This document shows positions 1-30,956 of a stretch of 30,956 bases of DNA, in pieces. How positions within the stretch are numbered: the stretch's first letter is position 1; each line of letters starts with the position of its first letter. The DNA comes from a virus, in IMG/VR virus record IMGVR_UViG_3300032046_000142, positions 1-30,956 of that record; one strand, given 5' to 3'. Both the position numbers and the translations under genes were made by a program. The notes beneath the pieces were generated by a model that did not search any database, was not told the origin of the DNA, and saw only the letters and a program-made list of their open reading frames with translations.

Positions 1-160
1 TCTTGGTAGCGAATGTGCCTTCGCCGCCAACGACGAGAACCGATCCGTCAGCTTTACCAACGAAGAGGTTTTTATTTGTGAGGTCGATTGCCAACTCTCC
101 AGAAGAAAGACTTGCTGGAGCGGAAGAACCGCGTTTAATGCGAATGATTGGGTTTGCCAT
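1..160 (-). CDS. Virion/tail-fibre-like protein, N-terminal part (runs off left edge)
   Basis: The gene starts at an ATG at 158-160 and leaves the window at base 1, so only about 53 residues are seen. It opens MANPIIRIKRGSSAPASL, continues with LSSGELAIDLTNKNLFVGK and then a VLVVGGEG stretch. This R-RG-..-P..L..GELA....NK.L..G pattern is typical of the N-terminal segment of many phage tail-fibre and structural proteins. It is preceded by an A-rich leader containing (AAAAAC)3 and no Shine-Dalgarno sequence. It is the last visible gene of the leftward head arm. The virion role is inferred from the motif and position; the rest of the protein is unseen. Confidence 0.6.
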   Translation of the reverse strand, partial: MANPIIRIKRGSSAPASLSSGELAIDLTNKNLFVGKADGSVLVVGGEGTFATK

Positions 161-178
161 AGTTTTTTATTATTTTTT

Positions 179-196
179 GTTTTTGTTTTTGTTTTT
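179..196 (-). promoter_or_regulatory. (AAAAAC)3 translational leader of the left-edge gene
   Basis: Read on the minus strand this is three perfect AAAAAC units, 18 nt before the ATG at 158-160. The same three-unit repeat stands 20 nt before the capsid gene start. An unstructured A-rich leader could recruit ribosomes where no Shine-Dalgarno sequence exists; that role is inferred. Confidence 0.45.
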
Positions 197-214
197 CTGG
201 TTATTCAGAAATTT

Positions 215-388
215 TTAAGGTGATTCACTATATTCTCCAGCATCTATTTCAGCTACATTTGTAAGTTCACCACTTTGTATTTGTGCAACTTCATTTCCAT
301 TTGGCAATGTTCCGTCTTCACCAATTGTGAGCGAGGAACTGGGGCTAAAATCTATCTTGCCTGTAAATGGATTGAATTTAACTGCCAT
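215..388 (-). CDS. Small conserved phage protein (MAVKFNPFTGK type)
   Basis: This 57-residue gene starts at the ATG at 386-388 and stops with TAA at 215-217. It begins MAVKFNPFTGKIDFSP, a form seen at the start of short phage proteins encoded among virion genes, and then becomes acidic (GEDGTLPNGNEV, ending GEYSESP). It lies one base downstream of the 90-residue gene (390-662), so the two are probably co-translated. It has no membrane segment or cysteines. Its function is unknown; the position between the capsid gene and a fibre-like gene suggests a virion-associated protein. Confidence 0.65.
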   Translation of the reverse strand: MAVKFNPFTGKIDFSPSSSLTIGEDGTLPNGNEVAQIQSGELTNVAEIDAGEYSESP

Positions 389-389
389 A

Positions 390-662
390 TCATGCTATGC
401 TTACCATTACAAGATTTGCATCATTTGCAGTAGGCGGTTGCACAGAATATGTCAATGTAAGTGTAGCAACAACAACAGATGCTTTACTATAAACTACAGT
501 AGCAATATTATTAGTTGAACCATAGTAAGTCAAAGCAAGCTCATCATATTCTGGAATTTGAAAACCTTGCAAACTTGCAAGTGATGTTGAAACTCCATTT
601 ATACCATCGAGAACAAGATGGCGATACTTTGCAGTATCAAGAATCGAGGGGATATTTTCCAT
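390..662 (-). CDS. Conserved phage protein of unknown function
   Basis: This is a 90-residue protein beginning MENIPSILDTAKYRHLVLDG. The middle reads GVSTSLASLQGFQIPEYDEL, and the end is rich in beta-branched residues (VVVATLTLTYSV), suggesting a small beta-structured protein. I recall this general pattern from small proteins near capsid genes in other phages, where it has no firm function. It sits between the capsid gene and the 57-residue gene, and a strong stem-loop at 686-716 separates it from the capsid gene. It may be a minor virion or fibre-associated component. Confidence 0.65.
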   Translation of the reverse strand: MENIPSILDTAKYRHLVLDGINGVSTSLASLQGFQIPEYDELALTYYGSTNNIATVVYSKASVVVATLTLTYSVQPPTANDANLVMVSIA

Positions 663-685
663 AATTTTAATTTGTAAGCTGATGG

Positions 686-716
686 GGCGGCAGAGTCAAA
701 TAATAACTCTGCCGCC
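686..716 (-). other. Strong stem-loop without U-tract after the capsid gene
   Basis: An 11-bp perfect stem (GGCGGCAGAGT with ACTCTGCCGCC) encloses a 9-nt loop. It lies about 20 nt after the stop of the capsid gene. Neither strand has a run of T after it, so it is not a standard intrinsic terminator. It more likely protects the capsid message end, marks a processing site or reduces downstream expression. Confidence 0.6.
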
Positions 717-733
717 AATATCAACCTACACGA

Positions 734-1942
734 TTACAGACCAGTCGAGGAAGTCGAGCAGGGAAGCGGATTGCCATCAAATGGGCAACGCTTGTAAACC
801 ACGGCGCAAACGTTCTGCGGACGAATCGGTTGGATAGCACGGCTAATTTGATAGATGTGCTGACCGAAATCACCATAGAGGTTGCAATCGTTGTCGCGGA
901 AGTAAGTCCACTCAAGTTCACCCATGGCGAGCTGAGGAGCGAACTTGAAGGTTCCCTCACCAACATACTGCTCAGGAATGAGACGCTTGAAGGCTTCACC
1001 AGCGATAACGAACATAACTTCGTAAGGAGCGGAAACCCAAGCCGGATTGCGGCGTTGAGCGAAACCGTTCGTCACGGCAGTCGAAACGATTGGGTTGACC
1101 AGAACGAGGTTGCCAGAACCATCGAAGCCAGTAGCGCGGAGAGGCTGTTGGTCAATACCAAAAGCGAAACCACGATAGCCCATGAACTGATAACCAGCAA
1201 TGGCCTCTTCACCCATCTTGAAGCTACCAGCGGTAAGATAGAGGAGGTCTTCTTTGACATCAGCGTCATTACGGAAGTTCTCGATCTGATCGGCAGAAGC
1301 AAGCACTTGGAAGAACTCGCCGTCTTTCGTAGCGAAAGGCTCGGCAAGCATCTCTTCACGAAGGAAAGTGCCAATGCGATAGAGGGTCTTGAAGTTCATT
1401 GGCGCATCGGGGAGGATAGCCGCGAACTGGGTGTTGATCTGCTGCATGTCACCAGTGAGGTTAGCAGAGAACGATTGGGTGCTGTTCACGACATACTTAA
1501 CACCAGACTGAATCAGGTATTGGAAGCGGATGTCAGCATTGATGATCTGAAGGATCGTCTTCTCAAGCGAAACTTGCGCTTGGAGATAGCTGCCCTTGAA
1601 TGCAGTGCGAGCTTGCTTGACGCAAACACGGGGGCCAGCACCACGAAGGGTTTGGAGTTGGAATTGATACTCAGTCGAACCAACTTGATCAGGAGTAGCA
1701 CCAACACCGCAAAGGGTGGTGTCATTCACGAAGGTTGGGGAAGCAAGCGAAGCGGCTGGAACAGCCATTTCCTCAACAACGCTACGAACAACGTCCGAAA
1801 CGTTAGGGAGAGTTCCACCATCAATCGAGTTGATGTAAGGAGACTTGCGAGCAAGCACACGGCCAATCTGACCGATGATGCGGTTTACGTCTTTGGAAGC
1901 GAAGTCTTGAATCGCGGCCAATGGGATACAATCGTTAGGCAT
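734..1942 (-). CDS. Probable major capsid protein
   Basis: This 402-residue protein would form the icosahedral head shell. Evidence is indirect: its length fits phage coat proteins, it is soluble and of mixed alpha/beta character, it has its own A-rich leader, and it belongs to a head arm that also contains a scaffold-like protein, portal and terminase. The start is the ATG at 1940-1942 (MPNDCIPLAAIQDFASKDV). The C-terminal third carries NPAWVSAPYEVMFVIAGEAF and ends with AIQPIRPQNVCAVVYKRCP, a tail seen in coat-like phage proteins. There are about eight cysteines, unusual for a capsid. A conserved structural protein other than the coat is the main alternative. Glycosyltransferase and methyltransferase genes, not the scaffold, lie directly upstream. 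Confidence 0.6.
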   Translation of the reverse strand: MPNDCIPLAAIQDFASKDVNRIIGQIGRVLARKSPYINSIDGGTLPNVSDVVRSVVEEMAVPAASLASPTFVNDTTLCGVGATPDQVGSTEYQFQLQTLRGAGPRVCVKQARTAFKGSYLQAQVSLEKTILQIINADIRFQYLIQSGVKYVVNSTQSFSANLTGDMQQINTQFAAILPDAPMNFKTLYRIGTFLREEMLAEPFATKDGEFFQVLASADQIENFRNDADVKEDLLYLTAGSFKMGEEAIAGYQFMGYRGFAFGIDQQPLRATGFDGSGNLVLVNPIVSTAVTNGFAQRRNPAWVSAPYEVMFVIAGEAFKRLIPEQYVGEGTFKFAPQLAMGELEWTYFRDNDCNLYGDFGQHIYQISRAIQPIRPQNVCAVVYKRCPFDGNPLPCSTSSTGL

Positions 1943-1962
1943 AATTTTAGTTTTCTAGTTTA

Positions 1963-1980
1963 GTTTTTGTTTTTGTTTTT
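1963..1980 (-). promoter_or_regulatory. (AAAAAC)3 translational leader of the capsid gene
   Basis: On the minus strand this is AAAAACAAAAACAAAAAC, starting 20 nt upstream of the capsid ATG, inside a longer purine-rich unstructured tract. It matches base for base the repeat before the left-edge gene, at almost the same spacing. A ribosome-loading role is inferred. Confidence 0.45.
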
Positions 1981-2260
1981 TGGTTTTGTTCTGCTTGAAC
2001 TACCCTCCGTTTAGAAAACTTCGGGCGACATTCAAGTTTGCAATAGTATCATTTCGGTGATTCCACCTAAATGATCGTCATGCTCTTTTTCTTGTTTGGT
2101 CGCCCCGGAACGCTGGGCTTATTATTGCGTCCTGTTTTGTGGTTTCTGTGAATACCACGGATTCACTGCTATACGGAAACAGTTCGCCGAGATGAAGCGC
2201 ATATATCTTATTTTAAAAAATCAGTCAAAAGGTTTTTTTGAAAAAATATAAAAAATATTT

Positions 2261-2288
2261 TTGACATTGTAAAAAAATTCATTATTTT
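2261..2288 (+). promoter_or_regulatory. Sigma70-type promoter with UP-like element
   Basis: A perfect TTGACA at 2261-2266 and TATTTT at 2283-2288 are separated by 16 nt. The 30 bases upstream are nearly pure A/T with phased A- and T-runs, as in an UP element. It points rightward, against the flanking genes, and fires into a hairpin-terminator unit ending at 2387. The surroundings are AT-rich, so a chance match is possible. Confidence 0.5.
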
Positions 2289-2294
2289 GCTTGC

Positions 2295-2387
2295 ATTCTG
2301 ACTTGAACTGAAGAGAGTTCAAAGCACGACTTTCCCTCAAAGGATACCCGTCTTGATATTCTCTTCTATCAAGGCGGGTTTTCTTTT
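2295..2387 (+). ncRNA. Candidate small RNA of about 93 nt
   Basis: Transcription from the promoter at 2261-2288 would begin near 2295. The transcript would hold a 5' hairpin (TTGAACT/AGTTCAA, 2303-2322, 6-nt loop), a single-stranded stretch of about 23 nt with a pyrimidine-rich CTTTCCCTC, and an intrinsic terminator (2346-2387). No reading frame with a credible start fits inside. The layout of promoter, short structured body and terminator is that of a bacterial or phage sRNA. It lies between the capsid gene and the methyltransferase gene, both on the opposite strand, so it is free-standing and opposed to the operon. Expression is inferred. Confidence 0.45.
2346..2387 (+). terminator. Rho-independent terminator
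   Basis: A 13-bp stem (ACCCGTCTTGATA with TATCAAGGCGGGT, one U-G pair) has an 8-nt loop and is followed by TTTTCTTTT. The wobble pair and T-tract work only on the plus strand; the minus strand would have an A-C mismatch and no T-run. No gene on the plus strand precedes it, which supports a non-coding transcript. Confidence 0.8.
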
Positions 2388-2404
2388 GTATGAATCCAAT
2401 GAGG

Positions 2405-2775
2405 TATCAAAAGGCATCCCGCAAGGATGCTATATCGGTGAGCGAAATATGACCGAGATCATGGCAACGAAACAATGATTGCACTTGCCATTGCAGAACG
2501 CACGGACTGGAATGATGAAGCCATGCCAACCAGTCGCTAGAAATAGATACACGCCGTAGCGATACGGGCGAAGGTTCTGTTGAGGGTAAATATAGAGTGT
2601 TAGTGCGGCCCGATAAAGACAACAGAATTATGTCGAGATAGCCATACTACCGATTCCTATGCGGAAGTTTATTGCTGGAGACACTTCATCTACACAACAG
2701 GCGAAGTGTCTCAATGAGCCTCCAACCTTAAACCTTTCGGAAGTATAATTGCAATACTTATCAAAAATGATAAGC
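2405..2775. ncRNA. Highly structured non-coding segment, possible ornate RNA or capsid leader
   Basis: No credible gene lies here, but perfect stems follow one another: GCATCC/GGATGC (2414-2430), TCGGT/ACCGA (2435-2456), ATGGCAA/TTGCCAT (2461-2491), GACTGG/CCAGTC (2505-2535), TTCTGTTG/CAACAGAA (2575-2627), GAGACACTTC/GAAGTGTCTC (2678-2712) and CTTATCA/TGATAAG (2757-2774). The density of 6-10 bp perfect stems exceeds what I expect by chance. The strand is undecided because the stems have no G-U pairs. On the minus strand the segment would form part of a leader of about 870 nt before the capsid gene; on the plus strand it would be a separate RNA. A large phage RNA of the GOLLD/ROOL kind is one possibility, but I cannot match its consensus. 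Confidence 0.4.
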
Positions 2776-2811
2776 AAATCTAGCGAATGTTAAAAAAACG
2801 AAGAAATATTT

Positions 2812-3381
2812 TTAACGCTTGCGAAGAACAAATTCAATGAATGCTTCTACGCGATTTTCGTATGGATATGTCTGATCTACGCGAGTCCCAATCTTGTAAT
2901 TATAGTTTGTGTCAATGAGGTCGCAGTAGATTAAATCGCAATTAAAGTTTGCTAACCACTCTGGCAAACAAACGTGGGTTGGTGCAGGAGATCCAGCTTG
3001 CCAAAGTGACCAAGTTGACTTGTGGTCTGGGTTAAATCTGCTAGGCCAAATCATGCCTTCGTAAAGTTCCCAAGATGGAATTGAGACAACAGCATAACCT
3101 CCCTTGCGTAGAACCTTCAGCCAAGAATTAAGAGCGGCTTTAGGATCGTGCATATGCTCCAAGCATTGAGAAGCATGAATATAGTCAAAAGATTCTTTTG
3201 GGAAATATTTATCAAGATGATTTGCATCTCCATCTTCCATGTCGAATCCTACAACCCCATCGACTTTGATTAGATCATCTCCTGCTCCAATATCAATTCC
3301 TGCGCCTTTGAATATCTTAGAAAAAAGTAGTCGTTTTTCTGACGAAAGCCTGCGCTCCATTGCCTTGCTGGATTCTTTCAT
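2812..3381 (-). CDS. Class I SAM-dependent methyltransferase
   Basis: This 189-residue protein has the Rossmann methyltransferase layout: the SAM-binding motif GIDIGAGD at residues 28-35, an acidic second strand (GFDMEDGDAN), CLEHMHDP at 73-80 (the motif IV region of Methyltransf_11 enzymes) and LRKGGYAVVSIP after it. The C-terminal half lacks a known target-recognition domain, so the substrate is unknown. It is the last gene of a four-gene cassette, overlapping the preceding glycosyltransferase by ATGA at 3378-3381. Methyl capping or decoration of a sugar made by the neighbouring glycosyltransferases is a reasonable inference. About 870 bases without genes follow before the capsid gene. Confidence 0.8.
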   Translation of the reverse strand: MKESSKAMERRLSSEKRLLFSKIFKGAGIDIGAGDDLIKVDGVVGFDMEDGDANHLDKYFPKESFDYIHASQCLEHMHDPKAALNSWLKVLRKGGYAVVSIPSWELYEGMIWPSRFNPDHKSTWSLWQAGSPAPTHVCLPEWLANFNCDLIYCDLIDTNYNYKIGTRVDQTYPYENRVEAFIEFVLRKR

Positions 3382-4082
3382 TTTAGTATGTCTTTAATAA
3401 TTTTAATATCATCCACCCAATAACGCGCTGCGTTATACTTCACGATGCTATCTGGGACATCCAAGCAAGTCTCTTGGATCAATGGGTGGTGTAATCCAGC
3501 CGCAATCCAGAATGGAGATGACTGATTTCCAATGAACATATCGCTCCCAGCAATAGCTTGAGCTATCTCTAGGCAATTATTTGTGAGAAATCTGTCAACT
3601 TTCCCAAAACTCTGAACAAAATTGCCATATTCGTCATGCACTCCGATAAAAACAACACGATCACGGATTTTATCAATAATTCCCTTCCATGGGAACAATT
3701 CATTGCGATAGCGAGTTGACCTACAACACACAATTTTTCCTTGCAAGCTCAAATCAGGCTTAACTTCAATCCATTTTTCTATGCAAGGAGAAACTCCAAG
3801 CTCTTTTGCATGCATCTCAATAATCGTTCCAGTCCCCCAGTGTTTTCTGAATCCAGTGACATCGAAATCTATGTCTTTAGGATTCTTCTCGAAAGAAACA
3901 CCTGAAATGTATTCTTGGCACTCCAGTAACGGCCTTAATGACTCATATTTGAACCCCTCCATCATCAATTGTGGAGTGGAATTATGGTCTGTGATTACAA
4001 TGTGACCACCACCAAGCTCCCGCATCAATGGCAAGAAGGCTATGATGTCTCCGATATGACCAGAATGTAAAAACCTTTTCAC
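3378..4082 (-). CDS. GT9/heptosyltransferase-like glycosyltransferase (GT-B fold)
   Basis: The 234-residue protein begins MKRFLHSGHIGDIIAFLP, the G-x-x-G-D start of GT9-type (heptosyltransferase-like) enzymes, where the loop binds the acceptor or nucleotide. Near the C-terminus EIAQAIAGSDMFIGNQSSP followed by FWIAAGL matches the sugar-nucleotide binding site of that fold. It is shorter than typical ADP-heptose transferases of about 320-350 residues, so it is a compact variant. ATGA overlaps join it to genes on both sides (4079-4082 and 3378-3381). The donor and acceptor are unknown; virion protein or host surface glycan are the likely targets. Confidence 0.65.
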   Translation of the reverse strand: MKRFLHSGHIGDIIAFLPLMRELGGGHIVITDHNSTPQLMMEGFKYESLRPLLECQEYISGVSFEKNPKDIDFDVTGFRKHWGTGTIIEMHAKELGVSPCIEKWIEVKPDLSLQGKIVCCRSTRYRNELFPWKGIIDKIRDRVVFIGVHDEYGNFVQSFGKVDRFLTNNCLEIAQAIAGSDMFIGNQSSPFWIAAGLHHPLIQETCLDVPDSIVKYNAARYWVDDIKIIKDILK

Positions 4083-4648
4083 GCTAGAGACTGCATTACA
4101 TCAGACTTCTTCTTTTTTGCTGTAGACTGGCAATGTTTGACTAATTTGCTAGACAAATCCTTATCGGCGGAATTTACCATGTCTTTTTCCGTCAAATTAA
4201 AGATTTCTGCGGAGATAAATTTCATAATCGCCGCAGAACACATATCCCTTGATGCATAAAACAAATAAGTTGGCTCTCCACAAACGTATAGAGATTGTTT
4301 TTTCTCAATCTCATCTGCTTTTTCTGTAGAAAAATCAAGATTGAATACATCGTAGTCACTCATCCATCCACCACCAGCAGCATGAAGCGCACACCAACGA
4401 GTAAATCGAGCCATAAGCCAGTCCAACTCATTCCTGCGCTCTGCTGGAAGGCTACTAGATGCATTTATCATCTTAGATGCAATCTTATTGTATAGGTGAG
4501 ATCCCTGCGCGTGGGAGCGATTGAGCATGACTGACTTCCAACCCATCTTTTCCCATGAGGTTTTCCACCAATTAGCGCAAGCAAATTCCTCATTTTGATT
4601 TGCAGTTTGAATGCTAGTGTAAAATGCGTAAATATTTTTCATTTTCAA
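4079..4648 (-). CDS. DXD glycosyltransferase, capsular-polysaccharide/GT32-like
   Basis: This 189-residue protein contains ARFTRWCALHAAGGGWMSDYD around residues 80-100. The G-G-x-x-x-D-x-D form (Asp98, Asp100) is the metal- and nucleotide-sugar-binding motif of the GT32/Gly-transf-sug group, and the preceding R..R...L...GG is also characteristic. An N-terminal IYAFYTSIQTANQNEEFACA strand-turn segment fits the GT-A start. It is shorter than usual family members and may be a minimal catalytic domain. It overlaps both neighbours by ATGA. Substrates cannot be told from the sequence. Confidence 0.65.
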   Translation of the reverse strand: MKMKNIYAFYTSIQTANQNEEFACANWWKTSWEKMGWKSVMLNRSHAQGSHLYNKIASKMINASSSLPAERRNELDWLMARFTRWCALHAAGGGWMSDYDVFNLDFSTEKADEIEKKQSLYVCGEPTYLFYASRDMCSAAIMKFISAEIFNLTEKDMVNSADKDLSSKLVKHCQSTAKKKKSDVMQSLA

Positions 4649-5637
4649 TAAACCTTGTAACCCACGTGGAAGACCGGCAATCCCAAGTCAATGTATGGCT
4701 GATGTCCAGACTCTTTTGCTCTTTTGCAGAAGGATACGTCCTCGCCAGTAGCAGAGTTAATCGGATGGAAATAGTCAAATTCGCCATTCGGGATTGGCGA
4801 TTTTAGTTCTGGATACTTTTCTTCGATGTCTTGGAAGACTTTTCGGTGAACAAGCATACATCCAGTAGCCACCCAATCAACAGGAGCTACCTCATCTTGG
4901 TATGCGCGAGCCTTTGGTTCAAGCGAACGATCAGAACACATCAGCGGTGCGCCTTCTTGACGACCAAAGTATGCTCCTCCAATTAGCGTTTTATTTGCTC
5001 CAATAAGCCTCTGTAGCGCGTGACGCTGCAATGGGGCATCATTCATATTCCTAGCACTAGGAACCGTGGATTTCATCCAATTTGGACGACCAATACAGGG
5101 AATAATGTCATCATCAATCATCAATAGCCACTTCGCATCAGTTTCTAGGAATTTTTGTGCAATTTTATTGCGAGAATGATAGATCATGGCATCACCAATT
5201 GACATATCAAATCGGATTTTATCTTTTCCAAAGTCCAATGCCATTGCGATAAGCGCAAATGCAGTAACTGGGTTGGTTGTTTTGTAGCATGGGAAGCCTA
5301 CAAAAATATCTCTGCCTGCAAACTCACAACGATATGAAGGCATTCCTTCTTGATTGCGAGATTCTACAACGGGATTGTTGTATTCTTCTACTTTTTCTAC
5401 CTCTTGCTTTGGCTTACGACCACGCTTTTGCACTTTTGGCTCTTCTTTTACTTCTGGCTTCTTAACTTCTGGCTTTTTCACTTCTTGTGGATCGTCATAG
5501 TGAGAGAAGTCGCGCTTTGGCCCTTTAGGGATATGTTGATTTAAAGGCTGAGTTTTCCGTCCCGGCCTAGAGAATGGATCAGCCGAATCTAGCGCGTTCA
5601 TTGTGATTTTCTCGTCTGGAGATACTTTTGTTTCCAT
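4645..5637 (-). CDS. GT-A glycosyltransferase with AT-hook-like N-terminal extension
   Basis: Of 330 residues, roughly 1-95 are a charged, proline-rich, probably disordered region with a VKKPEVKKPEVK repeat and a KRGRKPK segment at 71-77 that looks like an AT-hook DNA-binding motif. From about residue 105 a GT-A domain follows: IFVGFPCYKT, then DAKWLLMIDDDIIP with the metal-binding DDD at 175-177, GGAYFGR, VDWVATGCMLVHR and a late GEDVSFCKRA acidic motif. These fit GT2-like enzymes. It is the first gene of the glycosyltransferase cassette, downstream of the tRNA. The long linker could tether the enzyme to virion or nucleic acid. The catalytic call is firm, the target unknown. Confidence 0.75.
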   Translation of the reverse strand: METKVSPDEKITMNALDSADPFSRPGRKTQPLNQHIPKGPKRDFSHYDDPQEVKKPEVKKPEVKEEPKVQKRGRKPKQEVEKVEEYNNPVVESRNQEGMPSYRCEFAGRDIFVGFPCYKTTNPVTAFALIAMALDFGKDKIRFDMSIGDAMIYHSRNKIAQKFLETDAKWLLMIDDDIIPCIGRPNWMKSTVPSARNMNDAPLQRHALQRLIGANKTLIGGAYFGRQEGAPLMCSDRSLEPKARAYQDEVAPVDWVATGCMLVHRKVFQDIEEKYPELKSPIPNGEFDYFHPINSATGEDVSFCKRAKESGHQPYIDLGLPVFHVGYKVY

Positions 5638-5686
5638 ATTTATAAAGTTTATAATTTATTACTAACTTCTGTAATTTTAGTATAAA

Positions 5687-5759
5687 TGCCCCCGACAGGA
5701 TTTGAACCTATAACCAATCGGTTATGAGCCGACTGCTCTAACCATTGAGCTACAAGGGC
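5687..5759 (-). tRNA. tRNA with CAU anticodon (elongator Met or Ile2)
   Basis: The 73-nt cloverleaf is complete on the minus strand. Acceptor GCCCTTG pairs with CGGGGGC, with two G-U pairs. The D stem is GCTC/GAGC, the anticodon stem GTCGG/CCGAT with loop CTCATAA, and the T arm ATAGG-TTCAAAT-CCTGT. The discriminator is A73 and no CCA is encoded. The paired first acceptor position rules against an initiator tRNA. The CAU anticodon can be elongator Met or, after lysidine modification of C34, Ile reading AUA; the anticodon-arm sequence resembles Ile2 somewhat more. It sits between the scaffold-like gene and the glycosyltransferase cassette. Confidence 0.92.
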
Positions 5760-5779
5760 AAATGTATCATTAAAGGATA

Positions 5780-7063
5780 CTATCCACCAAGAGCTTCATC
5801 CAATCCAAGGTCAATAGCGTCAGAAGCATTCATCTTGATTCGATCACTCATGCTGTTTGTTTTATTTGCAGACTGAGTAGAAATAGATTGTTTTGGAATC
5901 TTGCTAGATGACTTCAAAGAATTATTCTCAGTGGTCAACTTCTTGACTTGATCCAAAAGCGCACTCTTTTGAGCCTGTTCAGTCCGCAACTGATCTGAAA
6001 GAACATGGCTAAACACAGCGGCAGCGGCAACATTAGCTCGATCTTTAGATGTAGTAGGCCAAAGGGCAGACTCAAACTTGCCAGCTAGATCTGAAACGCG
6101 AGAATTGTGATTTTGAATCTGTTGAATTTGATCTGGAGTTGCGCCTTGAGGGACTTCAGCATACCTAGCCCAAGGAAGTTCCTTTGTAAGCGTATCAATT
6201 TCTTGATCAATTTCAGTTACAGTCTTCTCATACCACTGACCCTTCTCCATCTCTCGATCCTGAAGAATCTTATCAGCATTTTCGGCGGCATACTGAATCT
6301 CGCCTTCTTGTTTGTCTCGCAAGTCAGAAACATCAACAAGATTACGCTTTAACTTCTCAACATCAGTAAATGGAATATTATCAAATGCTGGATTTTTCCA
6401 GAACGCATCATTAATTTTATCTGGGCCACCACTTTTTTCAATGCTGGTAATGACATCCTCTGAAGCCCCATGCTTACGAAGAATGCCATAGATGTTCTGC
6501 TTGGCAGATTCAATCGGGCGAGAATATTTCGACTGGAACTCAGGATCGTTCTTGATGTCGAAAATCTGACGGAACTTCTTTAGTTCCTCGTAGTCTTGCG
6601 GGACGGCTTGCGGCCTTTGCTCAAAGTCTTGGAGCTTTTGACGGAGGGTTTCCGCTTCTTCAGCTTGCTTTTTATAGGAGCTTGCAGTTTCTTGGAGCTT
6701 GCGCCAGTTGCTTTGGTTTTTTTCCGAAAGATTTCTGGGTTGTTCAATAGACGCAATTTCAGGGTCGATTTCGATTTGTGGTTTTGCTTGCTCCACTTGT
6801 CCAGAGTCAACTTGACCTGAGACATTTGCCTGTTCATTTTTGGTTTCCAGAACAGGTTCCACATCATTTTGAAGTAGATTTTGTTCAGGAACATCACTAT
6901 TGCTTGTTTCAATTTCATTACTTGGTTCTTCTTGTTGTTTAATTACCTCATCAAGCAAATTATCAATTTGCTGTTCGGTAGAGTCATCAATCTTGTCCGA
7001 ATCAAGACTTGGGTTTCCAAAGCCAGTAACGTCTGGCTCCACGATGTTTTCTGTTTCTGTCAT
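5780..7063 (-). CDS. Scaffold-like capsid assembly protein
   Basis: The 427-residue protein is strongly acidic and Gln/Glu-rich, with an unstructured N-terminus (residues 1-110, ETENIVEPDV... and repeats of VEP/QVE). Predicted coiled coil covers about 120-160 (NWRKLQETASSYKKQAEEAE), and further helices and another coiled coil at 375-400 precede a Ser/Lys/Asn-rich tail. It has no cysteine or catalytic motif. This composition and its place in a head gene set with the portal and capsid are those of internal phage scaffolds, which organise coat assembly and leave or are cleaved before packaging. It is longer than the P22 scaffold (about 300). The gene follows the HNH gene and precedes the tRNA. 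Confidence 0.6.
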   Translation of the reverse strand: MTETENIVEPDVTGFGNPSLDSDKIDDSTEQQIDNLLDEVIKQQEEPSNEIETSNSDVPEQNLLQNDVEPVLETKNEQANVSGQVDSGQVEQAKPQIEIDPEIASIEQPRNLSEKNQSNWRKLQETASSYKKQAEEAETLRQKLQDFEQRPQAVPQDYEELKKFRQIFDIKNDPEFQSKYSRPIESAKQNIYGILRKHGASEDVITSIEKSGGPDKINDAFWKNPAFDNIPFTDVEKLKRNLVDVSDLRDKQEGEIQYAAENADKILQDREMEKGQWYEKTVTEIDQEIDTLTKELPWARYAEVPQGATPDQIQQIQNHNSRVSDLAGKFESALWPTTSKDRANVAAAAVFSHVLSDQLRTEQAQKSALLDQVKKLTTENNSLKSSSKIPKQSISTQSANKTNSMSDRIKMNASDAIDLGLDEALGG

Positions 7064-7120
7064 ATTTATTTTGGTTTGGTTGGTTGATTGATTTATTAGA
7101 TAAATAATTTTATCTAAAAT

Positions 7121-7759
7121 TTATTTCTTACGCATGGATTTTATGTTTTGTGAATCAATGTATAATTTCTCAATCTCTTCAATTGTCGAGTTGTTTTTGA
7201 TCCAATTTGCTCTCCACGAAATTACTCTAACATTTCCTTTTGTATATCCTAACTCTGGGAAAATCCTATCAAGTGACGGGCTATTGTTTTTATGTCCATT
7301 TGTTGAAATCTGTATTCCCAATACAGGGCAATAATTTGGTATAATTATATCTTCAATTCCAATATTTATTTGAATGCCAAACTGCCTCGCTCTTGATGTT
7401 GCAGAATACAATAATGAATTTGCAATATTTTGTTTTTTATATTTTTTAGCATATTCATTTATTCTTTGCATATTTGCTCTGCGATATTCGTCTTCGCATG
7501 GCTTGCAGTTGCGTATCCCGTCTTTTCTAAAATTAAAATCAGTTTTTATTTTCCAGCTTTTGCATTTACTGCACCAATAAAAATCTTCACTTGGTTGTGG
7601 CGGTCTTTGAACTTTGTGATGACATTTAGGGCAACTTTTAATTTTTTCAATATATTCGGCCCTTACTTTTCTTACAACTCCACATACAGAACATTTACAC
7701 AAATAATAAGATTTTCTGTTTTCTGTAAATTTTTCAGAAACGACCCCGGGATATTTCAT
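7121..7759 (-). CDS. HNH endonuclease with two zinc ribbons (Endo VII-like, probably homing)
   Basis: The 212-residue protein starts with two CxxC pairs (Cys23/26 and Cys43/46), then a second set (Cys63/66 and Cys85/88), both likely zinc ribbons for DNA contact. The C-terminal part holds CPVLGIQI at 144-151, SPSLDRIFPELGYTKGNVRV at 160-179 and ISWRANWIKNNSTIEEIEKL. This LDRI...GY..GNV..IS..AN..K signature belongs to the His-Me finger/HNH nucleases common in phages. It overlaps the upstream 89-residue gene by ATGA. Its base composition is lower in G+C than its neighbours, as expected of a mobile free-standing endonuclease that inserted between head genes. A structural junction-cleaving role is possible but less likely. 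Confidence 0.75.
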   Translation of the reverse strand: MKYPGVVSEKFTENRKSYYLCKCSVCGVVRKVRAEYIEKIKSCPKCHHKVQRPPQPSEDFYWCSKCKSWKIKTDFNFRKDGIRNCKPCEDEYRRANMQRINEYAKKYKKQNIANSLLYSATSRARQFGIQINIGIEDIIIPNYCPVLGIQISTNGHKNNSPSLDRIFPELGYTKGNVRVISWRANWIKNNSTIEEIEKLYIDSQNIKSMRKK

Positions 7760-8025
7760 TTTTTCTTCATCGACTTAGCTCCGCGACACCTCCAGCGTTT
7801 TCGACTTAAGTTATTAGGGCTGTTTTTATCGTTTTGTTTGCTCTTTGAAAGCCTTTTCTTTATGCCAAGACTTCTCGCGCAATAACTGTCTCCATGCGGA
7901 GTGCCGGGGCGAATACGATCCTTGCCATCAGCAGCTTTCCCAGCCTGACCATACTTAACTGTGCGAGTGCGGCCAGTAGATTTGTTGGTAACAATCTTGG
8001 TAAAGCGTTTTTTAAGCGTTGCCAT
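7756..8025 (-). CDS. Small basic conserved phage protein
   Basis: The 89-residue protein is very basic (many Lys/Arg). It holds TGRTRTVKYGQAGKAADGKD, then IRPGTPHGDSYCARS, and a C-terminal NSPNNLSRKRWRCRGAKSMK. I recall the IRPGT..GD.YCARS and NNLSRK.W.C.G pattern as widely shared among tailed-phage head operons, with no established function. The basic charge and two conserved Cys suggest nucleic acid or virion binding. It is coupled by ATGA to the HNH gene downstream, so the endonuclease rides on the translation of a head-operon gene. Confidence 0.7.
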   Translation of the reverse strand: MATLKKRFTKIVTNKSTGRTRTVKYGQAGKAADGKDRIRPGTPHGDSYCARSLGIKKRLSKSKQNDKNSPNNLSRKRWRCRGAKSMKKK

Positions 8026-8027
8026 AA

Positions 8028-8267
8028 TTACATCGTTGTGAAATTGCCATTAGAACTATCATCTGCACCTTCATTGAAAGAAATCATATCATCTATTTCT
8101 TTCAAAACCTTCTCGAAACCTTCTTTGTATTTTGCTTGCAAGGCAACTTCTTCAATTGTTTTACCATCGCAAGTGGGGATTCGTGATTGCAGATATGCCT
8201 TTAGCTTAAAGCCACTTTTTTGCAAGTAATCACGGAACTTGGCAGAGTCTTCCGACTTCCAATTCAT
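8028..8267 (-). CDS. Small conserved phage head-operon protein
   Basis: The 79-residue mostly helical protein opens MNWKSEDSAKFRDYLQKSGF and continues RIPTCDGKTIEEVALQAKYK followed by EGFEKVLKEIDDM. The segment T.EEVAL.A....G...VL..I appears in small phage proteins between portal and scaffold genes. It is separated from its downstream neighbour by two bases and has an AAATAATAT-ATG leader. No catalytic residues are evident; its function is unknown. Confidence 0.65.
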   Translation of the reverse strand: MNWKSEDSAKFRDYLQKSGFKLKAYLQSRIPTCDGKTIEEVALQAKYKEGFEKVLKEIDDMISFNEGADDSSNGNFTTM

Positions 8268-8270
8268 ATA

Positions 8271-8546
8271 TTATTTATTTTGTTCTTGAACTGCTGGGGC
8301 AGATGTATCGCGCCCAAACAAATTGGGGCTAATCATCTTTGATGCTTGAGATTTCAAGTCACCATACATCCCTTGAGCGGCATTCAGATAATTCTTCAAA
8401 GACTCGTCTGGCGATCCACTCATTCCCTGCTTATCAAGCTGAGAGTAAGTAGCGGCTTCAGTTGGAGACATAGGCTTTGCTTCGCCAGCACCAATTTTCA
8501 TTTGGTTCTCGCGGTATGTCTTCATTGCATCAGTTTGTCCACCCAT
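8271..8546 (-). CDS. Hypothetical head-operon protein
   Basis: A 91-residue protein starting MGGQTDAMKTYRENQMKIGA, with a helical DESLKNYLNAAQGMYGDLKS middle and a polar C-terminus. No domain is recognised. The MGGxxT start resembles that of the next gene upstream (MGGANTQTK), which may hint at related minor virion proteins or at a common processing signal. It lies in a chain of closely spaced head genes. Confidence 0.55.
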   Translation of the reverse strand: MGGQTDAMKTYRENQMKIGAGEAKPMSPTEAATYSQLDKQGMSGSPDESLKNYLNAAQGMYGDLKSQASKMISPNLFGRDTSAPAVQEQNK

Positions 8547-8552
8547 AGTTTT

Positions 8553-9380
8553 TTAAGTTAAATTGTTTTTTTCTGATTCAGTCAAGCCATTTTCTATGGC
8601 ATCATAAGATGACTTTGGTTTTTTTATTAATGAATCTAACTTTTGTTGGATTGCTTTAGCCTCATTCATTTGTTCTTGAGTTGCATTTCCAGCAGAAGAA
8701 TCTCCAGTAAGTATTCTTGCAATAATGCTATGCTTTAATGGAGTTTTATCTTTGCTTTTTCCATACTCAGTTTCGGCAAATGCTATTTCTTGTTCTGGAG
8801 TTAAATTGAACGCAGGAGATATTTTATTTTCTTTTAGATATTGTCTAATAGCTTCATTTTTTGCCACTAATTTTTGTTGCTCTGGAGTATTTTTACTATA
8901 TGGATTTAATGTTATTGCATTATCCTCAGTTGCCATTCCAGCAACCTCTGGTCTATTTTTAAAAAATTCAACTTCTCCTTCATATGGTTTTCTTATTGGA
9001 TAACCGTATATCGATTCTGTCTGTTGCTTTGGAGATTCGTTTTCTTGTGCAAAAAAAGGCAAGCCTTGCGATTCTCTTTCTATTGCAAATCTAACTGCTT
9101 TTTGTTGAATTTTTTTACCTAATTCTGGATTGCTTTTAAATATTTTATCTTCTGGAGTAGAAAGCAAGTATTTAATTTCATTATTGTCAAGCGTTGGAAC
9201 CATTGTTGGAATAAGTTTTTCTCCACTACCCCAATCAACTCCAATGGATATTTCGCTTGATACACCACTTGGGTCATCAAGTCTTTTCATTCCTCCAAGA
9301 AATCCACTGCCTTTTGTTGTGCCATCTGGACGAAGTGAATTAATATTTGATTGTTTAGTTTGTGTATTTGCTCCTCCCAT
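8553..9380 (-). CDS. Conserved phage virion-associated protein of unknown function
   Basis: The 275-residue protein has two recognisable blocks. At residues 13-110 it reads SLRPDGTTKGSGFLGGMKR, ... SIGVDWGSGEKLIPTMVPTL and KAVRFAIERESQGLPFF. At 135-195 it reads EVEFFKNRPEVAGMATEDNA followed by ITLNPYSKN. I recall both blocks from proteins encoded beside phage portal genes, sometimes at the end of long internal virion proteins, without a known function. The C-terminus is helical and polar. It lies just downstream of the portal gene. Its Asn/Lys-rich composition differs somewhat from the portal gene. Confidence 0.6.
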   Translation of the reverse strand: MGGANTQTKQSNINSLRPDGTTKGSGFLGGMKRLDDPSGVSSEISIGVDWGSGEKLIPTMVPTLDNNEIKYLLSTPEDKIFKSNPELGKKIQQKAVRFAIERESQGLPFFAQENESPKQQTESIYGYPIRKPYEGEVEFFKNRPEVAGMATEDNAITLNPYSKNTPEQQKLVAKNEAIRQYLKENKISPAFNLTPEQEIAFAETEYGKSKDKTPLKHSIIARILTGDSSAGNATQEQMNEAKAIQQKLDSLIKKPKSSYDAIENGLTESEKNNLT

Positions 9381-9383
9381 ATT

Positions 9384-11801
9384 TTATCCAGCCGTTGTAG
9401 GTTTAGGAGGATTAGCAACATCATTAACCATTCCAAACTGAGTTGGAATTTCTCCAGTGGCTTCGCCAGCTTCTCGTGATTGACCAAGGCTAACTCGTCC
9501 AGCTCGCTGCCCACCCATTGCTGGAGGAGCTGCTGCTGGTTGCAATGAAGGATGAATCGGAGTTCCTTGTCCTGCGGTAAGGTGCATAAATGCCTTTTCA
9601 GCAGATGCGCGGAACTCAGACAATTGCTCTCTGCTTGCGCCTTTAGCTTCTGCCTGCATAACGTGTCCCATGAAATGCTCAATGGCTTTACTTAGCGGCT
9701 GAACCATCTCTGGCGGCAATGAACCAGCAGGAGCGTTTTCAATAAGTGGCATTAGTTTCTGAGACATCACGCCCAAGTGAACCATGTCATTGTCGCGTGG
9801 CGATACAGGAACCTCTTGACCAGCGATGATAGATTGAAGCTCAATAATCTGCTGACGAGTTGCCTCGATTGCCAGAGATTCAACTTGTTCTTTAGGTAGA
9901 ATCACCGAATTTGCAATGCTCTCGCCAAGCTTGCGGCTCCAGTCCAGTTTCAGAAGCTCATCTTGATTCACATTAGGATTACCCATGTAACGCTGAATCA
10001 TCATGTCAAGAATCTGATCGTTCTGAGCTTGAGTATCAGGCAGAAGTTCTTCAGCAGGACTATAAGCCATAAGAAGAATATCAGAAGGAGGAAGATTACG
10101 CTCAAGCATGTTCAGAACGCAAGAAATCGCATCCTCATCCAAATGCTCTGGGACTTGGAATGGAACCATGAAAGAAGGAAGCTCCATTACGCTACGATCA
10201 AATGCGTCAACAACATCAGCCCTAGCCCAAACTGCGTTAGGAACCATTTGGCGAGCAATATCAAGTTTTGTCTTCAGCTCTGATGCGGCCTTAATATGCT
10301 CTGGATGGCAGATGCCCCGCTGCATACGCTCAACAGCATTACTATATTGTTTCGTGAACCGCATCAAGATCCCTTCACGAATTTGATTCTCAATAGCTGC
10401 AACACGATTGATTTCAGATGCAGTAACCTTCTGGTCGCGCATTCCCAATGCAGAACTAGGAAGGAATGTGCCAATCTGAATTTCAGCAAGTCCAGAAATG
10501 AAACGATCCAGCGTCAAGAAGTCATCGACATTCGCTGGCATATTCTGCGGAATAACTTCATATCCTTCCGCGATATAGGCGACAGGATGATGGACAGTAA
10601 GTGGCGTTGCTCCAGCCTTTGCATTTGGCCCTTTCTTGAGCAGAAGCATTCCAGACAAGTAGGAATTATCTACAACAAGGTTACGGGCCTTCTCAACAGC
10701 AATATGGGTGTTGTAAAGATCACGCCCAGCACCGCGAGACGACATCAACGCACCGCTTCCAATCTCAACGCTGAACAATGCCAAGCATTCACTCATGCGG
10801 GTATATCGGTCAAGCTGAGTGCAAATCTCATCTCCGCTCTTATCATCAAACAAGAATCGACTTATTTTGCCATTAGGCTCACGAACAAGAAGCTCACCAA
10901 GTTCTACATATTTTGCGTCATTCTCGTAGCTGGCTCCGTAACTTCCTTCACGAATCCAATCCTCATATCGGCGAGCATCATCGTCAGAATCAAGGGTGCG
11001 TCCAGCGGGGATCGCATTATTGATTGCCCTGATAAGATTCTTAATGTGCCATCCCGCCATTGCTGACATCTGCGGATCTTCCAATACTGGCAAAAGCTCT
11101 GCAATCTGATAGCGGCGTTTGCGTCCCCAAATAGGAGTTGAGTCTGTTTCCTGCGGGGTTTCGATAGAGAAAAATGTGTAATCTTGACGAAGGAAATCTG
11201 GCTTCCAGTCACGAAGGTCGTCCCAGCAAAGACCACAGAAACCAAATGTAGTATTTTCGTGAACAACCTGAGCAATAATGTCGTCATTTCCCTTCCAACC
11301 ACGGATACATTTCGTAATCTCTTCGCGGAAAATTTTAGTTTTATTTTCCGTATCTACACCTTCGATTGGATACTTGGTATAAGTAAGAGTAGGAGCCTGT
11401 TCGATTACCTGTTTGAATGGAGGCTGAATACGGCTAACCATCGTGGACAAAAATCCAGTAGGACGATTGCTGCGCCAGTTCTGCCCCATGCTCTCAAGCT
11501 TCTTTGCGCTATATGGAGGCTCATTATTTAGCTTTTTCTGAATTAGCTGATTCTTGCGATTGCGCTCAACATTCTGTTGTTTCAAGCGACGATATGCAGA
11601 ATGTGCTTGCGCTGTGTCCTTAAATGTCCGCCTTACCTTGAGCGTCTTCGGATCAACAGTATCTCCATTGCTAGTTGGAGAACGATCCTCCATCTCAATA
11701 TTAAGCGTCCTCGGTTTCGTCTGGTTATCAGTAATACGAGGAGCCTTGTTAGCGTATATGTCGGTAACAAAAGCGGGTAGCGGTTTTAAAACATCTGCCA
11801 T
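9384..11801 (-). CDS. Portal protein (large, P22-like size)
   Basis: At 805 residues this is the largest head protein and is placed two bases from the Cys-rich gene that follows TerL, the usual terminase-portal order. It would form the dodecameric vertex through which DNA enters. The N-terminus carries AYRRLKQQNVERNRKNQLIQ (long helix); the body includes NTTFGFCGLCWDDL, WHIKNLIRAINN and VVDNSYLSGMLLLKKG; a helical segment near 550 reads ENQIREGILMRFTKQYSNAV. The C-terminal 200 residues are rich in Gln, Ala and Glu (helical barrel-like) and end in Gly/Pro-rich sequence. The length is nearer podoviral P22 portals (about 725) than HK97 types (about 420). The call rests on order, size and composition. 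Confidence 0.75.
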   Translation of the reverse strand: MADVLKPLPAFVTDIYANKAPRITDNQTKPRTLNIEMEDRSPTSNGDTVDPKTLKVRRTFKDTAQAHSAYRRLKQQNVERNRKNQLIQKKLNNEPPYSAKKLESMGQNWRSNRPTGFLSTMVSRIQPPFKQVIEQAPTLTYTKYPIEGVDTENKTKIFREEITKCIRGWKGNDDIIAQVVHENTTFGFCGLCWDDLRDWKPDFLRQDYTFFSIETPQETDSTPIWGRKRRYQIAELLPVLEDPQMSAMAGWHIKNLIRAINNAIPAGRTLDSDDDARRYEDWIREGSYGASYENDAKYVELGELLVREPNGKISRFLFDDKSGDEICTQLDRYTRMSECLALFSVEIGSGALMSSRGAGRDLYNTHIAVEKARNLVVDNSYLSGMLLLKKGPNAKAGATPLTVHHPVAYIAEGYEVIPQNMPANVDDFLTLDRFISGLAEIQIGTFLPSSALGMRDQKVTASEINRVAAIENQIREGILMRFTKQYSNAVERMQRGICHPEHIKAASELKTKLDIARQMVPNAVWARADVVDAFDRSVMELPSFMVPFQVPEHLDEDAISCVLNMLERNLPPSDILLMAYSPAEELLPDTQAQNDQILDMMIQRYMGNPNVNQDELLKLDWSRKLGESIANSVILPKEQVESLAIEATRQQIIELQSIIAGQEVPVSPRDNDMVHLGVMSQKLMPLIENAPAGSLPPEMVQPLSKAIEHFMGHVMQAEAKGASREQLSEFRASAEKAFMHLTAGQGTPIHPSLQPAAAPPAMGGQRAGRVSLGQSREAGEATGEIPTQFGMVNDVANPPKPTTAG

Positions 11802-11803
11802 AA

Positions 11804-12388
11804 TTATTTATTATTGTTCAACCAGCAAGTGTTTGGCAAATCATTTGATTCAGCCAATTTTTCTTTGTCAAAGAAAATCGCAGTTCTATTGTCATGCCTT
11901 AATAGTTTGCATCCACCTAAAACTGCTGAAGATTTTGTGTCTCTTGCATTACGAATACTTGCACATATACGATCTGTTGCTGCAATGCAAGAAGAACATC
12001 CTCCCCTCCAATTAACATTATTAGGACAATCCCTGCATATTTTAGCTCGTTCTTCTGCTATTTCATCACTAATGAGTTGATTGCGCTCAGTAGAGTAAAG
12101 AATATTTCTAGCCCAAGTAGAAATATCATTCATCAACTCTGTTCTAGCTGTAGGACTCGTTACACTCGTTACAACAACCATGTCAACGCCATGGCAAAAG
12201 TGAGGCCAATTCCCACAGATATAGTTAGTTACATCTCCTTCAACATCTGCAACTGGAATGTAGTTCTCTGCACGATAATTCGTTACATTTTCGAGTAGGC
12301 TTTTATAACTGCTGCCAGTAATCTTAACATCAGCTTCCATGTAGTGATGTCCGCCCGGAGGAATAATTCCAATAATTGGCTTAGGCAT
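11804..12388 (-). CDS. Cys-rich zinc-ribbon-like phage protein
   Basis: The 194-residue protein starts MPKPIIGIIPPGGHHYMEAD and contains DVTNYICGNWPHFCHG, then AEERAKICRDCPNN with a following WRGGCSSC: two CxxC pairs that look like a zinc ribbon. A late GGCKLLRHDNRTAIFFDK block and final CW complete a pattern I recall from phage genes next to terminase or portal. The function is unknown; a metal-stabilised structural or terminase-associated protein fits. It lies two bases from both the TerL and the portal genes. Confidence 0.65.
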   Translation of the reverse strand: MPKPIIGIIPPGGHHYMEADVKITGSSYKSLLENVTNYRAENYIPVADVEGDVTNYICGNWPHFCHGVDMVVVTSVTSPTARTELMNDISTWARNILYSTERNQLISDEIAEERAKICRDCPNNVNWRGGCSSCIAATDRICASIRNARDTKSSAVLGGCKLLRHDNRTAIFFDKEKLAESNDLPNTCWLNNNK

Positions 12389-12390
12389 AG

Positions 12391-15270
12391 TTATTCAGAA
12401 AAATCAACATATTCCATTTTTTCGATACCCTGCAAGGCTTTTGTTCGTTGTGGCAATTCTGGTTTTGCGTCATTCATAGTCGCAATTGCGCCTCCCCGTT
12501 GTCTCAAGAGAAACACTAATAATGATAGAGAATCCAATGCGTCTGGGGAATGTTGCCTTGTGCGTTTGCAATAATCACCCTTGCTCTCCACGCGAACCAA
12601 GCCTTGGCCTTTCTGTTTGTATCGGCGAGCGGTTGCCTGCCTGACAAGTTCCTCGCTGCGGAATCCGGGCGATATTTTTAGATACTCAAACTCCAGATAT
12701 TTCGCCAAACCGAAAATCAATTCTGTGACAACACCAGAATAAAGCTGAGATGCTGGCAACGAATCATCACCAAGAATGTGAGTTTCAGTAGCAGCAGTTG
12801 AGTAATTCACTCCAAGAACATCTCCCCACACAGTCTTCAAGGAATCATGGATTCCAGCTCCGTTTCCTGTTCGATCAACGCATACCCAATTCGGAGCTAT
12901 ACGCATTTGCTTACAGAATCTGATAATATTTGTGGACTGCTCTAGTGTCGCGGCCTTGGGGAAAGGAATCTGTGAGTCAAGTTGTAAGACAACCTTGGGA
13001 TTCTTGTATTCCACAAATTTCCCGCTCATTGGCGTATATCCGTCAGAAAGCCCAAATCTGCCGTAGGAGCAAATTACTTGGTCATTGCCCTCCAAAGCTA
13101 AATCAAGAGCACACAGAGGCACTACAGGCCCAACAAAACGGGTAATTCCCATAGCATTGTCCATCATGCTTGGCGTAATGATTGACATCGACACACCTTC
13201 TTGCGGGAACCATCCCCTAGCCATGGTGTAATATTCTGCTGTCTTCCCTTTAGATTCATACGCCTGAAAGCCCTCGTATGTCTGAAGACCGGGAAATGCA
13301 ATCTTCTTCTCAATCACATTCTCGCATTTAGCCGCATCTAATCTTAGAACATGCCATGCATCACGGCTCTTCCACTCAAGATCATCCTCGCAGTCAATAG
13401 ATCCCCACCCTGCTACTGGCTCGCATCGCTTTCCAAATTCACTTGTCCGATCTTTTGGGTTAGATGCTCCAAAGATTTTAATTCGGCCTTTTGCGCCTTC
13501 TGTATCGGCAGCAGACAAAATGTTCTGTAAGCCTTCCCAGACACCAGCAGGAACTTCTTCAGCTTCGTCCAGCACAACATGGGTTCGACTCATTCTACCC
13601 CATTTAGGGTGGGATTTCCCACTTCTTGGACTAGGGTGAAATCCACGAAGTGTTCCAGTTCCACTATCTCCCCTTGGAACCGCGACTAGGTGAATGCCAT
13701 TCTTGGAATCATTATTTGCTTGAATAGACTTCACAAGTGTCTCACTACCTTCAAACTCTGGTCTAACCAATGCAGTAGTATAGAACTTCTTAATCGCTGC
13801 AAATACATTTCGCTGTGCGTGTTCTGCGGTAAGAGACACAACTTTAATGCAAGTATAATGTGGATCACGCATCCAATCCAACAAGAACCAAGCTGCCGCA
13901 CCGAATGTATTATGTGTTATTGTAAAGTCGGATAAAAGAAATCTTTTGTCTCCATCAAGAACGAATCCATAATATTCACCATCTCCAACTGGAGTAACAG
14001 TTATTTTTTTACCAATAGGAACTTTAACTTTTCTTTTTTCGCATTTTTTAAGCCTGCACGGGATAATTGAGCAATCTCCACTAATATGGCCTCTGTAATA
14101 TGTTCCCCATACTCCATTATTAACGCAACGCTTCCTGCATTGTTTTACGGTTACATCAAGACCAAGGCTTCTTGCAATAAATGCTATTGAATAAGCAATA
14201 TCTTTGTTTTTTTGAATATAACCATATCCCGGCCCAGCGGCATAACCATCTGCGTCAATAAATCCAGCAAGAACATTTAAACGGACATCTCTTGAATTTA
14301 ATTTGTAACAATCTGGGATTGTCTTTTCGTTATCTTTCAACGCAAAAGACATTACTTTTTTAATTGTTCCAATTCCATTAACAAAATAAACGCTCGATTT
14401 ATTGTTTGGTTGATCTGTTTTTACAATTTTACCTCCCAAGTTTTCCCAATAACTAATCCAAGAATCTCTCGTAACATCGTCCATTGTTGTTAATCCGAGC
14501 CTATCTCCTTTTCCATTTCCATCTCCAAGCCACAATCCAAAAACATAAGGCTCCATTGCAATTTCTTTTAAATCAAAATCAACACCACAAGAAACTCCTT
14601 TATAAAGATTTTTAAATTGCTTTGATGATTTAAGATATTCTTGCAATCCAATATCAATCATTTTTCCTTTTGTGTAGTTGCTTGATATTGTTTTTTTGTC
14701 TCCATTCTTCTTGTTTTCCGTGCAAACAAGAGTAAGAATATGGTCATCTGTTACTGTATATGACTCACCTCTTTCTTGATCTATGCGATACATTGGGGAT
14801 ATTCCGCTATGCAGATCGACAACATTTCTTGGTTTCCCATCTGGCCCCATCACCTTGTCTCCAATTTTTACATTTTCAACATTATTCAATGTGCCATCCG
14901 ACATGATAACTTGAGTTCCCTTCAAAAGACACTTTCCCATTGCGCCTGCACCTTGAATCAATAACTTGTCTTGCTCAAACAAGCATCGCCATGTGTTTTG
15001 ACTAGACATCGGCCTCCAGTCATACACATTCGGCCCCCAAAGAATTGTTGCTGCTGCCTCAAACTGATCCGCATCCAGCAAAGTCTGGACATAGTTTTGC
15101 ACTACTTCCTTCGCTTTTGGTATATCTAATTCGACCTTTCCTTTCACAGATGCCGCATTTAGAATGATATGCTTCGCAGCATATACAATCCCAACATCTT
15201 CGTCTCTGTCAGCCTCCTCCCTTATCTCTTCGGCTAACTTGATGATTCTACTGACGCTTCCTCCAATCAC
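12391..15270 (-). CDS. terL: Terminase large subunit (TerL) with in-frame intein
   Basis: TerL is the ATP-driven packaging motor and headful nuclease. The 959-residue precursor has N-extein residues 1-113, an intein 114-454 and C-extein 455-959, giving a mature protein of about 618 residues. The P-loop reads GAGAMGK at 107-113 and continues with T455 after splicing. Walker B is VVLDEAEEV at 565-573, the coupling motif IFGASNP at 599-605, and the RNase H-like nuclease has CALDLALEGND (Asp723), VCVDRTGNG (Asp799) and HSPDALDS (Asp910 or Asp913). A gene coupled by ATGA (15267-15270) precedes it. The insert interrupts the ATP site, so packaging requires splicing. Confidence 0.93.
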   Translation of the reverse strand: MIGGSVSRIIKLAEEIREEADRDEDVGIVYAAKHIILNAASVKGKVELDIPKAKEVVQNYVQTLLDADQFEAAATILWGPNVYDWRPMSSQNTWRCLFEQDKLLIQGAGAMGKCLLKGTQVIMSDGTLNNVENVKIGDKVMGPDGKPRNVVDLHSGISPMYRIDQERGESYTVTDDHILTLVCTENKKNGDKKTISSNYTKGKMIDIGLQEYLKSSKQFKNLYKGVSCGVDFDLKEIAMEPYVFGLWLGDGNGKGDRLGLTTMDDVTRDSWISYWENLGGKIVKTDQPNNKSSVYFVNGIGTIKKVMSFALKDNEKTIPDCYKLNSRDVRLNVLAGFIDADGYAAGPGYGYIQKNKDIAYSIAFIARSLGLDVTVKQCRKRCVNNGVWGTYYRGHISGDCSIIPCRLKKCEKRKVKVPIGKKITVTPVGDGEYYGFVLDGDKRFLLSDFTITHNTFGAAAWFLLDWMRDPHYTCIKVVSLTAEHAQRNVFAAIKKFYTTALVRPEFEGSETLVKSIQANNDSKNGIHLVAVPRGDSGTGTLRGFHPSPRSGKSHPKWGRMSRTHVVLDEAEEVPAGVWEGLQNILSAADTEGAKGRIKIFGASNPKDRTSEFGKRCEPVAGWGSIDCEDDLEWKSRDAWHVLRLDAAKCENVIEKKIAFPGLQTYEGFQAYESKGKTAEYYTMARGWFPQEGVSMSIITPSMMDNAMGITRFVGPVVPLCALDLALEGNDQVICSYGRFGLSDGYTPMSGKFVEYKNPKVVLQLDSQIPFPKAATLEQSTNIIRFCKQMRIAPNWVCVDRTGNGAGIHDSLKTVWGDVLGVNYSTAATETHILGDDSLPASQLYSGVVTELIFGLAKYLEFEYLKISPGFRSEELVRQATARRYKQKGQGLVRVESKGDYCKRTRQHSPDALDSLSLLVFLLRQRGGAIATMNDAKPELPQRTKALQGIEKMEYVDFSE
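13909..14931 (-). other. Class 1 intein with LAGLIDADG endonuclease, in the TerL P-loop
   Basis: The element is 341 residues. It starts with Cys1 (CLLKGTQVIMSDG), has the block B TVTDDH motif (Thr61, His64), and ends TITHN with His340-Asn341 followed by Thr +1, the residues needed for standard splicing. Two dodecapeptide regions lie in the middle: FGLWLGDGN at 131-139 and the well kept LAGFIDADG at 221-229, with both acidic residues present, so the endonuclease may be active. It sits between Lys113 and the Thr that completes the GxxxxGK[T/S] loop. All key residues are intact, so splicing competence is expected. Confidence 0.93.
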
Positions 15271-15548
15271 ACTAGTTCTGGAAGGTTTCGTTCTTGTTTA
15301 AACCTACGCAAGACTTCTCCGACCCTTTCCAGCGTGTCATCGCATCCATTAACTTTTTTCTTTTTTATTGTGCCATCTTCATTATAGACATCAACATAAA
15401 ATTCTTTAAACTCTCCAGAATCATATCGCAACTTACTGCGAATCTCGTTTTCCAAGTCGCTAATGACAATCAACGCATCAAGACCAGACAACGCATATTT
15501 ATGGTCGTCTTGCTCCTCTGGTAAATTAAAAATAAGTTGAGCTTTCAT
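15267..15548 (-). CDS. Small conserved phage protein upstream of TerL
   Basis: The 93-residue protein reads MKAQLIFNLPEEQDDHKYAL at the start, with DLENEIRSKLRYDSGEFKEF in the middle and a helical C-terminus TLERVGEVLRRFKQERNLPE. A FNLPEE...-IRS..KY-...-E-..R..L..-..L pattern recurs in phage replication and packaging neighbourhoods; no function is established. It overlaps TerL (15267-15270) and the methyltransferase gene (15545-15548) by ATGA, so it is coupled to both. It lacks the HTH expected of TerS, which is encoded further right. Confidence 0.65.
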   Translation of the reverse strand: MKAQLIFNLPEEQDDHKYALSGLDALIVISDLENEIRSKLRYDSGEFKEFYVDVYNEDGTIKKKKVNGCDDTLERVGEVLRRFKQERNLPELV

Positions 15549-16114
15549 TGTGTCACCATGTTGTAATACGCTTTACCAAAACATCCAGACTCTGCAAGTG
15601 TAATTACTTGCCCAAGACCGCCAGTCCATTTATCTAACTTCTCTTTAGTCAACTCAACTGGATGTCCGTCATGTGGCGGGATATCTACCCATTCAAAGAT
15701 TCGCAATGTCTTTGCCGCATTGAGTGCGTTCTTGATAATTAACTCTGGGTCATCCGTATGTTGAAGGCAGTTGTAAATCCATGCCTCGTCACATCCTCTT
15801 TGAAAATGCGTAATGGTTAAATCCTCTCCGCGCATTATATATGGTTGAATTCCCTTCGCTGCATATCTTGCATATGTCCACTTTGGATACTTAAGCGGAT
15901 CGACAACCAGTGAGCGCGGCGCAAGGTTAATCGTTTTCAGCAACATTGATGTAGGCCCACCTCCAATATCAATGATCCTTGCGCCTGCTACGTCAAACGA
16001 GTAGCCAACGCGTTTCAAGCCCATATATCGAGCATAGACATAATGCTTCTGATCTTCGTCGAACATATTGCAACAATCTCCCCAGTAGTTTGATTCAAAT
16101 GTGTAGTCACTCAT
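15545..16114 (-). CDS. SAM-dependent methyltransferase-like protein
   Basis: The 189-residue protein carries a class I SAM motif RIIDIGGGP at 46-54, a hydrophobic second strand SLVVDPLKYP, and GCDEAWIYNCLQHTDDPELI (an acidic motif with the H-x-x-D-P form like the other methyltransferase here), then KTLRIFEWVDIPPHDGHP. The substrate is unknown; GT4 glycosyltransferase coupling upstream (ATGA at 16111-16114) suggests sugar methylation. It is not obviously a DNA methyltransferase, as the NPPY/PC motifs are absent. Confidence 0.7.
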   Translation of the reverse strand: MSDYTFESNYWGDCCNMFDEDQKHYVYARYMGLKRVGYSFDVAGARIIDIGGGPTSMLLKTINLAPRSLVVDPLKYPKWTYARYAAKGIQPYIMRGEDLTITHFQRGCDEAWIYNCLQHTDDPELIIKNALNAAKTLRIFEWVDIPPHDGHPVELTKEKLDKWTGGLGQVITLAESGCFGKAYYNMVTQ

Positions 16115-17226
16115 ATGATGCTTGGATAAACCTTTGTCATTGCGTCGATTCCATTTCCATCAGCATACCAGCCTTTGCCATCATAAACATCTAGAACGTC
16201 TGAAAAATACTTCTCATACATCGGCGCAACCTTCTCTAATGTAAAGTTCTCTCCAAACTTTCTGCAGTTCTCAGGCTTGATCTGGTCAATATTTTTGATC
16301 GCATCCACAAAATCACCCATCGTCCGACAACGATAACCCGTGATACCATGCAAATTATTCTCTGCAAAGCTACCCCAGTCTGTCGTTATCGTGGGAGTTC
16401 CACAAAGCAAGTTCTCAATCTGGACGCCTCCAAATGGCTCAACATACATGGAAGGCAAAAAACTAGCCTTAGCATTTGCCATCAATTTCTTACGCTTTAC
16501 CACGTCGGCATATCCGACATATTCAACATGCGCTGGCAACTTATATCCTTCTTCTTTCTGTCCTGCAATGACAAGCTTAACCCCTGCTTTTTCCGTGGCT
16601 TGAATCGCAACATCAACGCCTTTGCCTGAATAAACCCTGCCAAGATACAGGAAATAATCTTCTTTCTTATCGTTAAATTCAAAGTCTTCTTCATCGAAAT
16701 AATTAGGAATTACAACATCATACCAATCTTGATTGCACTGACCAACATTCTTCAAGCCACAATAGGCATGATAAATCGCGTAACTCTCCCATACCTTCCA
16801 CCTTGCCCAGTGTCCTCCTGCATATCCGATGCCCGGCTCTACAACAATCATGTCGTTATGCGCGTCACAAATCGGACGAACTCCACTGCCCCAGAATGGC
16901 AAAATAAAATCATTCTTCAATTTCCTTTTTCCAACTTCTCTAATCGCATTCTTAAAAAATGTCTGATAGGCGTGATCGTTTGTGTTGAACTTGAAAAAAG
17001 TCTTACGCCAATCATGCGAGCCATATGACTTCTTAAAGTCATCATTCGTCAAAACCGTGACATGCTCTGTGCAAATCAAGTCTGAATCTTCATGCCCATA
17101 GTGAATGACTTCATGCCCTCGCTCTGTCATCATCTTTCCGAATTTAACGACTTTCTGAGTATACGCGCAGGCGTTGAACTCTTTACTCGTTACGGTGTGT
17201 GGAAGTCCTAAAATTTGAAATCTCAT
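16111..17226 (-). CDS. GT4 family glycosyltransferase (GT-B fold)
   Basis: The 371-residue protein has the canonical C-terminal GT4 site: YLGRVYSGKGVDVAIQATEK, KLVIAGQKEEG, VEYVGYADVVKRKKLMANAK, then SMYVEPFGGVQIENLLCGTP with the E-x(7)-E motif (Glu-Pro-Phe-Gly...Glu) that binds nucleotide sugar. The N-terminal domain starts RFQILGLPHTVTSKEFNAC, an acceptor-binding loop. The full family length is present. It lies after a deaminase-like gene and before a methyltransferase to which it is coupled. The donor and acceptor cannot be inferred. Membrane segments are absent, so it acts in the cytoplasm. Confidence 0.85.
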   Translation of the reverse strand: MRFQILGLPHTVTSKEFNACAYTQKVVKFGKMMTERGHEVIHYGHEDSDLICTEHVTVLTNDDFKKSYGSHDWRKTFFKFNTNDHAYQTFFKNAIREVGKRKLKNDFILPFWGSGVRPICDAHNDMIVVEPGIGYAGGHWARWKVWESYAIYHAYCGLKNVGQCNQDWYDVVIPNYFDEEDFEFNDKKEDYFLYLGRVYSGKGVDVAIQATEKAGVKLVIAGQKEEGYKLPAHVEYVGYADVVKRKKLMANAKASFLPSMYVEPFGGVQIENLLCGTPTITTDWGSFAENNLHGITGYRCRTMGDFVDAIKNIDQIKPENCRKFGENFTLEKVAPMYEKYFSDVLDVYDGKGWYADGNGIDAMTKVYPSII

Positions 17227-17228
17227 AT

Positions 17229-17741
17229 TTATTTATTCAAAAGCTTGTATCCATCTCTAAAGTTTCCTCGGTAAATCTCAAGTCCTTTTTTTCTCACTGT
17301 GAAAACTGACGGCTTCCCTCTATGATCCCAGCCTCCTGAAATGTCACCTTGTCCAATCTGAACCAATTCAACGCCGAACTCTTTCGCAAGTTCTATGCTC
17401 GTTATGTCTCTGTCGTAAATATCCTGATAAACCACGGTCTTGATTCCATGGCTGGCAATCGCTTTCAAACAATCATTGCATGGTAAAAGCGTAACAGCAA
17501 TCAAAGCGCATTCGTTTGGCTTCACATATCTCAACGCGTTTTGCTCAGCATGGACGATGTAGAGCCTTCACTTATCTCGATCTTGCCAATCTTCACGCAT
17601 ACCAGCAGGAAAACCGTTAAATCCTACACCTGCGACCGTATTGTCATGGCGTAACAAACAAGCCCCCACTTTTCGCCATGGGTCTTTTGATTTCTTCGCG
17701 GCAACCTTGGCAATCTCCAAAGCATATTCTTGCCAGCTCAT
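17229..17741 (-). pseudogene. dCMP/cytidine deaminase-like gene with in-frame TGA
   Basis: Reading from ATG at 17739-17741, the frame codes MSWQEYALEIAKVAAKKSKD and so on to residue 57, then meets TGA at 17568-17570 and continues open to 17229. The rest holds RLYIVHAEQNALRYVKP, with the zinc-binding His and catalytic Glu of HAE, and LLPCNDCLKAI, the PCxxC pair of deoxycytidylate deaminases. The two parts match one 170-residue enzyme of usual size with no frameshift. The first part overlaps the preceding gene by ATGA, supporting its start. Each part alone lacks half the fold. The alternatives are a nonsense mutation, sequencing error or UGA readthrough. Other genes here use TGA as stop, so recoding genome-wide is unlikely. 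Confidence 0.8.
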
Positions 17742-18061
17742 AGTTCAAATGCTCGCATCTCGCCGGGGATGTCGTCTGGGAATCTGATGCCTTCAACATC
17801 TGCCTTGTTGAAGCGTTCAATCTCCAACGCGTCTTTGATCTCTTCCCGCAAGTAAGCTAGTGCCGAATCATAGCTGTCAAAACGAGCTGGCTCTGTGTGG
17901 TGTAAATATCCATTTCGTTCTACCACATAAACTGGATCGTTTCCATAACTCCATCGCGTTTCGATGCTCCAATGGCAATCTCGGTCTTTGTGGTGGTCGC
18001 CAGAGATTAGCTTGTGATATTCTCCCGCAAGCTTTGTGATTTTATTCGTCGTCGTTTTCAT
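17738..18061 (-). CDS. Hypothetical protein
   Basis: The 107-residue protein opens MKTTTNKITKLAGEYHKLIS and has GDHHKDRDCHWSIETRWSYG and RFDSYDSALAYLREEIKDAL. There are several His and acidic residues but no recognised motif. It starts in the last codons of its upstream neighbour (20 bases overlap) and overlaps the deaminase-like gene by ATGA. Its role is unknown; the neighbours point to nucleotide metabolism or early left-arm functions. Confidence 0.6.
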   Translation of the reverse strand: MKTTTNKITKLAGEYHKLISGDHHKDRDCHWSIETRWSYGNDPVYVVERNGYLHHTEPARFDSYDSALAYLREEIKDALEIERFNKADVEGIRFPDDIPGEMRAFEL

Positions 18062-18419
18062 TCGTCTCGTTTTCTAGTTGGTTGAATGCAAAATCCATTT
18101 CATGATGGAAATGCTCCTCTGTAAAATCTCCCTGATTCAATTTGAAAAGGCAAGCGGCCATTGTTCGCAATACCCTTGCATAGGCAATCGTCGTCGCAAA
18201 TGCTGCCTGCGTTGCTTCTCCGTAGTTTGCAAACATCGGCGCGCCCTCTTCGTTTATCTCATCGCTTCCGTTGTTTCTAATCTGTGACAATAGCCACATG
18301 GAAAACATATCGAGATTTTGAATGAAGTCGTTCGGGTTTAACTGATCGTTTTCCATTTCGATCTGGCTTTCCATGTCCTTCTGACCATCGGCGAATCCTT
18401 CCCAGTAGTCTTGACTCAT
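18042..18419 (-). CDS. Hypothetical acidic helical protein
   Basis: The 125-residue protein begins MSQDYWEGFADGQKDMESQI. I prefer the ATG at 18417-18419, which overlaps the MazG-like gene stop as ATGA like its neighbours, over one two codons earlier. The sequence is helical and acidic, ending ENETNENDDE, with FATTIAYARVLRTMAACLFK as the one hydrophobic helix; it is not long enough to be called a membrane span with confidence. The WEGFADG start is of a type seen in small phage proteins. The function is unknown. Confidence 0.55.
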   Translation of the reverse strand: MSQDYWEGFADGQKDMESQIEMENDQLNPNDFIQNLDMFSMWLLSQIRNNGSDEINEEGAPMFANYGEATQAAFATTIAYARVLRTMAACLFKLNQGDFTEEHFHHEMDFAFNQLENETNENDDE

Positions 18420-18868
18420 TGGCATGATTCACACTCCTCATCATCTAGATTGCAAGTGCGTGGAATGATCTCGTCGAAATCTTCGTCCGCTTCGGGCGGT
18501 GGGCCTTTGATTTCGTCGCCGTGTTTTTTGTCCATGCGTTGAATTGCTTGCGTATTTGAATAGGAAAGGGATCCATATCGCTTGGAAAGTTTTTCCATAT
18601 TCTCGGAAATCACTTGGTCGAGATCCGTGCCGATGCTGTCGAGCATGCCAGTGATGTAGAAAAGTAAGTCTCCGCATTCTTCTTTCACATTGGCAATATC
18701 GAGTTGCTTTCGGTAGATAACGGCTTTTTTCACTGCGTCCAGCAACTCGCCGGCCTCGCCACTGATGCCAATAGCCATATGCAGGCGGTGAGCGTCTAGC
18801 GGTGTGATTTCGGAAACAATATCCTGGCCAGGTTTTGCTAATGCGCGAACGAATTCAATGTATGTCAT
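18416..18868 (-). CDS. MazG-like nucleoside triphosphate pyrophosphohydrolase
   Basis: The 150-residue protein contains GISGEAGELLDAVKKAVIY at 34-52 and NVKEECGDLLFYITGM at 60-75, giving the E38-x2-E41 ... E64-x2-D67 metal-binding residues of the all-alpha MazG/NTP-PPase fold. It would hydrolyse dNTP or ppGpp-like nucleotides, adjusting the pool during infection. The late RYGSLSYSNTQAIQRMDKKH matches a short extension in phage MazG proteins. The C-terminus adds a Pro/Asp-rich tail with three Cys. The adjacent dCMP-deaminase-like gene supports a nucleotide-pool role. A hairpin or promoter before it is not evident. Confidence 0.85.
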   Translation of the reverse strand: MTYIEFVRALAKPGQDIVSEITPLDAHRLHMAIGISGEAGELLDAVKKAVIYRKQLDIANVKEECGDLLFYITGMLDSIGTDLDQVISENMEKLSKRYGSLSYSNTQAIQRMDKKHGDEIKGPPPEADEDFDEIIPRTCNLDDEECESCQ

Positions 18869-18913
18869 AGACTTTTTTTCCTAGCTGGTTTTTTTACCCT
18901 CGCAAGCGTTTTT

Positions 18914-19081
18914 TCACTGTTTGGAAAGGAAAATCTCTAGCTTACGAATATCAGACTCTAGAATGCTCTTCTCCTTTAGTGTGCTAGTGAGGGACGATCT
19001 GAGCAATTCGACAAGCTTGTGGGCCGTTTCTGGGCTTTTGCTGGCGTCGTATGTAGTGAGAAGGATTTTAAGTTCGGTCAT
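18914..19081 (-). CDS. Hypothetical coiled-coil protein
   Basis: I choose the internal ATG at 19079-19081 (MTELKILLTTYDASKSPETA), because the longer frame starts with a non-ATG codon in unrelated sequence. The 55-residue protein is mostly helical with SSLTSTLKEKSILESDIRKL, which has a heptad pattern. No family is recognised. It lies between MazG and TerS and is followed upstream by a palindrome (19193-19215). Confidence 0.5.
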   Translation of the reverse strand: MTELKILLTTYDASKSPETAHKLVELLRSSLTSTLKEKSILESDIRKLEIFLSKQ

Positions 19082-19192
19082 GGTTTTTTGGGGCATAGGA
19101 CGGGAGACGATGACACACGGGAGAAGCAAGTCAAACCATGGCCTGGCTTGTTTTTACTTTCTTATCACTTAGCCATTTCCTGAAAATGCGGG

Positions 19193-19215
19193 AATCTGTC
19201 AGAATATGACAGATT
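19193..19215. promoter_or_regulatory. 23-bp palindrome, operator-like
   Basis: AATCTGTCA and TGACAGATT form a perfect 9-bp inverted repeat around GAATA. It lies between the TerS stop and the 55-residue gene, in 170 bases without a gene. No T-run follows on either strand, so a protein-binding site or message-stabilising hairpin is more likely than a terminator. Confidence 0.5.
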
Positions 19216-19251
19216 GAAGCAAACCCCTGCGCTGAGATTGTGTCTCGTTAG

Positions 19252-19728
19252 CTATTCAGATTCTACGGGTTCGGGCTGGATGTCTATGATCTGCGGTAGT
19301 GCATCGGGTAAAGCTTCGAGGTCTTGCAAAGAATTTTGTGTGTTCCTATCGGGAACGGAGAAAGAAATCTTAAAGTTTTGTTGAGAATTAGATTCAACTT
19401 CTATTCTGTCGCCGTATTTTTTCGGCGCGAGTTTGGAGGCCGTCCATTTTAGTGCGTCGATGCGTAGCCTGCCGATTTGCGCGTCGTGTGAATTAAATGC
19501 CTCCGTCAAAACCATATCGGCTAGGGTGTCGGCCTTCCGTGATCTCGCACGAGCGTAGGATTCCAAAAAATCTAGGTTCTCATCCTGCCAGTTGTAAACG
19601 CTGCCAATGCTTGGCATGTCTGGGAGTTCGCAGATAGCTTGGAGAGTCATTCCTTTTTCTATCATTTCGCAGATGGCTTGCGCTTTCTCTTTTGTGTAGC
19701 TTGTGGGCCTGCCTAATTTATTTTCCAT
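19252..19728 (-). CDS. terS: Terminase small subunit (TerS)
   Basis: The protein recognises phage DNA and hands it to TerL. From the preferred ATG at 19726-19728 it is 158 residues: MENKLGRPTSYTKEKAQAIC, EMIEKGMTLQAICELPDMPS and VYNWQDENLDFLESYARARS form the helix-turn-helix pattern typical of phage TerS (G-R-P-T ... G.SL..IC...DMP...TV..W). The helical core DIQIGRLRIDALKW-like block and KLAPKKYGDR then lead to a flexible, acidic C-terminus that may contact TerL. A longer frame starting at TTG adds 12 residues lacking family resemblance. TerS opens the left arm and is about 4 kb from TerL, with unrelated genes between. Confidence 0.85.
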   Translation of the reverse strand: MENKLGRPTSYTKEKAQAICEMIEKGMTLQAICELPDMPSIGSVYNWQDENLDFLESYARARSRKADTLADMVLTEAFNSHDAQIGRLRIDALKWTASKLAPKKYGDRIEVESNSQQNFKISFSVPDRNTQNSLQDLEALPDALPQIIDIQPEPVESE

Positions 19729-19806
19729 GGTTTCTATGGGTAACTGAAAAAAAATGCTTGCCAAGTATTTTTTCTTGTGGCTACCCTCAGCCGCAGCGCG
19801 GATGCA

Positions 19807-19824
19807 ATATGATTGAAATCATAT
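19807..19824. promoter_or_regulatory. Palindrome over the -10 of the left-arm promoter
   Basis: ATATGATT and AATCATAT form a perfect 8-bp inverted repeat with a GA spacer. It covers the predicted -10 (19818-19823). A protein bound here would occlude RNA polymerase, so it is operator-like. Confidence 0.5.
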
Positions 19825-19845
19825 TTTCCCGTCTGTTGCTTGCAA
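19818..19845 (-). promoter_or_regulatory. Predicted promoter of the left (packaging) arm
   Basis: On the minus strand TTGCAA (19840-19845) and TATGAT (19818-19823) are 16 nt apart. Transcription would start near 19811, about 83 nt before the TerS ATG. Palindromes flank and overlap it, so it is likely regulated. The call is by motif only. Confidence 0.5.
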
Positions 19846-19848
19846 TAA

Positions 19849-19880
19849 ATTGAATCGCATTCAATCTGATGGGATCAGAT
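19849..19880. promoter_or_regulatory. Two tandem palindromes upstream of the left-arm promoter
   Basis: ATTGAAT-CGC-ATTCAAT (19849-19865) and ATCTGAT-GGG-ATCAGAT (19864-19880) are perfect 7-bp inverted repeats, each with a 3-nt spacer, overlapping by 2 bp. They sit just upstream of the -35 and look like two binding sites for a dimeric regulator. No repressor gene was recognised in the window. Confidence 0.5.
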
Positions 19881-19893
19881 TTCGCTTTGAAAG

Positions 19894-19948
19894 TTGGCAT
19901 GATTCTTGATTATTTCCTTTTTGATCTTGGCATGGTTTTTGAATATTT
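19894..19948. repeat. Two 22-bp direct repeats (iteron-like)
   Basis: Copies at 19894-19915 and 19927-19948 agree at 19 of 22 positions (TTGGCATGNTTNTTGANTATTT) and start 33 bp apart, about three helical turns. They lie in the divergent AT-rich region, so they may be binding sites of a replication initiator or regulator. Two copies are few for an iteron set. Confidence 0.4.
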
Positions 19949-20034
19949 GGAATGATTGTAAATTAGAAGCAACATTCCCCTGCCTCTTGCGGGCGGGAAG
20001 TTGCAAATTTGATTCTGAAAATCACAGGTTCAGA

Positions 20035-20043
20035 TTTTCCACA
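20035..20043 (+). other. Single DnaA-box-like site in candidate origin region
   Basis: TTTTCCACA matches the loose DnaA box TTWTNCACA. It is the only one noticed in the divergent region. Together with direct repeats and AT-rich tracts at 19.85-20.16 kb it makes an origin possible, but one 9-mer alone is weak. A 6-bp hairpin (CCGCAT/ATGCGG, 20088-20102) lies downstream. Confidence 0.25.
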
Positions 20044-20139
20044 AACGTTTTTGAAAGATTTTTTCTGTTTGTGAATCGTCCGCAGAGCCGCATTGGATGC
20101 GGTTCCGTGGGCTAGTCAATAAAATAAACGCGTGGGCGA

Positions 20140-20215
20140 GAAAATATATTTTCACTTTTTTCTTGGTGATTCGAGTGGGTGTGCGAGTCTCTTTTCAGCA
20201 AACGGGAACGGTTCC
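20140..20215. promoter_or_regulatory. Palindromes in front of the rightward arm
   Basis: GAAAATATATTTTC at 20140-20153 is a perfect 14-bp palindrome and GGAACGGTTCC at 20205-20215 an 11-bp one that ends three bases before the first start codon of the arm. The second would overlap ribosome loading as RNA or act as an operator as DNA. A weak rightward promoter candidate (TTGATC at 19921, TATTTG at 19944, 17-nt spacer) lies about 190 bases upstream of the first. Confidence 0.35.
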
Positions 20216-20218
20216 TGA

Positions 20219-20533
20219 ATGCGAAAAACTCAAATGAAAATCCAAATCCGCACCACCACCGAAAGCCTCGACCCCAATGATACCTGCACACCCGAGGAGG
20301 CCGCACTTTCCCTGCGCAGCTATTGCGCCGAGATCGACCGAGAGATTGCCAAAATTTACCCAAAGGCTGAGGTCGAACATCTCAACGAGGATTCCTGCGG
20401 CAACGGAATCCGCGTCACAGGCGTCCCGCTCAACGAGGAGCGTGACGAGCAGGCCGAGATCGCAGACGCAATCCAGCGCATTTGCGAGGATGTTTTTGAA
20501 ATAGGAAATTTCTGGGCGCAACCCGCTCGCTGA
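20219..20533 (+). CDS. Hypothetical protein, first gene of the rightward arm
   Basis: The 104-residue protein has CTPEEAALSLRSYCAEIDRE, a helical stretch, and DSCGNGIRVTGVPLNEERDE followed by a long helix. It contains five cysteines but no clear metal motif. Two starts are possible, MRKTQMK or the later Met6 at 20234. G+C is visibly higher than in genes further right. The function is unknown; the position right after the control region suggests an early host-interaction protein. Confidence 0.5.
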   Translation: MRKTQMKIQIRTTTESLDPNDTCTPEEAALSLRSYCAEIDREIAKIYPKAEVEHLNEDSCGNGIRVTGVPLNEERDEQAEIADAIQRICEDVFEIGNFWAQPAR

Positions 20534-20537
20534 TCCC

Positions 20538-20696
20538 ATGAAAATCTTTTCTCATCTTCTCTCCGTCGCTTCCCTTGCTTCCCTTGCTATGGGGTGCGCC
20601 TGCCTGCTTTTCTCCGCTTCGGTTCCTGCTTTGATTGGCTTTCTCGCCTTTGCATCGCTTGGATTGGTAGCCGTGAAATTAAACCCCGAAATCTAA
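20538..20696 (+). CDS. Small membrane protein, two predicted helices
   Basis: This 52-residue gene starts at ATG four bases after the preceding stop and reads MKIFSHLLSVASLASLAMGC, ACLLFSASVPALIGFLAFAS and LGLVAVKLNPEI. Two hydrophobic segments (about 5-27 and 29-46) would span the inner membrane in hairpin form; the alternative is a signal peptide plus one span. A repeated leader element (20699-20717) follows its stop. Small phage membrane proteins early in infection often affect host physiology, but the function is unknown. Confidence 0.55.
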   Translation: MKIFSHLLSVASLASLAMGCACLLFSASVPALIGFLAFASLGLVAVKLNPEI

Positions 20697-20698
20697 CC

Positions 20699-20717
20699 TT
20701 TGTTCCCCTCAGAACAT
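20699..20717 (+). repeat. Duplicated hairpin leader, copy 1
   Basis: TTTGTTCCCCTCAGAACAT can fold as TGTTC/GAACA with a 6-nt loop. It starts 2 bases after a stop codon and stands 30 nt before the start of the 116-residue gene. An identical 19-base copy stands before the annealing-protein gene at 21850-21868, and both are followed by A/T-rich, AAACCAA-type sequence. It may be a promoter-linked or message-level control element. Confidence 0.55.
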
Positions 20718-20747
20718 CAAACCAAAAAACCAAAAAATACACACAAA

Positions 20748-21098
20748 ATGAAAACCACATTGTCCAATTCGCACGCCGCCGAAATCCTCGCAAACGACGA
20801 AAATTCGTCTTTCTCCCGCCTCGGTGCATATGCCTTGGTTGACTACCTAGAGCAAATGGAGGAAGACTGTGGCGAGGAAATAGAGTTCTGTCACATTGCC
20901 ATTCGCTGCGATTATTCAGAATATGAGAGCCTTCAGGAATGGGCGCATGAACATTTTTCAAATGCCCTTGAGGAACTCGGATTTGATGAAACAGAGGAAA
21001 ACGACGACGAACAGGTTGATGAGAAAATCCGCGAATATATTCAAGACCGTGGCCAGCTCATCGAATTTTCGGGAGGTATCATCGTTTCCTCGTTCTAA
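20748..21098 (+). CDS. Acidic hypothetical protein
   Basis: Starting at ATG 20748 the protein is 116 residues: MKTTLSNSHAAEILANDENS, then LGAYALVDYLEQMEEDCGEE and a strongly acidic DETEENDDEQVDEKIREYIQ. Net charge is very negative, as in DNA-mimic or inhibitor proteins of phages, though no fold can be assigned. A longer frame beginning at 20700 lacks a leader. It has the duplicated leader element upstream, so it may be co-regulated with the recombination gene at 21892. Confidence 0.55.
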   Translation: MKTTLSNSHAAEILANDENSSFSRLGAYALVDYLEQMEEDCGEEIEFCHIAIRCDYSEYESLQEWAHEHFSNALEELGFDETEENDDEQVDEKIREYIQDRGQLIEFSGGIIVSSF

Positions 21099-21143
21099 TC
21101 CATGCGCACCTTTTTAATCCATAAACAAAAACCATTTCAAACC

Positions 21144-21338
21144 ATGAAAAAACAAACAGAAGAAATCCCTTTAACGCACCTATCAAAAAACTCTGAGGGG
21201 TGGTCTTTAATGCACAACGGAATGCTATTGTGTGCCGTTACGACGCAAGAAAGGGCGGAAGGATTTGCGGAACATTTTAAACTAAAACTCCCCCATGTCT
21301 TTTGGGATGGGGAGCAAGGGCAATTCGTTTCCATTTAA
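21144..21338 (+). CDS. Small hypothetical protein
   Basis: I choose the ATG at 21144 (MKKQTEEIPLTHLSKNSEGW) behind an A-rich leader, giving 64 residues. It contains LLCAVTTQERAEGFAEHFKL. The pattern of a short beta hairpin, then a helix starting TQERAE, resembles many small phage proteins that are otherwise uncharacterised. It ends DGEQGQFVSI. Confidence 0.45.
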   Translation: MKKQTEEIPLTHLSKNSEGWSLMHNGMLLCAVTTQERAEGFAEHFKLKLPHVFWDGEQGQFVSI

Positions 21339-21350
21339 TATTTTCCAATA

Positions 21351-21446
21351 ATGAAAACCATAAACCACACGCCCGCCCCTTGGGACATTGAAGAATCCTT
21401 TCAAGGTTGGAATGTGTGGAAATTTGAACCAGAGGGGGAGGCATGA
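21351..21446 (+). CDS. Very small phage protein with HTPAPW motif
   Basis: The 31-residue gene encodes MKTINHTPAPWDIEESFQGW and a short acidic tail. HTPAPW (or HTPGPW) opens a common family of small phage proteins of unknown role, usually longer than this, so it is a short or truncated member. Its stop overlaps the next start as ATGA (21443-21446). Confidence 0.5.
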   Translation: MKTINHTPAPWDIEESFQGWNVWKFEPEGEA

Positions 21447-21706
21447 AATACCCGCAAGGAACAAAGTTTATTCGTCGCGGTGATAGGCACAAAAGAGTTT
21501 TGACCGTGTTTGACTATCATACAACGCTCCGCTTTCAGATTAAACAAGCGGAGCGGCACGGTCTAGATTCAATCACTATCACTCTACCAAGGGCGAAGCA
21601 GATTGCGCGAGAGTTGCGCGATAGCATCAAGGAACAAGCTAAGCCAGTTTCCCGCTTGGATCGAATCTTTTCAAGCGTAGAAAAAGCAAAGTTTGCTGAA
21701 TACTGA
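21443..21706 (+). CDS. Small basic hypothetical protein
   Basis: The 87-residue protein begins MKYPQGTKFIRRGDRHKRVL and has a basic beta-rich N-terminus, then a helical ITLPRAKQIARELRDSIKEQ and a Ser/Lys tail. It is coupled to the HTPAPW gene. Nucleic acid binding is possible from charge alone; no known domain is seen. Confidence 0.45.
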   Translation: MKYPQGTKFIRRGDRHKRVLTVFDYHTTLRFQIKQAERHGLDSITITLPRAKQIARELRDSIKEQAKPVSRLDRIFSSVEKAKFAEY

Positions 21707-21708
21707 TA

Positions 21709-21849
21709 ATGACACGATTCAAAACCATTCAAGACATCTTGCAAAAGCAAAGCGAGGAACGAGACAGGCAACGCCTAGCGGATTTCCTCTTAAAAATCTT
21801 CTTTGCTCATATAATAATCGTAACTTTATATTTTTACCTCACAAAATAA
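21709..21849 (+). CDS. Small single-span membrane protein
   Basis: The 46-residue protein has a charged N-terminal helix (QDILQKQSEERDRQRLADF) and a hydrophobic C-terminal segment LLKIFFAHIIIVTLYFYL that would anchor it in the membrane. It starts two bases after the previous stop and its own stop is directly followed by copy 2 of the duplicated leader. The function is unknown. Confidence 0.5.
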   Translation: MTRFKTIQDILQKQSEERDRQRLADFLLKIFFAHIIIVTLYFYLTK

Positions 21850-21868
21850 TTTGTTCCCCTCAGAACAT
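21850..21868 (+). repeat. Duplicated hairpin leader, copy 2
   Basis: It is identical over 19 bases to 20699-20717 and lies 23 nt before the ATG of the annealing-protein gene, again directly behind a stop codon. The conserved placement before two start codons suggests a regulatory role common to both genes. Confidence 0.55.
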
Positions 21869-21891
21869 AAACCAATAAATAATATAAATAT

Positions 21892-22734
21892 ATGCAAAAT
21901 CAATTAGTAGTTCACAACCAATCGGTTCAAGACATAACAGCAATGGCGCAAGCCATCACCAAGTCGGGCCTATTCGGCATCAAGACAGCAGATCAAGCCG
22001 TGGCTCTCATGCTCGTAGCACAAAGCGAAGGAAGGCATCCTGCGAGCGTTGCCAGTGAGTTTGATATCATCCAAGGCCGTCCAGCTCTCAAGAGCCAAGC
22101 GGCACTGGCGAGGTTTCAAGCAGCAGGCGGGAAAATCCAGTGGGTTGAGCGCACAGACTCCAAGGCAAGCGCGAAGTTCAGCCATGCACAAGGGGGCGAG
22201 TTGCTTGTCGAATGGACTATTGAACAAGCAAGGGATGCAGGGCTAACATCAAAGCAAACATGGAAGCAGTATGCTCGTGCCATGCTCTCGGCTCGTGTTG
22301 TCGCAGAAGGTGTAAGAGCCTGTTATCCTGCCTGCCTTAATGGCGTTTACTTGGCCGAGGAGGTTCAAGACTTCGACACCAAGCCAAGACCAGCCAAGGA
22401 GGTTATTGAACTCGTTCACGAGGCTCCTAGCGCAAAAGAAGTGCCATCCTTGCCAGAGCCTCCCAAGGAAACCACTAATAATGTCGAAATCCCTAATAAT
22501 GCGGAAATCCAAGGGGAGATTGTCGAAGGCGAAATCTCATGGGAGGCTAACTGGTGGACTCCTGAAGTTGAGGCAATGCTGGCAGATGTTAGTGAAGTGA
22601 ACGCATACCTCGTCAAGAAGGGTAAAATCAAAGATGGGCAGACTTGGAAGGACATCAAGGACGAAACTTATCGCGCAAACCTTGTAGCCAAGACCAGCAA
22701 GTTCATCGAGGCCGTTCTCAAGGCATCAAAATAA
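21892..22734 (+). CDS. Putative ssDNA-annealing recombinase (RecT/Red-beta-like)
   Basis: The 280-residue protein would anneal single strands during recombination. The central part has AVALMLVAQSEGRHPASVAS, FDIIQGRPALKSQAALARFQ, AAGGKIQWVERTDSKASAKF and KQYARAMLSARVVAEGVRAC with following YPACLNGVYLAEEVQDF; similar blocks are found in RecT-like phage proteins. The last 110 residues are a Pro/Glu-rich linker (KPRPAKEVIELVHEAPSAKE) and a short helical C-terminal domain, perhaps an SSB- or partner-binding tail. It is followed by small genes and then a PD-(D/E)XK exonuclease, the standard partner. The alternative is another DNA-metabolism protein of unknown activity. Confidence 0.55.
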   Translation: MQNQLVVHNQSVQDITAMAQAITKSGLFGIKTADQAVALMLVAQSEGRHPASVASEFDIIQGRPALKSQAALARFQAAGGKIQWVERTDSKASAKFSHAQGGELLVEWTIEQARDAGLTSKQTWKQYARAMLSARVVAEGVRACYPACLNGVYLAEEVQDFDTKPRPAKEVIELVHEAPSAKEVPSLPEPPKETTNNVEIPNNAEIQGEIVEGEISWEANWWTPEVEAMLADVSEVNAYLVKKGKIKDGQTWKDIKDETYRANLVAKTSKFIEAVLKASK

Positions 22735-22808
22735 TGGAAGATCAAGAATATCGTGCGCCATCAAGGAGCATGGATGACGAGCCGCAAGACAATCCACAAG
22801 AACAATAA
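22734..22808 (+). CDS. Tiny ORF (24 residues) coupled on both sides
   Basis: MEDQEYRAPSRSMDDEPQDN continues with PQEQ. Its ATG shares one base with the annealing-protein stop (TAATG at 22732) and its TAA shares one base with the next ATG (22808). It is polar and acidic. Whether it makes a stable peptide or only carries ribosomes to the next gene is unknown. Confidence 0.35.
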   Translation: MEDQEYRAPSRSMDDEPQDNPQEQ

Positions 22809-23032
22809 TGAAGAACACAATTACATTTGAAGGAGAGCGGACAGCAATGTCCGCCTCTGGCAACACGGAATGGTATGAGTTCACAATTACATCGACGCAT
22901 CGGATCACACGATCTGGCGCGAAGGCTATTGGAGAGGTTCACGGCATGGGTGGTCAAGACTTCTCATGCGAAGAATATAATGAAGATGGACTTCATATTT
23001 ATAAATGCAAGGCAAAATGTTACTGCGATTAA
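22808..23032 (+). CDS. Small hypothetical protein
   Basis: The 74-residue protein reads MKNTITFEGERTAMSASGNT and ends EDGLHIYKCKAKCYCD, with Cys at four positions near the C-terminus. A TITFEGERTAMSASGNTEWYEFTI-like beta segment suggests a compact beta fold. It starts coupled to the preceding tiny ORF. No family was recognised. Confidence 0.5.
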   Translation: MKNTITFEGERTAMSASGNTEWYEFTITSTHRITRSGAKAIGEVHGMGGQDFSCEEYNEDGLHIYKCKAKCYCD

Positions 23033-23056
23033 ATAAACACAAAACAAAATAGAAAA

Positions 23057-23230
23057 ATGAACGCAACACAAACAAACTGGAAAAAACACACGCGCAAAAA
23101 GAGAATGAACTCCCGCGAGAAGCATCTACTCACAGCATTGCAGGACATAGCCGCAATGGTAGTAAGTCCTAACGACACACGGGCAGACATTCTCGCTCAT
23201 GCGCTAAAAGCTATTGGGAAAATACAATGA
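23057..23230 (+). CDS. Small basic hypothetical protein
   Basis: The 57-residue protein opens MNATQTNWKKHTRKKRMNSR, very basic, then a helix HLLTALQDIAAMVV and RADILAHALKAI. It overlaps its follower by ATGA (23227-23230). Charge suggests nucleic acid contact; nothing else can be said. Confidence 0.45.
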   Translation: MNATQTNWKKHTRKKRMNSREKHLLTALQDIAAMVVSPNDTRADILAHALKAIGKIQ

Positions 23231-23370
23231 ATCTTACACTTGAAACAAAAAGAGCAATCGTGACTTCTCTCTACATTACCATAACGCATTATTGGAAACA
23301 GAGAAAATCACTAGTGAGTAGGGGATATATTAAGCAATCAATCGAAGCGATCAGAGAAATAACAAAATAG
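23227..23370 (+). CDS. Small hypothetical protein
   Basis: The 47-residue protein MNLTLETKRAIVTSLYITIT continues HYWKQRKSLVSRGYIKQSIE. The basic, helical sequence has no recognised motif. It is coupled by ATGA to the preceding gene. Confidence 0.4.
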   Translation: MNLTLETKRAIVTSLYITITHYWKQRKSLVSRGYIKQSIEAIREITK

Positions 23371-23379
23371 AAAAATACA

Positions 23380-23610
23380 ATGAAAAACACAAAAAAAAGA
23401 ACATTCGGCGATGAGATTTCATTTTATCTCGATGCAACTGGAGCAGGAAATGGAATTATTACTAATGATTCAGAAGGAGGAATGTCATGTATCATTTATA
23501 ATAAAGAACATGATGAAGTTGTAATAATACAAGAATGCAACGAAGGAGAAGCAAAAACAATGTTCTTGTATGACAATGAAATAAATGCACTTAGAGAAAT
23601 TCTGAAATGA
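23380..23610 (+). CDS. Small hypothetical protein
   Basis: The 76-residue protein holds GDEISFYLDATGAGNGIITN and GGMSCIIYNKEHDEVVIIQE, an alternating beta pattern, and ends with a helix NEINALREILK. It is similar in size and composition to the gene at 22808-23032. Its stop overlaps the next start as ATGA. The function is unknown. Confidence 0.5.
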   Translation: MKNTKKRTFGDEISFYLDATGAGNGIITNDSEGGMSCIIYNKEHDEVVIIQECNEGEAKTMFLYDNEINALREILK

Positions 23611-23714
23611 ATCCAGACCAAGTTTTATTTATTATCTGTGCTTCATTTGAAGCAGCCAAGTTCCTAATTCCAGTTGCCATTTTCGGCTACATACTAATCA
23701 GATTAAATCCATGA
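23607..23714 (+). CDS. Small membrane peptide (35 residues)
   Basis: MNPDQVLFIICASFEAAKFL is followed by IPVAIFGYILIRLNP; almost the entire peptide is hydrophobic with one helix through the membrane. It overlaps both neighbours by ATGA, so it is coupled to the exonuclease gene. Confidence 0.45.
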   Translation: MNPDQVLFIICASFEAAKFLIPVAIFGYILIRLNP

Positions 23715-24724
23715 ATATAAGACACTCATTACTGCCAAAGCTGGCAGAATGTCCTTGCTATGAGTCCAAGAAAGGCGAGGCAGGCCCAGCGGCACAGCGT
23801 GGAACATTGCTCGATGGTCGATTCCGCGAGGCATTGTCCACAGGCGAGCTTAACGAGGTTGACTTGTCCAAGGACGACATTAAAGCCGTTAAGTGGGCAG
23901 TTAAGCAGGTCAAGAAAATCGCTGGTAATAATGCGATAATCACAGACGAGAATCTTCTTAAGGTGAAGACTCCCGGCATTGACCATATCGGAACAGAAGA
24001 TTGCAGGATTCCAAACATTCAGACCAGCGGAGATCTAAAAACGGGAATCCAGCGGAGTTATTTTTCCCAAATGGCGGCATACGCATGGGGCAACATGGAA
24101 GCAAACTTCTGTGAGGAATGGACTTGTTACCTCATCTTCTGCGACCAGAAAGAAGTCGTTGAACACAAGTTCACACTAGCCAAGGCTCAAGAAGTTGTTG
24201 AGAGCATTATCAATGAATATGTGAATCCCGAAAAGCTTCCAAGCGTTTGCCAGTATTGCTCATGGTGCGCCAAGAAGGATGTTTGTCCTGCGGTTGTTGG
24301 CCCAGTAGTAGAAGCCAATCACCTGATGGACTCAACGCAAAATCTAGCCGTATTGCGCGAAGAGATTGCCAATGATCCTGTCAGGCTCTCAAGGTTCCTA
24401 GAGATTAACAAGATGTTTGAGTCTGAGCTAGTCAAGCCACTCAAGGAAATTGCCAAGGAAAAGCTGGAAGCTGGCGAGGAGCTTCAAGGTTGGAAGTTGT
24501 CGCAAGTAAAGGGAAGTGAATACTTCGATAGGCTTTCGATTGTCCGAGCTGCAATCAGCGGGAAGTGGAGCCTAGATGATCTTGTTGATGCACTAGGCGG
24601 AACAATGAGTAGCAGCACATTTCGGGAGCTTTGCGAAAAGTATCGCACTCCAGTTATCGAAGAAGAAGCAAAACGAAAAGATGGATTCTCAAAGATGATC
24701 CAAGCTAAAAATAAAAATAAATAA
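23711..24724 (+). CDS. PD-(D/E)XK exonuclease with four-Cys cluster (Cas4/RecB-like)
   Basis: The 337-residue protein has the nuclease core: KTPGIDHIGTEDC at 86-98 (Asp91 and Glu96), TSGDLKTG at 105-112 (D108-x-K110) and the following QMAAYAWG helix (120-127). CQYCSWCAKKDVC at 180-192, together with ECPCYES near residue 14, resembles the iron-sulphur Cys set of Cas4/AddB-type nucleases. It likely resects DNA 5' ends for the annealing protein encoded upstream. The C-terminal third is helical (EINKMFESELVKPLKEIAKE) and of unknown role. ATGA coupling to the membrane peptide precedes it. Confidence 0.75.
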   Translation: MNIRHSLLPKLAECPCYESKKGEAGPAAQRGTLLDGRFREALSTGELNEVDLSKDDIKAVKWAVKQVKKIAGNNAIITDENLLKVKTPGIDHIGTEDCRIPNIQTSGDLKTGIQRSYFSQMAAYAWGNMEANFCEEWTCYLIFCDQKEVVEHKFTLAKAQEVVESIINEYVNPEKLPSVCQYCSWCAKKDVCPAVVGPVVEANHLMDSTQNLAVLREEIANDPVRLSRFLEINKMFESELVKPLKEIAKEKLEAGEELQGWKLSQVKGSEYFDRLSIVRAAISGKWSLDDLVDALGGTMSSSTFRELCEKYRTPVIEEEAKRKDGFSKMIQAKNKNK

Positions 24725-24728
24725 ATAT

Positions 24729-24884
24729 ATGCCAAAATCAGAATACTACGACGATCCAGAATCATACTGGAATGAAAAGAAAGAACGAAAAGAAGCGGAC
24801 GGCAAGGAGCGTCTGGAACGATGGGAGCGACAGAACCCGAATCATGTTTATGGACAAAGTGAACTAAGGCCACCAAGAGAATGA
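24729..24884 (+). CDS. Small charged hypothetical protein
   Basis: The 51-residue protein MPKSEYYDDPESYWNEKKER is full of charged residues and Tyr/Trp. It starts four bases after the nuclease stop behind an ATAAATAT leader and overlaps its follower by ATGA at 24881. No family is recognised. Confidence 0.45.
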   Translation: MPKSEYYDDPESYWNEKKERKEADGKERLERWERQNPNHVYGQSELRPPRE

Positions 24885-25225
24885 GAATCAGAACAGGATA
24901 CAAACAGAAAAGCAGGCACAAGCTTGACGAGAACGAGAAAGAAGCAATCCAGAAGTGGGTTTCTCTTCGAAAAATTAAACCACAAGAATGGGTTGATAAG
25001 GTTAATTCGCTTCCAGACATTGCAAGGGGCCAGATTGCAAGAATGATCTGGTGGGATTTCTGGAGCGATAAGCTGGTAGCCAATCGTTGGACTGAGTTTG
25101 ACCATTGGCTCCAATTTGACTCAAGAGAGGAAACAGAGCCAGTTCCACTAGATATGATAGCTGAATGCCTCAAGGTAGTGGGTTATCCAGAATATCGTAT
25201 TAAACTTCGCCTAATGGCCTTTTAA
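24881..25225 (+). CDS. Hypothetical protein, Trp-rich and helical
   Basis: The 114-residue protein reads MRIRTGYKQKSRHKLDENEK, then KPQEWVDKVNSLPDIARGQI, ARMIWWDFWSDKLVANRWTE and ends with LKVVGYPEYRIKLRLMAF. Helix-rich with seven Trp, it has no recognised motif. It lies between the exonuclease and a run of small conserved genes. Confidence 0.5.
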   Translation: MRIRTGYKQKSRHKLDENEKEAIQKWVSLRKIKPQEWVDKVNSLPDIARGQIARMIWWDFWSDKLVANRWTEFDHWLQFDSREETEPVPLDMIAECLKVVGYPEYRIKLRLMAF

Positions 25226-25230
25226 TAAAT

Positions 25231-25422
25231 ATGGAAAATAAATATAACCCCGGATCAGTTGAAGCGATAGATGCAGGATGCACTTGCCCTGTCATGGATA
25301 ATGGTAGAGGCAAGGGATACATGGGAATGGATGGAATTTTTGTGTATAATGAAAATTGCGAATACCATTCAGAGACAATCAAGAAAGTAATTAAAGAAAT
25401 AGAATATAATGAGAAAAAGTGA
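25231..25422 (+). CDS. Small conserved phage protein with Cys/His motif
   Basis: The 63-residue protein reads MENKYNPGSVEAIDAGCTCP and VMDNGRGKGYMGMDGIFVYN, then a later NCEYHSE. AGCTCPVMDN.RG.GY and the final C..H form a pattern known from many small phage proteins and may bind a metal. The function is unknown. It begins behind a TAATAAAT leader and its end overlaps the next gene by 14 bases. Confidence 0.6.
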   Translation: MENKYNPGSVEAIDAGCTCPVMDNGRGKGYMGMDGIFVYNENCEYHSETIKKVIKEIEYNEKK

Positions 25423-25633
25423 ATTGTGGAGAATATATGTTAAGAAGAATCCATCATTTGAAGGAGATGGAAATGTCACAATGTCAGCAAGGGGATTGAA
25501 GAAGCTATTCGATACCACTTGGGACACTGCATATTACGATGGAGAAGAAGAACCTGTTGAAAAAACAAAGCAGAGTTTTCAACCAAGGTCAGCATCAATA
25601 AATGATCTAATGTCAATATTCGGAATGAAATAA
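25409..25633 (+). CDS. Small conserved phage protein
   Basis: The 74-residue protein reads MRKSELWRIYVKKNPSFEGD and GNVTMSARGLKKLFDTTWDT, a block I recall in small phage proteins of replication operons. The C-terminus is polar with an SINDLMSIFGMK ending. The function is unknown. Overlap with the preceding gene suggests joint translation. Confidence 0.55.
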   Translation: MRKSELWRIYVKKNPSFEGDGNVTMSARGLKKLFDTTWDTAYYDGEEEPVEKTKQSFQPRSASINDLMSIFGMK

Positions 25634-25637
25634 ATAT

Positions 25638-25820
25638 ATGAGCCTTATAATAAATAATAAACAATTACTTGATACAGTTGAGTCACTTGAGAAGCGAATC
25701 AATAAGCATACTGAAATACTTTCTAAGCTAGAAAAGCTAATCAAAGAATGCGCAGGATCAAGAATATCAGAGGGAGTCTCGCAAACTCTACAAGAAACAA
25801 TTAAAGAAATATACAAATGA
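25638..25820 (+). CDS. Short coiled-coil protein
   Basis: The 60-residue protein MSLIINNKQLLDTVESLEKR INKHTEILSKLEKLIKE is a helix with good heptad spacing of Leu/Ile, likely an oligomerising coil. It starts after an AAATATATG leader and overlaps its follower by ATGA. The function is unknown. Confidence 0.45.
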   Translation: MSLIINNKQLLDTVESLEKRINKHTEILSKLEKLIKECAGSRISEGVSQTLQETIKEIYK

Positions 25821-26155
25821 ACACAATACAAAAAATACTTAATCTATTTAACGAAGACAAACAACCATCACTTCCAGAGCGATTTGAGAAATACCATGTA
25901 GAAAACCCAGATGTTTACAATTGCCTTGTTTCACTTGCGAGAGAGGTATTGCAAAATAATAGAAGCAGGACGATGGGGATTGGAATGCTCTACGAAGTCT
26001 TGAGATGGAAGCATTATGTAACAACTCATGGCAGTGAGGAATACAAGCTTCCGAACGAATACAGGGCATTCTACGCTCGCAAGATCATGGAACAAGAGGC
26101 TGATCTAGCTGGATGCTTCAACACACGCAAGTCGGTTGCTGATGCTAAAATATAA
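25817..26155 (+). CDS. Conserved phage replication-operon protein
   Basis: The 112-residue protein has RFEKYHVENPDVYNCLVSLA, RTMGIGMLYEVLRWKHYVTT and LPNEYRAFYARKIMEQEADL. The F...NP.VY..L..LAR ... G...L.E..RW ... N..Y...YAR.IM..E.DL pattern is familiar from many phages and has no known function. Position before the replication initiator-like gene suggests a replication role. It overlaps neighbours at both ends. Confidence 0.6.
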   Translation: MNTIQKILNLFNEDKQPSLPERFEKYHVENPDVYNCLVSLAREVLQNNRSRTMGIGMLYEVLRWKHYVTTHGSEEYKLPNEYRAFYARKIMEQEADLAGCFNTRKSVADAKI

Positions 26156-26946
26156 TGCAATTCAAAATAGAACAATATGAGAGATGTCAATCAATGGCAG
26201 AAGGCTCTATTGAGGATCATCTCATAGGAATCACAAAGCCAACGATTGACCGAATACTCAAGATGGAAAATCCATCAGACTGCATAGCACTTTATACCTT
26301 CTATGCCTACACAAGAAAATGGCAGAAGAATAATGCTGTTTACGCGACATCTGAATATGCAATGAAGGCCATGGCTTGGGGTAGAGAAAGATTTGCCAAG
26401 GCAAAGTCACAGTTGAAGGAGGCTGGCTTCATTGAAGACATCCAGAGGAAAGATGCAGGAGGAAAAGTCATTGGTTGGTATGTTGGTGTTAAGTTTGCAC
26501 AGAACGCAACGATGGGGAATTTCTCCATTGCTGATGTTCAAGAAAACCACCCTCCGGCTTTACCACAGGGTGGTTCCACCAGAGTGTGGCTAAACCGCAC
26601 CCAAATACCTATTACTAATATTAAAATACCTAATACTGGTAAAGAAATGCAAGAGACAGTAGCAGCGCATGAGGCTTCATTGCCTTCACCCTGTGAAGTC
26701 AACAAGCCAAAAAGACAAGTTAAAGATAATAGAACAACTGAAGAATTTGTAGCTGAACTCAAGAAAATCTATGACTACATTGATATTGATGTAGAACTCA
26801 AAAGAATCGACGCTTGGCTTCTTACTCACCAAGACCGCAAGAAGACTCGCCGCTTCGTCACCAACTGGCTTAATCGAATCGAAAAACCAATGCCCAAACA
26901 AAAATCAACCCTTGGAATCACTGAAGGATACCGTCCATGTCTTTAA
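26155..26946 (+). CDS. Winged-helix replication protein or helicase loader
   Basis: The 263-residue protein has an N-terminal helical part containing LYTFYAYTRKWQKNNAVYAT, SEYAMKAMAWGRERFAKAKS, QLKEAGFIEDIQRKDAGGKV (a winged helix-turn-helix with recognition helix near 82-100, as in phage replication initiators). A low-complexity linker follows, and residues 215-250 have DVELKRIDAWLLTHQDRKKT RRFVTNWLNRI, a pattern often at the C-terminus of phage replisome-organiser proteins where the helicase is bound. It directly precedes a DnaB-like helicase and overlaps it by 10 bases. A loader is the more likely role, initiator the alternative. Confidence 0.6.
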   Translation: MQFKIEQYERCQSMAEGSIEDHLIGITKPTIDRILKMENPSDCIALYTFYAYTRKWQKNNAVYATSEYAMKAMAWGRERFAKAKSQLKEAGFIEDIQRKDAGGKVIGWYVGVKFAQNATMGNFSIADVQENHPPALPQGGSTRVWLNRTQIPITNIKIPNTGKEMQETVAAHEASLPSPCEVNKPKRQVKDNRTTEEFVAELKKIYDYIDIDVELKRIDAWLLTHQDRKKTRRFVTNWLNRIEKPMPKQKSTLGITEGYRPCL

Positions 26947-28190
26947 TCCCTATCGCAAACACAGCAGAGAACGCAGCTATCTCTCTGATCATATCAAATC
27001 CAGATTGCTATTCACAACTGCACTGGGAGCCATCGTATTTCTTCCAGAATGCCACCAGAAGCGTTTTTGAAGCAGTTGAAGCAGTCTACAGCAGAACAGG
27101 AGAGATAACAGCAATAGCGGTCATTTCAGAGCTAGAGACGAATGGGAAGCTTGCAGAGGTTGGAGGATCAAATTCCGTAATGGAGATGATCCAGACAATC
27201 TACATTGCCCCCGGCCCAGTTTCAGTTTCGATTGCTGATGACTACAGGCTTCAACTTGTAAAAGCGAAATCATACCGAGATGCAATCAAGGTTCTCTCAA
27301 ACGCAGACCGAGATATTCGTGATATGCGAATGGACTTGAGCGATCTTGCAGAGGAGATTTCCAACTGCATTATCACAGATAGCGAAATCAAGACGATCAA
27401 TCAGCACGTTGTCGAGCTAGTCGATGATCTTGAGAACAAGAACAAGTTAGACACATTCAAGACTGGAATGGTGGATCTTGATCTTGGTTTCGGAGGAGGA
27501 TTCAATCGAGGAGAGATGGTTGTTGTCGGAGCGCAAACATCAGGCGGTAAATCAATCCTACTTTACCAGATTGCTCTGGAGGCATTGCTAGATGGAAAGT
27601 CAGTTGCCATCTTCAGTCTTGAAATGCCATGCAAGTCTATCCTTCGCCGAATGGCTTCAAACCTGATTGGCAAGCGAATCGTAAACCAAGGTGACTTTGG
27701 AGATGGAACATCATTCGTTGCATCCTTCAAGGAAATTGCCAATGCGCTTCAGGCTTTAGTCAAAATGCCAATCACATTGCGCGATGATCTTTCTGAAGTT
27801 GGAGAGATTGACGCTGAGGCTCGCAGACTTGCGGCCATTAACAAAGCGGATGTAATTGTGGTCGATTACCTACAAATTGTAACGATGCCGTCAGCAGACA
27901 ATCGAGAGCAAGCAATTTCTGAATTGACTCGCAGACTCAAGCTGACAGCACTCAAGAGCCAGTCACTCGTTGTCACCGCAAGCCAGCTCAATGATGATGG
28001 AAAGCTTCGTGAGTCTCGCGCAATCGGGCATCATGCAGATCATGTTCTGAGCATCGTTCACGAAAAAAGCGGATCAACAATTTTCGTTGATAAAAATCGC
28101 CGAGGTGCTAGAGGCATTGGATTCCCAGTGAGTATGCGTGGAGAAATTTCACGCTTTGAGCAAATCGAAAAACAAGAAAAGAAAAAATGA
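26937..28190 (+). CDS. DnaB-like replicative helicase
   Basis: The 417-residue enzyme unwinds DNA at the fork. Residues 1-100 form the helical N-terminal domain (AENAAISLIISNPDCYSQLH); a linker leads to the RecA-like motor with Walker A VGAQTSGGKS at 197-206, FSLEMP (motif 1a), Walker B VIVVDYLQIV at 306-315, VVTASQLN (motif H3) and a late VDKNRRGARGIGF with Arg residues for ATP contact. The DnaB length is slightly shorter than the bacterial one (about 470). It overlaps a loader-like gene upstream and a small gene downstream (ATGA at 28187-28190), forming a replication operon with SSB-like and RusA-like genes. Confidence 0.92.
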   Translation: MSLIPIANTAENAAISLIISNPDCYSQLHWEPSYFFQNATRSVFEAVEAVYSRTGEITAIAVISELETNGKLAEVGGSNSVMEMIQTIYIAPGPVSVSIADDYRLQLVKAKSYRDAIKVLSNADRDIRDMRMDLSDLAEEISNCIITDSEIKTINQHVVELVDDLENKNKLDTFKTGMVDLDLGFGGGFNRGEMVVVGAQTSGGKSILLYQIALEALLDGKSVAIFSLEMPCKSILRRMASNLIGKRIVNQGDFGDGTSFVASFKEIANALQALVKMPITLRDDLSEVGEIDAEARRLAAINKADVIVVDYLQIVTMPSADNREQAISELTRRLKLTALKSQSLVVTASQLNDDGKLRESRAIGHHADHVLSIVHEKSGSTIFVDKNRRGARGIGFPVSMRGEISRFEQIEKQEKKK

Positions 28191-28399
28191 GTGACACCGA
28201 TTCAGCATATCTTGAAGCAATGAATTGTCTTGATTTCGCAAATCACATTTGGGCTTCAAGGCAGAAAGACAAATACGAAGACGCTCAGAAAGCATACGAT
28301 CTCGGAGTCAAAATCTATCAAGAAAAATTTGTGAAAAAAATGTTTGCGCGGAAGATGATTTTGAGTTCTGATCTCTCGCGTAGCAACGCTACAAACTAA
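28187..28399 (+). CDS. Small hypothetical protein
   Basis: The 70-residue protein MSDTDSAYLEAMNCLDFANH contains two helices (AYDLGVKIYQEKFVKKMFAR) and a Ser-rich tail. It overlaps the helicase by ATGA and is followed by the SSB-like gene behind an ATAAATACT leader. The function is unknown. Confidence 0.45.
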   Translation: MSDTDSAYLEAMNCLDFANHIWASRQKDKYEDAQKAYDLGVKIYQEKFVKKMFARKMILSSDLSRSNATN

Positions 28400-28407
28400 T
28401 AAATACT

Positions 28408-28899
28408 ATGGATAAAAAATACATTGATAAACCGGGAAAATATATCTGCACAGTCAAAGAGCCGGGTAATGGTTGGCTAGATCAGCCAGAAGGCAAGGCT
28501 CCGTTCATTCGCATTCCTTGCATCGTTGATATGCCAGATAATGAAATGCACGGCCATGAGTCTGTCTGGTATGGATACCTGAGCGAGAAAAGCCGTGAGC
28601 GCACCGAGGAAACATTGAAGACTGTTTTTGGATGGTCTGGTAAATGGGACGATGAAAACGAGCTTGATTCCTTTATTGGTCGAAAAGTTCGACTTCAATG
28701 CGACGAAAGCGAGTGGCAAGGGAAACAGCAAGTAAAAGCTCGCTGGCTAAATCCATTCACCACTAAAAGCGATAAGAACAAAGAAGAGTATCGCAGCAAG
28801 CGCAAGATTGTTCTTGAGCAACTGAAAAAAGATTATCCTATGCTTGGTCAGAAAGTCGAAAAGACTCATGACGAAGAGGGTCAAGAAATTCCATTTTGA
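28408..28899 (+). CDS. SSB-like ssDNA-binding protein
   Basis: The 163-residue protein starts DKKYIDKPGKYICTVKEPGN, contains PFIRIPCIVDMPDNEM, VWYGYLSEKSRERTEETLKT and FIGRKVRLQCDESEWQGKQQ, an arrangement of short beta strands that could form an OB fold, and ends with HDEEGQEIPF. The acidic tail with terminal Ile-Pro-Phe matches the SSB C-terminal tip that docks helicases, exonucleases and other partners. It is placed directly after the helicase gene. This resembles DUF669-like or gp32-type phage SSBs. The fold is inferred; the tail is seen. Confidence 0.6.
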   Translation: MDKKYIDKPGKYICTVKEPGNGWLDQPEGKAPFIRIPCIVDMPDNEMHGHESVWYGYLSEKSRERTEETLKTVFGWSGKWDDENELDSFIGRKVRLQCDESEWQGKQQVKARWLNPFTTKSDKNKEEYRSKRKIVLEQLKKDYPMLGQKVEKTHDEEGQEIPF

Positions 28900-28951
28900 T
28901 GATATGGGGATTGTGGCGGTGTTTGGTATTCACTGGTTACATTTGAACCCC

Positions 28952-28983
28952 GGCCCGTAACCACATAAAACGGGCCACCTTTT
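28952..28983 (+). terminator. Weak terminator or attenuator after the SSB-like gene
   Basis: GGCCCGT (28952-28958) pairs with ACGGGCC (28970-28976) as a perfect 7-bp stem with 11-nt loop, followed by ACCTTTT. Downstream genes start at 28987, so it probably reduces rather than ends transcription. The stretch 28900-28951 before it holds no gene. Confidence 0.5.
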
Positions 28984-28986
28984 AAA

Positions 28987-29274
28987 ATGAAAAAAGCAAC
29001 AGATTTCTTTGACGCAAACGATCTAATTCATGCTGCCTTTAGATATTATCTTGGAAGGAGAACAATTTCTGCAAATGATTTTGCTCAACGATTAGCTGCA
29101 TCTTGGTTGCATATACATAGGCTAACAAGAATGATGATTGGCAATGAGTTATTGCAAGCATACGAAGATGCAGAAAAGCATCCAGAGTGGAAGCCGCTTG
29201 GTGATAAGTGCGATATTGAGGCTTGGGATTTGGTAAAAAAAAGAATTGAACAAGATGAAAATCACAAGGATTGA
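28987..29274 (+). CDS. Conserved phage protein of unknown function
   Basis: The 95-residue protein reads ATDFFDANDLIHAAFRYYLG, RRTISANDFAQRLAASWLHI and a final PLGDKCDIEAWDLVKKRIEQ. The R.YYLGR.TI....FA..LA..W...-..R-..I.-.L ... PLG...D...W pattern is familiar from phage replication neighbourhoods; no function is established. The next gene starts inside its 3' end. Confidence 0.6.
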   Translation: MKKATDFFDANDLIHAAFRYYLGRRTISANDFAQRLAASWLHIHRLTRMMIGNELLQAYEDAEKHPEWKPLGDKCDIEAWDLVKKRIEQDENHKD

Positions 29275-29404
29275 AGAACAGCGCAGAATTGATGATCTAT
29301 ACGCATCTGGACAAATTACTCAAGAAGAGTGGAGTAGGATGTTTGATGAACTATCTTCTTCAAGCTGGACTGCTGAATGTAAGGTTGAGGAGGAAAAGAA
29401 ATGA
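29255..29404 (+). CDS. Small hypothetical protein (SHOCT-like short helical motif)
   Basis: This 49-residue protein contains ITRIEEQRRIDDLYASGQIT followed by QEEWSRMFDEL. The 'L...G.IT.EE......L' pattern resembles the short C-terminal SHOCT motif that often mediates oligomerisation, here nearly alone. It starts inside the preceding gene and is coupled by ATGA (29401-29404) to a membrane peptide. The function is unknown. Confidence 0.45.
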   Translation: MKITRIEEQRRIDDLYASGQITQEEWSRMFDELSSSSWTAECKVEEEKK

Positions 29405-29499
29405 TTGAAATTATTGCAATAATCATTTCTGGATGTGGGGTTATAGCATTCCTATCTGTTATTTTTATTCTATTTTCAGATGACGACATTGAGAATTGA
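29401..29499 (+). CDS. Membrane peptide (32 residues)
   Basis: MIEIIAIIISGCGVIAFLSV is followed by IFILFSDDDIEN: one transmembrane helix with a short acidic tail. It is coupled by ATGA to its upstream gene and overlaps its downstream gene by 20 bases. The function is unknown; it is a possible small inhibitor or membrane factor. Confidence 0.4.
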   Translation: MIEIIAIIISGCGVIAFLSVIFILFSDDDIEN

Positions 29500-29911
29500 T
29501 ACGCCTGAAACACAAGAAGCCGTAGAGCGTTGGAGGCAAGGCAAGATTAACATCTTTGATGAGATGGCAAGGCTGGAACGCGAGCGGGACGATTATATGC
29601 AACGATTCAGAATTGCACTTTCCGAAAGGGATAGTTGGAAGATGCAAGCCGATCAAAAATATGCAATGCGACGAGAACTTGAAGAATTACTCGGAGTTGA
29701 TCGCAATGATGCTTCTGATGAGCAGTTTCAAAAAGGACTTGATGCTATTAAAAATATAATAGGCGAGCGCGACGAGGCGAGGCGGTCGTTAGAACACATT
29801 ACCGAATACGGAACAGAGGAAATCAATGTTGCCGTTGATCTTCGCCAGAGATTGGCAACCGCTTTAGTTGAACGCGACGAGGCAAGAGAAGCATTAAAAA
29901 TAAAACAATGA
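29480..29911 (+). CDS. Coiled-coil protein of unknown function
   Basis: The 143-residue protein starts TTLRIDTPETQEAVERWRQG and has three repeated-looking coil segments: RLERERDDYMQRFRIALSER, IIGERDEARRSLEHI and ALVERDEAREALKI. The repeated ERDEAR unit (around 95 and 132) suggests internal duplication. The composition is helical, Glu/Arg-rich. A role in replication or as a scaffold for other early proteins cannot be told. It overlaps the RusA-like gene by ATGA at 29908-29911. Confidence 0.5.
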   Translation: MTTLRIDTPETQEAVERWRQGKINIFDEMARLERERDDYMQRFRIALSERDSWKMQADQKYAMRRELEELLGVDRNDASDEQFQKGLDAIKNIIGERDEARRSLEHITEYGTEEINVAVDLRQRLATALVERDEAREALKIKQ

Positions 29912-30282
29912 ACTTCACACATTCCATTCTTAAGCAGATGGGATATAAATTAGATCCAGATGGAAACTACTCACGAACTGAAACTAATACTCCACGGGTA
30001 TCTAACCCCAAGCCTAAACCAGTTGCTAGGAAAGCATTTCCGAATACTAATGAGGGAAAAGAAAACAGCAAGAAACGCTCTTTTGTCCGCATTACGCGAT
30101 ATAGTTGCAGACCACTCGATTGCGACAACTATGCGGGAGGATGTAAGCCACTTATTGACCAGTTACGATACGCTAAACTCATCAGAGACGATGATCCAGA
30201 AAGTGTCCAGATTGAGTTCATCCAAGTCAAAGTTCCAAAGAAAACGGAAGAACGCACAGAGATTGAAATCAAGGAGTTGTAA
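29908..30282 (+). CDS. RusA-like Holliday junction resolvase, catalytic-half frame
   Basis: The 124-residue frame starts MNFTHSILKQMGYKLDPDGN and has no family resemblance until residue 56. From there SKKRSFVRITRYSCRPLDCD, NYAGGCKPLIDQLRYAKLIR and DDDPESVQIEFIQVKVPKKT match the RusA C-terminal half with the catalytic DxDN (Asp70, Asp72 in this frame) and the late Asp of the L..DDDP segment. RusA resolves crossover junctions. The N-terminal half of the fold is not in this frame but in the next ORF, which overlaps it. The start overlaps the upstream stop by ATGA, so this frame is coupled and probably translated. The product may be a truncated, two-chain or frameshifted enzyme. Confidence 0.6.
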   Translation: MNFTHSILKQMGYKLDPDGNYSRTETNTPRVSNPKPKPVARKAFPNTNEGKENSKKRSFVRITRYSCRPLDCDNYAGGCKPLIDQLRYAKLIRDDDPESVQIEFIQVKVPKKTEERTEIEIKEL

Positions 30283-30289
30283 AAAATAA
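29960..30289 (+). CDS. Overlapping ORF carrying the RusA-like N-terminal half
   Basis: In frame +2 relative to its partner, the 109-residue ORF begins METTHELKLILHGYLTPSLN and continues QLLGKHFRILMREKKTARNA with LLSAL. The L-strand, P-S-L-N-Q and K..R..A helix resemble the substrate-binding start of RusA-family enzymes (PPSxN). Past residue 48 it reads DHSIATTMREDVSHLLTSYD, which is just the catalytic region out of frame. The helix of this ORF and the strand of the other use the same bases (about 30062-30105), so a single frameshift could not make both. Either two peptides form the fold or a deletion has fused two frames. Translation of this ORF is unproven; no clear ribosome site precedes it. 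Confidence 0.35.
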   Translation: METTHELKLILHGYLTPSLNQLLGKHFRILMREKKTARNALLSALRDIVADHSIATTMREDVSHLLTSYDTLNSSETMIQKVSRLSSSKSKFQRKRKNAQRLKSRSCKK

Positions 30290-30290
30290 T

Positions 30291-30337
30291 ACCTACTATT
30301 AGAGGAAAATCACAAAATTCTCAGATAGTAGGTTTTT
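30291..30337 (+). terminator. Rho-independent terminator after the RusA-like gene
   Basis: ACCTACTAT (30291-30299) pairs with ATAGTAGGT (30325-30333) in a perfect 9-bp stem; T5 ends at 30337. The 25-nt loop has a second weak pairing (GAG/CTC). It follows the RusA-like stop closely and precedes the lipoprotein gene, so the replication message probably ends here. Confidence 0.7.
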
Positions 30338-30368
30338 AAAATAGTAAATATATCAATAATAAATAAAT

Positions 30369-30728
30369 ATGAATAAATACATACTTTGCTTAATTGTTAC
30401 GACATTGCCTGCTTGCTCAAGCATGACAAGCGAAACATATACAGAAAAAAGGACATTGAAGTATCAGAAAGGAACGCATCCACATATCAAGGATATGTAT
30501 TTGCATAATAGAAATAATGGAGAAGTGTCATCTCATGGAGTCAATCCAGTAAACAATAATAATGTCATGGTTGCTCCAGCCATTCCAGTTGAGCCTGTAA
30601 GCACCCAAGATGATTGGAGGTATGTGAATCCAGACCTTCCAGTAAAGAGAGAGCCAACCTACGAGGATATACAGAACGAGAATAAACTACTTCTCGCTAA
30701 ATACTATAATAACTGGTTGAGAGAATAG
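30369..30728 (+). CDS. Phage lipoprotein
   Basis: The 119-residue protein begins MNKYILCLIVTTLPACSSMT: a short Lys start, a hydrophobic core and a lipobox LPAC at 13-16, so Cys16 would be lipidated after signal peptidase II cleavage and the product anchored to a membrane. The rest is polar, Asn/Pro-rich and mostly unstructured (NNGEVSSHGVNPVNNNNVMV). No peptidase or spanin-type motif is seen, and no inner-membrane spanin partner is nearby. Superinfection exclusion or outer-membrane surface change are possible roles by analogy with other phage lipoproteins. It has its own AATAAATATG leader after a terminator. Confidence 0.65.
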   Translation: MNKYILCLIVTTLPACSSMTSETYTEKRTLKYQKGTHPHIKDMYLHNRNNGEVSSHGVNPVNNNNVMVAPAIPVEPVSTQDDWRYVNPDLPVKREPTYEDIQNENKLLLAKYYNNWLRE

Positions 30729-30735
30729 CAGGAAC

Positions 30736-30753
30736 GGGTATGCATGCCCTTTT
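30736..30753 (+). terminator. Weak terminator after the lipoprotein gene
   Basis: GGGTA and TGCCC pair around TGCA (5 bp with one U-G) and are followed by TTTT. The U-G pair works on the plus strand only. The stem is short, so efficiency is doubtful. Confidence 0.4.
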
Positions 30754-30759
30754 CAGACT

Positions 30760-30875
30760 ACGGGTTTCCAAGGTTATAGTCACATAGGCTTGAGCCTAAT
30801 ATCGGACTCCCGACCTCGATGTGGCGGCTCCAGATTAGGTCTGAATACCACTCATCAGTGTATCTAGCCTGCCTG
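30760..30875 (+). ncRNA. Candidate structured RNA: two adjacent three-way junctions
   Basis: Two three-way junctions can be drawn. The first stem GTCACAT/ATGTGGC (30779-30785 with 30819-30825, one U-G) encloses hairpins AGGC-TTGA-GCCT (30786-30797) and TCGG-ACTC-CCGA (30802-30813). The second, GGCT/AGCC (30826-30829 with 30866-30869), encloses CAGA-TTAGG-TCTG (30831-30843) and ATAC(C)ACT-CATC-AGTGTAT (30845-30863). The U-G pair favours the plus strand. The remaining 30876-30956 has no gene either and may continue the RNA beyond the edge. I could not match a known class. Confidence 0.45.
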
Positions 30876-30956
30876 CTGAAAATTCATCCTCTGCGGTTTT
30901 GCCCATGCCGTGGAGACATGCATCGAACCGTTCGGATAAATCTAAATTCTCTCAAA

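Follow-up and report, generated by a model that had tools for sequence, protein, structure and literature searches.

The window analysed here is a 30,956-nt stretch of viral DNA (positions 1 to 30,956 of the IMG/VR record IMGVR_UViG_3300032046_000142), which carries two extensively overlapping open reading frames on its plus strand. ORF1 (29908–30282; frame 1; 124 aa) comprises an N-terminal module, a disordered linker and a RusA catalytic half, and ORF2 (29960–30289; frame 2, that is, +1; 109 aa) comprises a RusA N-terminal half and an S/T/K-rich tail. The first-pass annotation had placed both ORFs at these positions, with the LDCDN motif in frame 1 and the N-half motif in frame 2, and our analysis confirmed this layout, LDCDN lying at 30115–30129. 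The start codon of ORF1 sits on the stop codon of the upstream ORF (29480–29911), forming an ATGA overlap in the sequence (29908–29911) through which the two genes may be translationally coupled. The ORF1 N-terminal module (29908–29976; MN.T..L..GY...DG.YS) is predicted by AF2 to form a helix and two short strands (H5-10 E13-15 E21-23), and the linker that follows (29977–30078) has low pLDDT and is neutral in frame 1. Downstream of it, frame 1 encodes the predicted strand 2 (residues 58–66; 30079–30105), the LDCDN catalytic loop and helix 2 (30115–30171; D71, D73, K80 and D84, assigned by conservation), the D94-D95 pair (30187–30192) and the predicted strands 3 and 4 (residues 100–108 and 116–123; 30205–30276).

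ORF2 opens at an internal ATG (29960–29962) formed by the GAT-G of an Asp-Gly pair of ORF1, and contains TPSLNQLLGKHF (ORF at 29960–30289). Alignments, together with hhalign to the single-frame sister family introduced below, place the strand 1 region (LKLILHG) and the YLTPSLN motif at 29978–30019, with PSLN itself at 30008–30019. Helix 1, predicted by AF2 with pLDDT above 90 over most of its length, spans 30038–30115 and is followed by a basic tail (30116–30286), near-neutral in sequence and open in the clade of the window sequence. A hairpin with a T-run (30291–30337, plus strand; fold z −5.1), located 3′ of the ORF pair, is a probable transcription terminator, and an Rfam search downstream of the pair returned no RNA family.

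Genes for a RecT-like annealing protein, an exonuclease, a DnaD-like loader and a DnaB-like helicase are located upstream on the same strand (21892–28190), a neighbourhood that fits a role of the ORF pair in recombination or replication. Several other features of the record, all on the minus strand, deserve mention. The ORF for the terminase large subunit (12391–15270) contains an intein with a homing endonuclease (PF05203, E 6.5e-23; PF05204), and the phage carries a tRNA-Met (CAT) gene (5686–5760). A deaminase-like gene (17229–17741), whose second part matches PF00383 weakly, is interrupted by a single in-frame TGA just before the HAE motif (DRDK*RLYIVHAEQNAL), for which readthrough, decay and error are the alternatives.

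The relationship to RusA was assessed for each half separately. Residues 51–124 of ORF1 match the PHROG family of RusA-like Holliday junction resolvases (phrog_34, E 4.9e-7) as well as phrog_1682 (1e-3), and phrog_34 was matched by 43 of 65 aligned members. PHROGs alone recognised the catalytic half: searches of Pfam, NCBIfam and PDB sequences with either ORF gave no RusA match, the Pfam gathering threshold for RusA (PF05866) was reached by neither ORF nor by anything else in 16 viral records, and ORF2 alone had no family match in profile libraries including PHROGs. The RusA hallmark, DxD with a downstream K and DD, is present in the C-half: D71, D73, K80 and D84 are invariant in the 65 diverse members and D95 is conserved in at least 90% of them, the latter probably being the third catalytic acid, a role that we take from E. 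coli RusA. As yardsticks, we used canonical RusA proteins of Verrucomicrobiota (L285–L290), one of which (L290) matches PDB 1q8r with an E of 5e-17, and a single-frame phage family (Mx8 p24, Mx9, BcepMigl gp19 and BcepIL02 gp18). The C-half profile aligned to the C-half of the phage family (P 1.2e-8) and to that of canonical RusA (P 6e-6). The frame-2 N-half profile aligned to columns 5–36 of the phage family, at the homologous position (P 9e-4); this is a weak absolute match of a short profile, with a score of 21.8 compared with 8.3 ± 1.6 (maximum 13.1) in 150 column shuffles, none of which did as well. Against canonical RusA, the strand 1–PSxN motif alone aligned, again in the homologous place, and 3 of 150 shuffles were equally good. 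Thus, the RusA N-half features (strand 1, PSxN loop and helix 1) do occur here, albeit in the +1 frame, and the RusA identity previously claimed for both frames held when each was profiled on its own, through phrog_34 for ORF1 and the shuffling test for the N-half of ORF2.

Structure prediction yielded a consistent picture. For ORF1, AF2 returned an N-terminal mini-module, a low-confidence linker (27–57), a strand (58–66), a helix (72–88) and two further strands (100–108 and 116–123), with high confidence across most of the catalytic half and the order strand-helix-strand-strand (58–123). For the N-half of ORF2, it returned a confident helix over residues 27–52. All 65 aligned members of the ORF1 family have neither strand 1 nor helix 1 of the RusA fold. 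VIA-align superimposed ORF1 55–124 onto residues 52–117 of E. coli RusA (2h8c), exactly the half that ORF1 encodes, at 25% identity, the highest in its list, and with a Z of 4.7, tied with unrelated ferredoxin-like folds; the Foldseek comparison to the RusA fold gave an E of 0.83. Fold comparison by itself does not point to RusA in particular. As judged from these models, strand 2 and helix 1 are secondary structure elements doubly encoded in the same bases. The first-pass annotation had put the doubly used bases at 30062–30105; the overlap itself stands, whereas the exact span does not, the predicted strand 2 (30079–30105) lying wholly inside the coding stretch of the predicted helix 1 (30038–30115). 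Its count of 36 codons from PSLN to LDCDN agrees with the 35.7 codons that separate the starts of the two motifs (30008 and 30115).

The two-frame arrangement is not peculiar to this record. With ORF1 as the sole query, a full-length relative was found in 117 viral contigs, to which ORF2 and alignments added more, and all relatives that were read had an open +1 frame that kept the pattern GYLTPSLN.LL..HW....KEK.A..AL.SAL. For a systematic count, an HMM of the C-half collected 302 loci (136 distinct sequences), in which an HMM of the N-half then located the N-half frame. The N-half lay in the +1 frame in all 129 distinct relatives in which it was identifiable, and in none did it share the frame of the catalytic half; the remaining seven distinct sequences, with no separate N-half and weak C-half scores, are canonical single-frame RusAs and serve as controls. 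Within the main clade, one exact half-to-half spacing is shared by 254 loci (101 distinct sequences). The earlier suggestion of a conserved arrangement, with both frames open across related phages, is thereby borne out, and the uninterrupted single frame that a plain deletion would lead one to expect among relatives occurs in 0 of the 129.

Profile searches of 388 Verrucomicrobiota genomes and scans of viral sequences extended the family to distant members. One of these (L252), together with its 31 viral relatives, reads LLDEDNLCEKYHVDCCRYAGLIPDD in frame 1 and GRLPLWNAILAMHHW..........FLSAL in the +1 frame; the N-half is likewise +1 in another distant member (L251), and the most diverged lineages (L253, L334 and L338–L341) keep the same arrangement. 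MAG contigs assigned to Terrimicrobiaceae and Verrucomicrobia (L247 and L248) carry related copies, suggesting hosts in these groups. A tblastn search over 50,697 phage records detected no split relative and hence no isolate in that collection. The N-termini of ORF1 belong to at least three unrelated modules across lineages (L253, L254–L270 and the clade of the window sequence), the types being QL..LGY..DGSYS, ..LFPNAS.S...AN and a zinc-ribbon-like CxxC pair, which suggests that swappable modules are carried on ORF1 only. In addition, a subgroup (L197, L215, L216 and L233) has about 11 extra codons between the halves, so that the overlap of helix 1 and strand 2 is much smaller; it possibly represents an intermediate between the single-frame and the fully overlapped form.

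Selection was measured from tree-based counts on 98 sequences, with ancestral states reconstructed by parsimony and intervals obtained by bootstrapping over codons. Over the N-half, dN/dS was 0.21 (0.13–0.29) in frame 2 against 1.34 (0.94–2.10) in frame 1, and over the catalytic half it was 0.15 (0.10–0.22) in frame 1 against 0.77 (0.60–1.05) in frame 2. The frame-1 neutrality of the ORF1 linker is explained by its bases, which code for the N-half in frame 2. The ORF1 N-terminal module (29908–29976) is under purifying selection in frame 1 (0.35; CI 0.23–0.51), which argues that ORF1 is translated from its own start. Variation by codon position tells the same story, with a frame-1 pattern (third position free) in the first 23 codons of ORF1, a frame-2 pattern (first frame-1 position free, second and third fixed) in codons 28–55 and a frame-1 pattern again in codons 69–121. 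Between these last two blocks, at codons 56–63, both frames hold, and none of the three bases varies in the codons for Arg56 and Ile61. Within the doubly coding stretch, substitutions silent in both frames, for which there are few sites, are roughly tenfold commoner per site than those that alter both. Strong purifying selection on frame 2 thus falls exactly over the N-half, against the plain deletion that the first-pass annotation had tied to a lack of such selection.

Each of the two ORFs accordingly has its own start codon as well as purifying selection. The ATG of ORF2 is kept at a synonymous site of ORF1: Asp is encoded by GAT in 34 of 38 Asp-Gly pairs compared with 83 of 338 other Asp codons (Fisher p 3e-15), and the nine sequences that lack Asp-Gly all carry an upstream in-frame CATG at +13. 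No Shine-Dalgarno sequence precedes ORF2, a test that is uninformative here since most of the gene starts checked in the phage have none (one was seen in merely 3 of 22). Stop codons in the +1 frame are absent both over the N-half (0 compared with 16.6 ± 3.5 expected) and over the ORF2 tail (0 compared with 35.1 ± 5.1), the expectations being from synonymous shuffles of 47 relatives. Over the tail, +2 stops are as frequent as expected, and in other ORFs of the same contigs the number of +1 stops is 0.98 times that expected, which makes the depletion specific to the ORF1/ORF2 locus. The tail is dispensable in two members (L273 and L274), in which it is absent and ORF2 ends just after the helix; in the clade of the window sequence it drifts and yet remains free of stops, which is beyond what a simple two-peptide model requires.

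Taken together, these observations make it likely that ORF1 and ORF2 encode a split branched-DNA (Holliday junction) endonuclease of the RusA type, in which overlapping out-of-frame genes specify two polypeptides that assemble non-covalently. Dual coding of the resolvase halves is well supported by the comparative sequence data; from it, we infer translation of both ORFs, physical assembly, dimerisation and junction cleavage. ORF1, which starts first, would yield the N-terminal module, the disordered linker, strand 2, the DxD-K helix, DD and strands 3 and 4, and ORF2, starting at the internal +1 ATG, would supply strand 1, the PSLN loop and helix 1 that are missing from ORF1. The final portion of helix 1 and the whole of strand 2 would be decoded from shared bases in two frames. 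Most likely, a single mRNA would serve for the independent translation of both proteins, which would then complete the RusA fold by non-covalent association. RusA is a dimer that cleaves Holliday junctions, and its D70 and neighbouring residues have a catalytic role. If the completed units dimerise as RusA does, the active form would be a heterotetramer that cuts recombination intermediates. The structure of the D70N variant is deposited as ‘RusA D70N in complex with DNA’ (PDB 2h8c), and the catalysis, dimeric state and junction cleavage of RusA may carry over to the ORF1/ORF2 pair.

Two independently started proteins would suit the selection data equally well if ORF2 encoded a regulator in its own right, such as an inhibitor or a decoy that mimics the N-half of RusA, with ORF1 acting alone or with another partner. 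We consider this unlikely, given that strand 1 and helix 1 are missing from ORF1 throughout its aligned family, that the PSxN motif and helix 1 retain RusA character, and that no second RusA gene was found in 16 related viral records, some of them possibly incomplete.

Recoding is common in phages, which counts in favour of a programmed −1 frameshift from frame 2 into frame 1 that would fuse the halves into one RusA chain. The order of the frames, with the N-half in frame 2 and the C-half in frame 1, suits such a shift, and a survey lists RusA/RuvC among the genes with reported frameshifts (PMC10885494). Nevertheless, frameshifting appears very unlikely. According to the predicted structures, every slip point from frame 2 to frame 1 costs part of helix 1 or of strand 2, and because the DNA of strand 2 lies inside that of helix 1, a single frameshift cannot give a complete chain, as the first-pass annotation had argued. 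Furthermore, helix 1 and strand 2 are both selected over the doubly coding bases, an in-register slippery heptamer (X XXY YYZ) is lacking in 94 of 98 sequences, and each ORF has a start of its own, that of ORF1 leading into a constrained N-terminus and that of ORF2 being a conserved ATG. A single slip was therefore rejected on the grounds of structure and the missing heptamer.

An out-of-frame deletion or a sequencing error that wrecked a normal RusA gene is practically excluded: the distance between the halves is indeed shorter by about 10 codons than in the single-frame sister and by about 20 codons than in E. coli RusA, in line with the roughly 20 missing residues noted previously, but the same arrangement recurs in the 129 distinct sequences, which come from numerous metagenomes and represent several deep lineages, with strong purifying selection in both frames. 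Accordingly, the deletion put forward as one option in the first reading of this DNA is refuted for this clade by conservation and selection, and a sequencing error is ruled out by the number of distinct sequences alike in layout. Overlapping frames are generally correlated, the sole point for regarding frame 2 as conserved merely as a by-product of frame 1, a reading that is almost certainly wrong: over the N-half, frame 1 is neutral (1.34) and frame 2 is not (0.21), so the constraint acts on frame 2, and the first frame-1 positions vary while the second and third are fixed. Conservation and selection thus led us to reject the pseudogene, sequencing-error and by-product readings.

The other option of the first reading, two peptides encoded on the same DNA, is the one supported by the uniform +1 placement of the N-half and by selection on frame 2, their physical assembly being what the split fold would imply. 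The split resolvase could have originated through loss of the loop between helix 1 and strand 2 with compensating independent starts, a route that would produce the layout seen today; relative to the single-frame sister, the stretch between the halves is about 10 codons shorter, and the number of missing bases is not a multiple of three. Alternatively, two opposite frame changes may have flanked the N-half, which is possible because the N-terminal module and the catalytic half of ORF1 share a frame and the N-half is in another. More broadly, it is likely that one catalytic domain is here made from two independently translated out-of-frame genes with a doubly written helix and strand, forming an obligate hetero-oligomeric nuclease, and that this arrangement is of ancient date and the norm across a large phage group, phages of Verrucomicrobiota among them.

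Split enzymes are known. RusA and nested genes are likewise known, and their combination appears to be new: the literature searched contained nothing on a split or overlapping RusA, nor any case of one domain whose parts lie in two overlapping frames, with doubly encoded secondary structure. A large survey of frame transitions worked on the assumption that two overlapping genes do not share out one conserved domain between them (PMC3711429). Contrary to this assumption of frameshift and gene-fission surveys, such a division looks stable and widespread in the split resolvase, of which annotation pipelines would call at most one ORF. Other ‘truncated’ phage enzymes may hide the missing half in another frame, and the split resolvase offers a small, testable model of how a domain can be divided and overprinted while selection maintains it in two frames.

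The pair can be compared with several known systems. E. coli RusA (PF05866; PDB 1q8r and 2h8c) shares the catalytic half, with its DxD-K-helix-DD signature and strand-helix-strand-strand order, over the span in which ORF1 55–124 aligns to its residues 52–117, but it is one chain in one frame, whereas here the equivalent of residues 1–51 comes from another frame and the loop from helix 1 to strand 2 is gone. The closest single-chain relatives found, Mx8 p24, Mx9, BcepMigl gp19 and BcepIL02 gp18, align with both halves in order, but are encoded in one frame, with about 10 more codons between the halves and no dual coding. Programmed frameshift pairs, such as those of IS elements, dnaX and tail assembly chaperones, make a fused chain at a slippery site; they too occupy two overlapping frames of one gene region, but no conserved heptamer is present here and a fused chain would miss helix 1 or strand 2. 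The Rz/Rz1 spanins of lambda-like phages are encoded in two frames of the same DNA, with Rz1 embedded in the +1 frame of Rz, and their products form one complex (PMC6139136). The split resolvase resembles them in its out-of-frame genes on the same DNA, with a complex of the products suggested here by the split fold. Rz and Rz1, however, are two distinct proteins rather than halves of one enzyme domain, and in the split resolvase the order is inverted, the gene for the C-half starting before, and overlapping, the gene for the N-half.
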